Assembly (NCBI GenBank): GCA_030587365.1
Contig: JAUQZE010000027.1
Coordinates: 186,001 to 250,000 of the forward strand
Direction of reading: 5' to 3'
DNA length: 64,000 bases
From: Candidatus Freyarchaeota archaeon
GTDB taxonomy: Archaea; Asgardarchaeota; Jordiarchaeia; Jordiarchaeales; Jordiarchaeaceae
In this document: one piece after another, positions 1 to 64,000 of the stretch
How positions within the stretch are numbered: the stretch's first letter is position 1
How the letters are laid out: the number at the start of each line of letters is the position of its first letter
Program-made: the position numbers and the translations under genes
The notes under the pieces: model-generated
Seen by the model: the letters and a program-made list of their open reading frames with translations, nothing else
Told to the model about the DNA's origin: nothing
Database searches by the model: none

Positions 1-1
1 G

Positions 2-190
2 TACTACACGGATAGAAAAGATGTTGTCATTTTTACCGTGGGAATTGGAAGTGAAGTTCAGGAGCGAATAATGGAAGCCATCGCGAATGCGGGTAAAGGT
101 ATATTCTTTAAAGCTGAAGACTTGGGACAGTTGTTGCAATGGTATCAAAAGCTGGCTCGAGACTTGGTCATTAGATTAGAAGTAGCATAA
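2..190 (+). CDS. VWA-domain protein, C-terminal end (partial)
   Basis: The frame is open from the window edge and ends at TAA. The 62 residues fit the last strand and helices of a von Willebrand factor A fold: a hydrophobic strand VVIFTVGIGS, then a helix, then GKGIFFKAED and a closing amphipathic helix. VWA domains bind protein partners, usually through a metal site, but that MIDAS motif lies upstream of the window. The gene converges on the GCS2-like operon, so the two are not co-transcribed. Function cannot be assigned from this tail. Confidence 0.75.
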   Translation, partial: YYTDRKDVVIFTVGIGSEVQERIMEAIANAGKGIFFKAEDLGQLLQWYQKLARDLVIRLEVA

Positions 191-262
191 TCCTTTATTT
201 TTTTCAATTTCAAACCAGAAAAATAGTATAAATAAAGAATGGAAAAACTTCTAGGAGTGGGA

Positions 263-3200
263 TTAGGCTTCCGGAACTATTGTTACCTCAGTATATGAGT
301 TCAGTACCAATTTCTCCGGTATTTCCTTAGGTTCGTGCGGTTTCTCTAAATCGAAAATCACTGTCCCAAGGGCATATGTTTTCAACTCACTTGGCCGTTG
401 AATCTCCCATATTAGAGGTTGCTCCAAGGGTCTTACTGGTTTTCCTTTAGGCAGAGTTAAGGTCTTTTTTTCCTGTACAAGTATTTTTTTCGTATTTTTT
501 TCAAAAATTCCGAAAACTATTCTAGCGTTTATATCGTAATCAACGAAGCTTTGAACTATGGGAGTGATACTAAATTTCATTGTTTCTCCATGAAACATTA
601 CATACTCAGCCAAGGGGGGTTTACTGCTATAACCCACTCTGAATCTCGGCTTATCTGAAGTTATTTTTACTCTTTTCTTGTTTACCCAACCTGCTACACC
701 ATTCAAACTTAGTTCAAGATTTATGGCGCATTCCTTATCCGTAACATAGGTGGGTATTTTGACATCTACTTGTGCTAATAGTGTTTCCTTGGGGTTAAGA
801 TGTATTGGTATATCCTCTCTGAAAATCTGCTCTCCTTCTATTTCTCCCTCGCAATTCAAGTCGAAAGCGGTTTTGTCATCGATTCTATTTGCTATTTGAA
901 CCATAAGATTATACGCTGAACCTGGGTTGAAATGATCGGGCAAATTCTGGAAAGTTACTTCTACTGCTCTTCCAAGATTGATTACGGGGACTTCTTGAGT
1001 GGATTCTAAGATTGGTTTTCCGCTTTTGATAAGCGTAGCCTTCAAGCATAAGTGCTCAGTACCTTGGGGAACGATCAAAGATTTTATTTCAATGAGAGTT
1101 TCTGATTTAAAATCATCTATGCTTTTGGTAGTGATGGTCTGAGGCTGATCATTTATGAGGGCTTCAACCTTGAGAACGAGAGGTTTTTCACTTTCGCTGA
1201 TTTTTCCTATTTTCAGTTTTCCACTGATCGGCATGTTTACAAAAACTCTCTCGGGAACATCCATCCATTCTATTTCTATTGGAGGGCCTTTAACTAGTTT
1301 AAACTTGTGGGGGAACTCCTCGCATTCAACAAGGTTTCCTCCCTGATGGAGTTCTATGGCGATCTTCATTACATCGCTGCGAAGATTTTTCAGTGCATCC
1401 TCTGTTGTTTTCCACTTGGTTGTTATAACTGAAATTTTTTTAGGATCTATGGTCTCTTCTTTGAGTACCATGTCAAAATCTTGTCTGCTTGTCGATTTTA
1501 ATTTAACAATTACACCAAGTGGATCCGTTGAGGGTATTCTCGTCGCGTCCACGGAAAAGCTGATTTCTAACGGTTCGCCGATGTGATAGGTTTTGTTTGG
1601 TTCTTTTTTCACTTCAAGCGCAACCTCTGGTGTCTGGAAGAAAACTCTAAACGCGGCAGACTTGTTTTCGGAAATAATCTTTCCCTTCTTATCCATGACT
1701 TGCGCCACAATGGAACACTGAGGACTAAGCAAAGATGATTTAGCCATCCGAGGATGCAGAACCAAGGGTGGAATTTCATTCCAGCTACCTTCCTGCTGCG
1801 CCTCCAGCGCGTCCTTAGCCCACTGAAGTTTAGCCATTTCCTCAGACATCGCGACGAAGAGTTCTTGTTCTTTTGCACGCAAATGTTGTAACTTTACACC
1901 CCAAGGTTGTCCCTGGCTTGAGATTGAATATAGCTCTTCATTCCGATCGGAATCAACGATTGATACTTTTAAGGTTAAATTCATATCTAAAGGTGTAGCG
2001 TTCTCCACAAAAACCGCGTAGGGGACTTCAGTTGCACCAGTAACTATAACGCCATCAACTTGTGCAATGAGGTTACTCTTACACGTAACATGGTAAGCTT
2101 GTATCGCGGTTCTCTCAATTGCCATTGTTTCATTTTCGACTTTGAGTTCGTTTTTCAGCATGTACTGCGGGATACCGATTTGTGTGTCGAATTGGATTTC
2201 TCCAACCCTTTTCTCTGTGGGTTCTAGTCTGTCCACTACAAAAGTTTCACTGAGTCTCTTTTCATTCAAACTGTCGTAGACCGTACTCTCAATTGATATG
2301 TTCTCCAACGGCTTCGTACCCTTATTTTCCAAGAATACCTTGCAGATTACAGGTTGACCTTCAAAAACTACTTCGGGTTCAATATGTATCTCCATGCTAG
2401 CTGTTACTGGGGTTAATTCTTGTAGATTAGGAGTGCCAAGAATAGGGTCGCTCCAAACATTAGCGCAGCTCTGATCGGCAATAATCTGTAATTCACGGGT
2501 TATGCGCTCCATATTCTGAGAAAGTTCGGCGAATTTTAGCAGCTGATAGTCAGCGGTTGTGAGTGGTGGAGAAAAACTTCCCGCTAAATCGCCGTAAACC
2601 GTTAACAGAATGGGTTTAAGGAACTCTGAACGCAGTACGCCTATTTCCTGTAATTCGTCCTTTAAGTAGAGTATCATATTTTTGACTGCGTCATGCATCC
2701 TTTTCAGAAATTCCTCTCCGCCATCCGCCGCCTCAAAATAGTAGAATTTTGAAAACTCGGGATACTTTTTAACAATTTCATTCAAATCTTTTTGTTTGAA
2801 AAAGGGACCCATAAGTCCCCATCTTATGGCTGATCTGCGATTCTTCACCAGAGATTCAGAATCTATATCAGGAATTTTTTCTCTACTTTCATACATTTTC
2901 TTGGCTTTCAAAGCTAAGGCTTGAATCAAGGCTGCTAAGGAAATTCTCCTAATAACACTTATCTGAGAGTCGAAGACACGTACTTCCACAGTACCAAAAG
3001 AAGTATAGGGAAACATATCACACATACGAGCTGGGATACGATTAACTACGCTTTCAAATTTCTTTTCATCATAATCCTCAACATAAGGAATATAATGCTG
3101 AGCATCATCTGGGCCCAACTGTTTAATATTTTTCTCTAATCTAATGCTCCTCACACACCCGGGAGCCTGTAGCTTTCCATCCTTTATCTCAACAATATCA

Positions 3201-3835
3201 GTTGGCTTTCCCTCAACAAAAGGCGAATTCACAGACAAAGCGATTAGATGAGGCAAAAAGGCCCTTAACAAGTTATAAACATAAATCCTCAGATTCTTAT
3301 CCGGAACTCCAATATGATGGTGGTCACCGAAACTGAGTCCCTGCTGGAAATCCATAAGAGGATTCAAACCCGTGGTAACAACCTTAACACCGGGAGGAAG
3401 TGCATCATGAGAAAGTTTCAGGAGAATATGCGCCCACCAAGTTAACTCCTCAAAAGTCTCACAGGGAGGCGTCGCCACTTCTAGAATCCATGTGATGGCG
3501 GTCATGTGTGGGTCTTTTCCCAAGATTTCTACGTCTATCTTTTTTCCATCGGGCAATTTATAATTGCATACCAGCGTGGCCCCTCCTCTCTTTTGTATCT
3601 GTTCTACCCGTATATTTGAGATTTTTTTATTGATGATGGCGGTCACTGGGTCAGATTGTTTCTTTAAAATGTTTTTTAGGTTAGTGCTTGCGTCTTCGAC
3701 GATTTTACCCATAATGCTAACCATTTTCTCGCCGTTAATCCATGCACCCTTAAGGTTTACTATCTGGATTTCCATTTCTATTCCGTGGGTAAAGGGCATC
3801 TTTATCCATTGTACTGAGGTGGTCTGAGACGACAT
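263..3835 (-). CDS. GCS2-type carboxylate-amine ligase-like protein with C-terminal Ig-like repeats
   Basis: About 1190 residues. The first ~450 resemble the GCS2/YbdK glutamate-cysteine-ligase family: THGIEMEIQIVN near the start, FGDHHHIGVP near residue 170, and FGTVEVRVFD near residue 290, the acidic/arginine signature of that fold. From about residue 480 to the end the protein is a chain of beta-rich Ig/CARDB-like segments (PEVVFEGQPVICKVFLEN and similar), absent from ordinary GCS2 enzymes of roughly 370-450 residues. No signal peptide or membrane segment is visible. ATG at 3835 is preferred because AGGTA lies 7 nt upstream; an in-frame TTG two codons earlier has no such spacing. It is the last gene of a three-gene operon. 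A ligase joining an amino group to a glutamate carboxylate is the family role; the substrate here is unknown. Confidence 0.7.
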   Translation of the reverse strand: MSSQTTSVQWIKMPFTHGIEMEIQIVNLKGAWINGEKMVSIMGKIVEDASTNLKNILKKQSDPVTAIINKKISNIRVEQIQKRGGATLVCNYKLPDGKKIDVEILGKDPHMTAITWILEVATPPCETFEELTWWAHILLKLSHDALPPGVKVVTTGLNPLMDFQQGLSFGDHHHIGVPDKNLRIYVYNLLRAFLPHLIALSVNSPFVEGKPTDIVEIKDGKLQAPGCVRSIRLEKNIKQLGPDDAQHYIPYVEDYDEKKFESVVNRIPARMCDMFPYTSFGTVEVRVFDSQISVIRRISLAALIQALALKAKKMYESREKIPDIDSESLVKNRRSAIRWGLMGPFFKQKDLNEIVKKYPEFSKFYYFEAADGGEEFLKRMHDAVKNMILYLKDELQEIGVLRSEFLKPILLTVYGDLAGSFSPPLTTADYQLLKFAELSQNMERITRELQIIADQSCANVWSDPILGTPNLQELTPVTASMEIHIEPEVVFEGQPVICKVFLENKGTKPLENISIESTVYDSLNEKRLSETFVVDRLEPTEKRVGEIQFDTQIGIPQYMLKNELKVENETMAIERTAIQAYHVTCKSNLIAQVDGVIVTGATEVPYAVFVENATPLDMNLTLKVSIVDSDRNEELYSISSQGQPWGVKLQHLRAKEQELFVAMSEEMAKLQWAKDALEAQQEGSWNEIPPLVLHPRMAKSSLLSPQCSIVAQVMDKKGKIISENKSAAFRVFFQTPEVALEVKKEPNKTYHIGEPLEISFSVDATRIPSTDPLGVIVKLKSTSRQDFDMVLKEETIDPKKISVITTKWKTTEDALKNLRSDVMKIAIELHQGGNLVECEEFPHKFKLVKGPPIEIEWMDVPERVFVNMPISGKLKIGKISESEKPLVLKVEALINDQPQTITTKSIDDFKSETLIEIKSLIVPQGTEHLCLKATLIKSGKPILESTQEVPVINLGRAVEVTFQNLPDHFNPGSAYNLMVQIANRIDDKTAFDLNCEGEIEGEQIFREDIPIHLNPKETLLAQVDVKIPTYVTDKECAINLELSLNGVAGWVNKKRVKITSDKPRFRVGYSSKPPLAEYVMFHGETMKFSITPIVQSFVDYDINARIVFGIFEKNTKKILVQEKKTLTLPKGKPVRPLEQPLIWEIQRPSELKTYALGTVIFDLEKPHEPKEIPEKLVLNSYTEVTIVPEA

Positions 3836-3851
3836 GGTCAATTACCTGCCA

Positions 3852-4631
3852 TTAAGTAAATTCCTTCTCGGCTATTTTACAAAAAACTTCAATCAGTTCA
3901 CGAATTTTATTTATCTCAACAATATCACTTGTAATGGTTAAGTCAAGGACAGAAATTTCAACATTCTGTGATTCTGCCATAACCCTTAAACAGTATGTGA
4001 GGCTACCCCCACCCAAAACCTTTTCATCGTCTATTATGCTAAAATTTTTATCAAGTGCTTCTCTGAGTTTTACCAGAACATTACGAGGGTCTCTTCTAAA
4101 ATTTTTATCAATAAAAATCTTACCACTATGCGAAGGTAATGGAGGAAGAGTTTTCAAATTGATTATGATGGCTCCCTTATTCTTAGACTTAATCTTCTCC
4201 ACAAAGAGTGATTGAACAATTTTCGTGAAGTTCTCACCTACCTCTACTCTTCCCTCATAATCTGGGAAAAAGAAGTAATTGAAAGGCCTCCCGCCGCTTT
4301 CAAATTCTTCGTAAATCTTGTGAACGATACTAAATAATTTGTTATCACCCTCATCGTAAGAAGTAGAACAAATAGCAAGGGGGATTCCCAAATTTTTTGT
4401 TTCGGAAACCGCGCTTATTCTTCCGCCACCCTTAAAAATTTCCATCTGCTCTGAAACGGAGGCGCTATCAACCGTCTTCTCCAAAGCTGGAAAAACATCT
4501 GTTTTATACTCGGAAATCAAAGAAACCGTTTCACTCAAAACACTCTTATACTTTTTCAACAATTCAGAGAATTCCGAAGTTACCCTATCAAGCTTATTGG
4601 CAACTTTCTCTGACTCATCACCAGCCTGCAA
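3852..4631 (-). CDS. Conserved-looking hypothetical protein with N-terminal coiled coil
   Basis: 259 residues, not recognised. Residues 1-55 are charged and heptad-like and probably form a coiled coil. The rest is an alpha/beta domain containing LGIPLAICSTSYDEG, the aromatic FNYFFFPDYEG, and the strand KGAIIINLKTLPPLP; no catalytic signature is evident. The start is TTG at 4631, with GTAGGTG 7 nt upstream, the usual pattern in this window. It lies 14 nt downstream of the coiled-coil gene and 16 nt upstream of the GCS2-like gene, so the three are very probably one transcript whose products act together. Cytoplasmic location is likely. Confidence 0.75.
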   Translation of the reverse strand: MQAGDESEKVANKLDRVTSEFSELLKKYKSVLSETVSLISEYKTDVFPALEKTVDSASVSEQMEIFKGGGRISAVSETKNLGIPLAICSTSYDEGDNKLFSIVHKIYEEFESGGRPFNYFFFPDYEGRVEVGENFTKIVQSLFVEKIKSKNKGAIIINLKTLPPLPSHSGKIFIDKNFRRDPRNVLVKLREALDKNFSIIDDEKVLGGGSLTYCLRVMAESQNVEISVLDLTITSDIVEINKIRELIEVFCKIAEKEFT

Positions 4632-4645
4632 CGCCTATCACCTAC

Positions 4646-5914
4646 CTACTTATTACCGCGAAACTCCTTTATTGTTCTAATAATTTCTATCTCACGCTTC
4701 TTAAACTCCCCCAATTGTTCGTTCAGAGCATTCATAGTCGTCCTAATTTCCTCCACCATATTCTCAATAACAGAGCTTTTCCCATCTAGTAGCTTAACCG
4801 CTTCTTCCAGTCCTCCGCTTCCAATTTTACCCAAATTGGCGATTCTCGCCTCTATCTGTCCAACCTTAATTTCAACAGCCTTAATCCGACTTACTTCCCT
4901 CTCCAAATTTTTAACTCTTTCCTCCAACTCCATAAGTCTCTTACCAAAAAGATCAAAAGGTCTAACCTTCTCGCGGCCCTCCGTCGATTCAGCTGCAACA
5001 GTGTCCACCTTAGCCGTCAACGGTTCAGCAGCTTCTTTCTCAACCCCCCTACCCGCCAAACTTGGCGACGTTTGCCCCATACTAATGCTCTCATTCACCA
5101 TTTCCGTTTCCCTAACAAGCGCTTGTCTCTTGACTTCTTCCTCTTTCGGTTCAATTCCTCCAAGGTAAGCATCATATACTTCCCCAAAAATTTCTGAAAA
5201 CTCCCTGTTGTCCGATTCTTTACCACTAGCGGAAAAGACACAAGTCATCTTATTCGCATAGTTTAAACCCCAAACTCCCACTTTGCTAAGCCACCAAGTA
5301 AAAATACAGGATGAAAATGCTTTATCCTCAAACCAGTTTTGAATAGATTTAGCCAGCAGGTTGGATTCACGAGACGCCAATTCCCCTTTCTCAAAATCAT
5401 TTCTAATCCAAACATAGTTAAATAATCCACTCTCCACACCTCCCTTCAACCAGCCAGAAGCTCCTTCTCTAAAAATTCTCAAACCCGTATACCTGTAAGA
5501 ACGCTCCTCGAAACCTAGAATCGAAAATATGTGAGCAATAAGAGACTTAGTATCCTTCTCCTTAGTTCTAAAAACGCAAGCCCACTTCTCCTTCCCATCA
5601 CAAACACAGCAGAATCTCTCCACGTCAAAATCCAAAACAAGAATACATGATAGCCCCGCCTTATAAATTAGAGGCGCGACCACCTCACCCACAAGCAAAT
5701 TAAAAAGCTTAACTACCGGAAAAGAATTCAAAGGATCAAGAAGAGGCCCCCTATACATACACAAAGTATAAGCCTTAGTCGGCTCTCTCTCCAAAGCCTC
5801 AAGAAAATCTTCCAAATCATCCGTCTCAACAAAAACAAACCCTGTAATGGTACCAAGTTGGATACCGAACCACTTTGTCAGCCATCCCTTTAATTCTTCA
5901 GCATGCCTCTTCAT
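4646..5914 (-). CDS. Hypothetical protein with C-terminal coiled coil, first gene of GCS2 operon
   Basis: About 422 residues, family not recognised. The N-terminal ~260 residues are a globular alpha/beta region (GTITGFVFVETDD, ILVLDFDVERFCCVCDGKE) with a Cys pair but no clear zinc site. A low-complexity linker follows, then residues ~320-422 form a long heptad-rich coiled coil (LEERVKNLEREVSRIKAVE). ATG at 5914 is chosen because GGTG lies 6 nt upstream; upstream in-frame TTG and ATG codons could add up to 7 residues. The downstream hypothetical gene also carries a coiled coil, which suggests a physical complex. That is inference. Confidence 0.7.
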   Translation of the reverse strand: MKRHAEELKGWLTKWFGIQLGTITGFVFVETDDLEDFLEALEREPTKAYTLCMYRGPLLDPLNSFPVVKLFNLLVGEVVAPLIYKAGLSCILVLDFDVERFCCVCDGKEKWACVFRTKEKDTKSLIAHIFSILGFEERSYRYTGLRIFREGASGWLKGGVESGLFNYVWIRNDFEKGELASRESNLLAKSIQNWFEDKAFSSCIFTWWLSKVGVWGLNYANKMTCVFSASGKESDNREFSEIFGEVYDAYLGGIEPKEEEVKRQALVRETEMVNESISMGQTSPSLAGRGVEKEAAEPLTAKVDTVAAESTEGREKVRPFDLFGKRLMELEERVKNLEREVSRIKAVEIKVGQIEARIANLGKIGSGGLEEAVKLLDGKSSVIENMVEEIRTTMNALNEQLGEFKKREIEIIRTIKEFRGNK

Positions 5915-6132
5915 AAGAATCACCATAAAAAGCAAAGCAACACCGGCTCACAAAACCTTCAATCACCACTCAATTTGCAACGAACATTCTATGTATAAAT
6001 TATAAACGTCACCACAAAAAAACATTCCCCCTCCCCAAAAACGCCCAAAAAAATACAGAACATATACGATAAACCGAAAAAAATAATACACTTTTCCACT
6101 ATGGCTGGTTGGAACTCGAATTTTTTGTAAAG

Positions 6133-6140
6133 CTTAAATA
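6133..6140 (+). promoter_or_regulatory. Candidate archaeal TATA box for the PaaK-like pair
   Basis: CTTAAATA preceded by purines (TAAAG) fits a BRE/TATA element. It lies about 55 nt before the ATG at 6196, in an AT-rich gap between divergent genes. Position and composition are the only evidence. Confidence 0.4.
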
Positions 6141-6195
6141 ATGCGAACTGGTATATTCTATTTTTAAAAGTGTTTTTGCTAGAGGAAGGAGAAAA

Positions 6196-7218
6196 ATGTG
6201 GAGACCGAGTATCGAAGTTATGCCCCGAAGTGAGATTAATAAACTTCAGGAGGAGAGACTAAAAAGGCAGCTAAGATATGTGTACGAAAACTCCGCCTTG
6301 CACAAGAAGAAATTCGACGAGGCCAAAGTGAAACCCGCAGACATTAAAACACTCAGCGACCTAAAAAAACTACCCCTCATAAAAAGAGAGGACATGGAGA
6401 GAGAGGTAACCCTCAAGGACATTTTTGGTGGACGATGCTGCGTTCCCTGGGAAAAAGTGTTTATAGTATCTAACCCGCCTGAACCGCAGGTCAAAGAGCC
6501 CCTAATCATGACCGCTGTAACCGATAACGATAGAGAAAGAATGGTAGACCAGATGACAAGGACTCTACGAATGTTGGGTCTAAAAAGAGGAGCCGTATTA
6601 GAGGTGCAAGCCAGCCAGTGGGAACTCATATCCCGATTCATAGAAGCGCACTTCATGTTCAGAAGAGGAGTACAATCACTCATACCATTCACAAGCATAC
6701 CCATTGAAATCACCCTATTCTTCATCGACATACCCAGAGCATTAAGTCTTACCAGATTCTTCAAACCCCAAATCATCATAACCACAATGGACAACGCCCA
6801 GCTGATGCAAACAGAAATCGAGAAACAGGGAGCAACGCCAAAAAAGGAGTTCAGCCCAGAAGTCGTGATTCATAGAATCCGGCCCCTCGCACCGGTCCTC
6901 ACAGAAGAAAACCGCAAAGAATTCGAAAAAAAATGGGGCGGCAAACATGTCAAAATGCTCGACCTCCAGGACAACCACTTCTACGCCACAGAGTGCCTAG
7001 AATGTAATGGTATGCATGTTTGGGAAGACGAATTCATCGTAGAAACAGTAGACCCAAACAACGGAGAGCCCACAGCACCAGGAGAGAAGGGAAACCTAAC
7101 AATAACCAATCTGTGGGAGGAAGCCACACCAATAATACGGTACGTCACAGACAAGGTCGCAGAAATAAGCACCGAAAAATGCTCCTGCGAAAGAACCCAC
7201 GCGAGAATAATAATGTAG
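6196..7218 (+). CDS. PaaK-like adenylate-forming protein, degenerate and C-terminally short
   Basis: 340 residues against roughly 430-450 for phenylacetate-CoA ligases. The N-terminus (LRYVYENSALHKKKFDEA, then LSDLKKLPLIKRED) is typical of the PaaK family. Where PaaK has a Ser/Thr/Gly-rich phosphate loop, this protein has FIVSNPPEPQVKEP, so ATP binding is doubtful. It stops at CSCERTHARIIM, near the hinge, so the mobile C-terminal domain is missing. An intact paralogue starts 14 nt downstream. It may be a non-catalytic subunit of that enzyme or a decaying duplicate; the frame is fully open and has a GGAAGGAG ribosome site, which favours a working gene. Confidence 0.75.
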   Translation: MWRPSIEVMPRSEINKLQEERLKRQLRYVYENSALHKKKFDEAKVKPADIKTLSDLKKLPLIKREDMEREVTLKDIFGGRCCVPWEKVFIVSNPPEPQVKEPLIMTAVTDNDRERMVDQMTRTLRMLGLKRGAVLEVQASQWELISRFIEAHFMFRRGVQSLIPFTSIPIEITLFFIDIPRALSLTRFFKPQIIITTMDNAQLMQTEIEKQGATPKKEFSPEVVIHRIRPLAPVLTEENRKEFEKKWGGKHVKMLDLQDNHFYATECLECNGMHVWEDEFIVETVDPNNGEPTAPGEKGNLTITNLWEEATPIIRYVTDKVAEISTEKCSCERTHARIIM

Positions 7219-7232
7219 AGGAGGAGGAAAAA

Positions 7233-8588
7233 ATGGAGATAATTGAAGAAAGCAAGTATTGGAACAAGCCCATAGAAACCATGCCCCAAGAAGAACTACA
7301 AAAAATACAGCTAAAGAAACTCCAGTACGAAATCAATTACGCTTACCACAACACCCGATATTACAAAAAAAGCTTCCAAGAAGCAGGCTTAACACCCGAA
7401 GACATCAAAACCTTGGAAGACTTTAAAAAGGTACCCATGCTCTACAAAGACGACCTCAGAGAAGACCGAACCAAAACCGGAGACCCCTTCGGAGGAATAC
7501 TCGCAGTACCCTTCGGCGAAAAAATAAGAATAATAAACGCCTCCACAGGAACAACAGGAGTACCCAGCGTATTCGCCTACACAACCGACGACTGGATACA
7601 GGGAGTAGAACAAGAAGTACGAATAAAATGGAGCAGGGGCTACCGCCCAGGAACAAGAATATACTCTACAGGATTTAGATGGCACGGATACGTACAACTA
7701 GCCTACCCCGGAGGCGACGCACTAGGCTACCAGAGTATTACCGAAACTGGATACCCGCTACCCAACCTTTCACAAAAGCACGTGATCGCGCTAAAATACT
7801 TCAAACCTGATGTCCTAGCAGCCCCCATTCTAACACTATATTCCATCGTTGAAGAAGCAAAAAACATAAAAGAAGACCTAAAACAAATACTAAAAACCTG
7901 CAAAATAATCGACACCGGATACGGAGACGTAGTGACCATAGCCATCAAAAAACGCTTAGAGGAGGAGACAGGCGTTCCCCCAGAAAGAATATACGACTTC
8001 GGAGGCGTTGCCGATCCTTTGTGGTACTTCGGTGATTGTCCTTCTCATCTGGGTGTTCATAGCTGTGACGATCTTTTCCTCTTGGATATTATGGATGAGG
8101 AGACTCACGAAGTTTTACCGGAGGGTGAGAGAGGAGAGATCGTGATTTCCAACCTGTTCGCTGAAGCAACACCTATTTTCAAATGGGGGTCCGAAGATAC
8201 GGGCTACATTGAGCGTGATGTTTGTGATTGTGGGCGGACCCACAGCAGGTTGCACTTTCTTGGTAGGGCGGCTTTCGCCGCAAACATTAAGGGCAAGAAG
8301 GTATTCCCCTCAGAGCTTGAGAACATTCTGGGTGACATTCCGGGGTTCACCGAATACTTCACGGTAATGAAATACTCCAAGGGTGCCATGGACACCCTAA
8401 GGATTAAGATGTCCGTGAATAAGGATAAGATTAAGAGCATGGACGCTTTCACAGCTGAGGTTAAGAAGAGGATAAAGAAAAACCTTGGTGCGGACGCTGA
8501 GATCACTATTGTGGAGTCTGTCAGCGAACTTCCGTTCGTTGGGCATAAGACCATCAAACTGCTTGACCTAACTAAAGAGCAAAAATAA
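7233..8588 (+). CDS. Phenylacetate-CoA ligase-like AMP-forming acyl-CoA synthetase
   Basis: 451 residues from ATG 7233, which has GAGGAGGAGG just upstream. The frame is open 71 codons further up, but that stretch overlaps the previous gene out of frame and reads as arginine-rich noise. The family phosphate loop is present as ASTGTTGVPS (residues ~105-115), followed by a central domain with GDCPSHLGVHSCDD and a complete C-terminal domain (GRAAFAANIKGKKVFPSE). Members activate aromatic or other carboxylic acids to CoA thioesters via an acyl-adenylate. The neighbouring dehydrogenase, hydratase and ADP-forming synthetase suggest an acyl-CoA degradation or energy-conserving pathway; the substrate cannot be read from the sequence. 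Base usage shifts inside the gene, from A-rich codons before about 8000 to more G/T-rich codons after. Confidence 0.85.
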   Translation: MEIIEESKYWNKPIETMPQEELQKIQLKKLQYEINYAYHNTRYYKKSFQEAGLTPEDIKTLEDFKKVPMLYKDDLREDRTKTGDPFGGILAVPFGEKIRIINASTGTTGVPSVFAYTTDDWIQGVEQEVRIKWSRGYRPGTRIYSTGFRWHGYVQLAYPGGDALGYQSITETGYPLPNLSQKHVIALKYFKPDVLAAPILTLYSIVEEAKNIKEDLKQILKTCKIIDTGYGDVVTIAIKKRLEEETGVPPERIYDFGGVADPLWYFGDCPSHLGVHSCDDLFLLDIMDEETHEVLPEGERGEIVISNLFAEATPIFKWGSEDTGYIERDVCDCGRTHSRLHFLGRAAFAANIKGKKVFPSELENILGDIPGFTEYFTVMKYSKGAMDTLRIKMSVNKDKIKSMDAFTAEVKKRIKKNLGADAEITIVESVSELPFVGHKTIKLLDLTKEQK

Positions 8589-8597
8589 ATTACAACA

Positions 8598-8617
8598 ATT
8601 TTTATTTTTTTATTTTT
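8598..8617 (+). terminator. T-rich archaeal terminator after the PaaK-like pair
   Basis: A run of T with single A interruptions begins about 10 nt after the stop codon at 8588. Archaeal transcription ends at such oligo-T tracts without a required hairpin. It lies between convergent genes. Confidence 0.5.
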
Positions 8618-8761
8618 AATCAGCAAATTTTGGCTTATTAACTATTATGTTATGCTTTGGTTTAATTTGTAAGTATACTAGAATCAGTATTTAGATTTCC
8701 GCAAGATTTTATGTTTGTAAAAGTATAAAGTAAAAAGAGGGGTTTAGAGAAACCCGTATTT

Positions 8762-10312
8762 TTAGAAAAATTCGCTTCTGTCGACCCACTCTGGGAAGTA
8801 TTCGTAGTACTCTTTGGGTTTAGCTTGTTTGAGTCCCTTGTATGTCGCTCTGGTGAGTGCTATTACGCCTTTCTTATCCCTGTAATTACTAGCAAGTCCC
8901 TGGTCTTCTAATGCTATGAGTATCTCGTCCAATCTTTCTTCGTCTATTTTTAGGTGGGCTAGAAGTTGATCTCGGCTAAAGTGCAGTCCCGGATTAACCT
9001 TCCAGTATTCGGCTAAAACGTCTAGCACCACTTTCTCGTCGACTTCGGTGCCTTCTGGTAGGGGTTTGACTTCCAAGTATGGTATCGGCATTTTCAGTTC
9101 AGGGTGCATTTCACGCCAGGGAGCTTTTAAATCGTTTGCATGAATCCTTATCCCCTGCCTATAAAGGAGAAGCCTCAGAACCTCATTCGTTCCGGCTCCA
9201 ATCTCAAGAATTTTACAGTCCCTCAAAATTGATTCCAAGGGGTAAAAGCGTGTAAGTGCGTCTCCGCCCATAACCTGAATAGCGTCAAGAGCTGCTTTTC
9301 TCAGAGCCTCAGTGATGTAAACCTTTGCCGCGGTAGATTCTAGGAAAGGTCCAAGTGGAGCCATTCCACCAGTATCTATTTGGTATGCGATGTAGTAAGC
9401 GAGTAGCCTAAGTATCTTCCAATTCGCAATCATATCCGCCATCTTCAACTGATTAGCCTGGTATTCCTTCGTCGGCACACCGAACTGAACTCTTCTCTCC
9501 GTACCGTAAATAGCGTACCTCAAGCATTCCCTCACGCCCGTGACTCCCGCGATAGCACCCAGAGTTCTCTCAAAGTTCAAACCACTGATCATAATATTCC
9601 AACCCATCCCTTCACCGGCTAGAATATTCTCAGCGGGAACCCTCGCATCATCAAAGTTTAGATAGCCGTTACGAACGCCATCCCATCCAATCAGTTCGTT
9701 AATCTTTTCTACACTGAATCCGGGTGTGCCTTTTTCTACCAGAAATCCTGTAAGGTGCTTGTATCCTTTCTTATCGGCAAGATTATCGCTGGTTTTGGCG
9801 TAAACCATGTAAACATCCGCCAGTCCCGCATTGGTAATGAATCGTTTCTTCCCATTGAGAATGTACTCATCTCCATCTCTAACTGCAACTGTTTCAACGC
9901 CTGCCGCATCGCTACCCACGAAGGGCTCCGTTATGCAGATGGCTCCCATAATTTCCCCCCTAGCGAATCTGGGAAGAAACTTCTCCTTCTGTTCCTCGTT
10001 ACCGAAATGTACAGTCTGATGGGCGCCCCCAAAACAGGTTGTGGCGAAGGATGTTGCTATTGCTCCGAGGCGGGCGATTCCTTCCATTCCTATGCAGCAG
10101 CCCGTTACTCCGGCTTCTTTTCCCATTCCGCCGTATTCTTCTGGGATAATTGTTCCAACCCACCCATCTTTCAAGACTTTGTCTATGAGGTCATAGGGGA
10201 ACTCTTTTTTGTACGCCGCCTCAGCGGCTCTAGCTATGTGCTTATCAGCGAATTCTTCAATCTTATCCGCTAATTCACACTGAGTCTTATTCCACCAAGG
10301 ATACTTATCCAA
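8762..10312 (-). CDS. Acyl-CoA dehydrogenase with C-terminal winged-helix-like extension
   Basis: About 516 residues; the first ~385 are a standard acyl-CoA dehydrogenase. FAD/substrate motifs are visible: ICITEPFVGSDAAG, GKKRFITNAGLADVYM, and the C-terminal IQVMGGDAL and IGAGTNEVLRL. The usual catalytic Glu of the YEGT motif is replaced (GAGT), but SGLNFERTLGA carries a Glu at the site used by isovaleryl-CoA and long-chain dehydrogenases, so activity is plausible. Residues ~430-510 are an extra domain predicted as helical/winged-helix (VLDVLAEYWKVNPG, LALTRATYKGL-like tail). TTG at 10312 is preferred: GGTG stands 7 nt before it. The gene follows MaoC on the same strand and probably shares its pathway. 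Confidence 0.85.
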   Translation of the reverse strand: MDKYPWWNKTQCELADKIEEFADKHIARAAEAAYKKEFPYDLIDKVLKDGWVGTIIPEEYGGMGKEAGVTGCCIGMEGIARLGAIATSFATTCFGGAHQTVHFGNEEQKEKFLPRFARGEIMGAICITEPFVGSDAAGVETVAVRDGDEYILNGKKRFITNAGLADVYMVYAKTSDNLADKKGYKHLTGFLVEKGTPGFSVEKINELIGWDGVRNGYLNFDDARVPAENILAGEGMGWNIMISGLNFERTLGAIAGVTGVRECLRYAIYGTERRVQFGVPTKEYQANQLKMADMIANWKILRLLAYYIAYQIDTGGMAPLGPFLESTAAKVYITEALRKAALDAIQVMGGDALTRFYPLESILRDCKILEIGAGTNEVLRLLLYRQGIRIHANDLKAPWREMHPELKMPIPYLEVKPLPEGTEVDEKVVLDVLAEYWKVNPGLHFSRDQLLAHLKIDEERLDEILIALEDQGLASNYRDKKGVIALTRATYKGLKQAKPKEYYEYFPEWVDRSEFF

Positions 10313-10484
10313 TGTCAATCACCTTTAGTATATTCTTTCCCCAATAACTTAGGGTGCTTAATAAATAATAAATATATTGAGAAAATTATCAAATCTTCTA
10401 TAATCTGATTGAAAATTGAGTTAGAATCGCTCTAAAATAAGGATAGGAAAAATTTTGATTTAATTTGGCGTGGATGGTTTGTTT

Positions 10485-10934
10485 TCACCATAATCTGGTG
10501 TTTGACACCATGGCGGAGGCTTCTCCATCAACGCAGACTTCGCCCCTCTGATTCTTAATCTGCATCTTGATGGTGACTACGCCCCCGTTATACTTGGCTA
10601 CGTCTTTTTTCTTTATTATTTCTGATTCGCCGTGTATGGTGTCTCCTATTTTCACTGGAGCGGTGAACTTGTAGTGCGCGCCGAGGAATGCTATGGCAGT
10701 CCCGCTCAACAGTTGCCCCAGGTATCCGGATAGCACGCAGACGGAAAGCAGACCATGGGCTATTCTTGTTTTGAAAGGTGACTTTTTTGCGAACTCTTCG
10801 TCAATATGGAGCGGATTATAATCTCCGGAAAGGGAGGCGAAGAGAATTATGTGAGAGTCGGTAATTGTTATGGCGGGGGATTTGTCTTTGGCACCGACGA
10901 TGAATTCGCCGTATGTTTTTCCCTGCTGGCTCAT
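10485..10934 (-). CDS. MaoC-like (R)-specific enoyl-CoA hydratase
   Basis: 149 residues, a single hot-dog fold. The hydratase-2 motif is intact: LSGDYNPLHIDEEFAKK with the catalytic Asp and His, followed by RIAHGLLSV. Family members add water across 2-enoyl-CoA. ATG at 10934 has GGGG 8 nt upstream and begins with the expected short strand; an in-frame upstream start would add ten residues with no ribosome site. It lies 73 nt after the ADP-forming synthetase and 172 nt before the acyl-CoA dehydrogenase on the same strand, consistent with one acyl-CoA-processing cluster. Confidence 0.88.
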   Translation of the reverse strand: MSQQGKTYGEFIVGAKDKSPAITITDSHIILFASLSGDYNPLHIDEEFAKKSPFKTRIAHGLLSVCVLSGYLGQLLSGTAIAFLGAHYKFTAPVKIGDTIHGESEIIKKKDVAKYNGGVVTIKMQIKNQRGEVCVDGEASAMVSNTRLW

Positions 10935-11006
10935 TTTATTAACCCCGTATCTCAGAGATTGCAAGTTTTACTTAAATTTTTCCGAAAATTGGATTCTAGA
11001 TATAAT

Positions 11007-12398
11007 CTATTTTTTTCCCCAATCTGATATTTTTTCGATTGTTGCTACTGCTGAGTGAATGGTGGGATAGGTGGGTATCTTGTTTCCCAGTAGTAATTCA
11101 TGGGCTTTTTGTGAGAGTATTCTTGAGGCAAGCCAGCAGACGATTAGGGGTTTGTTAAATTTCTTTGTCTCATTGGAGACCTTGACTATATCCTCCGCGA
11201 GAAGGGTTGCTGGATTACCCACGGCGCTTGTGATGATTAGAAGGATGGTGTTTAGGTAGTCCTCTCCGCAGAGGGAGACTATGCATTCTTTAAACATTGC
11301 CAGATTCAATATTATCTGGCCGGTAACATCCAGAGGGTTTTTAATTTGAGCGAATTCTGGAAGGATGCCTCTTAGTTTTTCTTTCACTTCCTCTTTTAAC
11401 TCTGGTATTTCTAACCCGTATTCTTCGCATAAATCCGCTACCATTGTGCAAGCGGCTCCTGAAGTTGCAATCACGGCTATTTTGTTATCTTTCGGTTTGG
11501 GTTGCCACGCTGTGGCCATGGGCATATTGTAGAGGTCGTCTTCCCCTTGGCAGAGGATGACTCTGGAATCCTTGAAAAGTTTGTTGTATTCTTCTTTCGG
11601 CGGTGAAACCATTCCCAAATGATACTTTGTGATGTTTTTTCCTTTTTGGGATTTGGATGCACTTAAAATCATAACGGGTTTACCTGCCTCCTTAGCCTTT
11701 TTCGCAGCCTTGCGGAATAATTCTATGCTTTTAATTGCTTCGAGGTAAACTACGATTGTTTTGGTGTAGGGGTCCTCCGCCATAAAGTCTAAGAACTCAG
11801 CTGTTTCCAAATCCGCCTCGTTACCGGTGGAAACGCATCGGCTAACACCCAGCCCAAGATCCCACATATGGGTAAGAGTGCTGCCCATCATTGCACCGGA
11901 GTGTGAAATAATTCCCACGTCCCCCTTTATGGGTGTGTTTGGAATCGTAAGGGTGGGGGAGAAGGAGGCGCAGAAGTTGTTCGGCGTCGAAATAACTCCC
12001 TGCGAGTTAGGACCGCACAGACGCAATCCTCCCCCCCTCGCCTTCTTCACAAGTTTGTTCTGTTCATCTACCTTTCCTGCTTCGGCGAAGCCAGCCGATC
12101 CGATTATAGCACACTTTACACCCTTATTAACGCACTCCTCAACGATTTTCTCAACGGTGTGCGCGGGTGTAAGTATGTAGGTTAAATCCACGTTTGTGGG
12201 GATATCACTCACGGTGGGGTAACACTTTAGACCCATAACTTCCTTTTCTGATGGATTTATGGGAAAGACACGGTCTCTGGGAAAGCCTCGCTCAATCATG
12301 AAGTTCAATGCTATGCTGCCCAACTTCGAAACATTGCTGGAAGCACCTACAATCGCAACAGAATCCGGATCAAACAACGCCTTAATACTAGCATCCAA
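11007..12398 (-). CDS. ADP-forming acyl-CoA synthetase, alpha-type subunit
   Basis: 463 residues. The N-terminal CoA-binding Rossmann domain (SVAIVGASSNVSKLGSIA) is followed by two succinyl-CoA-ligase-like flavodoxin domains (VGIISHSGAMMGS, IAVIATSGAACTMVADL). A His in KYHLGM occupies the position of the phosphorylated His normally seen as SHTGAL. Alpha subunits convert an acyl-CoA, ADP and phosphate to the acid and ATP together with an ATP-grasp beta subunit; no beta gene is in this window, so the partner must lie elsewhere. TTG at 12398 is supported by GAGGTG with 7 nt spacing. First gene of the minus-strand acyl-CoA cluster. Confidence 0.85.
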   Translation of the reverse strand: MDASIKALFDPDSVAIVGASSNVSKLGSIALNFMIERGFPRDRVFPINPSEKEVMGLKCYPTVSDIPTNVDLTYILTPAHTVEKIVEECVNKGVKCAIIGSAGFAEAGKVDEQNKLVKKARGGGLRLCGPNSQGVISTPNNFCASFSPTLTIPNTPIKGDVGIISHSGAMMGSTLTHMWDLGLGVSRCVSTGNEADLETAEFLDFMAEDPYTKTIVVYLEAIKSIELFRKAAKKAKEAGKPVMILSASKSQKGKNITKYHLGMVSPPKEEYNKLFKDSRVILCQGEDDLYNMPMATAWQPKPKDNKIAVIATSGAACTMVADLCEEYGLEIPELKEEVKEKLRGILPEFAQIKNPLDVTGQIILNLAMFKECIVSLCGEDYLNTILLIITSAVGNPATLLAEDIVKVSNETKKFNKPLIVCWLASRILSQKAHELLLGNKIPTYPTIHSAVATIEKISDWGKK

Positions 12399-12680
12399 AT
12401 CAAATCACCTCAAACCAAACCCAAAAACGAGCAAGCAAAAATTCACAGTTTATTACACGGATAATCAACCTATTTCTGATGTTAAAGATACTCTGCGGCA
12501 GATCACTCTTGATTCTTTGGTGTATGATAATCTTCTTATAATTTCTTTTATCAGGCTTTTAAATTATGATTAAACGATTTTTCAATTGTAGGCAATTATT
12601 GGTTTAAAAACCAAATCTAAAAATTTAAGAGGTCTTCCAGAAACCGCAAATAAGGTTCATTTTTATACTCAATAACATGG
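12399..12680. other. Non-coding stretch, no gene seen
   Basis: AT-rich. The plus-strand frame open here is the antisense continuation of the synthetase gene. No RNA gene, repeat or credible reading frame was found. Confidence 0.5.
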
Positions 12681-12812
12681 CTAAGGGTTAAATATCTTTA
12701 GTATATCTTTATTCAGAAGAGATAGTCGTATCTTTTTGAGGTGGTTTTCTTGTCGGTTAGTAAAATTTTAGCCTTACATAATCTTGTTCAGGGTGGAATG
12801 AGGGGTATTGGG
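12681..12812 (+). pseudogene. Truncated duplicate of the leader and first codons of the gene at 14787
   Basis: This segment matches 14711-14840 closely: the TATA-like ATATCTTTAG, the GAGGTGG ribosome site, a TTG start (12750) and about 22 codons reading SVSKILALHNLVQGGMR against SVSKMLALHNLVPGGMR. The match stops at about 12812, where a GGGTTAAGTAGACATA sequence found at other IS607-like ends begins, and the frame then stops within 20 codons. So promoter, ribosome site and N-terminus were copied or left behind and then cut by a mobile element. Confidence 0.7.
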
Positions 12813-12834
12813 TTAAGTAGACATAGATCTAGCC
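12813..12834 (+). mobile_element. IS607-like left end, solo
   Basis: GGTATTGGGTTAAGTAGACA (followed by TA) is shared, with one or two changes, with 21962-21983 and, on the opposite strand, with the region just upstream of the decayed IS607 recombinase at 14657. Here no transposase follows, so only an end remains. Confidence 0.45.
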
Positions 12835-13152
12835 AATTTTTCTTTTACAGCTGGTTATAAGGGATGAAAATGCCTAAAAAGAAAACAATGAGACAGCCCA
12901 AGCCTTACTCAGAAATTTAGCTGTTAGATTGGGCCGGGAGAACAACAGCCTGTGAAACAGCGTAAAACACTTATTTTCCGCTCCCCAAAATTATTTATCG
13001 TGTTTCTGATTATTTTGTCTGAAACCCGCTATAGAATCTGCCGTTTGAAGTTTCCTTTTCGGTAACGAAGCCGAAAAAGCCTTTTTCCAAAAACTGAAAA
13101 AGACAAAAAAAATTCCTCTAATCACTAGAAAAGCATAAATGAGTGAACAAAA
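12835..13152. other. Non-coding stretch with one small hairpin
   Basis: No gene is supported. TTTTCGG (13056-13062) and CCGAAAA (13071-13077) form a 7-bp stem with an 8-nt loop, about 75 nt before the next gene. Its role is unknown. Confidence 0.4.
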
Positions 13153-13614
13153 ATGGTGTATGTGGATAAACCGAAGCCTAGCAACGGTTATGTCTCATTT
13201 CTTATACTAGCAGCTTTGTTTTTGCCGGCCGTACTTTTAATGCTTATAATGCTTATTAGTACTAATATCACATACACCATTTGGGGGCTAGATTTAAGAC
13301 CGCTGTTTGCTATACTTTTTTATTCCCCTATATTTTTTTTCGTTATTGGAAGAGCTATTCATGCAGCGTATAATACGGAGTACCGGATTGAGAATGGAAA
13401 ACTTTGGATTAAATATGGATACAGAAATCAAAGTGTGTCACTGGACGAAATAAAGGGTATCGAAAAAGTTGAATTTATTATAGGCCCGTCGTATGTGTAC
13501 TGTAACAGATTCAAAAACGGAATACGCATAATCACTGAGAAGAGAAGGATGTACGTCAGTCCCGGAGACAGTGAAAGATTCGTATCGGAATTAGGATTAA
13601 AGACTAGTAAATAA
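13153..13614 (+). CDS. Small membrane protein with bacterial-PH-like domain
   Basis: 153 residues. Two hydrophobic segments (about residues 14-38 and 49-68) are joined by a short loop, followed by a soluble domain with the pattern of bPH proteins: TEYRIENGKLWIKYGY, then VSLDEIKGIEKVE, and a closing helix PGDSERFVSEL. Such proteins sit in the membrane with a cytoplasmic PH-like domain; the function is generally unknown. The start is the only ATG before the first membrane segment. It stands alone among gene fragments. Confidence 0.7.
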   Translation: MVYVDKPKPSNGYVSFLILAALFLPAVLLMLIMLISTNITYTIWGLDLRPLFAILFYSPIFFFVIGRAIHAAYNTEYRIENGKLWIKYGYRNQSVSLDEIKGIEKVEFIIGPSYVYCNRFKNGIRIITEKRRMYVSPGDSERFVSELGLKTSK

Positions 13615-13637
13615 ATTAAAAACGACTAACGACTAAA

Positions 13638-13757
13638 TCGGCTCTGAGATTTAACGGGAGTTTTCGTACGACGGAAACCTTGTCTCCGTGAAGCTGAAGC
13701 ATCTCCGGACGCATAAGGCGAAGAGAGGAAGGAAGCCCCGCGGAAACTGGAAGTAGT
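13638..13757 (+). pseudogene. Possible decayed C-terminal tail of a transposon protein (TnpB-like)
   Basis: The reading VKLKHLRTHKAKRGRKPR plus GNWK, then a stop at 13755-13757, is strongly basic, like the tails of archaeal TnpB-type proteins. Upstream the frame is broken by a stop, and another frame reads ALRFNGSFRTTETLSP. It lies among other fragments. The family assignment rests on composition and context only. Confidence 0.3.
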
Positions 13758-13829
13758 TTAATAAACTTCTCATCCCATTCTTTTCTTTAGTATGTCTCTG
13801 AGGTTGGCTAATTCGGGAGAGTAAAATTT

Positions 13830-13967
13830 ATGAAAACCTTACAACTTTTTATTGAGGCTTCTCATTCTATTTCTAATTCTTGGATTAGTTCGTGGAGGGA
13901 TAAGGGCTATGTTTTAGGATACTTTATCCTAAAAGCTCCCAGACGACGAAGATTTGTTACACTGTGA
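13830..13967 (+). pseudogene. Fragment of a 2-hydroxyacyl-CoA dehydratase subunit (HgdB/BcrB type)
   Basis: 45 codons from ATG 13830 read EASHSISNSWISSWRDKGY then VLGYF, which is the N-terminal signature of the dehydratase/benzoyl-CoA-reductase D-component family (where it continues into CSYVPEE). The match breaks off after GYF and a stop follows. Intact members are about 370-420 residues and bind a 4Fe-4S cluster; this remnant cannot. Confidence 0.5.
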
Positions 13968-14053
13968 GAAGATTTCCATAATTTAATGTGGTTGATGTCG
14001 ATGGTCTACTTATTTAATTAATCGTTTCTAGCGCGGAATTTTTGCTAGTTGCG

Positions 14054-14212
14054 CTACCCAAATTCATATTCGATATTCCCGAACAGACACATAGTCAAAA
14101 CTGCGTTATACCTATCAATGAGGATACGAAGTTCTTCCTTGGCGAGATTTTTATCCATAATATCTATAGTTTGTGCGCGATTTATTAAAGCCTTGTTATG
14201 TTTTTGGGACAC
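14054..14212 (-). CDS. Possible small helical ORF or gene remnant
   Basis: 53 codons from GTG 14212 read a helical, charged peptide (IMDKNLAKEELRILIDRYNA) ending at TAG. A stop lies two codons upstream, and related-looking frame fragments lie further up. It may be the last piece of a broken gene. No family is recognised. Confidence 0.25.
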   Translation of the reverse strand: MSQKHNKALINRAQTIDIMDKNLAKEELRILIDRYNAVLTMCLFGNIEYEFG

Positions 14213-14315
14213 GCGTCAAACAAAAGCCACTCTCTTTAGTTAACAAGCCTCTCCAGAGTGTTTCAAATCTAAAGCGTGTCAACCTGTCAGGATAGGAAAT
14301 TACAATATTGGAAAA

Positions 14316-14657
14316 CTATTTCTCTGCCACCATTTTTAGTATCTTCTTGAAACTTCTTTGGTTTAGCTCGGATTCTGTGTCGGTTAGGACTTCTTCCACT
14401 CGTCTGTTTTTGATTAGTGCTACCTGGCGTTCTATATCATCCTTCTGCGAGGGGGAGGAAACGCGGGCGTATCCTATTACTGTTTCTTTTTCTCTTTCCT
14501 TTCCCTGTATGCTTAGTATTTCGCTTTCGGGATTTCGTCTTCTTCTGGCGGGGGTTCTGACTACTCTTATTTGTCCTTCTCGGTCTCATCGCTGGATAGT
14601 TTTTGTCTGAACACCGAGTAACTGCTTTGACTCCTTTAAAGTGTACAGTCTATCCAT
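14316..14657 (-). pseudogene. tnpA: IS607-family serine recombinase (tnpA), nonsense-mutated and truncated
   Basis: From ATG 14657 the frame reads a MerR-like helix-turn-helix (LLGVQTKTIQR, stop, DREGQIRVVRTP) followed by the serine-recombinase start VIGYARVSSPSQKDDIERQV with its catalytic serine pair. The stop is TGA in the place of the invariant Trp of RWDREG, a single TGG to TGA change. The end TDTESELNQRSF then KKILKMVAEK and TAG is shorter than the ~190-210 residues of the family, so the C-terminal part is lost. A 15-bp sequence upstream of the ATG matches the other IS607-like ends in this window. Confidence 0.85.
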
Positions 14658-14724
14658 GAATCTTATGTCCACTTAAGACCACATAAGGGTACATAATCAG
14701 TACCTGCTACGTTAGGCTAAAAGT

Positions 14725-14730
14725 TATATA
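14725..14730 (+). promoter_or_regulatory. TATA box of the ATC-hydrolase-like gene
   Basis: TATATA within AAAAGTTATATATCTTTAG, about 57 nt before the TTG start. The equivalent element (TTAAATATCTTTAG) is retained in the truncated duplicate at 12688-12700, which supports its role as a promoter. Confidence 0.45.
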
Positions 14731-14786
14731 TCTTTAGTTTATTTTTATTTAGAATAGAATGTCGTTTCTCTTTGAGGTGGTTATTC

Positions 14787-15272
14787 TTGTCCGTTAGTAA
14801 AATGTTAGCCTTGCATAATCTTGTTCCGGGTGGGATGAGAGCAGGTCTCATCCAAGATTCTCTTCTGGATGCCACAGCAGCGCTCTCAGCTGCTATTCTT
14901 AAGACGTACAAAAAAGAAGGCGAAAAACTGATCGCCGAAGTTTACAGACAGCAGGGTAAGAATCAGGGTGAGACACTAAAGAAAAGACTTGGACTGGGAA
15001 GCAGTCTTAAGGATGCCGTGGATGCTTGGAAGATTGCTGGTAACCTAACGAAACTAAAAGCAAAATTTCAAAAGACAGGTGAAAATTCCTATGACGCTTA
15101 CCATCTTAACTGTCCCATGCATGAGGCTTTCAAAAAGTATAAAATTTCATGCGGCACTGCATGTCTTCCCATGGTTGAAGCTCTTGCAACTACTATTTGC
15201 CCCGGAGTGAAAATGACGGTGGTTCGGAAACCCACGCTGGAAGAAACCTGTATTAAGAGGTTGACGCTGTAA
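14787..15272 (+). CDS. L-2-amino-thiazoline-4-carboxylate hydrolase-like protein
   Basis: 161 residues from TTG 14787, which has GAGGTG with 7 nt spacing; the in-frame ATG five codons upstream lacks one. The C-terminal half, HLNCPMHEAFKKYKISCGTA then CLPMVEALATTICPGVKM, resembles the conserved cysteine-containing core of the ATC-hydrolase family (conserved Cys with His/Glu, then an aromatic-acid-binding tail). Most characterised or annotated members are small soluble enzymes or of unknown role. The true substrate is not indicated here. A broken copy of the promoter and first codons lies 2 kb upstream. Confidence 0.55.
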   Translation: MSVSKMLALHNLVPGGMRAGLIQDSLLDATAALSAAILKTYKKEGEKLIAEVYRQQGKNQGETLKKRLGLGSSLKDAVDAWKIAGNLTKLKAKFQKTGENSYDAYHLNCPMHEAFKKYKISCGTACLPMVEALATTICPGVKMTVVRKPTLEETCIKRLTL

Positions 15273-15331
15273 ATTCAATAAAAATTGAGATATCTGATAG
15301 AGTTTAAATATTAGATACTGTTCCTCGAACC

Positions 15332-15353
15332 TTTATTTTCTTTTTATTTTTTC
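15332..15353 (+). terminator. T-rich terminator
   Basis: CTTTATTTTCTTTTTATTTT and following T residues lie 60 nt after the stop of the ATC-hydrolase-like gene, the usual form of an archaeal terminator. Confidence 0.45.
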
Positions 15354-15575
15354 TAGTATTCTTTCTTGCCTTTATAGTGGTAACTCCTTGATTTTTAAAT
15401 TGGGGGTTTACGAATTGCTTATAATTGATGCATATTTGCCGCGAGGCAATTTTTGGTTTTCATTTAATATGTGAGAAAAATCTTGCTTTTACCAAAATTA
15501 AAATTTGGTTAAAATACTAAATCCTTATTAATCAAGTTTATTAATTTAATACTAACGATTACTCCATCTTGGGTT
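15354..15575. other. AT-rich leader of the KaiB/KaiC operon
   Basis: Together with the preceding bases this makes a 303-nt gap. No gene is visible. Several AT-rich boxes (for example TTAAAATACT near 15513 and TTTATTAATTTAATACT near 15537) could be the operon promoter, but none stands out. Confidence 0.35.
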
Positions 15576-15866
15576 GTGACTAACGTGTCGGCGGGAAAGT
15601 ATAAAATAGTGCTTTACATGTCTCAGAGAACTCCCAAATATCACCAGGTTTTAAACAACATTAAAAAAAGTCTGAAAAATTTGAATTTGAATATGGAAAT
15701 TGAAGAAGTGGATTTGCAGAAAAATCCGGAGAGGGCTCTAAGAGATGGGGTTCTAATAACACCAACACTTGACCTCATAGGTCTGAATTGGAGATTTATC
15801 GGGGTTCCCACTGTTGACGAACTTACAGAGGTTCTTGAGGATTTGAAAAAACGGAGGGAGGAATAA
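15576..15866 (+). CDS. KaiB-like thioredoxin-fold protein
   Basis: 96 residues. The order YKIVLYMSQRTPK, a helix, MEIEEVDLQKNPE, then VLITPTLDLIG and a last helix matches KaiB: strand 1, the D-x-x-K-N-P segment and the cis-proline TPTL motif. In cyanobacteria KaiB binds KaiC in a phosphorylation-dependent way. Here it sits 2 nt before a KaiC-like ATPase, which supports the call. The catalytic Cys pair of thioredoxins is absent, as in KaiB. GTG 15576 is used; a second GTG three codons on is possible. First gene of the signalling operon. Confidence 0.75.
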   Translation: MTNVSAGKYKIVLYMSQRTPKYHQVLNNIKKSLKNLNLNMEIEEVDLQKNPERALRDGVLITPTLDLIGLNWRFIGVPTVDELTEVLEDLKKRREE

Positions 15867-15868
15867 TA

Positions 15869-16684
15869 ATGAGTAGAAAAAAGAAACCCAACGGTGATAC
15901 TCTCTTGGATGAACTTCGGAGAAGAGCGAAAGTTTTTGAGAGTGAAGTTGAGGGTGAGACTGTACCGCAGGATTTGAGTGAGAGGACACCCACCGGTATT
16001 AAAGGATTCGACGAATTGATTCAGGGCGGTCTGATAAAGGGGGAAACGTACATAATATCCGGTGTTTCTGGCGCTGGGAAATCAATTTTTTCGTTAGAGT
16101 ACTTATATAGGGGTGCTTCCCAGTATGGTGAGCCTGGCCTTTATGTAACATTTGAGGAGACGATGCAAAGTTTACTCCGGAATGGTAGAAACTTTGGATG
16201 GAATTTGGGCGACCTTTTCAAAAAGAAAAAGCTAATGCTTGTAGATTTCACGTTGGTAACCGTGGGTGATAAAGCTTTATCCTTGAACCCTGAAGCCTTC
16301 AACCTTGATGGTTTATATGTAACACTCGAAACCGCAGTTAGGGAATTGGGGATAAAGAGAGTTGTCCTAGATCCCATTTCTGTCCTATTTTTACAATATC
16401 CTAACACTGGTGTAATTCGCAGGGAATTAAACATTATATCCAGCATGTTACGTAAAAACAACTGCACCTCCATATTTGTTACAGAGACCGGTAATGAACC
16501 AAATCATATTACTCGTTTTGGTGTCGAAGAGTACTTAGCGAACGGGGTTATAGTGTTATATTGGGAATCTGAGAATGATAAGAGGAGTAGATATATTGAA
16601 GTTTTCAAAATGAGGGGCACAGCTCATTACATGGGTAGGAGGCGGCTTTCCATAACTAATGATGGTATAAGCGTAATCTACTAG
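15869..16684 (+). CDS. KaiC-like RecA-superfamily ATPase, single domain
   Basis: 271 residues, one KaiC domain. Walker A is GVSGAGKS (residues 65-72), the catalytic Glu pair is TFEET (~95), Walker B is VVLDPISVLF (~170), and the C-terminal strand-turn RSRYIEVFKMRG matches KaiC-family proteins. The recognition segment RTPTGIKGFDELIQGGLIKG is typical of the KaiC/RadA group. Unlike cyanobacterial KaiC it has only one domain and no clear C-terminal phosphosite tail. GGAGG precedes the ATG. It is sandwiched between a KaiB-like gene (2 nt) and the pseudo-KaiC/GTPase gene (14 nt). Probable role: an ATP-driven switch read by the KaiB-like protein. Confidence 0.85.
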   Translation: MSRKKKPNGDTLLDELRRRAKVFESEVEGETVPQDLSERTPTGIKGFDELIQGGLIKGETYIISGVSGAGKSIFSLEYLYRGASQYGEPGLYVTFEETMQSLLRNGRNFGWNLGDLFKKKKLMLVDFTLVTVGDKALSLNPEAFNLDGLYVTLETAVRELGIKRVVLDPISVLFLQYPNTGVIRRELNIISSMLRKNNCTSIFVTETGNEPNHITRFGVEEYLANGVIVLYWESENDKRSRYIEVFKMRGTAHYMGRRRLSITNDGISVIY

Positions 16685-16698
16685 GAGATCCTACACCC

Positions 16699-17862
16699 AT
16701 GCTAAAAACGAACATTCCGTCCTTCGACAAAAAGGTTGGCGGAATACCGGAGAAGAAAAAAGTTGTGTTTATGGTCGCGCCGGGAATAGATCCTTCAATC
16801 ATTGGACTTCATTTTGCAAAGGTGGGATTAGATAATGGATACCGAATAATGTACATAGTGAATAACAAGTTTCCTGACGCGGTAAGAAAACAAGCAAAAG
16901 CGGTAGGTTGGACAACAGACCACTTTGAGAGAGAAGGCTCCTTCACCCTGGTTGACGCCTACTGCGGATACAGTGGAATAGACAGCAAGGAAAAACTTGT
17001 TACCAATCCTTACGACAATCAAGAAACAAGGGAAAAACTATCTAAACTCTCATCAAAAAAAACCGTAGTAATCTTTGACTCCATAAGCAGCTTTTTAGAT
17101 ATGCACGGGGATGGAGTGGAAGAAATTCTGGATTTAATTAGCTCTTTACACGAGGCTATTGTCATAGGTCTCTTTTCCACTTGGACTTACCGACAAGACG
17201 AGGTTGTAAAGATTATAGACTTCTTCGAAGGTGTCTTCGAAATAAAGCCCAGCAAAGAGTTTTTATACATAAAACAGTCCCTCTCCATAAAAAAGGTAAC
17301 ATGGACTAGAAAGACTGACTTGGAAATTCCCGTAAGGATACTAATTCCTGGAGGACTAAGAGTCTACATACCCAAGATCGTGGTGACCGGACCATACCAC
17401 GCCGGTAAAACAACATTTCTGCATGCCATAGCAGATGAGGCAATAAGTGTGGATCGCATGGGCACCACAGTAGCTCTCGACTATGGAAAATTAGATTATA
17501 GAGGATTCTATATCGAATTCTTTGGAACCCCCGGGCAACCGCAATTCGATCCCGTTGTAGAAACAATAGCCCAAGAAGCGATAGGATTAATCCTACTAGT
17601 TGATAGCACAGATCAAGAAACATTTCCAAGAGCCAAAATTCTTTTTGAGAAGTGTAACGGTTACAATTTACCCTCAATTATAGTCGCTAACAAACAGGAT
17701 CTTAAAGAAGCCTTAGATCCATCGAGTGTTCAAGAGAAACTGGCTCTTCCCTTAAAGATACCCATCATAGGTTGCAGTGCGAAAACCAAAAGTAACTTAA
17801 CTCTGGTGATTGATATTCTTCTCGATATAATATTATTTGGAGGAAGCGGAATTGAAAATTGA
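16699..17862 (+). CDS. Pseudo-KaiC domain fused to an MglA/Ras-like GTPase
   Basis: 387 residues in two parts. Residues 1-210 keep the KaiC layout (FDKKVGGIP, strand VVFMVAPG, Walker-B-like TVVIFDSISSF), but Walker A is lost (APGIDPSI). Residues 222-385 are a small GTPase: P-loop GPYHAGKT (231-238), switch I GTTVALDYG, G3 FGTPGQPQFD, G4 NKQD (331-334) and G5 SAK. The G3 and ALDYG motifs match the MglA-like GTPases that pair with roadblock proteins. The following gene is exactly such a roadblock protein, overlapping by 11 nt. So a nucleotide-dead KaiC module seems to tie the KaiB/KaiC pair to a GTPase switch. The pairing is inferred from gene order. Confidence 0.85.
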   Translation: MLKTNIPSFDKKVGGIPEKKKVVFMVAPGIDPSIIGLHFAKVGLDNGYRIMYIVNNKFPDAVRKQAKAVGWTTDHFEREGSFTLVDAYCGYSGIDSKEKLVTNPYDNQETREKLSKLSSKKTVVIFDSISSFLDMHGDGVEEILDLISSLHEAIVIGLFSTWTYRQDEVVKIIDFFEGVFEIKPSKEFLYIKQSLSIKKVTWTRKTDLEIPVRILIPGGLRVYIPKIVVTGPYHAGKTTFLHAIADEAISVDRMGTTVALDYGKLDYRGFYIEFFGTPGQPQFDPVVETIAQEAIGLILLVDSTDQETFPRAKILFEKCNGYNLPSIIVANKQDLKEALDPSSVQEKLALPLKIPIIGCSAKTKSNLTLVIDILLDIILFGGSGIEN

Positions 17863-18220
17863 TGAGGCAGAAGAGCTGGACAGAGTTTTAACCAATCTAC
17901 AAAACCTTTCTAATATTGAAGGCGCCGCCATAATAACCAGAAATGGTATCCTAATAAAGAGCACCCTACCACAGGATATTGACGGACAAAAATTCGCAGC
18001 TATGTCTGCGAGCATGGTCGGAGCTTCGGAGACAGCAGCCGCGTTAATGAAGTCTTTCGCAAAGAGGATAATAATAGAAATTGAGAGGGGAAAAATACTC
18101 GCTTTAGGTGCAGGACCCAAAGCGATACTTGTTGTTTCAGTTGACGAGAGAACCGATATTGAAAAGCTTACCCAAGAATTAGAGAAACACAGGAAGGATA
18201 TTATGAAAATATTTAAATAA
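17852..18220 (+). CDS. Roadblock/LC7 (MglB-like) GTPase-regulating protein
   Basis: 122 residues. The roadblock fold is clear: LTNLQNLSNIEGAAIITRNG, then a helix MVGASETAAALMKSF, the strand IIIEIERGKILALGAGPK and a last strand AILVVSVDERT. MglB-type proteins act as GTPase-activating dimers for MglA. TTG 17852 is chosen because GGAGG lies 8 nt before it; it overlaps the stop of the GTPase gene, showing translational coupling. A TTG five codons earlier is less likely. With its neighbour it forms a GTPase/GAP pair. Confidence 0.88.
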   Translation: MKIDEAEELDRVLTNLQNLSNIEGAAIITRNGILIKSTLPQDIDGQKFAAMSASMVGASETAAALMKSFAKRIIIEIERGKILALGAGPKAILVVSVDERTDIEKLTQELEKHRKDIMKIFK

Positions 18221-18326
18221 TCACCAAATTGTATTTTACAAAAATCTTACCAATTATTAATTCACCCAAACATTAAAAGAGAAAAAATAAACATATTTAT
18301 TTTAACTAACGGGGCTCAAAGGAAGA

Positions 18327-19079
18327 ATGGAAGGGCTTTCTCAGAAAGAGGGAAGATACTTGTCGGAACCCAAAAAAGAAAAGAGAATCAAAACAGGAAT
18401 TCCAGGCTTGGACGAAATGTTAAACGACGGCCTACGCCTAGGTTCTCTTTGCATAATTATAGGCGAGCCGCTTTGTGGAAAAGAAATTCTCGCAAAGGAA
18501 TTCTTTTACAAGGGCCTTGAAAACGGAGAGGCGGGAATCTATATTACAACAAACAACTTCGCCGAGGATGTATCAAACGAAATGGAAGAGTTTGGATGGT
18601 CTCTATCTGAATATACCAGAGACGAAAATGTTTCATACAAAATTATTGACACCTATTCACAAACCGTCAATCCCAAAGTCGAAGAAACAAACAATATTCT
18701 GTATGTTCCTGCTGCAACCGACCTAGCTGGACTAAGCTCAAAAGTGGTTGAAGCGATAACAACTTTGACTGCGAATTTTAAAAACCTTAGAATGGTTCTC
18801 GATTCCCTCTCAAGCATTATCACTTTTATCACACCCCCTGCGGCAATTAGATTTCTCTCGTTCCTCAAAGCACGAATACGATTGGTTAAAGGAACATTCG
18901 TTTCTATTCTAGAATCCGAACTGACCGAAAAAAGTGTAATGATGCAAATACTTCAATTAGCTGATGTTATAATAGAAATAAAGGATTGTGAAATATATGT
19001 GAGACAGAGAGGCAGAGCCTCAACAATCGGCGAATTCAAAATAACTGAGAAAGGAGCCGAAATTACCCCAAAAAAATAG
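18327..19079 (+). CDS. Second KaiC-like ATPase homologue with altered Walker A
   Basis: 250 residues. The KaiC entry RIKTGIPGLDEMLNDGLRLG is followed by GEPLCGKE (about residues 46-53), a P-loop in which the usual Ser/Thr after Lys is Glu, so nucleotide binding may be weak or altered. The catalytic Glu pair is replaced by TTNNF. Walker B is present as LRMVLDSLSSIITF. The C-terminus (IIEIKDCEIYVRQRGRA) fits the family. It begins 106 nt after the roadblock gene with AAAGGAAG before the ATG, same strand. Probably a regulatory partner of the KaiC-like ATPase rather than a second motor. Confidence 0.8.
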   Translation: MEGLSQKEGRYLSEPKKEKRIKTGIPGLDEMLNDGLRLGSLCIIIGEPLCGKEILAKEFFYKGLENGEAGIYITTNNFAEDVSNEMEEFGWSLSEYTRDENVSYKIIDTYSQTVNPKVEETNNILYVPAATDLAGLSSKVVEAITTLTANFKNLRMVLDSLSSIITFITPPAAIRFLSFLKARIRLVKGTFVSILESELTEKSVMMQILQLADVIIEIKDCEIYVRQRGRASTIGEFKITEKGAEITPKK

Positions 19080-19140
19080 AAAATAAATATAATAAACCAG
19101 ATGAAAAATATTTTTTATAAAAATTTATGGAGGGTGGCTC

Positions 19141-19284
19141 ATGAGCGAATGTCCAAGGTGTAGAGAGAAGTCCATAACTCTTGGGCAAGTTACGGTCCCT
19201 ATCGGAAAAACTCGTGGTAAAAGAGTAAACGTAAATGAATGTGTAGGCTGCAAACTTCTTTTCTACGAGGCGGCGGAAGAGTAG
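19141..19284 (+). CDS. Small zinc-ribbon protein
   Basis: 47 residues with CPRC near the start and CVGC near the end, spaced about 28 residues apart, the pattern of a zinc ribbon. A strong GGAGGGTGG precedes the ATG. Same strand as, and 61 nt after, the second KaiC-like gene. Possibly a nucleic-acid- or protein-binding accessory of the module. Confidence 0.65.
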   Translation: MSECPRCREKSITLGQVTVPIGKTRGKRVNVNECVGCKLLFYEAAEE

Positions 19285-19345
19285 AAAAATGTAAATAATA
19301 ACTTATGCATCTTCTTACTTGTGAGAACAGTGGGAGCAAAATCTC

Positions 19346-19636
19346 ATGATATTTCTAAGAGTGGAAAACTTAGAAGATTTCATATATCTGCTCGAGCGGA
19401 GAATAGGGGATGAAGTCTACATTGAAATTGATCAAGGAAATGATGAGTTCTCAAAAAAACAGAAAATTTGCTTGAGCTTCTTCGGTAAAATCGAACAATT
19501 AATGGTACTACACCAGATAATACTGGAAACAAAAACATCACCAGAGGAAATCAAAAAGGGCCTCGAAGAAACGTTCAGCAAGTATAAGGTAAGACTGATA
19601 GAGGGAAAAATAAGAGAGATAATGTTAAGCCTCTAA
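19346..19636 (+). CDS. Small hypothetical protein
   Basis: 96 residues, not recognised. It opens with a strand and acidic helix (IFLRVENLEDFIYLLERR), then a beta pair (DEVYIEIDQGND ... KICLSFFG) and ends in helices (TSPEEIKKGLEETFSKY). No membrane segment, cysteines or catalytic pattern. Same strand, 61 nt after the zinc-ribbon gene, so it may be the last gene of the KaiB/KaiC/GTPase cluster. Confidence 0.6.
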   Translation: MIFLRVENLEDFIYLLERRIGDEVYIEIDQGNDEFSKKQKICLSFFGKIEQLMVLHQIILETKTSPEEIKKGLEETFSKYKVRLIEGKIREIMLSL

Positions 19637-19807
19637 CTAAAAGGATAACCTTCAAGATTCAAAAATAAAAACCATAATAATTTTTTAACCATTTTAAAAA
19701 ACACAGCAAATCAAGTAATCATTTTTCCTTTTTTTTGGGAATAATAAAGGTTATAAATGTTTAAATACTTTCTTTTTGACTATAAGCTAACGAATGGAGG
19801 TACTCGG

Positions 19808-20713
19808 TTGTCTAGCGAAAACGAACCTAGCAAGGACGAAGTTGAGTTTAAAGGTGTTCTCGACGAGTATAAAATCGGCAGATATGGCGGACCTTGGCTC
19901 TCTGCCCATCACACAGCGTTCATTATACTCCCCATGCTTCCAGCGTTCGTTGTAACAATACTGATCTTCATGCTGCTATTACTGGTTGTAGACTGGTTCT
20001 TCAGCGTACCCTACCTAAACCTGTCTATCTTATGGCCTTATTTGGGCTACCCGCAAATAACTTTTTCAGGAATTAAAGGAGTTTGGCAAAACAGCTTATG
20101 GGTATGGGCTTTTCTGTTTGTATTCACTCCCCTGTTCTACGTGATCATAAAGTTCGTCTACTTCTTGTTTAGTCTTCCACTCGCTAAACTATTGGTTAAA
20201 CCAGTACCGGATGGCGAATACCCCTTCACACCGAACCACCCGATAGTTAGACAGTGGATACTGAACGCTAAGATAACAGGCACTTACCAGAACTACTATA
20301 AAGAAGCACCCTGGGGCAGCGCCTCATTGTCACGACTGATGTACAAGGCTTTGGGGTGCAAATTAGGAAAGAATGTACTCCCAACAATAATAGTCGACCC
20401 ACCCATGACAGAGATTGGTGATAACACTGTTCTAGGAGCATACGTACTTATAGCCGCTCACGGTATACAAAGAGGCATTCTATTCATAGAAAGAGTCAAG
20501 ATCGGTAGTAACTGCACCATAGGCACAAGATCTCTGATATGGCCCGGTGTTACAATGGAAGACCATGTCGACGTCGGGACTTACAGCGTGATAACACGCG
20601 GCAAAGTATTACCGAGTTACACAGTCTGGATAGGAGTGCCTGCTGTGATGGTTAAAGACCTTAGAGAGAAGAAAAAGAAAGGCTCAAAAACTGATACCGA
20701 AAAAGGTGATTAA
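19808..20713 (+). CDS. Membrane-anchored left-handed beta-helix acyltransferase
   Basis: 301 residues from TTG 19808, preceded by GGAGG with normal spacing. An in-frame ATG at 19757 would add 17 residues but sits on a TATA-like stretch. Two strongly hydrophobic regions (residues ~35-70 and ~85-125) precede a soluble domain. Its last ~110 residues are hexapeptide repeats: IGDNTVLGAYVLIAAHG, VKIGSNCTIGTRSLIWPG, VDVGTYSVITRG, ending in the usual cap SYTVWIGVPAVMV. The His of AAHG is the likely catalytic base. Members transfer acetyl or acyl groups to sugars or lipids; the membrane anchor suggests an envelope or lipid substrate. Confidence 0.8.
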   Translation: MSSENEPSKDEVEFKGVLDEYKIGRYGGPWLSAHHTAFIILPMLPAFVVTILIFMLLLLVVDWFFSVPYLNLSILWPYLGYPQITFSGIKGVWQNSLWVWAFLFVFTPLFYVIIKFVYFLFSLPLAKLLVKPVPDGEYPFTPNHPIVRQWILNAKITGTYQNYYKEAPWGSASLSRLMYKALGCKLGKNVLPTIIVDPPMTEIGDNTVLGAYVLIAAHGIQRGILFIERVKIGSNCTIGTRSLIWPGVTMEDHVDVGTYSVITRGKVLPSYTVWIGVPAVMVKDLREKKKKGSKTDTEKGD

Positions 20714-20832
20714 CATTCTAGTGAAATGGCTGGTAATACGAACTCAATTATACCTTTCGTCTTTCTAAATTTTATTTTTATATTAAATTATTTAATTTTC
20801 TATACTTTTCGTTATTTTTCTTACAGAAAAAT

Positions 20833-20840
20833 CTATATAT
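20833..20840 (+). promoter_or_regulatory. Candidate TATA box before small paralogue 1
   Basis: CTATATAT preceded by GAAAAAT, 80 nt before the next start codon and after a T-rich termination tract near 20770. Supported by composition and position only. Confidence 0.35.
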
Positions 20841-20921
20841 CTAATCGTAGATAGTTAGACTTCAATTCCTTAACCCCACTATCAATGTTCAGTGAACAAT
20901 TGGTAATGAAGAGGGTTATGT

Positions 20922-21137
20922 ATGTCCGAAAATAGGTCGAGTAGAACATTAGCAGACAGTTTTAAATCCGAGGATCTTTATTTGTTCATGGTACAATTAG
21001 AAGATGCTTATTATAGTATGCTACGAGAGAAACTTAATAAGAACGAAGAAGATATTATTTTGCTGCGCAATATCTATAACTCCATTACGGAAATCAAAAG
21101 CATACTGAGAGAAAGAAAGTTTCTTGTTGAATTGTGA
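20922..21137 (+). CDS. Small helical protein, paralogue 1
   Basis: 71 residues, mostly helical and charged: LYLFMVQLEDAYYSMLREKL, then EEDIILLRNIYNSITEIKSI. It aligns along its length with the next gene (EDIILLRNIYNSI against NDLILLNNLCRSM), so the two are tandem duplicates. No family is recognised. GAGGG precedes the ATG. Possibly a helical-hairpin regulator. Confidence 0.6.
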   Translation: MSENRSSRTLADSFKSEDLYLFMVQLEDAYYSMLREKLNKNEEDIILLRNIYNSITEIKSILRERKFLVEL

Positions 21138-21272
21138 TATTCCTCTCAATTGTAATCTTTAATTTTTTGAAGATATTATTGAGGTATTTCTCCAAATATT
21201 ATGCAGGTTTTACACAGTTAAATAATATAGTTCTTTTTATGGTACCTCGTTCATAATCAGTGGGGCGTCTGT

Positions 21273-21461
21273 TTGGCTAGTGAAGCTTCTCTTGACGAGG
21301 ATGACATCCAATCATTTTTGAACCAAGTTCAAGAAACTTACAGAACATTATTAAAGAATAAAGAGCATAAAACAACGAACGATCTGATTCTACTGAATAA
21401 TCTCTGCAGATCAATGATTCGGTTAAAATTTATGCTGGAGAGAAAAAAGAATCAGAGTTGA
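21273..21461 (+). CDS. Small helical protein, paralogue 2
   Basis: 62 residues from TTG 21273, with GGGG about 7 nt upstream. FLNQVQETYRTLLKNKEHK and NDLILLNNLCRSMIRLKFML repeat the pattern of the gene 135 nt upstream, with low identity but the same spacing. Each has its own AT-rich promoter-like region, so they are probably expressed separately. Function unknown. Confidence 0.6.
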   Translation: MASEASLDEDDIQSFLNQVQETYRTLLKNKEHKTTNDLILLNNLCRSMIRLKFMLERKKNQS

Positions 21462-21844
21462 TTTTTCTCCTTAGCTCCATAGGACGGGATAATCTTAAGG
21501 CGAAGCGAGACATTTCAAATAAGTACATATCGGTTAGTTCCCTAATTAGAAAAAGCTGGCCAACATATTTCAAAGCTTAACTTTTAACGGCTTTTATGTA
21601 ATTCTGCTTGGCGGCACTAGATTAGATAACATTTTTTAGGAACCCCTCATTATGGTAGATTTGGAGGGTGAAGGTTCCAAACATATTTGATATCTAAGAG
21701 AACAGTTCGATTAATCTAATCATACTACGAATCTCTTCATAAAGAAGCATGTTTTGAATTACCCTCCAAATACTCATAGCAGTTAGCAGTTTTAGGAGGT
21801 TTAAGAGACCTCTTAGGCGGTCTCACAATAGCGGATAGGAGAGG
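21462..21844. other. Non-coding stretch with a small palindrome
   Basis: No gene is supported. GAGACC (21805-21810) and GGTCTC (21819-21824) form a 6-bp inverted repeat with an 8-nt loop just before the DUF362 remnant. Confidence 0.4.
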
Positions 21845-21963
21845 ATGATTAATATGGCGAAACAGAGTGAAGTTTTCTTGATAAAAACGTCGGATAGGAA
21901 CGCTGGAATAAGGAGCCTGCTTGAACAATTCGACCTTAATAACTATGAACGAAAAAGAGTGGG
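21845..21963 (+). pseudogene. N-terminal remnant of a DUF362 protein
   Basis: The frame from ATG 21854 reads MAKQSEVFLIKTSDRNAGIR, then SLLEQFDLNNYERKRV, the standard N-terminus of DUF362 (iron-sulfur-associated) proteins, which continue with VAIKANYNSAD. Instead the match ends at KRV, where a GGTATGGGGTTAAGTAGACA sequence begins. The frame then runs about 35 codons into unrelated sequence. The gene was cut by a mobile-element end; the remaining ~250 residues are not found downstream. Confidence 0.7.
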
Positions 21964-21983
21964 TATGGGGTTAAGTAGACATA
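21962..21983 (+). mobile_element. IS607-like left end, solo
   Basis: Shares GGTAT-GGGTTAAGTAGACATA with the end at 12813 and the core TTAAGTRGACATAAG with the sequence upstream of the IS607 recombinase remnant. It marks the break in the DUF362 gene. The tnpB gene that follows points the other way, so this end belonged to a different or rearranged element. Confidence 0.5.
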
Positions 21984-22074
21984 AGTCCACAATCCTCTTC
22001 GATTCATCGCTTACCTTTTCGAAGCTTGTCGCCTTCAGCGGGTACCCACTCGCCACATATATATAACGCGCATC

Positions 22075-23362
22075 TTAAGGACTGGTTCCAAAAATCCTGT
22101 CCAAGGTCTCCTTAAGGTTGATTTTTTGATCAACCGTAATTTTGGTAACCTTAGGATAGGGCGTGGGCGTGACCACTTGGCTAACCCAGTTCAGCCACTC
22201 TGGACCAGGCTTAAGGGCTAAGTTTATCGCTGCAACTATGTGTTTGTCGCCACTGTACCCGCAGTACGGGCACTTGAACACCCGTCCGCTGGGTTTCTCT
22301 ATTCTCATTCCGCACACGGGACAGGTCGAGGAAGTGTATCCCTCGCTTTGGTATAGGGTCAAGCAGCCATTCCGGCACCTTAAAGGGGTTCCGGAGCAGC
22401 TTGAACTCGCACAGACGCTGGAGCCTTTCAAAGGACCAAAGGCGTAGCTGTTGTTTGAGCTTCCTTGATCTCGGCAGCTTTTTTATACTGTTTCGGATTC
22501 CAGTTAGGTTTCCGAAAACAGCGCAGAGTCCGCCGTACCTCTCGGAGATACCGGCGACCAAGCTGCTTACGATTTGCAGCGGGTAGTTTATCAGCCGCTT
22601 CTCGCGTGTGAGGTACTTCTCAAGGAGCTCTTCTCGGGCTTTCTGATTATGGATTTTTCTGATTCGCTCTACCTTCTCAATGTACTTGTCTCTGATCTTC
22701 TGTATCAGGGAGATGTCCAATTTGAAACCTCTGTAAACCCCGCTCTTTGTTGCGATGATGAAATCCAGAGTGTTCAGATTGGTATCGAAGTACATTACGC
22801 CAACGGGATCTTCGCTACAGGTTACTTCACGCTTGAACGGCACGTAGACCTCGGACGGCTTAATGGTGATTTCACCCACCTTAAGCTTTTCCGCAGCCCA
22901 AGCCTCAATCAGAGGCTCGGCGTAAGGATATGACCGAAGCGCCAGCTTAATGGGCTCTTTTCTGGGCTCCGTGGTTACGTGGAGTTCCAAACTCCCGTCA
23001 ACCAATTCGAGGTGTGCCAGCACCGGCTGAAGCCTCATGCAGAGCTTTTTCTGCGTAGGCCAACCAGGTTCCTTAGACAAAAGTCCAAGTTCTTTCCAAG
23101 CTTTAACTAGTCCAAAGTGCGATCTAAACAGGCCCGCAGCGTACCGTGAAGCACTAGTAGTGTAATGGGTCATTAGACCGTATTTATCCCTAAAAGGTTT
23201 CCAGAAATGCTTCTCCGATTTTGGAGCAGAGTAAACCTTGTTTTTCTGTCCGTACTCCAGCATCTTGTTCACCATGTCCCTAAAAACTTTAAGAGTTTCC
23301 AACAAACGTGTATTATTACTTTCAATATCAAATCTCATAGTTCTAATTAGACTCGCTTTCAT
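22075..23362 (-). pseudogene. tnpB: tnpB (RuvC-like RNA-guided nuclease of IS605/IS607 elements), frameshifted and catalytically dead
   Basis: About 425 codons in two frames that join between 22331 and 22365. The N-terminal frame holds the helix-turn-helix start (IRTMRFDIESNNTRLLETLK) and RuvC-I (MYFDTNLNTLDF). The second holds the zinc finger STCPVCGM ... CPYCGYSGDKHIVAAINLA. Beyond the frameshift, two of three RuvC residues are changed: the Glu of the usual LEDLKGI motif is Gly (VFGNLTGI), and the last Asp (DRD-AA) is His (DKHIVAA). It is therefore inactive by several independent changes. A clean left end is not seen on the 23.4-kb side. Confidence 0.85.
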
Positions 23363-23956
23363 AACTTACCACCTTAAAAATTTTCTCTCGACCCACCACG
23401 AAGGTGAGCCAACGAACCTTTTTTTTGGGGAAAAAAGGTCGCTGCAAAAAATATCTGAAACGAGTATAAAAACTCCACCAATCCGAACCTAATAAATAGA
23501 AAGAGTATGCAGAATCATTCTTTTTTGGGGATAGAAATGAGGTTTTAAGGTTATGTATAAAAAAAGCAGTGAGGAATTATTGGAGCGAAAATAAGTCGAG
23601 GGTTTAAAATAAATATATATAATAAGTGGTCAACCGGCCTTTAAGGTGATAAGTTATGATTTCAATGTTTCCTCTATTTCGAGAAAATAATCGCCGGTTG
23701 CCACCAAAAATATACTGATATTCAATCACTTATAAACCACACGTTAACTGTCACACTTTCACACAATATACCGCCATTTCAGAATTACGCTTACCGTTAA
23801 AAACCCTGAAAGAGGCGCCCCGTTCAGAAACTGTGCCAACCCCTCTTATTTTTCTCTTAAACCCTAAAACTCGGTAACACAAATGGCTGTTTTTATAACT
23901 GTTTTTCACGGGGTTTAAATGTTACAAGCTGGAAAAGAAGGGGAGAGGTGATATAA
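23363..23956. other. Non-coding stretch with an inverted repeat
   Basis: No gene is supported. GTGGTCAACCGGC (from 23626) and GCCGGTTGCCAC (23693-23704) are near-perfect inverted repeats 53 nt apart, with one extra base in the first arm. They could be an operator or element end serving the gene at 23957. Confidence 0.45.
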
Positions 23957-24754
23957 ACGGATCCCGATGGGAAACGTGTTGACGCTCAGCCTAGAGGAGA
24001 TAAAAATCTCCAAAGCCTACTGCTGGCTTTCCACACAGCCGAAGCAGAGGGAGCAACCGGCGTCGTCGGAGTCGGAACACTCGCAGGCATAGCACGCAGA
24101 CAAGGCCCCCAGATACGCTGGAGAAATCTGTACACCGTGGTTAACAATTACCCCGAACTTTTCAGAGTCAAGGGCAAGAGAATATCCCTAACCAGCGAGG
24201 GAAGGAAAAAAGCTAAGGAACTATTCGGAGAAACAAAAACCGTCCCCGTTCAGCTGAGCAACCCCAAACCCAACCTCTACATACTCAAAGGCTATACAAC
24301 CACCACCACTGGCAGCATCGTGGGAACAAAACAGGTGGTGAACATGAAGTTCTACTCCGAGGTTCTCCTACTCAACCGCAACCACCAGCACACGGTGATC
24401 CCCACAGAGATAATGGAAGTGGTAGGCTACACAAAATGCCTCACCTGCGGAAACACCCTGAACTACCAGAACCCCCGACCGGTAGAAAAACTCCCACACA
24501 TAAAATACTTAACAGCATACCTCCTGAAAGAACTCCAAAAAACCTGTGCCAGAGAACAGGAACTCGCAGTACTAAAAACACTACCCCAACTCTACCCAGA
24601 ACACAAAGAATACACCGCAGGACAAGACCAAGCCAAAGTCTACCTGATAAAAACAGCACTCAGCCCACTCACAGTATGCACAACCTGCCAGAGCACAAAC
24701 TGCGCCCACACAAACGAAATCATAAGAAAACTAACGGCTAATAAGAAAATATAA
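23957..24754 (+). CDS. Winged-helix protein with C-terminal zinc motifs, plasmid/virus-like; possible ACG start
   Basis: The reading frame is open from 23957. Residues ~17-90 form a winged helix (LLLAFHTAEAEG, TLAGIARRQ, IRWRNLYTVVNNYPELFRVK, SLTSEGRKKAKEL). The first usual start, GTG 24137, would remove the first two helices, so translation probably begins upstream. GAGAGGTG stands 6 nt before an ACG at 23957, the spacing used by other genes here. The C-terminal half has CLTCGN and CTTCQSTNCAH, probable zinc ligands. Codons are richer in C than in the surroundings, a sign of transfer. An ATG in another frame (23968) is followed by stops and would need a frameshift. The likely role is DNA binding. 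Confidence 0.6.
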   Translation, partial: TDPDGKRVDAQPRGDKNLQSLLLAFHTAEAEGATGVVGVGTLAGIARRQGPQIRWRNLYTVVNNYPELFRVKGKRISLTSEGRKKAKELFGETKTVPVQLSNPKPNLYILKGYTTTTTGSIVGTKQVVNMKFYSEVLLLNRNHQHTVIPTEIMEVVGYTKCLTCGNTLNYQNPRPVEKLPHIKYLTAYLLKELQKTCAREQELAVLKTLPQLYPEHKEYTAGQDQAKVYLIKTALSPLTVCTTCQSTNCAHTNEIIRKLTANKKI

Positions 24755-24761
24755 ATGCTTA

Positions 24762-24944
24762 CTAAACTCCACAAACATGTAAATTAATATAATTAGCTTT
24801 TCCCAAACTATAAGGTCTCAACAGACCTCTCTGAGATGTTTCGCATTGTCCAAATTTTGGACTCCTGACAAGTTTTGCCTTCTTTAGTCTAGCTAATGTG
24901 TTAGCGACAGAAATGTAACTCGAAGACTGTAATGTGTCCTTCAA
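24762..24944 (-). CDS. Possible winged-helix fragment
   Basis: About 60 codons. ISVANTLARLKKAKLVRS followed by KFGQCETSQRGLL resembles the recognition helix and wing of a small winged-helix protein, but it overlaps the end of the metallopeptidase frame by 44 nt and lacks a ribosome site. More likely a remnant than a gene. Confidence 0.25.
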   Translation of the reverse strand: MKDTLQSSSYISVANTLARLKKAKLVRSPKFGQCETSQRGLLRPYSLGKANYINLHVCGV

Positions 24945-25678
24945 CCTTCTTTATAATTTTATACATTTCTTGAAATCCTAGTTTAAAATCATCATTAAGT
25001 TTATTGAAAAGAATTACAACATCATCCAAATTTTCTTCAGATGGAAGTATTACAGACGGTGGTTCTACGTTATCCTCTCTTCGAGTAATACAATTCACTC
25101 TAAGACCAGTTATGTAATCTGTCCCGTTTATTACTACTAATTCTTCATACTTGTGGTGAGCAGATAACTCATCCAATTCTTTTTTCGTTTTGTAGATAAC
25201 TCGCAAACCAATTCTTTTCGCCTTTTCAAAAGTTCTTGCCAAGTAAAATATCCTCAAAGCTAGTTCGCTTTTCTCTATTTCTTTATTTTTTTCTAAATCA
25301 CTCAAATCAAAAGTTAAGAAATAAACTTTATTGATGTCTACCCACGCTTCGATAGAATAAACGCCCTCTCCTTCAGCACGATCGATACGGACAACGCCGT
25401 GCAAGGAATCTAAGTAATGTTCGTATTCGTGGATAACTGTTTTTTTTATCGAGTTTGTGGGCTTTTAATCTTATTATATGTTGTTTTTGGTGGAATTCTG
25501 TAATTTTAAATCCTGTATTAATTTCTTCATGACCAACTGAACCCTCAGAATAATCACCATAGCCACTACCAAGGCTTTCATCAGACATAATTTTAACTTT
25601 CGGCATAGGTACTTTATGTTTTTTTGATAAACTTTTAATCAAATCTATTGCGTCTTTTGGTTTTATTTTACCATACGT
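24901..25678 (-). pseudogene. Zincin-type metallopeptidase, frameshifted at an A8 run; possible ACG start
   Basis: Two frames join at a run of eight A (T on the plus strand, 25440-25447). The corrected reading gives IIRLKAHKLDKKTVIHEYEH then YLDSLHGVVRID, with HEYEH matching the HExxH zinc motif; either frame alone destroys it. About 258 residues in all. The N-terminus reads KIKPKDAIDLIKSLSKKHKV from upstream of the first usual start (TTG 25642), and an ACG at 25678 follows AGGGG by 7 nt. The C-terminal domain is alpha/beta, without further recognised motifs. The frameshift could be a real mutation, a sequencing error in the homopolymer, or programmed slippage. Confidence 0.6.
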
Positions 25679-26252
25679 ATAATTTCCCCTTCAATTTTTG
25701 TTTTTATCCTCAAGTTTCTGAGGAGCACCATGTATCTTTCATGTTTGCTTATAAACCCCCGGTCTCTTACAAAAACTAGCTAATTTTATGGAGAATTTTC
25801 AAATATTTTTGCAAACATCCTCCGAGACGCCCTTGAGGTGCGGCGGAAAATATGTTTTACTTTTTACCAGTTTAAGAGCAAAAATCAGAAAAAGAAGCCC
25901 GATTCAGATCGAGCAGTGCCAAAGTGGGAACACAGAATTAAAAATTGAAACTTTACAGGCTTACAGCAAACTAAAACTATTTCTTAAGAAAGGAAAAAGC
26001 AACGACTAAAAAATCTAATTATTCACATTACACTATTTATGGATTAAACAGAAAAAAAATTTCTGTCAAATAAATCGAGCCTGCCAAGAAAGAGAATTAT
26101 ACACCTAAGAGAGAACCCAAATGTTTACTCAAGAAAATAGTAGCAACTCCTCACGCCTATTACTATCCATTTGAAGATAGCTTTTAGCTTATCGTAGTTA
26201 CTTATAAAAGCTTCATCTAAGGCTAGCGGGTTTTGAAGTGATTTATCTTGAT
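25679..26252. other. Non-coding stretch, no gene seen
   Basis: AT-rich. A 73-codon plus-strand frame at 25788 has no ribosome site and no family features. It probably carries the promoter of the metallopeptidase gene. Confidence 0.4.
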
Positions 26253-27563
26253 TTATCTGAGTGGGTGTTTAAGCCTTGGGTTCCATTTGACTGCTTCATC
26301 AAAGCGTCTTCTGGCCTCCTCAAATCTCCCAAGCCCATAAAGGACGACGGCTTTATTATTCCATGCCTCAGCAAACTTTGGGTTTATTCTGATTGCCTCA
26401 TCGAAGCATCTCAGAGCCTCCTCAAACCTACCAAGAGCATAAAGAACACCACCCTTATTATACAGGGCGTCAATATGCATCGGATCTATTCTGAGCGCTT
26501 CATCAAGACACTTCACAGCTTTATCAACCCTACCCGTCTGATAAAAGGAAAAACCAATATTATTCCAAGCGTCAGCCTCCACCGGGTTCAATTTTACCGC
26601 CTCATCAAGACACTTCACCGCCTCCTCAAACCTGCCAACACTAACAAGAATAATACCCTTATTAGTCCAAGAAGAAGTGTGCTCCGGGTCTACTTTTAGT
26701 GCCTCATCGTAGCATTTCACGGCTTCCTCAAACCGACCGAGCCCCTCAAGGGCAAAACCCTTATTATTCCAAGCTGTGGCGTGCCTCGGATTTATTCTAA
26801 CTGCTTCATCGTAGCACCTTATGGCTTCCTCAACCCTACCCAGTCTACGAAGGGTAAAACCCTTATTATGCCACGCCTCATCAAAATCCGGGTCTATTCT
26901 AACCGCTTCATCAAAGCATTCCTCGGCTTCCTCAAACATACCAAGTTGAAGAAAAACACCGCCCTTATTATTCCAAACCTCAGCAAGCTCTGGATATACT
27001 CTTATCGCCTCATCGTAGCACTTCACGGCTTCCTCAAACCGGCCAAGCTTATGAAGAGTAAATCCCTTATTAGTCCACGATTGAACATCATCCGGGCATA
27101 TTCTCAGCACCTCATCATAGCATTCTACGGCTTCCTCAAATCTGCCAGACTCAAAAAGAGCGGCGCCCTTATTAAACCAAGCCTGAGCATTCATCGGTTC
27201 TACCCTGACCGCCTCGGAAAGACACTTCACCGCCGCCTCAAACCGGTCCAGCTCAAAAAGAACAACACCCTTATTAGTCAAGGCTGAAAAATGCTCCGGG
27301 TCTATTTTCAGTGCCTCATCGTAGCATTCTAAGGCTTCCTCAACCCTACCCAGTCTCTCAAGGACAAAACCCTTATTACTCCAAGCCCCAGCATGCATCG
27401 GATCTATTTTTATTATCTCTTCGTAGCATTTCATGGCTTCCTCAAATCTGCCAAGATCAAAAAGTTCAGCGCCTCTATCAAGCAGTTTGCTATATTTTTT
27501 AAATGTTTTATTAGCGTCTTTGTCCCGCCGAAACTTTCCCAACACGGAGCTAAACCTCCTCAA
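26253..27563 (-). CDS. Tetratricopeptide-repeat protein
   Basis: 436 residues. After a basic N-terminus of ~35 residues, about 11 consecutive TPR units of 34 residues fill the protein (pattern AWNNKGFALEGLGRFEEAVK then CYDEALKVDP). The repeats are very regular in DNA as well, with a 102-bp period, so they have expanded recently or are kept alike by gene conversion. The repeats also create long open frames on the opposite strand, which are not genes. TPR arrays bind peptides or proteins. No enzymatic domain is attached. It stands alone, near two other repeat proteins. Confidence 0.9.
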   Translation of the reverse strand: MRRFSSVLGKFRRDKDANKTFKKYSKLLDRGAELFDLGRFEEAMKCYEEIIKIDPMHAGAWSNKGFVLERLGRVEEALECYDEALKIDPEHFSALTNKGVVLFELDRFEAAVKCLSEAVRVEPMNAQAWFNKGAALFESGRFEEAVECYDEVLRICPDDVQSWTNKGFTLHKLGRFEEAVKCYDEAIRVYPELAEVWNNKGGVFLQLGMFEEAEECFDEAVRIDPDFDEAWHNKGFTLRRLGRVEEAIRCYDEAVRINPRHATAWNNKGFALEGLGRFEEAVKCYDEALKVDPEHTSSWTNKGIILVSVGRFEEAVKCLDEAVKLNPVEADAWNNIGFSFYQTGRVDKAVKCLDEALRIDPMHIDALYNKGGVLYALGRFEEALRCFDEAIRINPKFAEAWNNKAVVLYGLGRFEEARRRFDEAVKWNPRLKHPLR

Positions 27564-28732
27564 AACCGTTCGCAGAAATATTTTTTCAATCAGTTTTTCT
27601 ATTCTAATGGTTTTAATTTCAATCTCTAAGGAATCTTTTGGGGTCGGTTTCGCTTTAATAAATGTTAACGTCTTTTTTTAGAACACCCTTCGGAAAGATT
27701 AGATGTTCCCGTTTCCGATTTGGGCGACCCTTAAGATTTCTTTTCACATTTTTATGGCTGGTCTCCTCTTATTATCCATTCAAATCCTTATAAAGCCCCA
27801 CTTTTCACTCAAAAATAATGCTTCCCACGGACGCCCCTCTTTCGAATGCAAAAAATGTGTAAAAAGTATTCAAAAAATTACACAAAAAATAACATAAATT
27901 TTTACAGTCCAGCAGCCAAGCCTCCTCACTATTACTATAGTCGGTTAAAAGATATCCAATTATAGCCTGATTCACGCCCGCCACAAGGTTGCTCGGCTCT
28001 CATCTATCCTGCTTCAGGTTACTCACAATCTCATCATCTTATAATAATCACTACTTATGGATATTAAGATATAGTAATGCAACAAACAAGCCACCTCGGA
28101 TTAGTGTCATTAATCCAACAACACCCATTCCCAACTTTTTAAAAAATCTCGAAAGCTTTTAACAGGGGCTACTGTGGCGACATAAAAATGATTGAGGCAT
28201 GGAAGAAAGAGAGAAAAAAGCAGACAAAGATAGAGTGGAATAAGCCCTCAAACACTTCCGTATGATTGAAAACCTGTCCGAAGCAAATTTGAATCCCAAC
28301 CAATTTTTTATCTTGAGAATTTATCCAAAGAAATATGTAATTTTTAACCAATTTTTTACATATTTTTAGCATGCAATACCTTTGCGATTAATCCCCGCCT
28401 TTTTTTACTAGAAAAAGGAACCTCAGTAAAACTCTAAAATGAAAAACAAAAAAAAACGAGATAAATGAAAAAAAGAGAAAAAATCCCCCGAAAATCTAAA
28501 ACAACCCCAAAAAGCAACCCCAAACAGAGGAAAAATTCGCCCCAAAAACAGGCACACCCATTTATAAAGGGAAAAACGCCCCAAAAATCACTTGGATGCG
28601 GCGCAAAAACACGAACCTAACACAAAAAATGTGAAGGAACACCAGAAGAAACAATCTCCCCCCACATACTGGAGTGATAGATTTGAATTCTGGTATAATT
28701 AAAAACTTAATTTGGCAGAGGGATGTGAAGAA
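27564..28732. other. Long non-coding stretch, AT-rich
   Basis: Nearly 1.2 kb without a supported gene. The open frames are under 85 codons and have neither a ribosome site nor a recognisable pattern. The last 300 bases are extremely A-rich. No tRNA, repeat array or inverted repeat was seen. Confidence 0.45.
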
Positions 28733-29821
28733 ATGATTGGGGAACAAGCAAAAAACTGGTACCGGAAGGGCTCCGCTCTACTAGAGATATACCGGAGCGA
28801 GGAAGCCCTAGATTGTTTTAATATGGTCTTGGAACTGGAACCAGAAATGGCGGAAGCCTGGTACAAGAAGGGCGTAGCCCTAGAGGACCTGTCCTTTTAT
28901 GAAGAAGCCTTGGAATGCTACAACAGAGCATTAGAGCTAAAACCAGACCTGGCGGAAGCCCTGCTCAACAAGGGTGCGGTGCTAAACAACATGGGCAGAA
29001 TCGAGGAAGCACTAAACCATTACAAAGAATCCCTAGAGAAGAGGCCAGACAAAGCTTGGCTATGGAACAATAAAGGATACTCCCTACTCGCACTGGGAAG
29101 GTTCAAAGAAGCACTCCACTGCTTTAACAAGGCTCTTGAACTTGAACCCGACAACTCGGATTTCTGCTTCAACAAGGGAATAGTACTAAACGACCTGGGC
29201 AGAAGCGATGAGGCGATAAAATGCCTCGACAGGGTCTTAGAACAAAATCCCCTCCACGAAAATGCACTATGCTGTAAGGCTGATCTACTAGCGGTTCAGG
29301 GTAGAGAAGCCGAGGCGTTAAACTGCTACTATAAATTAATAGTCGTAAACCCCTTCTCCGAAAAAGCCCTGCACAACATAGGGGTAATTACGCACAAACT
29401 ATACGGGGCCGAGGAAGCCCTAAAATATTTCAATAAGGTTCTGGAACTGAATCCCAGTGAAGCATTAGTCTGGGTCAACAGGGGATTATGCTTGTACGAG
29501 TTGTACCAGTTCGAGGAAGCCCTGAAGTGCTTCGATGAGGCTTTAAAACTGGAACCAGACTTCGCAGAAGCCTGGTACAAAAAAGCCCTAGCCCTATTTC
29601 TCCTAAGCAGATTCCGTGAAGCCCTCCAGAGCTGCGAGGAAGCACTAAGATTCAAACCAGACCACGAGGAAGCATGGTACTGCAAGGGAAAAATCCTAAT
29701 CGAACTAGAGAAGCTTGAGGAAGCCAAAGAGTGCTTTTTCAAAACTCTAGATTTGGATCCCAAGCATAAAAGGGCGAAGGAAGCCTTAAGACAGGTTGCC
29801 GTAATGCTCCGCGGAAAGTGA
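28733..29821 (+). CDS. Tetratricopeptide-repeat protein
   Basis: 362 residues, about ten TPR units from near the N-terminus (AWYKKGVALEDLSFYEEALE then CYNRALELKP). Less regular than the other TPR protein, so an older array. ATG 28733 follows GAGGG by about 10 nt; TTG 28712 would add seven residues that overlap this site. It faces away from the other TPR gene across a 1.2-kb gap. A scaffold or partner-binding role is the family expectation; the partner is unknown. Confidence 0.88.
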   Translation: MIGEQAKNWYRKGSALLEIYRSEEALDCFNMVLELEPEMAEAWYKKGVALEDLSFYEEALECYNRALELKPDLAEALLNKGAVLNNMGRIEEALNHYKESLEKRPDKAWLWNNKGYSLLALGRFKEALHCFNKALELEPDNSDFCFNKGIVLNDLGRSDEAIKCLDRVLEQNPLHENALCCKADLLAVQGREAEALNCYYKLIVVNPFSEKALHNIGVITHKLYGAEEALKYFNKVLELNPSEALVWVNRGLCLYELYQFEEALKCFDEALKLEPDFAEAWYKKALALFLLSRFREALQSCEEALRFKPDHEEAWYCKGKILIELEKLEEAKECFFKTLDLDPKHKRAKEALRQVAVMLRGK

Positions 29822-30016
29822 TGCAGGAATGAATAATAAAGAGAAACAAAAAATAATAATGAATAGGAGTACCGAACCATTCCCAACATAAAACTATAAA
29901 TGTCTGAGCAATCCTAACAATAACACAAAAACAGTTAACGCGAATTACGATGACACAATGCAAATATCAATATAAAATGAAGTATTTGGATTAGCGAGCA
30001 AGTTAAAATTCTAGTT

Positions 30017-32506
30017 TTAGAATACAATTTTTCTAATATTTTTTACAGGATTTATATCTTCAGCCGGATCTGTTGGCGTTTGAACCACAGCCATCTTATA
30101 GACAAGATTAAAATCTGCAATGATTAGTCCCTCCTTTCCTTTTTCTATTTCGCATAGCCTGTAACTAGCATCCCCTTTTTCTTTACATCCTTCATGTTCC
30201 AAAGTCTTAAAATATTTATTATGAAGTTGACCGTATATCGAAGTTCCGCCATAGAGAGCGGCATTAGATATTATGACATAGGATGGGCTGCTTGTAACAT
30301 GAGTGTGAGCATCCATGTGAAACCTATCAACAGCTGGATTAAAAGAGGGAACAAATACCATATCTACTCTTCCCCTCAAAAAACGGATGAAATTACCAAA
30401 ATCCCGGCAAATAAGTACTGCAAACTTCCCAAACCGGGTCTCATAAGCGTATATCAAGTTTTCCCCAGATACCATCCTTCTCTGCTTCGTTATTACCGAA
30501 TCTTCAAAGTCCGAGGGCTTGATTTTCAACTGGGTTGGTACATCTTCATCAGAGTCCAAAATTAATCGACAAAGATTATGATTTTCTTTATCATAGTAGC
30601 TGCCAGGAATTATTATCATACCCACACATCGGTTCTTTATCTCACACAACCAATCCTCGCAAACACAAAGTTCTGGCAAGCATACAATGTTCGCCCCCTC
30701 ATCCTTTGCTATTTTGAGAGCTTTTAGAACCTTCGCTTTCGTAGCTTCTTTATCTTTTATTACTGGTGGGAACGAATCGGTTAATAATTCAAAATCAAGT
30801 TGCACTGTCGCAATCCTTACAATCTCCTTCTCCCTCTTTGAGATGAAAACATCTTTAATTCGTGGAAATTCAATATTATTCTTCAAATCATCAAAGACTT
30901 CTGATATAACCCTTATCTTTTCCTCTGCGTCCATACTCTTAGTTGTCTCAATTTTACCGCGAATTTCAGCCTTTTTTTCTGATGATGGTATATACTCACA
31001 GAACTCGGAGATCTTCGCCGCCAACCCTTCCAATCCAACCTCTAATGACAGATAGTTAAGGATAGATAGTTGCCTCGCCTTTTCACTAGTCTCCAATCCG
31101 AGGGCCTCAAGGGGAGAGCCTCTTGCCTCTAGACATATTGCCCTCGCTTTCTCTTTAACCTCTGTTATTATACTCGTTATTCTCTGGTCAATTATTGGAA
31201 GCCCCCTCTTGACTATTTTAGTTGCTCCCGGTGCCTTTTCTTTTGTGGATTCCAAGAGTTCCGCAGCACGGTCACAGTAACGCCTATAAACTTGGAGACC
31301 ATGTTGCATGGTCTCCAAGTCCGATTCCTTCAGCTTCCGAGTTTCTCTCAGGGCGTTTGCGAGGTTTTCCACAGCTTCAAGGAGCTTACCGGCACTTTCT
31401 GAACCTCTCGACGCCGCTTTTGCCTCAGCAATATACTTCTGTACCACAGCTTCAGCCTCTTGCTTCCCAAAAGTAATCATATAGAACGAACGGTAAAACG
31501 GAAGACAGAATTCAGCAGGATTGGGATAAGATTCCTCAGCTGATGACTTTTCAAAAAATTCCAGAGCCTTTTCTAATTCTTCTCTGAACTTTTCTTCACT
31601 TTCCGCCACAGTTGCTCTAAAAATAGACGCCCAGCCCAGAGAATTATTTGCATACGCCCTCACATCGCTGTCTTCGTCCTTTGCCAGCCTAATTAGGTCT
31701 TCCCAGGCCTGTTTCTTGTCCTCTTCTGGTATATGCGGAAACGCGTGAACCAACGCTTCTGCCGCGTCCCGCCGTGCTTCACACTTTTCGTCCTGTGTCA
31801 GCTGGTGTAGATCTTCCCATGCCTGCTTTCGGTTCTCTTCTGGTATATGTTGATATGCTTTACCCAACGAGAATGTCGCGAACCACCGTACATACTTGTC
31901 TTCGTCCTTTGCCAGCCTAATTAGGTCTTCCCAGGCCTGTTTCTTGTCCTCTTCTGGTATGTGCTGAAACAAGTAAATCAACGCTTCTGCCGCGTCCCAC
32001 CGTACAGTGCTTTCTTTGTCCTCTGTCAGCCTAATTAGGTCTTCCCATGCCTGCTTTCGGTTCTCTTCTGGTATATGCGGAAACGCTTCACCCAGCGCTT
32101 TTGGCACGTACAAACGTGCAAGGCTGTCTTCATCCTTTGTTAACTGGTGTAGGTCTTCCCAGGCCTGTTTTCTATTCTCTTCTGGTATGTGTGGAAACGC
32201 TTCACCCAGCGCTCTTGCCGCGTATGACCATGTAAGGCTGTCTTCGTCCTTTGCCAGCCTAATTAGGTCTTCCCAGGCCTGTTTCTTGTTTTCTTCTGGT
32301 ATATGCTGAAACGCGTAAATCAACGCTTCTGCCGCGTCCCACCGTACGAGGCTGTCTTCATCCTTTGTTAACTGGTGTAGGTCTTCCCAGGCCTGTTTCT
32401 TATCTGGGAGGACTGCAAAATTATAGCCGATTAGTTTTAATGCCTTTCTACGTTCTTCGCTTTCGCTGCTTTTGATTTTTATGTGAATCTTGTCCTGATT
32501 TACCAA
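30017..32506 (-). CDS. HEAT-repeat protein with C-terminal nitrilase (CN-hydrolase) domain
   Basis: 829 residues. Residues ~10-290 hold seven HEAT-type repeats of exactly 38 residues (DEDSLVRWDAAEALIYAF, HIPEENKKQAWEDLIRLAK), nearly identical in DNA with a 114-bp period. Residues ~290-560 form a helical linker region. Residues ~565-829 are a CN-hydrolase: strand IVRIATVQLDFE, catalytic Glu in NIVCLPELCV, and the nucleophilic Cys in KFAVLICRDFGNF. The expected Lys is probably in the segment before RRMVSGENL. Nitrilase-fold enzymes cleave C-N bonds of amides or nitriles. TTG 32506 has GGTG 7 nt upstream. The sensor-like repeats with a hydrolase suggest a defence or stress effector; that is inference. 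Confidence 0.85.
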   Translation of the reverse strand: MVNQDKIHIKIKSSESEERRKALKLIGYNFAVLPDKKQAWEDLHQLTKDEDSLVRWDAAEALIYAFQHIPEENKKQAWEDLIRLAKDEDSLTWSYAARALGEAFPHIPEENRKQAWEDLHQLTKDEDSLARLYVPKALGEAFPHIPEENRKQAWEDLIRLTEDKESTVRWDAAEALIYLFQHIPEEDKKQAWEDLIRLAKDEDKYVRWFATFSLGKAYQHIPEENRKQAWEDLHQLTQDEKCEARRDAAEALVHAFPHIPEEDKKQAWEDLIRLAKDEDSDVRAYANNSLGWASIFRATVAESEEKFREELEKALEFFEKSSAEESYPNPAEFCLPFYRSFYMITFGKQEAEAVVQKYIAEAKAASRGSESAGKLLEAVENLANALRETRKLKESDLETMQHGLQVYRRYCDRAAELLESTKEKAPGATKIVKRGLPIIDQRITSIITEVKEKARAICLEARGSPLEALGLETSEKARQLSILNYLSLEVGLEGLAAKISEFCEYIPSSEKKAEIRGKIETTKSMDAEEKIRVISEVFDDLKNNIEFPRIKDVFISKREKEIVRIATVQLDFELLTDSFPPVIKDKEATKAKVLKALKIAKDEGANIVCLPELCVCEDWLCEIKNRCVGMIIIPGSYYDKENHNLCRLILDSDEDVPTQLKIKPSDFEDSVITKQRRMVSGENLIYAYETRFGKFAVLICRDFGNFIRFLRGRVDMVFVPSFNPAVDRFHMDAHTHVTSSPSYVIISNAALYGGTSIYGQLHNKYFKTLEHEGCKEKGDASYRLCEIEKGKEGLIIADFNLVYKMAVVQTPTDPAEDINPVKNIRKIVF
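31660..32400 (-). repeat. 114-bp tandem repeat inside the HEAT/nitrilase gene
   Basis: About seven copies of a 114-bp unit. Shared blocks such as TTCGTCCTTTGCCAGCCTAA recur at distances that are multiples of 114 (for example 31671 and 31899). Each encodes one 38-residue HEAT repeat. Confidence 0.85.
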
Positions 32507-32653
32507 CCCTCTACACCTTCTACTATAATATTAGTCTAACTTGAAATTCTTTCTATTATGTATTCAGTATTAATTTAATAGAAAAGAATACTTGAGTGGA
32601 AAATGGGAAGAAAGAGTGGCTTGCTTTAAACCTTTATGTAGTAGCTACCCCAA

Positions 32654-32742
32654 TTATATTCCTTCCCAAAAACTTGGATTTATTCTTTTTGCTTCATAGT
32701 AGCATCTTCTAGCTTCATCAGAAAGAGAGCGACGCGTAAGAC
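32654..32742 (-). pseudogene. TPR-repeat fragment
   Basis: The minus strand reads RRSLSDEARRCYYEAKRINP, then SFWEGI and a stop. The segment EARRCYYEAKRINP matches the second helix of the TPR units in the neighbouring genes. It is one repeat with no start and is probably the tail of a deleted TPR gene. Confidence 0.45.
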
Positions 32743-32767
32743 TTCAAGCTAAGTCGCTGATAGTAAG

Positions 32768-35263
32768 CTATGATTCCTTCTTTGATTCCAGTGAGGCGAG
32801 TATTCTTTCGAGTTCTTGGGCATCTTGGTTTTCTTCCTCACTGCTCTGAGGTAGTTCAACCTGTTCCTCTGACCCCTTTGTTTCCAGTGATTCTTTTACA
32901 CCTTCCTTGAACTCTTTCCACTCTTCCTCGTATATTCTGGGGTGATATGTTTTGTTGTGTTTCTCTATTTCTTTCGAGGTGAGGTTTTTAATCTTGTGGT
33001 TGAAGGTTCTGACTCTGAAGGGGTGAGGGTATCCTGATGTTCTCATTACGGCTTCTCTGGGGGGTTGTGAAACCAGATGCTTGCTCTGCGCCTCCTCATC
33101 CTTCCGAATCCCGAGTTCCAACTCCAGGAACTCCTTCTCCGACGCGGACTGGAAGCTGAGCTGAAAAACCACGTAGGTGGCGCAGTTCGCGAGAACCACC
33201 TTGGAGACAGCGGGATCCTGGCAGGCTACTATCACCCCCTCTCCCTTCCCCCTCTCGACGGTGATCATGTCCTCTATGGCGGTGGTGTCTCCGCTGGTTT
33301 TGCGGTTATAAATGTCGGGAACAAGAAAGCGAGCATCGTCAATCACGAGGAGGTGCTGAAGCGTGGTGGTGTTCTGACGCTTGAGCCCGGCCTGAAAAAC
33401 CTGAAGCGTGAGGACTCCCAGGATAATCTGGACAGCGTCTTTTGTTCCGCCCGCCGCTAGGAAGGGTCCGAGGTCCACTACTACTACTTTGTTTAGGAGG
33501 TCTTCTAGGGGTATGTTGGTTTTCTTGGTGTCGAAGACTTTTTGCAATTCGCCGCTCCTGAATATTTCGAGCCGGCTCTTGAGTGCGAGGACGGTGTTCT
33601 CCACGAAGGTGTAGGTGGCCTTGTTTCGCGCGGAGTAGTTGTCCAGGCTCTGGAAGAGTCCCTCAAAGCTCCTGAGGGAAGGATTCTTAATAACTTCGGG
33701 TAGGGTTTCTCCCAGTACTCGGGACATCTGGGGGCTGAATTCGGAGTTTTCGCCGAAGTAGTTTTCGAGGATTTCTGTGAGGAAGCCGAGGAGTTTTCTT
33801 GAGTATTCTCCGGGTTCTATTTCTCCGGGGTCGAAGAGGTTTATTCTGAGGGGAGCGTAATCTGCTCCGGGGCATAAAATTAGGACCCTCTCCTTGATTT
33901 CGGGTATGGAGGCTAGGGATGCGAGTTGTCCCTTGGACTCGAATATGAGCATGGGTAGAGTGGGTTTCTTTTCGAGAAGCCTTCTTAGTAGGAGTGCGAG
34001 GAAGAATGTTTTTCCTGAGCCCGGTTTTCCCAGTACGGACATTCCCTTGCAGAGTTCGTCGGGGTTTAGTGTGCAGGTGTATACTTCGCGGTCTTTGTGC
34101 AGAACAAGGGCTATGGGAATATCTCTCATGTAGTCGAATACGGTGTTGGGTGGAATCTCGAACTCGGCCTGGGTTACGGATTTGAGTCCAGGTAGGGGGT
34201 TTTCGGGTAGGTGGATTAGGGCGGCGAGCCTGGTCGAGGGCATATCAGCGGTCTTTCCAACGGAACGCCTAGTCGCTATGCTGTCCAGTTTTTTGAGGAT
34301 TTTTCTTCCGCTGAGGATTTTGATTTCCGGTCCGTAGAGTGGTCCGCTGTAAACTGTGGTTAGGATGTGGCTTACCTGTTTGGCTTTGATCTGGGCTTCA
34401 TGTTCGGTCTGTGTGGTTAGGACTACGTAAGCGGAGACTTTCCAGTATCCGGTGGTTTTTCCAAGACGGTTTTCTATCTGGTCGGTGTACCAGTCGGCGA
34501 GCTCCATCTGCTGGGGTACGGTCAGTCTCTCCCCCTGTTTCTGCTTCACTCTTTCTTTTCTTACGCGGGGTTTCCTCCTCCTCTTACAGTGAACTATGAG
34601 TCTTGCGTCTACACCGTTATCCATAAGGCTGTCTATGAGCATGTCTATCTGGGTCGCTCCCTCCCTTGGCATGAGCTCCACGGCGTTTTTCAGGTGTACC
34701 AGGCTGAGGTGTCTTTCCTCCTGCTCGTCCTGTATGCTTAGGGATTGTTTTAGTTTTTTTATGAGGGCTTTCTCTGTGTGGGTTAGGGGTTTTACTATTA
34801 GGGGGATTTCCTGGAATTCTACGGGTTGTACTTCTATTCCGGAGTAGTTGGTTTTGAGGCTGGTTTTCAGGGCTTGGAGGTTTGTCCAGGCTTTGTTGAA
34901 GGCTTCATCCATGTTTCTCTGGGTGTGGTGGGTGTAGAATATTATGGATACCTCGTCCTTTTGGGTGTGGATTTCGTAGCTTGCTTCGCTTGTTTCTCCC
35001 TCCCAGAGAGAGGTTAGGTGCTGGAAGGTGTATGTTACTGCTCCTTCGAGGTCTTTTCGGGTTCCTATTCTCTGGACCTGTTTCACTTCTCTGGGTATGC
35101 TGGTTATTCTTAGGGCGCAGGTGAAGGTTGTGCGGAGGCGTTTGGTGAAGAAGCCTCTGGCCAGTATCCCGGACTGCCTGCCTAGGAGGAAGTGTAGATC
35201 AATCATTATGGAGACGGTGATGATTGCTACCGCTATCACCAAGAAATAGTCTAGACTGGACAA
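32768..35263 (-). CDS. VirB4/HerA-type ATPase with N-terminal membrane anchor
   Basis: About 831 residues. A hydrophobic helix (residues ~5-27, VIAVAIITVSIMIDL) is followed by a ~380-residue region and then a HerA/VirB4-type motor: Walker A GKPGSGKT (near 412-419), Walker B LLVIDDARFL (near 640), and a downstream VIVACQDPA motif. Proteins of this plan power DNA transfer or conjugation in archaeal plasmids and integrated elements. TTG 35263 is chosen because GGAGG is correctly spaced for it, whereas ATG 35272 directly abuts GGAGG. Codon use is more GC-rich than its neighbours. No relaxase or other conjugation gene accompanies it, so it may be a leftover of an element or a single-gene system. 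Confidence 0.75.
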   Translation of the reverse strand: MSSLDYFLVIAVAIITVSIMIDLHFLLGRQSGILARGFFTKRLRTTFTCALRITSIPREVKQVQRIGTRKDLEGAVTYTFQHLTSLWEGETSEASYEIHTQKDEVSIIFYTHHTQRNMDEAFNKAWTNLQALKTSLKTNYSGIEVQPVEFQEIPLIVKPLTHTEKALIKKLKQSLSIQDEQEERHLSLVHLKNAVELMPREGATQIDMLIDSLMDNGVDARLIVHCKRRRKPRVRKERVKQKQGERLTVPQQMELADWYTDQIENRLGKTTGYWKVSAYVVLTTQTEHEAQIKAKQVSHILTTVYSGPLYGPEIKILSGRKILKKLDSIATRRSVGKTADMPSTRLAALIHLPENPLPGLKSVTQAEFEIPPNTVFDYMRDIPIALVLHKDREVYTCTLNPDELCKGMSVLGKPGSGKTFFLALLLRRLLEKKPTLPMLIFESKGQLASLASIPEIKERVLILCPGADYAPLRINLFDPGEIEPGEYSRKLLGFLTEILENYFGENSEFSPQMSRVLGETLPEVIKNPSLRSFEGLFQSLDNYSARNKATYTFVENTVLALKSRLEIFRSGELQKVFDTKKTNIPLEDLLNKVVVVDLGPFLAAGGTKDAVQIILGVLTLQVFQAGLKRQNTTTLQHLLVIDDARFLVPDIYNRKTSGDTTAIEDMITVERGKGEGVIVACQDPAVSKVVLANCATYVVFQLSFQSASEKEFLELELGIRKDEEAQSKHLVSQPPREAVMRTSGYPHPFRVRTFNHKIKNLTSKEIEKHNKTYHPRIYEEEWKEFKEGVKESLETKGSEEQVELPQSSEEENQDAQELERILASLESKKES

Positions 35264-35599
35264 CGTTTTCATCCTCCAGTTTTACATTCTTTGTTTCTAA
35301 TTTTGGTATTTAAACACCCCTTTGACAGTAGAAGTGTTGTGGAGTTATGAAGCCGCAATAATATGTTTTAGAGCTTCTTTGATGAAAAAGGAATTGAAGA
35401 TAATGGTTAGTCGCAATAGTATCCCCACGTGAAATCCCTTATTTTTCAAACATTGTTGATAATAAAAAATTGAGTTAAACTAGTTTCCTTTTATGAGTCT
35501 AAATACGTGATAGCGAGGATGATTCCCGGCATCACTGTTACTACAGCTACTATGGTTATTATGGTGATGGGTTAGAGGTATCAGAGTATTCTTAATATA

Positions 35600-35929
35600 A
35601 TATAAGAGAATCCCCAACAATACTTTGAAGAAATGCGAAAAGAATACGACGAAAGAAGAAAAACCACAGTAAAGCTCCTAAACCAAATAGACGGAGTAAC
35701 ATGCAAAACACCCAAAGGAGCATTCTACGCGTTCCCAAACGTATCAGAGTACACCACAAACAGCGCACAACTCACAGAAAAACTACTCCAAAATAAGGGA
35801 GTATCACTAACACCAGGAAGCGTATTCGGAGCCAACGGAGAAGGACACCTCAGAATAAGCTACGCAACATCCATGCAAGACATACTGGAAGGCGTAAAAA
35901 GATTAGAGGAATACCTGCACTCACTCTAA
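35600..35929 (+). pseudogene. C-terminal fragment of a class I/II aminotransferase
   Basis: The frame reads NPQQYFEEMRKEYDERRKTT, then GVTCKTPKGAFYAFPNVSEY, LTPGSVFGANGEGHLRISYA, the last ~105 residues of a PLP-dependent aspartate-type aminotransferase, including the Arg of RISYA that binds the substrate carboxylate. Homology starts before the first ATG (35633) and ends abruptly at a TAA near 35597, so about 280 N-terminal residues including the PLP lysine are missing. It marks a rearrangement breakpoint beside the VirB4/HerA-type gene. Confidence 0.8.
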
Positions 35930-36342
35930 TAATCCAGATTTTACAATTATAAATAAGTGGGAAAAGTATAACCTAAAAAACTGGTAATTCTACGTGATTA
36001 CAATAGCTATTCATCCTCCAAAGAACTGGGAACCCTAGGTACCCAATTAAGTTAGAAGTAATTCTTCCTATTATCGCTGAGACCTAGGTAGAGTAGTACA
36101 GTTCCTAAGAATCCACCTATACCAGATCATTAACCAATGTCTAGCGGTAACATAATTATAGCCGGCGTTCTCACACAAATTTAAAATTTACCCTGTTAAA
36201 AACATAATTTAAAGAAAACCTTGTATAAGGTAATAGCAAACCTTGAACTAATAATGAGGAGAAACGAAGGCATAACTGAAGTCTCCAAATACTATTCTCG
36301 AATTCATTATGCCCCCCCATAATGGCTTGAATGGACAAATGT
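35930..36342. other. Non-coding stretch, no gene seen
   Basis: 413 nt between the aminotransferase fragment and the end of the helicase gene. No repeat, RNA gene or open frame of note. Confidence 0.4.
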
Positions 36343-39300
36343 TCAGGAATTGTCAGAGAGTTTTTGCACGATTTCTTTCAAGATTCTGGCAGACAGCTCT
36401 TCCTTTCCTGGAAACTGCTTTTTGAAATCGCTTTCTTGGATTTTTGTGAATTCTGAAAGATTAACTGGTCGTAATTTTTCCACAAGATAAAGCGTTGAAC
36501 TTCTGCCGAGCCCGGGTATTTGAAACTCTATCAACTTCGCGGCAATCTTATTATCAGTTCCTTCTGATACAAAAGCGGTCAATTCCTCAATCCTAGACAC
36601 CAAATTTTGAGGACAGCCAATTTCTTTAGATACCCTTTTTACAAATTGAAGCACCCAAAGCGCGTTTTTTGGCATTATTTCCTCCAAAAGTCCATGATCC
36701 GAAGCATGAAGACCAAACTCCTTGATTATTTCGTCAACTGAATAGCCCTTGATCCATCTATACAAAACCGCTGCCAATAAAATTGACTGATTATCAGAAA
36801 GCATTTCAAAAGTATTAAGCCGATGTCTTAAGCTTGCGGATTCTGCCCTCAATTTACGGGGTCTCTCAAACGGGCTAACCCGCATTTCATAGGTTAATCC
36901 AACAGCGTTTAGAACACAATAATCAATATCTGATTCTTGCATTGCTGGCAAATTAGTTTTTATGCTTCGAATGCAGTCTATGACCTTTTTAGCGCTTATA
37001 GGAGATAGTAGAGATAAGTTTACTAAGTGACCTAACTGAGTGAGTTCATAGCCTCTTTGTCCTACCTTAAGAAAGCCCATATCAACAAGCTCTTCTAATT
37101 CACTGGAAATCAAACTAGAAAAGTTTTTATCAACATCTTCTATAATGGATAATTCGCAAAGGATTTCCCATAGCCAAGTTTTTTTAAGAATAAAAAGTAT
37201 TTTTTCAAGATCGCCCCCAGAAGTATAGACAACTTGCAAGAGGTTTGAAAGAAATCGCCCTCTGCTGTGAGTTAGATCTATTGATATTATGGGTAGTTGT
37301 TCATAATAATCATGCTGTGAAGGTTTAACAAGTCGTGATACAACGTACAAATCAGCGCCCTCACCTAATGATCTGCTTCTCCTATACCGCATATCAAAAA
37401 ATTCCTTTGCCTCGTAAAGATTATCCACAAAGAAAATTGATTCCCCCCTTTCTGTAAATCCAGCTCTCCCAGCGCGCCCAATGGTATTGTGATAAGACGA
37501 AAAAAGCGTACTCTCATATCGAGATAACACATATGCATCAAATGGTCTATACTTTTCTAAATTTGCTTTTAACTTTCCCACTGTCTTAGTTAAAACCAAT
37601 CGTTTCAAAATTACTGCATCTACTGGAAAATTAACACCTGCCTCCAAAGTTGAGGTTGAAACAATTACGAGCGGGATTCTATTTTTTATCATTTCTTCAA
37701 TAATTTGCCTGAGACTCTTAGGTAAACCTGCGTGGTGAAAGACTACCCTCCTTGTAAGCAACCTCAAAATAGACTCTGTAGATTTTGGTAAAACAAGTTC
37801 AGATGATTCAAGTTTATGGATATATTGATACAATTGATCCCTATTTTCCTCCATTTTATCACGAAGGGAAATGTCTGGCACTAGCGGAGATGTGACAAAA
37901 ATTGTAATTCTCTTTGCAATTTGTTCAGCTAATTGTTCTACTTTGCGGCGACTTTCAGCCGTAACAAGTACGACTTTGCCTTGGCGAAGTAATTCAATTG
38001 TCTTATCTATGACGAAATCTTCGACTTTGCGTCGCTCTGAAACGTGATGTTCCAAGTTTTGGAGAACTTGAGCAATAGTATTATCATCCGCTTCTTGCGG
38101 TATTTCAACTTCCCTATGCCCAAATGCAATTTTTTCGAGTAACCTAGTTCTTCGCCACTCTTTACCCCTCAAATACTCCGTCTTAGCCCATTGTGCAAAA
38201 CGCCTGCCCTGATCTTCGGGCATGACAGCGGAAATTAGTAATCTCTGGCAATGGAAATGAGGATTCATTTGCGACAGCAAGAAATCGAGAGTAACTCCCC
38301 TGCTGAAGTCCGAGATGTTGTGGCATTCGTCAACCACAAACATGTTGATATTTTCAGGCAAGATTACATTTTCTCGAAGTAGCCCTTCAATTTTTTCATA
38401 AGTGCCAACTAGGGTTTTGCAAACCGCTAGCTCCTCTTTTCCAACTTCATCTTCCATTGTCAACACTCTTACATTATCTGGCATCCCACGATACGCGAAG
38501 TTCACTATTATTTCTGATATTTGATGCGCTAGAGCCCTTGTTGGAACCGTATACACAGACACACCTTGCTCTTTCTTCTTCACAGCAATCATCATAGCGC
38601 CTACTAACGATTTGCCAGTTCCCGTCTCAGCAGCGAGAAGAATATCCCTCTTTTGAAGAGCTGCTTTGATAGGTTCTATTTGTGTTGGCCACAATATCGG
38701 GTGGTTTTGCTTAATAAAATCTAGAGCGATTTCACATATCTCAGGATAAGTGTGAAATACCGTATGTATTGAAAGAGAATCCACGCTTTTTATCATCACT
38801 CTTGTAAAAAGTTTTGATAGAAAGTACAACCATGCAGGTATTTCACGCTGTTCCAAAAAATCATCAAAGGATTTGAGATGTTTTAGCAATATAGGAAGGT
38901 CTGTTTGAATATTTTCTGCAGGATCCTTGCCAAGGATCCATCCAGAACACTGATTCGTGAAGATAATAATATCTGCGAGAGTTTTCATCTCATCCATGTT
39001 TCTGGGATGAATATACTCTCGATAATTCAATTGATCAGAAATAATTAATTTTCCAAGGATTTCATTAATAGAGGAAGACACATCATAAGACTTTTGGAAT
39101 TGCTCTTCACAAAAAGAAAAAGTCATCTCAAAGACTCGTTTGGAAAGAGGAGGGGCAAAAATCTCTTCAAAAGGTGCGAGAGAAATGTCGCTTAATTTGG
39201 GGATTTCCCGTAGGATATCTTTAAAACGATACTCAGTTGCAAGCTGGTAACACATAGATGAGCAGAATCTTCCAACTGCGCCAAGTCTTTCAGGAAGTAA

Positions 39301-39429
39301 ACCCTTTCTTATGGATTTCTCCATAAATGAGGCAGTCGTACTGTATTGATCCTCGCTAGGTTCTTTAGAGACGAGAAGCTCGGCGAGACGGAAAAAGCCA
39401 AGAGGCTCAGTCTCAACTTTCATTTTCAT
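36343..39429 (-). CDS. hamB: HamB-like superfamily 2 helicase (Hachiman defence)
   Basis: 1028 residues. Helicase motifs are complete: Q/I region WPTQIEPIKAALQKRD, Walker A AAETGTGKSLVG (~265-275), DEAH-type box VVDECHNISDF (~365), motif III SAVMPED, and the C-terminal HHAGLPKSLRQ, STSTLEAGVNFP and GRAGRAGF, typical of the Ski2-like branch. A ~240-residue N-terminal helical domain and ~280-residue C-terminal region flank the core. The start overlaps the end of the upstream nuclease-like gene by 17 nt. A DUF1837-type gene followed by such a helicase is the Hachiman arrangement, in which HamB guards DNA and licenses HamA. GGAGG precedes the ATG. Confidence 0.8.
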   Translation of the reverse strand: MKMKVETEPLGFFRLAELLVSKEPSEDQYSTTASFMEKSIRKGLLPERLGAVGRFCSSMCYQLATEYRFKDILREIPKLSDISLAPFEEIFAPPLSKRVFEMTFSFCEEQFQKSYDVSSSINEILGKLIISDQLNYREYIHPRNMDEMKTLADIIIFTNQCSGWILGKDPAENIQTDLPILLKHLKSFDDFLEQREIPAWLYFLSKLFTRVMIKSVDSLSIHTVFHTYPEICEIALDFIKQNHPILWPTQIEPIKAALQKRDILLAAETGTGKSLVGAMMIAVKKKEQGVSVYTVPTRALAHQISEIIVNFAYRGMPDNVRVLTMEDEVGKEELAVCKTLVGTYEKIEGLLRENVILPENINMFVVDECHNISDFSRGVTLDFLLSQMNPHFHCQRLLISAVMPEDQGRRFAQWAKTEYLRGKEWRRTRLLEKIAFGHREVEIPQEADDNTIAQVLQNLEHHVSERRKVEDFVIDKTIELLRQGKVVLVTAESRRKVEQLAEQIAKRITIFVTSPLVPDISLRDKMEENRDQLYQYIHKLESSELVLPKSTESILRLLTRRVVFHHAGLPKSLRQIIEEMIKNRIPLVIVSTSTLEAGVNFPVDAVILKRLVLTKTVGKLKANLEKYRPFDAYVLSRYESTLFSSYHNTIGRAGRAGFTERGESIFFVDNLYEAKEFFDMRYRRSRSLGEGADLYVVSRLVKPSQHDYYEQLPIISIDLTHSRGRFLSNLLQVVYTSGGDLEKILFILKKTWLWEILCELSIIEDVDKNFSSLISSELEELVDMGFLKVGQRGYELTQLGHLVNLSLLSPISAKKVIDCIRSIKTNLPAMQESDIDYCVLNAVGLTYEMRVSPFERPRKLRAESASLRHRLNTFEMLSDNQSILLAAVLYRWIKGYSVDEIIKEFGLHASDHGLLEEIMPKNALWVLQFVKRVSKEIGCPQNLVSRIEELTAFVSEGTDNKIAAKLIEFQIPGLGRSSTLYLVEKLRPVNLSEFTKIQESDFKKQFPGKEELSARILKEIVQKLSDNS

Positions 39430-40234
39430 CTACTAACCTCCGTAGGAAGTCGTGGTTAGCAAGATCTACAAAGGCCAACGCGGCTCGTGATCGAGTTGAT
39501 ATAATTGTATCCGGTGGATTTTGTACCAATAATTGGACATTTAGTGGCAAAGAAATAATAATCGAGGCAGAGTTCACCCCAGGCATCGATTCAAACAGAT
39601 TGAAAAGACTAGACAATTCTTGGAGAGAAATCGGTTTTCGTAAATTATATTCCGCGATCCATTTGATTGCTTTTCCTAGCTTAATTTCGTTTTCTTGATA
39701 GTTTTCCATTCCTTCCAACGCTTCTTTAGCTCTTGCTCGTACATAATCCTCGTAATTCTTAGAAGTTTCTCCGCAGAATTTACTATCAATGAACACTAGG
39801 TTCAGGTTTCCATTTCTGTTCCAAATACCGATAAAGTCCATCCCCTCTTGATTTGAGTGCCCTGTTCTTCTCCAATTGTGATGTATTATTTGAAAATTGC
39901 AAAAACACTGTTCGATAATAATTTCAGTAATAATTTCGCCGATCAGGCCTACGCGATCAGTCTTATAAAGATCATCAAGGAGTGCTATTTCTAGTAATTC
40001 GAAGTTAGGAAGAAAAATATTTCTAAATGATGATAGCGGTTGTTCTCTTTGTTCTCGCAACATACGAATAACTCGAGCTTGATTTAGTCTAGATCTCAGT
40101 TCCTGTTCACATTGGTCTGGGATATCTAATCGACACGGTTCTATAATAATGTGAACGCCTTCCTTGTAATCGTCGTCATATAGAATACTAAAAGCTAAAC
40201 GAAACATTCCGCCATTCTGAAAAAGGCTGGACAA
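39413..40234 (-). CDS. hamA: HamA-like effector nuclease (DUF1837 type, Hachiman)
   Basis: About 273 residues. A PD-(D/E)XK-like core is visible: the helix GLIGEIITEIIIEQ with a Glu, then EGMDFIGIWNRNGNLNLVF and the strand ending in IDSKFCGET, giving D...DSK. The family in the Hachiman system is a DNA nuclease released when its helicase partner detects aberrant DNA. TTG 40234 is chosen because GGGGAGG is 8 nt upstream; the frame is open ten codons further up. Translationally coupled to the helicase. The Hachiman assignment rests on gene order, sizes and this motif, not on a database match. Confidence 0.7.
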   Translation of the reverse strand: MSSLFQNGGMFRLAFSILYDDDYKEGVHIIIEPCRLDIPDQCEQELRSRLNQARVIRMLREQREQPLSSFRNIFLPNFELLEIALLDDLYKTDRVGLIGEIITEIIIEQCFCNFQIIHHNWRRTGHSNQEGMDFIGIWNRNGNLNLVFIDSKFCGETSKNYEDYVRARAKEALEGMENYQENEIKLGKAIKWIAEYNLRKPISLQELSSLFNLFESMPGVNSASIIISLPLNVQLLVQNPPDTIISTRSRAALAFVDLANHDFLRRLVDENES

Positions 40235-40494
40235 TTGTCGAACCTCCCCGGCCTTTTTTAACAAGATATATTTATGACTATTTAATATTCAAGTTTTGCG
40301 GTATTTAAAGTCAAACAAAACTAAAAATTTACAAGTAATGCATCCCCAATAGATATAGGAATATTTGAGATATGTCGAATTAACAAATATTACAAGCCCT
40401 AAAAGATAAAACCTAATAATATGCTCATTAAAATGAAAAGATGGAAAAGGATATTCTAATTTAATTTCTTATATCAGGACCAATCCAGCCATAT

Positions 40495-40737
40495 TTATCG
40501 CGCCCAATCTTTGCATATCAAAGATGCTTGTTCAAGCACAGTTTCGGTCGCCTTCTTTTGTTTATTAAGTATTGAAGCGAAAACATTCAAAATAGTGGCT
40601 CAATCTATTGTATAATTGTCGTATATTTCTTTAAATAGTTGTATCCAATCAAATATTTCCATATCTCATCTACACCGTTCAGTGCTATATTGATAGCACA
40701 CAAACTCCGTTTTATATTGGTATTTGCATATTGCCAT
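40495..40737 (-). pseudogene. Small Cys-rich/helical gene interrupted by two in-frame TGA codons
   Basis: From ATG 40737, preceded by AAAGGGG, one frame of 81 codons runs to TAA with two TGA codons inside. With Trp at those positions it reads ICKYQYKTEFVCYQYSTERC, RWDMEIFDWIQLFKEIYDNY, TIDWATILNVFASILNKQ, a coherent protein-like sequence with three spaced Cys and amphipathic helices. Several genes in the window end at TGA, so the code is standard and this looks like decay by TGG to TGA changes. It lies 260 nt upstream of hamA on the same strand. Confidence 0.45.
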
Positions 40738-40918
40738 CATAATCCCCTTTAACTGCTTTTGCGTTACTGCTATTGTTAGAAATTGTTCAGGCGTTTATAG
40801 TTTTATGTTTGAAAATGATTTTGGTTACAGGTTGATTCTAGTAAAAGGATGAGAAGATGTAAAACTAATTTTAAACTTTTGTCTCAAAAATAATGATAGT
40901 AGATGATATCGTTAATTA

Positions 40919-42211
40919 TTATTGTATTAAATCAGAGTTCTTAATAATGATTTGTTCGGCTATGAATCTCATTAGTGGAATTTCTTTAAGTAACTCTTTA
41001 TCATGAACAAATGGTATGTACCTAGGCTTAACGGTTTCCTTGCCATGGACCACGGAATTTCTAGTTTTATAAATTCTTCTAGAAAGTTCTTTATATATAT
41101 TATCAACATTCTGTTCTTCAAAATTTATTTGATCACCCTCCGAAAAGGAAACTTGATTTGACTGGTAATATTCCAATAATGTCGCATCAAATTTAGACAA
41201 CTCTATCTTAATACTTTCTAAATCCACATATTTTTTCAACGTTAAGTATAACGCCTCTTGTTCGTTATAGGTGATATTATCTTCCTTAAACTTTAATTTT
41301 TTCTCTATCAAGCTCACTAAATCCTTTAAATCTTTTTTTCTTTTATAGGAAAAATCAGGACTTGTGATTTTATCCTTAACCAAGTTTAATAATTCTTCAT
41401 TATATACCGCTTCAAAAAAATGCTCTGCTACATGATAGAAGGAAATATATTGTGAAATTGGACTATCTGTGGAAATTGCCATTTTATAATAATATACCAA
41501 ATCAGAAGTATATATACGTCTTGGAGGTTCTAAATCTTCTATTCTAGTTCTTCTTAATCGAGAAATTCTCTCGGAGCGTACAAAGTCATCTAAAAATCTC
41601 ACTTCAATTATGGATATGTTCAAATTATAGCCTATATGAAACGTAAAAGCATTTACCAGTTTGGTTAAATGATTTATATCTAATGATTTTTGGGATCTTA
41701 TTTTTACAGTTAACAGACGGGGCATTAAATCTTTCATAAAATCCAAAAAGTTAGAAGGCACTTCGTCTCCTCTTGCAGCTCTTTCAATACGATTTCTTAA
41801 AATGATAGGGGAGGGAAATACGAGGCTTAACATATCTGTCCTTTTTAAATTTTTAAGAATGAATAAAAAATACTCATCTGAACATTTTGAAATTTCATAA
41901 ACTAATCCATTGTCAGAATCCTCTTTGATAAGAGGTACATTACCTAACATATACTGCAGAGGAAGACGGTGAGTCGTTTCATACTTGATTAAAATTTCAT
42001 AAGAATATTCATCATAAATAGAGGTTTCTCCCTCAATCCTTTTTTTGCTTAAATTTTTAAAAATATTCTCTATAAATCCATTTTCTACTTCCCAGCTTTT
42101 CGGAAAATTATATTTTTCCAGTTTTATGATTAGTTTATTTTCTATCTCACTTATAGTTAATGGCAATAACTCTTTAATTATCTGTTTAAATTCCTCAGCA
42201 CCTCTTTGCAT
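40919..42211 (-). CDS. HEPN-type protein, probable RNase effector
   Basis: 430 residues, highly AT-rich. The C-terminus carries RNSVVH (near residue 390), the R-x4-H motif of HEPN ribonucleases, within the typical helix ending YKELSRRIYKT and followed by GKETVKPR. The ~300 residues before it are mixed alpha/beta then helical, with a histidine-containing YISFYHVAEHFFEA helix. Large HEPN proteins of this kind act as abortive-infection effectors. No antitoxin gene is adjacent; it lies 180 nt upstream of the split small gene and near hamAB. No good ribosome site supports the ATG, so the start may be off by some codons. Confidence 0.65.
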   Translation of the reverse strand: MQRGAEEFKQIIKELLPLTISEIENKLIIKLEKYNFPKSWEVENGFIENIFKNLSKKRIEGETSIYDEYSYEILIKYETTHRLPLQYMLGNVPLIKEDSDNGLVYEISKCSDEYFLFILKNLKRTDMLSLVFPSPIILRNRIERAARGDEVPSNFLDFMKDLMPRLLTVKIRSQKSLDINHLTKLVNAFTFHIGYNLNISIIEVRFLDDFVRSERISRLRRTRIEDLEPPRRIYTSDLVYYYKMAISTDSPISQYISFYHVAEHFFEAVYNEELLNLVKDKITSPDFSYKRKKDLKDLVSLIEKKLKFKEDNITYNEQEALYLTLKKYVDLESIKIELSKFDATLLEYYQSNQVSFSEGDQINFEEQNVDNIYKELSRRIYKTRNSVVHGKETVKPRYIPFVHDKELLKEIPLMRFIAEQIIIKNSDLIQ

Positions 42212-42577
42212 CGGTCAGATTGCTGTTCAATATCTCTTTATTATCAATCATGCTTCCTACCCCTTACCGTCAAAGACTTTTAATCTTTATTATGTATTTC
42301 ATAACTATATACATATAAATTTCTATTGGCTTTAAATTTTGATCTTGCCTCTCCGTCTGTCCCCCGAATCATAAATATATTCAATAGTCTTTTCAGACTC
42401 AAACCAGTACTCAATGGAATCTATTCAATCAAACCTCAACATTTCATAAAACTATAAAATGACTAAAAAGTTCAAATAATTAAAACAATGAGAACACCAA
42501 AAAGCAAATATAAGAAACGAATGATATTTATGAAGAATCATAACGAAACAAACTAAAAAACCAACGAGGGAGAAATA
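42212..42577. other. Divergent intergenic region
   Basis: 366 nt between the HEPN gene and the EVE gene, which are divergently transcribed, so it should hold both promoters. AT-rich boxes abound and none is distinctive. Confidence 0.4.
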
Positions 42578-42997
42578 ATGAATTACTGGCTGTGTATAAC
42601 AAACGCGGAAAATTGGGAAGTAGTTAAAAACAAGAAAGTTTGGGGAGTAACCGATCGCCACAAAAACAAAATAAGCCAAGTAAAACCCGGCGATATTCTA
42701 ATCTTCTACATAACAAAAAGCTATAAGGTTGGGGGAATAATGAAGGCTGACTCTGAGCCCTATATGGGCACAGAGAAAATATTCAGCCCCACAGGATTCG
42801 CAGCTAAGGAAATATTCCCAAACAGAGTGAAACTCAAATCGCAAATAATAGTAGACAAGCCAATCAATTTTAAAGAATTAGTACCCAAGCTAAAGTTCAT
42901 AAAAAATAAGAAAGTTTGGGCAGGAAGCTTACAGGGTAAAACAATGCGCCTAATCCCTAAAGAGGACTACGAAACAATATGGACTGTTCTAGCTTAA
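42578..42997 (+). CDS. EVE-domain protein (modified-base reader)
   Basis: 139 residues, a single EVE/PUA-like domain: it begins YWLCITNAENWEVVKNKKVW then GVTDRHKNKISQVKPGDILI, FYITKS, and ends RLIPKEDYETIW. The aromatic residues of these segments line the base-binding pocket in the family. EVE domains recognise modified cytosines or other altered bases in DNA or RNA and are common in restriction and defence loci. A GAGGG site precedes the ATG. The EVE gene stands between the HEPN gene and the methylase operon, on the strand of the latter. Confidence 0.88.
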   Translation: MNYWLCITNAENWEVVKNKKVWGVTDRHKNKISQVKPGDILIFYITKSYKVGGIMKADSEPYMGTEKIFSPTGFAAKEIFPNRVKLKSQIIVDKPINFKELVPKLKFIKNKKVWAGSLQGKTMRLIPKEDYETIWTVLA

Positions 42998-43113
42998 TTT
43001 TGGGAATTCAATTCTTTCTTGCTTTGAAAAATTACCAGATGAAAAAAGGCTAGACCCTAAAAAACATTAACAAAATAAAAACGATTCAAAATAATGAAAG
43101 AAATCAAAAACCA

Positions 43114-43440
43114 TCAATGTATTAAAATGATTGAATCCCCTGGTCTCCTTCTGACTCTTAAAAGCCGGACAATCACATCGTTCTTGAAGATGGGATACAT
43201 ATCAATGAACCTGTTAACCTTCTCGGAGGAAATAACGTCCGGCTTCCACCAGTAACTAATCTCCTTAAGACGCAACAAACACCAATCTCCTCCAAAACTT
43301 TTACAATAGTGTCGATGTCTTAAAACAAATACTTTGCAAAATAGCTCTTATCTTTATACGTCCTTTCTGTCTTTAGCCTCAGCCTTCTTCTGGGCGTTGT
43401 CCTCCCTTTGTGTCAAAAATATGTCAAGTTCAGAGTTCAT
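43114..43440 (-). pseudogene. Probable decayed small gene
   Basis: From ATG 43440 a 28-codon frame reads MNSELDIFLTQREDNAQKKA and more charged residues, then a stop. A second open stretch of 78 codons (43114-43347) reads protein-like, FGGDWCLLRLKEISYWWKPD, VISSEKVNRFIDMYPIFKND. It has no start of its own. Together they look like one gene broken by stops or a frameshift. No family recognised. Confidence 0.35.
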
Positions 43441-43707
43441 ATTACTTTCATTAGTTACCTAAAATATAAACATTCAAAAACGATAGAAATTTATACTAAT
43501 TTTATCTTAGATATATAATAAAAATTCGGTTCTCTTCGATTTTCACATTTAGAGGTGGTAGGGAGAAAAGTGAGCATATACCACCAAATTTGCCGATAAA
43601 ACCAAGTCTATTTTGAGAACAGAATCGAAAAAATAAAGAATGTGTACTAAAATATATTTACAGAATTCAAGTAGCACGAAACTAAATATGTCTCGTCGTG
43701 AGTTGAT

Positions 43708-46700
43708 ATGCAGAAAAAGTTTGTTGAGTCAGATTTTTTCCCTCTTGGTGTTGTGAATGATAAGTCTTTTTCGGAGAAGAAGGGTGGTGGGAGACCTCCT
43801 TACTGGGAGATGGTTTTTTGGTGGACTAGGAAGCCTCTTATTGGGGCGAGGGCTATTATTGCCGCTTCTTTGCTTCCTGAGAATACTTCTCCCGATGCGT
43901 TCAAGAGCATCGTAAGACTGAATGTAAGCACTCCGCATAGGAAGAATCCTGTGATTCCCGAGAGTATTAAAGATTATTTTGAGGGGGTGAGTCTTCTTGA
44001 TCCTTTTGCGGGTTTTGGTTCGATTCCGCTGGAGGCGGTGAGGTTGAGTTTGGATGCCACTGCTGTGGAGTTGCTGCCTACAGCTTATATTTTTTTGAAG
44101 GCTGTGCTTGTGTACCTTGAGAAATATGGGACAGAGAAAATCATTATTACCGAAAAGAAGGCAAGAAAAAGCGGAAAATCTCAGAGACTTAAGCTGATTT
44201 ATGATGTGGAACGTTGGGGTAACTGGGTTACTGAGAGATTGAGAGAGGATGAGGATATTAAAAATCTATACGATGATGATGTTGCGGTTTATATTGGTAC
44301 TTGGGAGGTTTTGTGTCCTCACTGTCAGGGGTGGACGCCTGTTGTTGGTAACTGGTGGCTTGCGAGGGTTAAGCATGGTGATAAAGGGTATAAGAGGCTG
44401 GCTTTTATGAGACCGGTCGAGTATGTCGATAAGGTGGGTGTTGAGGTTGTTGATGTTAATGCCATTGTGGGTGATGTTTCAGGTGCTGTACTTGATGGTA
44501 ATGTAATAAGGGTGGGTGATAGGGCTTTTGAGGTGCCGGAGCCAAATAAATATCCTAAGAAAGCATCTGGGAGATGTTTGTTGTGTGGTAATGATATTGA
44601 GAGTGTTGATGAATCTGGTAATGTTGCTGATAAGGGGGAGTGGTATGTGAAATGGGCTCTCAAGAAATATCACGAAGGTGTTGACAGCTATGCTAGGCAA
44701 TGTTTAATGGTCAAAGTTAAAGTTATTGATAATGATTTACTTTTTGAACCATGTAACGAGGAGGACAATAGAAGGTTAATGAAAGCAAAAGATAAAATTA
44801 AAGCGTTTATTGAGAAGGGTGATCCAGATATTCCTGGTGAATTAATGCCCTGGTACCAATTGCAACCTCCTGCTAATTTCCCTCCACTTCTCTATGGTTT
44901 CAAATACTGGATGGATTTGTTTAACCCTCGTCAACTTGTCACACTAGTAAAGCTCGTAAAGTTGATACGCGAGGTAGGAAATAGAATTGAGAAAGAAAAG
45001 ATTGAAGAGGTGTGGAGTGAGGAAGAGGCTAAGGGTTATGCTGAGGCTGTGACGACGTATTTAGGCATATTTCTAGCTAAGTTTGCGGATTACAATTGTG
45101 TGGTTACAGCAGCTCATGTTTCCAATCCAAGGGGTATGGATATCGCACACGCCTTATCCACACGCGGAATTACCATGCAATGGAATTGGTGTGAAATTTG
45201 TCCCCTAGCGGTTAAGGATTACATCTCTGGTATTTTTGCTAATTCTGGCTCTATTAGAAAGGTATTAGATGGTGTGATTAGAGCTCTTAATTTTCTCGCT
45301 TTATCCTTCTATTCCTCTGATATTCAGCAAAAGCTTCAACCTCAAACAGGAGATTACACAAAAATTAAAACTATAACAATTCTTGATGACGCTACTTCTC
45401 TATCTAATCTCAACGACAAAACATATGACATAATCATAACGGATCCGCCATATGCCAATGATGTTGCATACACAGAGTTGTCAGACTTTTACTATGTCTG
45501 GCTTAAAAGAGCTTTAAGCGGCTCTGACAATAAAAAACTTTTTCCACGTTTTCATGCTGGGGCATTTTTCAGAAAGACAGTCAAAGACTACGAGGAAATC
45601 TTAACACAGTGGCAGGAGTTTGCTAGGCAGGAAGTCTCAACTAATCCTGGTAGGTTTATGGATAGAGATGATAGAAATGAGTTTGCGTCCAAGCATTTTG
45701 AGGCACTCTTAAATCTTGCATTTCTCACAATGAAGTCTCGGCTTAGGAAGGGTGGTGTTCTTGTGACTTATTATGCTCATACTTCTTCTGAGGCTTGGGC
45801 GAGTTTGCTTTTTGCTGGTTGGAAGGGTGCGAGAATGCGGGTTACTAACGCTTTTCCTATTGTTACGGAGTCGGATCAGCGTGTTACTGGTAGGGGTAAG
45901 ATGCGGCTTGATACGTCCATAGTTGTGGTGTGGCGCGAAGGTGTTAGTGATGCAGGGAGAATCAACGATCAATCCTTCAGACTTGGGGTTGTGGAATCCG
46001 CTAGGAATAAGGCTCTTTCTTTGTTAAAACTCTCAAAGCATCAGGACTTCGTTTTGAGTGGTAGGGATATTCTTATTGGTTCTATGGGTGCTGTTTTGGC
46101 GGAGCTTACTAGGTATGAGGATGTTAGGGATGCTAGGGGATCAATTAGTGTGAAGGATCTTACTGAAAGGTATGTTTTTCCTTTGACAGTTGAGGGTATG
46201 TTTAATGCTTTGGCTGAGTATTATGGGGAGGGTGTGAAGTTTGCTAACATTGAAGATGCAATTGGTAGATATTATCTTCTTCTTAAGGCCTTCTTTGGTG
46301 CAACACCCGATAGTGGTAGGTTTAAGCGGCTTAAGATTTCGCCTAATGAGCTTGTTATGTTGAAGCTTGCTACTGGTATTGATGCCTCAACGCTTGTAAG
46401 GCCTAAAAGTGCTTCGTCCAATAAGACTTATCTTTTTAAAAAGGAGGCATCCAGCGGCGAGTTGACATTCTTGGAGCCTTTAAAGTTTGATTCTAGGTAT
46501 CTTTCTTCTTTTCTCGGTGAGAAGGGTGTTGTTCAGGGTGAGAGACTTGTTATTAATAGTTCTGTTGATATGTTTCATTATCTTGGGTTTCTTGCTTCTA
46601 GGGGTGCTTCGCCGAGGGATTATGAGGAGGTGCGAACTTATAATCCGAAGGCTTTTGACGAGGCACGCTCAATAGCTTTGATCTTTTTAAAAGTTCTGCT

Positions 46701-46764
46701 TGAAAAAGATCCTGATAAAATAATTGCCGATATGGTCTTAGGAAATGTGTTTAGAGACGTCTAG
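43708..46764 (+). CDS. DUF1156-type adenine-specific DNA methylase
   Basis: 1018 residues. The N-terminus is the DUF1156 signature (GGGRPPYWEMVFWWTRKPLI). The SAM-binding motif is LLDPFAGFGSIPLEA (98-108) and the catalytic motif is ITDPPYANDVAYTEL (near 577), the DPPY form of N6-adenine methylases. The order and the large insert between motifs, with zinc pairs CPHC and CLLCGN, fit this family, not Dam-like enzymes. It is followed after 11 nt by a DUF499 ATPase, a small gene and an SNF2 helicase, a gene set found in prokaryotic defence islands. It should mark self DNA. Codons are rich in G/T compared with neighbours. Confidence 0.85.
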   Translation: MQKKFVESDFFPLGVVNDKSFSEKKGGGRPPYWEMVFWWTRKPLIGARAIIAASLLPENTSPDAFKSIVRLNVSTPHRKNPVIPESIKDYFEGVSLLDPFAGFGSIPLEAVRLSLDATAVELLPTAYIFLKAVLVYLEKYGTEKIIITEKKARKSGKSQRLKLIYDVERWGNWVTERLREDEDIKNLYDDDVAVYIGTWEVLCPHCQGWTPVVGNWWLARVKHGDKGYKRLAFMRPVEYVDKVGVEVVDVNAIVGDVSGAVLDGNVIRVGDRAFEVPEPNKYPKKASGRCLLCGNDIESVDESGNVADKGEWYVKWALKKYHEGVDSYARQCLMVKVKVIDNDLLFEPCNEEDNRRLMKAKDKIKAFIEKGDPDIPGELMPWYQLQPPANFPPLLYGFKYWMDLFNPRQLVTLVKLVKLIREVGNRIEKEKIEEVWSEEEAKGYAEAVTTYLGIFLAKFADYNCVVTAAHVSNPRGMDIAHALSTRGITMQWNWCEICPLAVKDYISGIFANSGSIRKVLDGVIRALNFLALSFYSSDIQQKLQPQTGDYTKIKTITILDDATSLSNLNDKTYDIIITDPPYANDVAYTELSDFYYVWLKRALSGSDNKKLFPRFHAGAFFRKTVKDYEEILTQWQEFARQEVSTNPGRFMDRDDRNEFASKHFEALLNLAFLTMKSRLRKGGVLVTYYAHTSSEAWASLLFAGWKGARMRVTNAFPIVTESDQRVTGRGKMRLDTSIVVVWREGVSDAGRINDQSFRLGVVESARNKALSLLKLSKHQDFVLSGRDILIGSMGAVLAELTRYEDVRDARGSISVKDLTERYVFPLTVEGMFNALAEYYGEGVKFANIEDAIGRYYLLLKAFFGATPDSGRFKRLKISPNELVMLKLATGIDASTLVRPKSASSNKTYLFKKEASSGELTFLEPLKFDSRYLSSFLGEKGVVQGERLVINSSVDMFHYLGFLASRGASPRDYEEVRTYNPKAFDEARSIALIFLKVLLEKDPDKIIADMVLGNVFRDV

Positions 46765-46775
46765 AAAGTGAAAAT

Positions 46776-49700
46776 ATGTTAAGGAAAATATGTGAACCTT
46801 GGAAAGATGTGCTTGATCCTAAATTCGATGGTTTTCTCGCTCCTGAACTAGGAAGTGAAGAAACTATTACTGATGAAGAAGTTAAACTGATTTACTTTGA
46901 CGCAAAGGAGTTCTTCTGCAGAACTTACTTTACAGAACATATGGTACGGATTCTAGAAGATGTTATTGAAGCTTTCACAGCTGAGAGATCAAAGAGAACC
47001 TTCGCCGTAACCTCGCTCTTCGGTGGTGGTAAATCCCATACTCTTCTCGCTATCATGCATGCCTTCAAATCGCCAGAAATCCTCAGAGATAGAGAGGTAC
47101 TTTCATTCTATGACACCGATATGGCAAACAAGCTTATCGAAATCTCTAAGAAACTTACCAAGCTTAAAGAAGTCGAAGTTGTCGTCATAACTGGAAAATA
47201 TGAAAAAAGTGGAGGTATGTCTCCTCTAATTCCTCTCAAAATCGGTAAACAGACTATTCACACAGTATGGGGTTATATTGCGTTTAAACTTGACAAATAT
47301 GATGATTTAAGAGAGTATGACGAGAAAGTCACTGTCCCAGATGCAGATATTTTAACTGGACTTCTAAGTGGAAAGAAGATTCTAATTCTTATAGATGAGA
47401 TACTTGAACTTACTATAAAACTTCCAGATACCGCTAAAAATTACAAAAGACAAGTTTTACAGTTCGTTGAGTATTTAGCGAAAGCTGTTGCCATAACAAA
47501 ATCAGTAATGATGATTACCTTGCCTTTTGACATTAACATTCGTGCAGGCGATATACGAAGCTGGGATGGTGCATTCTCAAAAGAGTATGTAGATCAACTC
47601 TATAAAAGATTGAAAGATGTTGGCGAATTCACATCTCCGATAAGTGCTGCTGCCGGCGATTTAAGCAAAATACTCCAGAAAAGGCTTTTCAAAAAGATAG
47701 ATCTGAATTCTGCAAAATCATATATAAAAGAATTTGCAGATACTTATTCTGCCTTCCCTGATATCTTCGGCTCAGAAGATTATGCCCAAAAAATTTTTGA
47801 GACATACCCATTCCATCCAGAAATGATCGAAATATTAAGAACAATTATTGAACGAGCTGAACTGATGAAAACTAGAGATTTACTGAAAATTGCGAGGAAA
47901 GTTGTAAGGGCTGTTTGGAATGCCCGAATAAATTCCTATATCATTATGCCGTGGCACATCTCGGAGATGGAGGGAGCTGAAGATCTTTTATTTAGGGGAC
48001 TGGAAGGCTACAAAACTGTATTTACGGACTCCGTAGAAAAATCACCAGATAAGTTCATGAATCCTGAGCTTGCAAAAATAGTTTTGCGATCTATTTTTCT
48101 AAAAACTTATCCGTACGATCAAAGGAGCAAAAGTGACGTATTTCCAAATAGGAAAATGATAGCTCTTATGGTATATGAACCAGACTTCTTTAACATAGCT
48201 GGCTTAAATCCCTCATCAATAATATCCTTCCTTCAGTCTCTGGAAGGAGATGTAAGAGTTCAATTTCTTTATGATCAAGAAGGTGTTTTTTGGTTCTTTC
48301 GTACTCGAGGCATTAGAGAGAGTATACTCAAGGAGCAGGAGAACATATATAATGATAGAATTAATGATGTCAAAAACAGATTTGCAGACTACGTAAAAAT
48401 ATTGAGTAAAGGTGGCAAAATCGGGAATAAAAAAGTAGAATCCCCAAGATCGCTTTACGGCATTAAAGCAAAGGATATAGAAGTCTTAGACGAATATGAC
48501 GAACTTGCTAATGAGTTCGAAAACTATACGGTAGCTTTTCTTTCCTATCCCGTAAATCTAATAGAATCAACTCCCAGAATGGACACTGAGTATCTGCGTG
48601 TCAGGGACTTAATATTTAAAGCTGGAAGGAATACAAGATCAAATAAAAATACTGTTATTATTGCCTACTCTACAAACGAGGCAAGACTAAAAGAATGTCT
48701 AAACCATATCTCTGGAATAATGGCATGTGAAAAGATTGCCGGAGATCCAAGAGCTTACGTGGAGGACATAGCGGACGAAGATGAGGTAGAATACTACAGA
48801 AACAGAGCTGAGAGGTTCAAAGAGGAATTCATAGATAAACTGATTAGGGCAGTATTTTCAACATACGAATATGTTGCATATCCAAAATATGAGGACAATC
48901 AGGATGTAGCTGGAATTTTTAGGATGCAAACTGGTGCAGTAACACTCTTGGAAGAAGTTGTTCAAACACTTGAACATCCTTCTGTTCAGAAAATTATTAA
49001 AGAAATAAGGAGCTTCTCAACCCTTCGGGACATACTAAAAGAAACGCAGAAAATAGATTTTGAAGAGGGTACGAGGGAGTACAGAGTAGGAGAGATTTTT
49101 GACAAGTTCATCAAACACCCTGGTATGCTCATAGCTGAAATAAAGGATCTAGATGTAGCCCTCAAAGAAGGCGTTAAAAACCTCAGAATTGGAATTGTTG
49201 ATGAAAACGAAAATCTGCTCTTTAAAAAATATCATGAATCAGGAAAAGGTGAAAAATTACAGAGGATTAATGAAGTAGGTTCTGTTCCTGAGACAATTAA
49301 AAGAGATTATAAAATACTTCCTTGGAGAATGGCGATTCAGATATTCGTGGATAAAATAATGAAGGAACCCTCAGAGGAGACAGATGCGATAGTGGAGTAC
49401 AAAGTGCAGATCGATAATGAACTTATTGATATTGACTCAATACTCTCTGATACTGGTTGGGAGGATACTATACGAATTTCCCCGGTAGTCAAAATTATAA
49501 AAGCAATTGAAGGGCCAAGAGTGAGATTAAGTTTGAACCCAAGTGGTGTCAGCGGAGAACCTGACGAGGAAAAAGAAGTATCATTCGAAATAACCCTTGA
49601 GGATCCCGATAATACGGGAAGTACTTTTAAAATTGATATTTCGGGAAATGGAGAATTTGACAGAAGTGTTTTCGAGCTACATGATGGTGAAACTATAACA

Positions 49701-50174
49701 TCTAGTTGGAAAATAAAAATACCTAGAGGTACCGGGAGTGTGTTTTTACCATTATCTGTTAGGATCAGTGGTGAAGAAAAAGCTAGCAAAAACCTTAGAG
49801 TTACCATAGAAACTGGTTTAATAATAACGGACGAAATAAAGACCGAATATACAGAGAGGGGATTAGTTAAAATAACTGACATCACTGATGATTTCTCTCT
49901 TGAGAGAATAAACACTGTATTGGAGCAATTCAAGATTTCAGAGCCGAAGGCAAGCGGGAACATTTCCTCAAGTAATGGAGGTATCATAGATATAAACATA
50001 CAAGGAATTCTTCCTAGAAAGGCACTTGAGCTTGTTAGAGTTGTGAAGGGGGTACGAAACTACAGCATGAAGCTCGAAATAGGTTTCGAAGATTCGATCA
50101 CTCTGGATGAGAAGCTTATTTTACAGTTCGAAATGCTTAACGGGAAGGTGAAGTTCCACATAAAGGAGAGATAG
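46776..50174 (+). CDS. DUF499-type AAA ATPase of a methylase-linked defence system
   Basis: 1132 residues. The start (LRKICEPWKDVLDPKFDGFL) and P-loop TSLFGGGKSHTLLAIMHAF (Walker A near 83-88) are those of DUF499 proteins. Walker B is KILILIDEILEL (~205). The C-terminal ~250 residues are beta-rich (VRLSLNPSGVSGEPDEEKEV and a closing SMKLEIGFEDSITLDEK), probably a DNA- or protein-binding region. DUF499 proteins accompany DUF1156 methylases and helicases in defence islands; they are thought to be the ATP-driven part of restriction. Spacing to the next gene is 6 nt. Confidence 0.85.
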   Translation: MLRKICEPWKDVLDPKFDGFLAPELGSEETITDEEVKLIYFDAKEFFCRTYFTEHMVRILEDVIEAFTAERSKRTFAVTSLFGGGKSHTLLAIMHAFKSPEILRDREVLSFYDTDMANKLIEISKKLTKLKEVEVVVITGKYEKSGGMSPLIPLKIGKQTIHTVWGYIAFKLDKYDDLREYDEKVTVPDADILTGLLSGKKILILIDEILELTIKLPDTAKNYKRQVLQFVEYLAKAVAITKSVMMITLPFDINIRAGDIRSWDGAFSKEYVDQLYKRLKDVGEFTSPISAAAGDLSKILQKRLFKKIDLNSAKSYIKEFADTYSAFPDIFGSEDYAQKIFETYPFHPEMIEILRTIIERAELMKTRDLLKIARKVVRAVWNARINSYIIMPWHISEMEGAEDLLFRGLEGYKTVFTDSVEKSPDKFMNPELAKIVLRSIFLKTYPYDQRSKSDVFPNRKMIALMVYEPDFFNIAGLNPSSIISFLQSLEGDVRVQFLYDQEGVFWFFRTRGIRESILKEQENIYNDRINDVKNRFADYVKILSKGGKIGNKKVESPRSLYGIKAKDIEVLDEYDELANEFENYTVAFLSYPVNLIESTPRMDTEYLRVRDLIFKAGRNTRSNKNTVIIAYSTNEARLKECLNHISGIMACEKIAGDPRAYVEDIADEDEVEYYRNRAERFKEEFIDKLIRAVFSTYEYVAYPKYEDNQDVAGIFRMQTGAVTLLEEVVQTLEHPSVQKIIKEIRSFSTLRDILKETQKIDFEEGTREYRVGEIFDKFIKHPGMLIAEIKDLDVALKEGVKNLRIGIVDENENLLFKKYHESGKGEKLQRINEVGSVPETIKRDYKILPWRMAIQIFVDKIMKEPSEETDAIVEYKVQIDNELIDIDSILSDTGWEDTIRISPVVKIIKAIEGPRVRLSLNPSGVSGEPDEEKEVSFEITLEDPDNTGSTFKIDISGNGEFDRSVFELHDGETITSSWKIKIPRGTGSVFLPLSVRISGEEKASKNLRVTIETGLIITDEIKTEYTERGLVKITDITDDFSLERINTVLEQFKISEPKASGNISSSNGGIIDINIQGILPRKALELVRVVKGVRNYSMKLEIGFEDSITLDEKLILQFEMLNGKVKFHIKER

Positions 50175-50180
50175 TATATT

Positions 50181-50642
50181 ATGACAGAGCCGCTTTATGT
50201 TCTAAGATTTAAATATGTTAAGCCAGCGAAAACAATCTTAAAAATCGATCAAAAACTTACCCAAATTTTTTTATACACAATAAATTCTCATAAGAGAAGC
50301 AAAAAAAGGAATTATTCGTTAAATTCGTTAGTTCTAAACACCCGTGTTCCTTACAAGATGTTCAGGAATTTTCTCCTTGAAACTGGTTGGGACGAAAAGG
50401 ATGGAAATTTTTTCATGTCAAAAGAGGAGTCCTATTACAGAGCAATTATTCTTTCGGCTATTCTTCAATGTACACGTGACAAATATGTAATGGATGAAAT
50501 GTATAAGCTTGTGAGGAACATGCCCTATGTTGATCTAAAATTCTGGAGTAAGGTCTTCATCGAAGCATTTGGAGGCAGAAAATGGAGGAGGGATCTTTAC
50601 AAACCAGTGCGTGCCCTAAAAGAGGTGTATGGGTATGTCTAA
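50181..50642 (+). CDS. Small component of the DUF1156/DUF499 system
   Basis: 153 residues, basic, not recognised. It begins with a strand (PLYVLRFKYVKPAKTILKID), continues with helices (RAIILSAILQCTRDKYVMDE) and ends WSKVFIEAFGGRKWRRDLYK. GGAG lies upstream of the ATG. Its end overlaps the start of the helicase gene. The fixed place between DUF499 and helicase genes suggests an adaptor; that is inference from context. Confidence 0.65.
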   Translation: MTEPLYVLRFKYVKPAKTILKIDQKLTQIFLYTINSHKRSKKRNYSLNSLVLNTRVPYKMFRNFLLETGWDEKDGNFFMSKEESYYRAIILSAILQCTRDKYVMDEMYKLVRNMPYVDLKFWSKVFIEAFGGRKWRRDLYKPVRALKEVYGYV

Positions 50643-53529
50643 GTCAGGACACAAATTTCAGTATACTAAAAGCATAATAGATTTAATATCAAAATCTGAC
50701 CCTTATCTCGCAATAGCCTCAAACTATCCTGTAATGTATGCTCCAATAGATATTTACCCACATCAAGTTGATCTTTTAACACGCGTAATGTTCGTCAGAC
50801 CAATTAGAATATTTATTGGAGATGAAATAGGGATTGGGAAGACCATAGAGAGCATTGCCATCTTACGTTTCCTTGAAAAGATTGGTGAACTAAATCGGGC
50901 TCTTATAATCGTTCCAAAAATCCTCACATCACAATGGGTCTCAGAACTTATGAGAATGGGCATTCCCATGCAGAATATCTTTCTTTTCAAATCTGGAGTG
51001 GATGTAAAGGAGATAAAAAGTAAGATAGGAGATCAAAAATATTTTGTTATCTCAATTGGGCTTGTTAGAATGGAGCAACATCTAAAAAAACTTCTCGACA
51101 TAGAGTGGGATACAATCTTAGTTGATGAAGCTCATAATGTAACGCTGAAAAGTTTAAGAACAAAAAATGCAATTCAAAGACTTTCAGAAAATATAAAGCG
51201 TAATATAATTTTCCTTTCAGCAACACCCCACCGAGGTGTTACCGATGATTATCTTTTCAGACTAAGGCTTCTCGATCCCTCCCTTGTGGGAGAATACTCT
51301 AAATTAGATATAAATCCTTTTTATGAAAGCACCCATGATTCTCTTCTTTTCAGGAGGTCTAAAGAAGTAGTTAACAATTTACAGGATAAAGTTGTATTTA
51401 AAGACTGTAGGTTTCAATTGCATCTGATTCAGCCTACACCCGAAGAGACTGCATTTATGAATGCTCTCTTTTCATTCTTAAAAATAAAGGCTAAGGAACT
51501 TGGAGACAAGGGTGTTAATAGCCCTATTGGGCTTCTACTTGTTTTGTTAAGAAAAAGAGCCTCTTCTTCTCCAAAAGCAGCTATGAAAACTCTCAATTCA
51601 ATGATAAGAACATTTCATAGAAAACAGGACGAAAAATACGACGAAACTGAAGAACTTGCTGAATTTGAAGAAAATGTTCTTGGAGAAGATTATTCGGTGG
51701 ATATCGAAACAGACTTCGATGAAGAAGCCGAAAAATTCATTAAGAGATATTCAAAGGCACTGAACCCCCGAGATATTGAAGAACTCAGCAGAATTCTTCA
51801 ACTCGCTGAAAAAGTTTCTAAAAAAGATTCGAAATTGAAGACCGTAAAGGAGCTTATTTTGGAACTTTTAGGAAGAAATGAAGGCAAAGTATTAGTATTC
51901 ACTGAGTATAGAGACACGCTTGATTATATCATAGATTCCTTAAGAACAGATGTTAGATTTAAAGATCGAGCCATAAACTTTGAAACACTCTCTGGGAAAG
52001 ATAAAGAAAGGTTTGACATTGTTAAGAAAAGGTTTGAAGATGACCCCTCGATACAGGTTTTGGTAGCTACAGATGTAGCATCAGAGGGTATTAATTTGCA
52101 GAAAGCTAATCACACGATTAACTACGATGCTCCATGGTCTCCAATTAAGCTAGAACAAAGAATAGGCAGGATATGGAGGCTGGGTCAGCAATACATATCA
52201 TACGTTTATAATATGTTTCTCTCTACAGCCTTCGATCTTGCAATAGTTGAAAAGCTTTACGAAAAGCTCTTGAACATAGAGAGGGCGGTAGGCTCTACAA
52301 AGCCCATATTAGGTGAGGAGGTGAGGATTGCCAATCTAAAAGCTTCAAGTAGCATATGGAGAACAGGTGAAATCGGACAAATAGATTATAAAGAAAAAAA
52401 AGTTAGACTCACCGAATATAGACTAATTTATGCAGAACTTACAGACCAGCTTGACGAATTTATAAATGCTTTTTTAACAACAGTCCAAAACCTCAATAAT
52501 GAATTGAGTTCCAAAAAGGTTTTTCCAATTATCTCTGCAAAAAAAATCAAAAGTAACTTAAAAAGAATAATCCTAACAGATAACCTATTAGAATATGAGC
52601 AGGTTTTGGCAGACATGGCTACCCGTCTCGCCTACCTTGAAGGAAAAAGCGAGTTCGAAATTAATACTTTAAAGCATGCTGTAAAGATAATTGAATATCT
52701 AAGATTTGGTAAAAAAGAGAGATTACCTAAGCTCTTACTCTCAACCTCTGAATCTGAATATGGAATCTTTCACATAATTAAAGTTCGAACTAACGATAGA
52801 GATTACTACATTATTTACGATAAAAATAAAGAAAGGGTATTAGTGGGCATAAATCTACTCAGATTTGTAGCAGAAATTTCAAAAAACGGCTTTTCCGCGC
52901 CAAAATCCTCAAATAATGCGGGAGAATTTGAAGAATTAAAAATAAATCAAAAGGGATTTATTAGAAATACTGTTCAAATGATGTTAGGAGATATACTTAG
53001 CCCATACCGCAACTATTTTAGAGAAACTGGGGATCGAGGAATTAGGAAAAATGGCTGGAACTTCAATTTAACAACACAAGAGCCAGAAATTGTTTCTACT
53101 ATAATTGTAACAAAGTATGAAGAAGTAAATAAAATAATAGATAAAGTCCTTAAAGATAAAATTGAAATCGCAGCCATGGAAATTTCAAAGGAATACGAAG
53201 AATCTAAAAAAGATGTTCTCAAAGTTGATGACGTACATGCATATTCAAACTATGATTTACTAAGTCATATAAAAGATGACGGAGAAAGATATATTGAAGC
53301 AAAAGGACATATTGGAATGAAATTATTCGCAGAACTCCCACCATCAGAATATAAACTAGCAGAAGAAAAAGGTGATAATTATTACCTTCACCTAGTAATA
53401 AATCTTCAAATGGATGAATATGAACAAGTTAATAAAAACCAAGCAGTACTTCTAGAGTTCCAGAATCCATTGAAGACAATGCAAGTAAAAAGAATCGGCG
53501 GAAAAGAAAGATACATTTTATTCCCATGA
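50635..53529 (+). CDS. SNF2-type helicase with C-terminal DUF3883-like domain
   Basis: About 964 residues. SNF2 motifs: GDEIGIGKTIES (~62), ILVDEAHNVTLKS (DEAH), LSATPHRG, and the C-terminal VATDVASEGINLQ, EQRIGRIWRLGQ. The last ~120 residues (SNYDLLSHIKDDG, RYIEAKGHIGM, YKLAEEKGDNYYLHLVI) match DUF3883, a nuclease-like fold often fused to restriction helicases; E-A-K is the probable active-site trio end. ATG 50635 is taken because GAGGTG lies 7 nt upstream; ATG 50629 is one base from it. Related helicases occur in class 1 DISARM and similar methylase-linked systems. It overlaps the small gene before it. Confidence 0.82.
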   Translation: MSKSGHKFQYTKSIIDLISKSDPYLAIASNYPVMYAPIDIYPHQVDLLTRVMFVRPIRIFIGDEIGIGKTIESIAILRFLEKIGELNRALIIVPKILTSQWVSELMRMGIPMQNIFLFKSGVDVKEIKSKIGDQKYFVISIGLVRMEQHLKKLLDIEWDTILVDEAHNVTLKSLRTKNAIQRLSENIKRNIIFLSATPHRGVTDDYLFRLRLLDPSLVGEYSKLDINPFYESTHDSLLFRRSKEVVNNLQDKVVFKDCRFQLHLIQPTPEETAFMNALFSFLKIKAKELGDKGVNSPIGLLLVLLRKRASSSPKAAMKTLNSMIRTFHRKQDEKYDETEELAEFEENVLGEDYSVDIETDFDEEAEKFIKRYSKALNPRDIEELSRILQLAEKVSKKDSKLKTVKELILELLGRNEGKVLVFTEYRDTLDYIIDSLRTDVRFKDRAINFETLSGKDKERFDIVKKRFEDDPSIQVLVATDVASEGINLQKANHTINYDAPWSPIKLEQRIGRIWRLGQQYISYVYNMFLSTAFDLAIVEKLYEKLLNIERAVGSTKPILGEEVRIANLKASSSIWRTGEIGQIDYKEKKVRLTEYRLIYAELTDQLDEFINAFLTTVQNLNNELSSKKVFPIISAKKIKSNLKRIILTDNLLEYEQVLADMATRLAYLEGKSEFEINTLKHAVKIIEYLRFGKKERLPKLLLSTSESEYGIFHIIKVRTNDRDYYIIYDKNKERVLVGINLLRFVAEISKNGFSAPKSSNNAGEFEELKINQKGFIRNTVQMMLGDILSPYRNYFRETGDRGIRKNGWNFNLTTQEPEIVSTIIVTKYEEVNKIIDKVLKDKIEIAAMEISKEYEESKKDVLKVDDVHAYSNYDLLSHIKDDGERYIEAKGHIGMKLFAELPPSEYKLAEEKGDNYYLHLVINLQMDEYEQVNKNQAVLLEFQNPLKTMQVKRIGGKERYILFP

Positions 53530-53648
53530 GAATAACTTTGTGATCAACTATTCAAGAAAGTAAAGGGAATATATTTTCAACAAAGGCTTTAGAAATACAT
53601 AGAATCATAAAAAACTAAACGAAAATTGAACTAAAAATTATTTGTTGC

Positions 53649-54869
53649 ATGGCAATGATGTCTAAAAAGGAAAAGCCATTCCGAATAGTGAAAAACTGTA
53701 AAGCTGATGCCAAGATTCTTTTAGCTTTATCCTCAATTTTAAGTAGGGATTTAAAAATGAGAGAGAACCTCTCTGGCGTTATTGTAAAATATCATCCGTG
53801 CACGCCATATGCTAGGGGCTCAGATTGTCCTTATTATGAGGGTGGTAGACATTGTGGTAAGGAGCCCCTTAAATGTGAGATGCCTGAGTACGATCAGTGG
53901 TATAAGAGTCTAATTAAAGGGAAGATGAAGTGTTTCTATCCTAACAGAATTAGTTTGCTTGAGAATCCTGGTGTGCCTATGTTTCTTTATCACACCGATT
54001 TTCATGCAATAATGGGTGAAGCAATAATAAAAAGAGGAGAAGTTAGGGACGGCGAATATTTTTACTTTTTCGACGCTTTCATTAAGTACCCCTATCCTGT
54101 GCTGTTGGAGATAATAACAACGGATGAACGGATACCCAAAATGGCAAGGGCTGGCAGATGGTCACATGTTTACATATCGAGGGAGACCATTGACGAAATT
54201 CGCAGTTTATCAAAAATGCCGGATGAAATGAAGGTGAAGCTTGGAATAGACCTAGAGAAAGTTATAAGTGAGCTGAGAAAAAAGCCGGCAATGAGAAAGC
54301 CAGATTGGCGGATATTTATGGAGGGAGAGATTAAAAGGCTTCAAGATAATGCCCTTTTTGACAAGCAGGTTTTGGAAAGGACAAGTGGGTATTTTTCGGA
54401 AGCGGCTTCAAAAAATATTATTAAGGGGCGTTCAAAAGAGGAGATCTTCTACGCCTTACTGTACCTGGCACTTAGAATGCTTGAAACCCCAATAAGGTTA
54501 TCAGACATTGGGAGAATCTCGAATATAAACTCTAGTAAAATTCTGAAGAATTACAGCCTACTGGTTAGTGAACTCAATCTGAGTCCCCCGCCTATAAATC
54601 CTGTAAAAATCGTATCTTACTATGCTAAGGAGCTCAAAATCAAAAAAAGAACCTTCAGTAGAGCGACCTCCATAATAAAATCGGCAAAGAGAGAAGGAGC
54701 GACCTCCGGAAGCGACCCTTTTTCATCAGCCGCCACAGCAACCTACCTTGCCTGCATAGCAGAGAACGAAAAAGTAACCCAGGACGAAATCGGCAAAGTA
54801 TTTGGAGTAACAGCAGTAACTATTCGAAACAATACAAAGAAATTAAACAAGTTCGTTAAGGTGGAATAA
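53649..54869 (+). CDS. PUA/EVE-like domain fused to a TFIIB core (two cyclin folds)
   Basis: 406 residues. Residues ~25-105 hold six or more Cys (HPCTPYARGSDCPYYEGG, RHCGKEPLKCEMPEYD, KMKCF), a possible zinc site unlike the N-terminal ribbon of TFB. Residues ~110-180 (PMFLYHTDFHAIMGEAIIKR, YFFDAFIKYPYPVLLEII) resemble an archaeal PUA/ASCH-like domain of the DUF365 sort. Residues ~260-400 are two cyclin-like folds as in TFIIB: EEIFYALLYLALRMLETPIR ... SDIGRISNINSSKILKNYSL, then AATATYLACIAENEKVTQDE and FGVTAVTIRNNTKKL. So it can probably bind promoter DNA with TBP but lacks the Pol-recruiting ribbon. It follows the defence operon by 120 nt. No clear ribosome site. Confidence 0.75.
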   Translation: MAMMSKKEKPFRIVKNCKADAKILLALSSILSRDLKMRENLSGVIVKYHPCTPYARGSDCPYYEGGRHCGKEPLKCEMPEYDQWYKSLIKGKMKCFYPNRISLLENPGVPMFLYHTDFHAIMGEAIIKRGEVRDGEYFYFFDAFIKYPYPVLLEIITTDERIPKMARAGRWSHVYISRETIDEIRSLSKMPDEMKVKLGIDLEKVISELRKKPAMRKPDWRIFMEGEIKRLQDNALFDKQVLERTSGYFSEAASKNIIKGRSKEEIFYALLYLALRMLETPIRLSDIGRISNINSSKILKNYSLLVSELNLSPPPINPVKIVSYYAKELKIKKRTFSRATSIIKSAKREGATSGSDPFSSAATATYLACIAENEKVTQDEIGKVFGVTAVTIRNNTKKLNKFVKVE

Positions 54870-55069
54870 GCTAATAGAGAGCAATTATCCTAACTACCAA
54901 ACCATTTTTATTTTCAGCATAAAAAAAGTTTTTCGAATCGAATTTGGGTAAGCATCATTGGGTACGAATCTTTTATACGGTATATGAAGTTGTCGCAGTA
55001 ATGTTGTATGTTCGATTCAGCATCATGCCTATGGCAAACCATCATGAACATTTTCTAATTTTTCATTCG

Positions 55070-57490
55070 TTATTGTCTCTCATAATATGGAATTACTTTA
55101 AACCTCGTTACATCCCTAAGGTTTGAGAATTTTACGTATGCTGAAAATTTTTGAGATAGGTCATTTTTTACATTTTTCCATGTAATCTCTCCCCCTAAAT
55201 GCTCTGCCATGTTTTTAGCAAATTTTGGATCTGTTAATTGTAAAGACATTACGCCTCCAATGTTGTTAAACACGAGGTCGGGAAAATCAACGGGATCTTG
55301 TGTTGAAAGAATCACACCTACCCCATATTTTCTTCCTTCTTTGAGTAACTGCCCCATTGATGATTTCTTATCATATTTAAGACGATGGGCTTCATCTACT
55401 ATCACATAGAGTTTTGGTTCTCTGGATTCAGGTAACCTGTATAAATAGTAACGTAACTTTCTTATGAAAAGCTCACAAACTATTGCTTTAATATTATCGT
55501 TGGGTAAACTTCCAAGATCTATAACTGTTTGACCTACCATAATTTTCTCAAATGGTATCACTGTTTCGGCAGAAAATACTTTAAAATCGAAAATTGGGTC
55601 TAATCTTGCGAATATGCCTTGAATCGAAGATTGTGTCACGCTGCCTCCCACCTCATATATTCTATTTAAATTATCTTGAATATCATTGAAGGTGGGAGGA
55701 TCGTTATTCCAACTTTGCTTATCTTCTTCATAGATTTTTTTGTCTTCATAGCTAGCTTTTATAGCATTCCGTATGTGTTGTATTTGCAAATCACCGATAT
55801 TATAAACTAAATCAATGATATCCGAAATCTGGTATTTCTGCTCTTTAGGGGAGTTATTACCATCAAGTTCAAGTGGATTAATCGATATCTTATTCAAATC
55901 TAATACTGGACCGAATAGTGAAGTTTTTGTTTCAACCGAAATATAATCTTTTCTGAAGTCAAAAATTATATATGGGAGCTTATTTTTTGCGAACTCTTGG
56001 AGAATCGCCTGTACTGTTTGGGTTTTGCCGGTTCCTGCACTACCAACTATTACAAAATTCCAACTTCGTTCATTCTTCGGTTCCCAGAAAACTTTTTCGT
56101 TATTGTCTTTGATGCCTAATAATATTTTTAAATCAGTCTCAGGATATTTTGTTATTTCCTTATCTGGTAGAGATACTGGTGGTTGAGGACCAGGCTTAGG
56201 AGTAGCTTCCTTTCTAGCGGTTATACCATTTACTATTTGTTCAAGGTACTTGTGTTTTTGTCCTCTTAACATTCTAAATTCTGATTTTTTATCATCGATA
56301 TAAAGTACTGAGATCGATGTTACTAGTCCAAAATAATAATGGTTCTCTATAAAATTTTTAATAGACGGAAATGATTGATTTGTAACTACTATTAATAGAT
56401 GAGAGTCCCGATCTTCAAACTTATTTTTGATATTATTTGTGATTAACCATGTTGACAAGTATATATACAGAGTTGGATCGTCCATAGATTCAATTTTCCA
56501 TATATTTTCGTCTTCGTGGAATATTTCGATTAATGGCTGATGTTCTTTCCTTAAAGATTCTAATTTTTCTTCTATTTTGTTTCTCAAAATTTTTATTCTT
56601 TTTTCTTTTTCTTCAAGTAAAATTTCTTCTAATTTATCTATGATAAGCGGGGAAATCGCGACAATATTTTTGTATTTTCTAATAATACCTGTAGAAGGAG
56701 CGAAATGAAGAAGTTCTTTCGTATCCCCGTATAACCCCCTGACACCATAATCTTTACTATTTAATACTTCATCAATCACTCTTAACTGTTCATAATTATT
56801 CTCATCAAAAAGCGCAGAGATATATTTGTTCACATCAGGAGTTTTCGGCCTTTTTAGGTATGAATCAATATTATTGAGTATCTCTTCTACAAACAGTGGA
56901 ACTTCATAATGAGCAACTTTTCCACTTGTTCCTGAAGAAATCCAAAGTAACTTGTTCAGGATACCTATCTTTGTTAGGTCTTTTAATACGGGCTCTATAG
57001 AACCTATGCTTCTTATTGATACGTTATATATAGCTGAGAATCTTTCTTGGTTTATATCTCCCTCACGAATGAATGGAAAATTAGAGAAGATGAATTTTCC
57101 GAATATGTATGATGCTCTCTTTAAGTCAATAGGAGACTCTTTGACTCTTTTTAGTATTTTACTTCTTAGTTTTTCTCCAAATCTATAATTGATAACAGTT
57201 CTAATTTCTCGCCGTAATTCATAATTCATTCCTTTAATAGAAATCAACCAATCGCAAGCATCTTTTAATTTATTAATATACTCTTCTGAATCCTTTTCTG
57301 AAATATTATATCTTAACTTGATATTTTCCTTGATAAACGGATAATTCTCACTTACCCCGAAGCCAGCGGACTCAGATGTAGGATTCATTGCCCACTGATA
57401 AAAAGCATCAATTATAATTTCCTCATCTTCGAATTTATCGAGGATAAATTGAATAGGATCATCAACTTTATCAGGATATCCTTTTGACAT
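55070..57490 (-). CDS. HerA/FtsK-type ATPase with long N-terminal region
   Basis: About 806 residues. The C-terminal half is a HerA-like motor: Walker A GSAGTGKTQT (~485), Walker B KLYVIVDEAHRLKYD (~690), then GVGVILSTQDPVDFP and a last block LGGEITWKNVKNDLSQKF. The N-terminal ~430 residues are largely helical (winged-helix-like AIYNVSIRSIGSIEPVLKDL) and a region SLRKEHQPLIEIFHEDENIW. Such ATPases drive DNA processing and are partners of nucleases in defence systems. ATG 57490 has GGGGTG 5 nt upstream; the frame is open ten codons further. It is flanked on both sides by copies of the TFIIB tail and points toward the TFIIB fusion gene. Confidence 0.75.
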   Translation of the reverse strand: MSKGYPDKVDDPIQFILDKFEDEEIIIDAFYQWAMNPTSESAGFGVSENYPFIKENIKLRYNISEKDSEEYINKLKDACDWLISIKGMNYELRREIRTVINYRFGEKLRSKILKRVKESPIDLKRASYIFGKFIFSNFPFIREGDINQERFSAIYNVSIRSIGSIEPVLKDLTKIGILNKLLWISSGTSGKVAHYEVPLFVEEILNNIDSYLKRPKTPDVNKYISALFDENNYEQLRVIDEVLNSKDYGVRGLYGDTKELLHFAPSTGIIRKYKNIVAISPLIIDKLEEILLEEKEKRIKILRNKIEEKLESLRKEHQPLIEIFHEDENIWKIESMDDPTLYIYLSTWLITNNIKNKFEDRDSHLLIVVTNQSFPSIKNFIENHYYFGLVTSISVLYIDDKKSEFRMLRGQKHKYLEQIVNGITARKEATPKPGPQPPVSLPDKEITKYPETDLKILLGIKDNNEKVFWEPKNERSWNFVIVGSAGTGKTQTVQAILQEFAKNKLPYIIFDFRKDYISVETKTSLFGPVLDLNKISINPLELDGNNSPKEQKYQISDIIDLVYNIGDLQIQHIRNAIKASYEDKKIYEEDKQSWNNDPPTFNDIQDNLNRIYEVGGSVTQSSIQGIFARLDPIFDFKVFSAETVIPFEKIMVGQTVIDLGSLPNDNIKAIVCELFIRKLRYYLYRLPESREPKLYVIVDEAHRLKYDKKSSMGQLLKEGRKYGVGVILSTQDPVDFPDLVFNNIGGVMSLQLTDPKFAKNMAEHLGGEITWKNVKNDLSQKFSAYVKFSNLRDVTRFKVIPYYERQ

Positions 57491-57769
57491 CTTTACACCC
57501 CGCGAAGTAAATATTATCAAGTATAGGATGTGAATATTGTTTAGTCCAATAATTTTCTTTATTAAAGGGAAGACCGCGGATCGCTTTTTTATTTCTCACC
57601 AAGATCCCCCAATATTCTGGACTCAATATAATTAATAACTGAATTAAATATATGAATTTAACCTCGGTAAGGTTATCTGATACTGAGAGAAACCGAATAT
57701 AAAATCTAATAGAATCCTGAAGAATTGTACCTATCTGTTATACGAACTCAATGATTTTGCCATAAACGA

Positions 57770-58043
57770 ATCCTGTAAATTGTATTCTACTATGCGAGGA
57801 GAACCAAAATAAAAAGGAACTCTAATCAGAGCGCTAACCTCAGGAGAAACCTCAAAGAATGAATAGTCAACCTCTGGAATAGATTCTTACTAAACAGCCG
57901 CCACAGCAACCTATCTCGCCTGCGTAGCAGAGAACGTAAAAGTAACCCAAGACGAAGTCGGCAAAGTATTCGACGTAACAACAGTAACTATTCGAAACAA
58001 TATTAAGAAATTAAACAAATTTATTAGGGTGAATTCTATATAA
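57770..58043 (+). pseudogene. Duplicate of the TFIIB-like C-terminus
   Basis: 57897-58043 reads AATATYLACVAENVKVTQDE, VGKVFDVTTVTIRNNIKKLN, KFIRVNSI and a stop, almost the same as the end of the PUA/TFIIB fusion (54720-54869); DNA identity is roughly 85-90 per cent. The 130 bases before it match 54604-54720 more loosely and with frame breaks. There is no start, so this is a remnant, and it forms a direct repeat with the fusion gene around the HerA gene. Confidence 0.85.
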
Positions 58044-58091
58044 TTAACAAATAGCTAAAAAAGGATTTAATGTATTTAAGGGGGTTTATTT

Positions 58092-59177
58092 GTGGGTGAA
58101 TCCTTATCGGAAGATAAGTTGAGCAAAATAAAAGAATTTTCACGAATGTTTAAGGATTATATGCAAACTGATGATTATAGAGAAGATGAGAATGAAAGAA
58201 GAAAAAGAAAACCATTATTTGAACCTTTGTATAAGGATAAAATTGATGATTTGACGGAACTTGATTTTAAAAGTATTATTCTTAGCCTTTGGGCTACGGG
58301 TTTTTTTGGAAATAGGGATTATGTAGTTAACAGAATTATGCAAGAAAATAGTTTTGAAAAGATTAAAAAGGAATTAAAGGCATTATTGTGGGGTTCAGAC
58401 CCGCTAGAAAAGAGATATGATAAGTTTAATGTAAAAGGTCTTGGACCAGCTTCTGTCACCGAAATTTTAACTTTTATTTTTCCTGATTCCTGCGGTATTT
58501 GGAATGATAAAGCTAGAAAAGCTTTGAGAATTTTAGGCTTTTCTGAAAATGAAATTCCTTTAAATAAATATCACATTAAGGCAAAGGAGTATATTAAATT
58601 CAACAACCACTTAAAATTGATTAGCCAAGAACTAGAAAAAAATCTAAATCTGAAGGATATTGATTTAATCGAAGTGGACTTTTTCTTATACACAGTCTTC
58701 TTGAATCAAGCTAGAGTGATTACTACTAAACCACCTTACGAGTGGGATCACTTTGAGATAAGAGATAAGGTTTATGAAATAGGTAATTCGCTAGGTTTTG
58801 AGGCTGAAAAGGAGAAGCTTATTGCAAGAGGCGCGCAAGTGGATGTTGTTTGGAGAGCGAAAATAGCGAATTTGGGTGCAGTTACATATGTTTTTGAGGT
58901 CCATAAAAGTGGGGACCCTGATAAAGATATACTGAATCTTCAGAGGGCAAAAGTTAATCCGACTGTTCAAAGACTAGTAATTGTATCTGATGAACCAGGC
59001 ATTAAAAAATTTAAAAAAGAAGTCGCAAACTTACATGAGGATTTTAGAAATGCTTTAACTTATTTTGATGTAAAAGATGTTGAAGAAATGTATGACAGCT
59101 TAGAAGTAATAGGCAGAGTTCTCTCAAAGCTAGATCTGGTAAAACCAGACTTTGAAATTCAAGAAACCCAAAGTTAA
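58092..59177 (+). CDS. Nuclease-like protein with helix-hairpin-helix-type N-terminus
   Basis: 361 residues from GTG 58092 with GGGGG upstream. The N-terminal ~150 residues contain NVKGLGPASVTEILTFIFPD, a hairpin-like segment seen in DNA-binding domains of the HhH-glycosylase sort, plus CGIWNDKARKALRILGF. Residues ~235-300 look like a PD-(D/E)XK core: ARGAQVDVVWRAKIANLG, then TYVFEVHKSGDPDKDILNLQ. The expected E-x-K is E-V-H-K, so the Lys has moved one place or the site is inactive. Restriction-endonuclease-like folds of this type cut DNA in a modification- or sequence-dependent way. It follows the TFIIB-tail remnant by 48 nt. Confidence 0.55.
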   Translation: MGESLSEDKLSKIKEFSRMFKDYMQTDDYREDENERRKRKPLFEPLYKDKIDDLTELDFKSIILSLWATGFFGNRDYVVNRIMQENSFEKIKKELKALLWGSDPLEKRYDKFNVKGLGPASVTEILTFIFPDSCGIWNDKARKALRILGFSENEIPLNKYHIKAKEYIKFNNHLKLISQELEKNLNLKDIDLIEVDFFLYTVFLNQARVITTKPPYEWDHFEIRDKVYEIGNSLGFEAEKEKLIARGAQVDVVWRAKIANLGAVTYVFEVHKSGDPDKDILNLQRAKVNPTVQRLVIVSDEPGIKKFKKEVANLHEDFRNALTYFDVKDVEEMYDSLEVIGRVLSKLDLVKPDFEIQETQS

Positions 59178-59391
59178 TTTAATAACAAGATATAATTCTG
59201 GTTTACGAATCTTAGAGCGTTTCATAGTTACGTTTCGGGTGATATATATAGATGAGTCGGTTGTGTGTTATTCTTTGTAGCGTTTTCTGGAGAGCAAAGG
59301 GAATAAAGTTTATAACGATATTAAGATCTTTACTCAGACTTAATCTAAACTTCTGGAACATGTTAGTGAGAGGGAGACTTGGTGAAGATAA

Positions 59392-60381
59392 ATGGAAGAA
59401 AGTGATCTATACAGTCCAATCAGAAAGAGGCTTGAGAAGGAGGGCTATTTCTCATTCGTTACGGCAGGTGCAAAAGGTTTTAAAATCTCAGATGTTTGCC
59501 ATAGAGGCGGATTTCCCATACGCTTTGAAAGTATAGAGAGAAAGCCGGACTTGGTGGGTTTTAGATGGGATAGTAGTGGCGATTTGGATGCTGTTGCTAT
59601 TGAGGTTAAAAAGGGTGGCACTCAAGAAGCTGTTTCTAGTGGATAAGTCGCTTTGATTTGTCAAAAATTCTTTCCGAGAGTAATTATTGGTATGGAAAGT
59701 TATAGTAGCATGGCAGATGATGGGGTACTAGACCTTTACGACCTAGGATGGATAACTCCCAATAAATCTTCTATTCCTGAAAGTACAAACCCGTTATTTA
59801 ATAATGAAGTTTATGAGGAAATTCGCAGATTCGGAAAGCTTGCATTAGCATTTAAGGATTTAATCGGCGAACCGAGTAATCCACTTATTGATGAATACCC
59901 AAAATTTGAATATTACCTTATAGGTCGCAATGATTTCCCTGATGGAACACATCACAGATGGATATGCGCATACTTTGAGGGAGTACAATACACGATAATA
60001 AAATGGAATACATCGGCTCAATTCACGATAAATATAGAACATAAACAAGTTTTCAAATCGATTATGGAATCCATTAAGAAAAACCAGGAGAAGTTTAAAC
60101 AGCAATTAAGTTTGCTCAAAGAATTTAACTTCCGTTTCAGTAGATTTATCGGGGTACAACAACAAGAAGAGAATATATTTGATAAGCCCTGTCCAGAGAT
60201 TGATTTAGATGAATTACTAAGCGAAATGAAAAGACTTCTAGTATCTAAAACGGAAAAACCCTATGTGAGAATATATAAGGAGATATGGGGAAAGGACGAA
60301 AACCTAGCTAAGGACGAAATATATAAACGAATAAAAAGTGCTAGGCAAGCTTTACGGAATATTTACATAATGTTAAAGTAA
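59392..60381 (+). pseudogene. PD-(D/E)XK nuclease-like gene split by an in-frame TAA
   Basis: From ATG 59392 (GGTG 7 nt upstream) the frame reads a helix then RKPDLVGFRWDSSGDLDAVA followed by IEVKKGGTQEAVSSG and TAA at 59644-59646. The same frame continues without a break: VALICQKFFPRVIIGMESYS and on to 60381, about 245 more residues. D...E-V-K matches the nuclease core, and the following helix plus strand IIG are also in register, so one gene has been cut by a single base change, CAA to TAA being the simplest. The later part (~200 residues) is helical and unknown. Confidence 0.65.
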
Positions 60382-60699
60382 TCTCTTAATTCTTTTAGAG
60401 TAGACGAAAAATTATGTAAATTTGGAACGAAAAAATAACATTTTCCGTTGATACTACATTTATAAGAGCAATACGTAATCATCCGCTTCCAAACCAACTA
60501 TTTTCTCCTTTTCAAGTTCGGATATCGCTTTTGCCATTTCCTCAATTGATATATTATAAGTTTCGGTTACGTGTTTTGCCAAAAGGAAATAGTGATACAG
60601 AGCCGATATCAATTATACATAATTTCTTAAAGAATATTGAATATAATTCAAAATATATATTTTCTAAATCCCATATTATTGTAAAAGAGGTGGCTAATA
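60382..60699. other. Non-coding stretch before the Nmad3-like gene
   Basis: 318 nt, very AT-rich. An 81-codon frame from TTG 60531 runs out of frame into the next gene and lacks a ribosome site, so it is not listed as a gene. Confidence 0.35.
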
Positions 60700-61620
60700 A
60701 CGAAAGCACTCTTGCTTCGTGTCGGAGCAGACTCCAGAAAAGAAAGCGGTGGAATACGAGGACCTTTTTGGTCTGAGGGTGAATATGAATATGATAGTAA
60801 TTACGAATATGTACCTGTCACGTATTCATGGAAACGCGCGTATGTAAACAATGGGAAATATATGAGAGGTGAAAAAGGTGAAAAAACCTATGGAGATTCC
60901 AATGGAGACAGATTAAAGAGACCCTATTCGAAAATCATTCCCAAAAGGTTCAAGACAAAGTTTGAAAAACTTAAAAATGTGACTTTTCATTACGACCCAA
61001 ATTTTAAGTACCTTACCTATGGTGATAGAAAAGAGAATATCAAAGGAAAGCCAAGTACAAAAGGAATGCAAATGGCTAATCTTGATCCAGGAGATCTTCT
61101 GGTATTTTGTGAATCTTTGCAACATTACGAAACTAATGATCGTGGTCTTTTCATAATTGGTTATTTTACAGTTGAAGAAGTTCACGATTTCACAGACTCT
61201 AGACATGACAATAAAACTTGTAGTTTACAAATCAGGTCGAAAATTAAGGATAAACCTGACTATTACTCTGATCGTTCGGAAGTTGTATCAAAATACAAGG
61301 ACAAAACTGATCATTTCTCTGAAACCGCAGCTCGCTCCCGTGATAAAACCCGAGAAGAACTTCTTGAGAAAGAAAAAAACCTTGTATTGGTGAAGGGTAA
61401 AGAACTAGAAAGTGGTCTTCTCAAAAAGGCAATTAGAATAACAGAAAGAAGAATAGAAAATGGCAAGAAAAGCTATTATTATATCCGAAAGCCCATTGCC
61501 AAAGATCTCGGTATAGAAAAACCAATATTTAACATAGGTTTTAAATGGGTTAAGGAACCTTATACTAAGAACCTTCTTAGTATACTTAAGGAAGGTGAGG
61601 GATTTTACGTTGATTGCTAA
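60700..61620 (+). CDS. Nmad3-type (nucleotide modification associated) protein; possible ACG start
   Basis: 306 residues if begun at ACG 60700. The N-terminus KALLLRVGADSRKESGGIRG, PFWSEGEYEY is the signature of Nucleotide-modification-associated domain 3 proteins (strand, then G-x-D-S...GG-x-x-GP). The first usual start, TTG 60712, cuts the first strand; ACG 60700 follows GAGGTG by 7 nt, the normal spacing in this window. The rest contains a second conserved block (MANLDPGDLLVFCESLQHYE, LFIIGYFTVEEV) and a basic C-terminus. Family proteins are predicted to act on modified nucleotides in phage or defence contexts. No biochemical role is established. Confidence 0.7.
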   Translation, partial: TKALLLRVGADSRKESGGIRGPFWSEGEYEYDSNYEYVPVTYSWKRAYVNNGKYMRGEKGEKTYGDSNGDRLKRPYSKIIPKRFKTKFEKLKNVTFHYDPNFKYLTYGDRKENIKGKPSTKGMQMANLDPGDLLVFCESLQHYETNDRGLFIIGYFTVEEVHDFTDSRHDNKTCSLQIRSKIKDKPDYYSDRSEVVSKYKDKTDHFSETAARSRDKTREELLEKEKNLVLVKGKELESGLLKKAIRITERRIENGKKSYYYIRKPIAKDLGIEKPIFNIGFKWVKEPYTKNLLSILKEGEGFYVDC

Positions 61621-61763
61621 TAATTATGGTACTAAAGTTACCATGGTTTATTTCTGTTGAGAATGTGACTCTCGCATTTCTTCCCTTCCAAAATTCGTCT
61701 AATTTACCAAAGACTTTTTACTCAAGAAATATGTATATTAAACAGTAAAAGAGGATTAAAGTT

Positions 61764-62675
61764 ATGAAGGTTGTATCATTCATTAATTATAAGGGTGGAG
61801 TTGGAAAATCCACAACAGCTTATCATATAGGATGCGCATTGGCTTTAGATCAAGGTATGAATATACTTTTGGTGGACGTAGACCCTCAAACAAATTTGAC
61901 ATTTCTATGTGCTACGCCTGAGCGTTGGGAAGATTTTAAAAAGAAAAATGGCACTTTGGAATCATTATATCGAGCATATCTTGATAATAAGCCATTTGAT
62001 ATAAAAAATATAGTTTGGCAAGAGCCTATCGAAAAAGCTGGTATGAAAGTTGTTAAGGGATTAAATTTGATACCTTCTGATGTTGAATTGTTAGGAATAG
62101 ATTTAGATTTGCAGACAAAAACATCGCCCTCTAATGATCTATCTTCAGTGGCTGATCATTATGTAAAACAAAGAACTATTTTACGTGATAAGCTTAATTT
62201 TATTCGTGATGAGTATGATTATATTCTTATTGATTGCCCACCGAATTTATACTTGGTAACTCAAAATGCCTTGGCAGCAAGTGACTGTTATGTTGTTACT
62301 GCTCTTCCCGATCATCTTTCTACCATAGGGCTCAGTATTCTTGAAAAGAGGGTTAGAAAACTTAATAAAGACCTCAAAAATGCAGCTGAAATTGCGAGTA
62401 GAGATGTTTCAACTCCAGAACTTGGAGGCATAATTTTTGTAAGAGTTCGTCTAGGTGGGACAGCTATCATAAATGTTCATGATAGAAAAATGAGGGAAGT
62501 ATCTGGGATTTATACAAATAAAACTTTTGATAATTATACTACGGAAGGAATAGGATATAGCGAAGCTGCAGAAAACGCTTTACCCGTATTTCTATTAGGT
62601 GGCTCAAATCCGAAAAGAGTTGCATATCAATATAGAGAGATTGCAAATGAATTTATTAGGAGAATACCATCATGA
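61764..62675 (+). CDS. ParA/MinD-family ATPase
   Basis: 303 residues. Deviant Walker A NYKGGVGKSTT (10-18), switch I/A' LLVDVDPQTNLTF, and Walker B DYILIDCPPNLYL are standard for ParA. The C-terminal part (VRVRLGGTAIINVHDRKMRE) agrees with the group. ParA proteins form ATP dimers on DNA or membranes and position cargo. The following gene overlaps its stop codon by 4 nt, as ParB-like or adaptor genes usually do. No parS repeats or ParB domain are visible nearby, so plasmid partition is possible but not shown. Confidence 0.85.
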   Translation: MKVVSFINYKGGVGKSTTAYHIGCALALDQGMNILLVDVDPQTNLTFLCATPERWEDFKKKNGTLESLYRAYLDNKPFDIKNIVWQEPIEKAGMKVVKGLNLIPSDVELLGIDLDLQTKTSPSNDLSSVADHYVKQRTILRDKLNFIRDEYDYILIDCPPNLYLVTQNALAASDCYVVTALPDHLSTIGLSILEKRVRKLNKDLKNAAEIASRDVSTPELGGIIFVRVRLGGTAIINVHDRKMREVSGIYTNKTFDNYTTEGIGYSEAAENALPVFLLGGSNPKRVAYQYREIANEFIRRIPS

Positions 62676-63226
62676 AAAAAGGAAAAGGAGAAAAAGAATA
62701 CTCAATCTTAGATTTTCTTTATGAAACATTAAGTAAATTTCCAAATGATGCTGAAAGAGAGCAAATCATTAAAGGCTTGGATATGGGTATTAATTATTTC
62801 CAAAATCTCAAGGAACGAATAAAATCGCTACCAAATGATTACAAACAAAAAGAAATTTTATCTGCTATAGACACGATAAAAAATTTTTTGATTTCAGCGA
62901 AAGAGAATAGTCCACTGGCACTCGCACTCGGTCCCTCTTTTGTAAAAGAATTATCGACCAAACGACCAAAAAAAGTACTTTCTCCACAAGTTGGTGAAAA
63001 GCTTTTTAACGAATTAAAGATTCTACCCACGGAAGAAATCCAACAGAAACTTCTTGATTATAAGAATATATCAATGGAAGAATTGTATGCGTTAGCTGAT
63101 TATTTAGGAATTGAACATCAGAAGAGGATAAAAAGGCAAGATTTAATAGATAAGATTGTAAAGATAGGTTTTGCAAATATAAGAGGATATGAACTATTAC
63201 GCTCTACAAAAGATGAAAAAAAATAA
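62672..63226 (+). CDS. Partner of the ParA-like ATPase, with C-terminal SAP/Rho-N-like motif
   Basis: 184 residues, ATG overlapping the ParA stop (ATGA). Mostly helical and charged. The C-terminus SMEELYALADYLGIEHQKRI then KRQDLIDKIVKIG resembles the helix-extended-loop-helix of SAP or Rho-N DNA/RNA-binding motifs. The first ~100 residues have repeated helices (FPNDAEREQIIKGLDMG, LPNDYKQKEILSAIDTI) that look internally duplicated. It may bind DNA for the ATPase. No known family name is claimed. Confidence 0.7.
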   Translation: MKKGKGEKEYSILDFLYETLSKFPNDAEREQIIKGLDMGINYFQNLKERIKSLPNDYKQKEILSAIDTIKNFLISAKENSPLALALGPSFVKELSTKRPKKVLSPQVGEKLFNELKILPTEEIQQKLLDYKNISMEELYALADYLGIEHQKRIKRQDLIDKIVKIGFANIRGYELLRSTKDEKK

Positions 63227-63246
63227 TAGCTTCAAGCTCTAGGCTC

Positions 63247-63474
63247 TCAAGACATGTAGCGTTTCCACCTTTCCAATTCTCTCTCTGTTTGCATTCCACC
63301 TTTTTTAAGGACTTCCGTGATGAAATCAGCTACGAACTCGGGGTTCGCGTTAAACATACTGACCATGGGGTCCTGCAGAATCGGTTCATCCGGAATCGAG
63401 TCAAGCAGTAGCCTATCTATACCTAGAGAAATTAAATTGGCATAATCAATCCTGTTTTTAAGCGACTCATAACT
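63247..63474 (-). pseudogene. Gene remnant, function unknown
   Basis: The minus strand is open for 76 codons and reads YESLKNRIDYANLISLGIDR, LLLDSIPDEPILQDPMVSMF, NANPEFVADFITEVLKKGGM, a convincingly protein-like sequence, but a stop cuts off the start and there is no usable ATG before the middle. Probably the end of a truncated gene. Confidence 0.45.
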
Positions 63475-63672
63475 TTATTGCTAACAAATTCTAGCCCACT
63501 TAATAGACTAATAGGTTTTAGGGATATTGTAAATCATTTTCTTAATTAGCTTAATCTCTTGATGAACGTGTCAATAAAAAAGGGGAATACATTTTAAAAA
63601 AGTTCTTATTAGTAGACAAGCAAGGAGAGGATAATACTGAGTAGATTAGATGAACTATGTATACTTGAGTGC

Positions 63673-64000
63673 ATGTCCGAAACTAAAGAAAAAAAGTCTG
63701 AGGGTAAGTTGCTGTATGAATTGATGCGTATTTTAGGTTATGAAGATGAAACAATTTTTATAAGAATAGTTGGCAGAAATCACCTTATAGAAGAACTCGA
63801 AAATGTTGAAGAGAAATATGTCCACATATCTGCTCATGGAGAATATCATAAAAAACTCGGGACCTGTCTAGAGACCCCTCGAAATGGTAGAGTTTACCAC
63901 AGCGACCTAGAAGACATATGGATAGACAAAAAGAAATCCGAAATTCCGGAACTAGTGGTATTGTCGGCATGTCAAGCGGGTCATGTTGATATGGCTAGAG
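63673..64000 (+). CDS. CHAT/caspase-like protease domain protein, N-terminal part (partial)
   Basis: The frame runs off the window. VHISAHGEYHKKLGTCLETP then IPELVVLSACQAGHVDMA shows the His (SAHG) and Cys (LSAC) dyad of CHAT/caspase-like peptidases in the usual order and spacing. Such proteases are executioner components of several bacterial and archaeal defence or cell-death systems. The first ATG is 63673, but the frame continues upstream to a GGAGAGG at 63624 with only a CTG (63637) nearby, so the start is uncertain. Context: the end of a defence island. Confidence 0.6.
   Translation, partial: MSETKEKKSEGKLLYELMRILGYEDETIFIRIVGRNHLIEELENVEEKYVHISAHGEYHKKLGTCLETPRNGRVYHSDLEDIWIDKKKSEIPELVVLSACQAGHVDMAR

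Follow-up and report, generated by a model that had tools for sequence, protein, structure and literature searches.

An operon of Jordarchaeia, which are Asgard archaea, links relatives of KaiB and KaiC, the clock proteins of bacteria, to a small GTPase and its likely regulator. It is a conserved variant of what have been predicted as archaeal KaiC 'hubs', is built on an older archaeal gene set and probably serves as a signalling switch. Makarova in 2017 (cited in PMC5847659) reportedly predicted archaeal KaiC proteins to be 'signal transduction hubs', and the operon resembles such hubs in combining an ATPase-type KaiC with inactivated KaiC domains and partners. It was located in a 64,000-nucleotide stretch of DNA, the whole of which is referred to as the window, where the following genes were found:

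15576-15866, + strand: KaiB-like thioredoxin-fold protein, 96 aa, GTG start, without cysteine (PF07689, 29.7 bits)
15869-16684, + strand: KaiC1, single-domain KaiC, 271 aa, Walker A GVSGAGKS, catalytic EE (PF06745, 229.1 bits)
16699-17862, + strand: fusion of a KaiC-like domain without Walker A (aa 1-223) and an MglA-type GTPase (aa 226-375), both from Pfam
17837-18220, + strand: roadblock/LC7 protein (MglB-like), 127 aa (PF03259, 52.8 bits)
18327-19079, + strand: KaiC2, second KaiC-like protein, Walker A altered to GEPLCGKE, EE missing at the aligned position as judged by eye (PF06745, 98.1 bits)
19141-19284: zinc-ribbon-type ORF, outside the conserved block

A 2-base gap separates the kaiB-like gene from kaiC1, and the roadblock ORF overlaps the fusion gene by 26 bases, provided that its TTG start is correct. 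All genes that the initial annotation had placed in this region were present, and Pfam matches support each domain. The four genes that it had combined were retained, but the second KaiC proved to be a block member as well and the zinc-ribbon ORF did not, since the latter was seen in one same-genus genome and not in the other family. This ORF was also absent from the 587 bases available in another same-genus genome.

Eight genomes of the order were searched, and the gene order kaiB-kaiC-fusion-roadblock-kaiC2 was found in all seven that hold the fusion, with KaiC2 in the same place in each (one of the contigs breaks off within kaiC2); the fusion was not found in the eighth genome, which is 70% complete. 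The conserved co-occurrence that the initial annotation had proposed looking for in archaeal genomes was thus found in seven genomes from two families, and the order is not unique to this genome. Block proteins are 32-65% identical between the two families (47-49% for the fusion), and a search around the block in the other family turned up none of the eight genes that flank it in the window. Because the order is kept across families and the flanking genes are not, a chance neighbourhood was ruled out, despite the numerous matches to KaiC (28), Ras-type (28) and roadblock (16) proteins in this genome. Comparison of the window with genome G001 gave dN/dS values of 0.08-0.18 for all five genes, at dS values (0.66-1.26) that are near saturation; for KaiC2, the pairs window-L037 and L037-L038 were left out, as the range took in a stop that shifted codon pairing. 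Candidate in-frame stops in two fusion orthologues were found to be only terminal stops.

The fusion protein matched the Pfam KaiC model over aa 3-223 (65.3 bits) and the Arf and Ras models over aa 226-375 (52.1 and 44.3 bits, respectively). From 59 genomes the fusion had seemed unique to Jordarchaeia, a view that was overturned by a search of 392 archaeal genomes, 26 of which hold it at full length, 19 of these being non-Asgard. All 26 full-length matches join the GTPase to a KaiC-like domain; none of the N-domains contains a GK[ST] motif, while G1 and GTPGQ of the GTPase are intact throughout, and switch I reads TT in 25 and GT in L193. These motifs uphold the earlier reading of a pseudo-KaiC domain and an MglA-type GTPase in one polypeptide. 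The roadblock gene lies next to the fusion in 25/26 (in the remaining one the contig ends 454 bases past the fusion). The 17 fusion N-domains tested all fell on one side of a branch with support of 100/99, consistent with a single origin. AlphaFold2 modelled the fusion poorly (mean pLDDT 66, with residues 245-279, including switch I, below 50), and a structural search with this weak model returned KaiC and PH0284 folds first.

Of the non-Asgard genomes holding the fusion, 18/19 have a roadblock gene no more than 100 bases from it and 16/19 have a degenerate KaiC no more than 2.5 kb away; over the same 2.5 kb an ATPase-type KaiC was found in only one and a KaiB-like or Trx gene in none. Since most of these 19 genomes have the roadblock and degenerate KaiC genes beside the fusion, the operon can be read as an older core plus a KaiC/KaiB-like pair; the core, having no KaiB-like or Trx gene nearby, can therefore manage without them, at least without linkage. 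From this distribution, fusion, roadblock and degenerate KaiC are taken to be an ancient archaeal core.

The GTPase half shares GTPGQ in G3 and a neighbouring roadblock gene with MglA/MglB and MglA Groups 2-5, including the actinobacterial conservons. As in Groups 2-5, it carries a G1 P-loop, a threonine in G2 and GTPGQ in G3, the threonine standing at the presumed position of the Group 1 arginine (group features from PMC4316618). In contrast to the single-domain GTPases of Groups 2-5, it forms the C-terminal half of a KaiC-fold protein. The roadblock protein (six orthologues) is, like MglB, a Robl_LC7 domain encoded next to the GTPase gene. It has an Asn-Gly pair in 7/7 Jordarchaeia, presumably at the position of the conserved Asp-Gly pair of MglB, and other fusion-linked roadblocks have Asp-Gly or Glu-Gly. 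A pseudo-KaiC/GTPase fusion with a roadblock partner was not found in the portions of the literature examined, and may be described in Makarova 2017.

The CI domain is the KaiB-binding half of canonical KaiC. Two trees placed KaiC1 with CI sequences from canonical KaiBC loci (91/84 and 93/82). This placement is not decisive, as an alternative tree with KaiC1 beside the Thorarchaeota-type KaiC was not rejected (p-AU 0.137). Walker A and EE are intact in 7/7, and identity to six orthologues is 62-84%. Pfam and alignment thus agree with the one-domain KaiC with intact ATPase motifs that had first been read here, and from these features KaiC1 is assigned as a CI-type domain with predicted ATPase competence. 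At 271 aa it is a single domain, and the CII kinase half of clock KaiC is therefore absent. A motif behind the B-loop region, [FY]xLx[GA]L, was present in 50/51 ATPase-type KaiC sequences with a KaiB or KaiB-like/Trx neighbour and in 0/28 without one, although the motif was picked after viewing the alignment and the rows counted are related. In KaiC2 the motif GEPL[CG]GKE was found in 6/6.

The gene described initially as 'KaiB-like' is present and has a thioredoxin fold, but its family score does not separate it from thioredoxin. It scored 29.7 bits with the Pfam KaiB model (cut-off 27) and 24.9 bits with Thioredoxin_3, whereas canonical archaeal KaiB scores 51.5-102.7 bits with the KaiB model; with the NCBIfam KaiB equivalog it scored 18.7 against 145.3. 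Because a plain CxxC thioredoxin outscores it with the KaiB model (31.6 bits), identity as KaiB is not demonstrable, and as judged from its sequence 'KaiB-like, thioredoxin fold' fits better than 'KaiB'. Orthologues in the six other genomes are 53-82% identical. Profile-profile comparison does not discriminate (canonical KaiB 96.1%, Thorarchaeota-type Trx 96.3%, Trx of family f13 93.9%). The profile alignment with KaiB ends at residue 78, leaving the C-terminal end of the protein unaligned, and that with thioredoxins reaches residues 87-88. The best AlphaFold2 model (pLDDT 81) has the thioredoxin order b-a-b-a-b-b-a, and the nearest solved folds in a structural search were thioredoxins, with KaiC-bound KaiB also listed. 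Weak KaiB-profile matches in family f13 were CxxC thioredoxins with no KaiC within the surrounding 1.5 kb.

The block resembles KaiBC timing systems in placing an ATPase-type KaiC, grouping with CI, beside a small thioredoxin-superfamily protein. It differs in that KaiC has one domain rather than two, the partner's C-terminal end is unaligned with KaiB and its scores lie within the thioredoxin range, and the block is coupled to a GTPase. In a published survey (PMC5520375), KaiB is reported to occur only in company with full-length KaiC, and association of KaiC with a thioredoxin-family KaiB-like protein has been noted in archaea (PMC4858521).

Thorarchaeota-type genomes likewise group roadblock, Trx, KaiC, degenerate KaiC and Ras GTPase genes in one cluster, the same kinds of parts as in the Jordarchaeia block but unfused, with a WD40/Ras GTPase segment and a roadblock-Trx-KaiC-KaiC2-TPR segment; a GTPase gene accompanies the KaiC/Trx pair in 27/30 loci. 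The name Thorarchaeota for this family (f4) was inferred from a single named contig, L003: across the 22 loci compared, its GTPase shares 73-83% identity with the copies in f4, against 46% or less with those in other families. The Trx has CxxC in 37/37, whereas the Jordarchaeia KaiB-like protein has no cysteine, and the cluster encodes its Ras-type GTPase (176.5 bits with Pfam Ras in L055) as a free-standing protein rather than a fused one. A CxxC thioredoxin paired with KaiC bears on a possible origin of KaiB from thioredoxin.

The likeliest reading, to which we give about an even chance, is that the five genes form a signalling module whose small GTPase is under the control of a KaiC ATPase ring. 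KaiC1 would form a CI-like hexamer, and the KaiB-like protein would read its ATP/ADP state on the CI-type face; KaiC2 and the fusion's dead KaiC domain would dock on the KaiC1 ring or on each other. Docking would bring the MglA-type GTPase of the fusion into contact with a roadblock dimer or take it out of contact, and the dimer would stimulate hydrolysis or exchange, and the GTP-bound fusion would act on some target. The KaiC1/KaiB-like pair would be an input added in Jordarchaeia. That pair could instead have its own role and share only transcription with the fusion, roadblock and KaiC2, which would then act as a GTPase switch independent of KaiC1. In favour are the 19 other genomes whose core has no linked KaiB-like gene, and the Thorarchaeota-type genomes, where the KaiC/Trx pair occurs without the fusion. 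We consider this two-module reading unlikely: the pair lies directly upstream of the fusion in 7/7, and in Thorarchaeota-type genomes, too, roadblock and GTPase genes accompany the pair (27/30 loci for the GTPase).

A true timer, in which a slow oscillation of KaiC1 and the KaiB-like protein would carry the GTPase through its cycle and give a timed or polar output, would suit the CI type of KaiC1, as well as the thioredoxin fold, for which the structural matches include KaiC-bound KaiB. It appears highly improbable, as KaiC1 is one 271-aa domain lacking the CII half and the best of five AlphaFold2 models shows thioredoxin order only, not the KaiB ground-state fold; we know of no rhythm data for the Jordarchaeia group. 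Between a self-sustained clock and a switch that responds to nucleotide or energy state, we think the switch more likely. A role in regulating type IV pili or another surface structure, with the KaiC/GTPase state setting pilus assembly or placement, is also doubtful. Archaeal pilus loci are reported to contain roadblock and KaiC genes (PMC4858521), and at several non-Asgard loci the fusion operon has neighbouring ORFs that resemble pilins by eye, but of five such ORFs tested none passed a Pfam pilin model, the one Class_IIIsignal match reaching 14.2 bits (cut-off 23.7). No pilus family was found among eight ORFs flanking the L039 block or the flanking window ORFs tested, and the two secretion-ATPase matches in the genome are both on other contigs. 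Returning to the GTPase module, a broader version, which we hold only tentatively and rate as improbable, would make it the complete, KaiB-equipped form of an ancient archaeal class of KaiC-gated GTPase switches. In these an MglA-type GTPase would carry a fused, catalytically dead KaiC subunit that inserts into or docks on a KaiC ring, and ATP turnover by the ring, read by a KaiB-like protein, would time the GTPase on-state.

Archaeal KaiC ATPases are expanded and their outputs mostly obscure, while small GTPases with roadblock regulators hold a central place in Asgard biology and in thinking about how eukaryotes arose. KaiC and GTPase in one polypeptide, within a conserved operon, make a testable candidate for the signal output of an archaeal KaiC ring, and the non-Asgard versions of the fusion may be easier to test. 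Strong canonical KaiB was found in nine of the 392 archaeal genomes, and five of these nine, from only two families, also hold the fusion elsewhere in the genome.

The genome that carries the window (G000) is a 4.2-Mb Asgard assembly with 87.7% completeness and 7.4% contamination, and the window lies on its contig C50. Five window genes, each assigned by Pfam, make up the block:

15576-15866, plus strand, kaiB-like gene
15869-16684, plus strand, kaiC (KaiC1)
16699-17862, plus strand, fusion of a KaiC-like domain to an MglA-type GTPase
17837-18220, plus strand, roadblock gene
18327-19079, plus strand, kaiC-like gene (KaiC2)

Since kaiC2 is preceded by a 106-base gap, it may have its own promoter. 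Matches to these families are abundant in G000 (28 KaiC, 28 Ras-type and 16 roadblock), so proximity by itself is weak proof, and the argument is one of conservation. A full-length fusion was found in seven of the eight genomes searched of this order, the eighth being 70% complete, with an identity of 83-100% in four genomes of one genus and 47-49% in three genomes of another family. In the named near relatives L001 and L002 ('Candidatus Jordarchaeia') the fusion protein has 83% identity. All seven share the order and strand of the five genes, the contig of one (G005) stopping within kaiC2, and the operon proposed in the initial annotation is therefore real and conserved. Between the families, identities were 53-60% for the kaiB-like gene, 62-65% for kaiC1, 47-49% for the fusion, 32-39% for the roadblock gene and 41-43% for kaiC2, and none of eight block-flanking window genes was found in the other family's stretches (L039-L041). 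The zinc-ribbon gene that had been listed behind kaiC2 is not part of the block: there is a copy in one same-genus genome, none in the 587 available bases of another, and none was found in the other family. An ORF upstream of the block (14790-15272) keeps this placement in two same-genus genomes and matches L-2-amino-thiazoline-4-carboxylic acid hydrolase at 26.6 bits, below the threshold of 28.1.

Comparison of the window with G001 gave dN/dS values, rough because dS was 0.66-1.26, of 0.08 (kaiB-like), 0.12 (kaiC1), 0.08 (fusion), 0.15 (roadblock) and 0.18 (kaiC2). Within the fusion the values were 0.065 for the N-terminal domain and 0.096 for the GTPase; the dead KaiC domain is under about as much constraint as the GTPase. 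In 7/7 genomes KaiC1 retains the catalytic EE as well as Walker A (G-V/I-SGAGKS). The fusion N-domain has a GK[ST] motif in 0/26 sequences, with NN at the aligned EE position in Jordarchaeia, and KaiC2 has GEPL[CG]GKE in 6/6, the EE missing at the aligned place as judged by eye. These motif states point to KaiC1 as the one likely ATPase beside two degenerate KaiCs; inactivated KaiC domains ('iKaiC') are a known archaeal theme in the available text of one study (PMC5847659). Three motifs of the GTPase are kept in 26/26 fusions: the G1 P-loop, GTPGQ in G3, and [VI][DE]R, which precedes switch I. Switch I reads TT in 25 (GT in locus L193), and a strict NKxD is present in 23. The label 'MglA-type' fits, since GTPGQ and a threonine replacing the Group 1 arginine match the signature given for MglA Groups 2-5 in the accessible portion of PMC4316618. 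The GTPases covered in that portion are single-domain, whereas the Jordarchaeia GTPase is fused to a KaiC-like domain; for Group 4 genes, which occur almost only in methanogens, it reports no conserved neighbouring proteins.

A profile of the KaiB-like protein matched 13 of 227 Asgard genomes, namely 7 Jordarchaeia (<=1e-48) and 6 weak matches (1e-5 to 7e-7). Four of the weak matches are CxxC thioredoxins of family f13, with no KaiC within 1.5 kb either side. The other two, from family f4 (Thorarchaeota, judging from one named contig), lie within a cluster of WD40/Ras-type GTPase next to roadblock, thioredoxin (Trx), KaiC, KaiC2 and a long TPR-like protein. The f4 roadblock is present in 41/47 f4 genomes. 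Two sets of loci that share genomes were counted by eye. Around 30 of 42 roadblock matches, Trx and KaiC were each present in 29 (the remaining locus is cut by a contig end), the GTPase in 27, and KaiC2 in 25, the other five being cut by contig or locus ends; around 30 KaiC2 genes, KaiC and TPR were seen in all 30, Trx in 27 and the roadblock gene in 26.

Model scores and alignments speak against calling the block's KaiB-like protein a KaiB. Pfam KaiB scores were 29.7 bits for this protein, 31.6 for a plain CxxC thioredoxin and 27.4 for the f4 Trx. PF07689 matched 14 of 392 archaeal genomes at 1e-6, with no Jordarchaeia among them; ten places in 9 genomes reached 51.5-102.7 bits, every one beside a two-domain or split KaiC. 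Profile comparison made the KaiB-like protein about equally probable against KaiB and the f4 Trx, its alignment ending at residue 78 with KaiB and extending to 87-88 with Trx. Other observations favour a KaiB-like role. The f4 Trx has CxxC in 37/37 sequences; the KaiB-like protein lacks cysteine in 7/7 and is therefore not a redox thioredoxin. Of five AlphaFold2 models, the best (pLDDT 81) shows the element order of thioredoxins, which KaiC-bound KaiB also takes, and its best structure matches were thioredoxins, with KaiC-bound KaiB 8fwj (TM 0.59) and fold-switch-stabilised KaiB 5jyt (0.57) also matched. In trees, KaiC1 groups with CI, not CII, of canonical KaiBC loci (support 93/82); the alternative grouping with the f4 KaiC was not rejected (p-AU 0.137). 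Just behind the B-loop region, the loop of KaiC that binds KaiB, the motif [FY]xLx[GA]L occurs in 50/51 ATPase-type KaiCs with a KaiB or KaiB-like/Trx neighbour and in 0/28 without one (2/61 when degenerate KaiCs are included, both failing the Walker A/EE filter). The single exception among the 51 is a CII-like half from a split KaiC. This link is suggestive only, as the motif was picked after inspection of the alignment and the positives represent about three lineages (Jordarchaeia, f4 and canonical).

The fusion was searched against the 392 archaeal genomes at a cut-off of 1e-30, and 27 matched, 26 at full length and one by the GTPase only. Besides the 7 Jordarchaeia, 19 full-length fusions belong to 8 families (identity 31-38%). 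A roadblock gene lies <=100 bases away in 18 of these 19 (the contig of the other, L186, stops 454 bases past the fusion). Of the 19, 16 have one or two degenerate KaiC genes no more than 2.5 kb from the fusion; at this range 1 has an ATPase-type KaiC and none a KaiB-like or Trx gene. A tree built from 88 KaiC domains places all 17 included fusion N-domains on one side of a 100/99 branch, which suggests a single origin; the tree contains long branches. From these counts and the tree, fusion, roadblock and KaiC2 look like an old core, to which the KaiC1/KaiB-like pair is linked as what seems to be a Jordarchaeia feature. The core of the operon is more widespread than had been assumed. Strong canonical KaiB occurs in 9 genomes, 5 of which also have a fusion, distant on the same contig or on a different one, and in two families only.

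In the accessible text of PMC8929707, the KaiB-KaiC complex arises once the hexamer's C1 domain carries ADP that its ATPase activity has generated; in that of PMC4316618, GTP hydrolysis by MglA is stimulated by the roadblock dimer. We infer that the KaiB-like protein may read the nucleotide state of KaiC1, that this state would, via the KaiB-like protein, alter docking of the fusion's dead KaiC domain, and that altered docking would change how readily the GTPase reaches the roadblock protein. A KaiC-to-GTPase switch is a reasonable, testable reading; the clock of the initial annotation is a weak one. Pili are one option for the output because archaeal pilus loci contain KaiC and roadblock genes (available part of PMC4858521), but there were no pilus families among the flanking ORFs tested, and both secretion-ATPase matches of G000 lie on contigs other than the block's. 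No KaiC-GTPase fusion with a roadblock was found in the part of the literature matches searched by titles and abstract starts; we make no claim of novelty for the fusion family, for which Makarova et al. 2017 is the most relevant paper.

Related genes were seen in other arrangements. One family f10 genome has a Ras-type GTPase adjoining KaiC and two degenerate KaiC genes, and another has the same KaiC genes without that GTPase. The f10 stretches L154 (4867-9661, G023) and L155 (7152-11356, G015) hold a receiver-domain-like protein (by eye), a GvpD-like KaiC protein (assignment tested in L154), the Ras-type GTPase (L154 only) and KaiC, after which the two degenerate KaiC genes are in divergent placement. 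In f13 (L159 4045-7443, G028), two KaiC genes are separated by genes for a Ras-type GTPase and for a protein of 401 aa with no Pfam match. Elsewhere in G000, two KaiC genes enclose three tandem GTPase-domain proteins of 312-318 aa (contig C22, L168 9011-19181), and a Ras-type GTPase and four roadblock genes occupy 2.7 kb (C20, 19665-22300). Canonical kaiB adjoins two-domain kaiC in some Asgard genomes (L170 and L184 in G113 of family f27, a genome with the pair in two copies; L171, L177 and L178 in f3). Near the fusion operon of two family f40 genomes is a PLD-like protein with an N-terminal hydrophobic stretch (L187 4288-4857, PF13091 98.9 bits in this tested copy; L189 7477-8046). In L039 (G004, the other family), Ras-type GTPases lie <3 kb downstream of the block (4857-5372, 182.8 bits; 6165-6695, 197.2 bits). 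On the minus strand of the window (22075-23362), a single TnpB/Cas12f-type transposon protein seems to be spread over two ORFs that overlap in different frames; the larger has no Pfam match, and the smaller (22075-22431) has a Cas12f1-like TNB domain (47.6 bits). A TnpB-type gene is also present in L039 (12167-13237).
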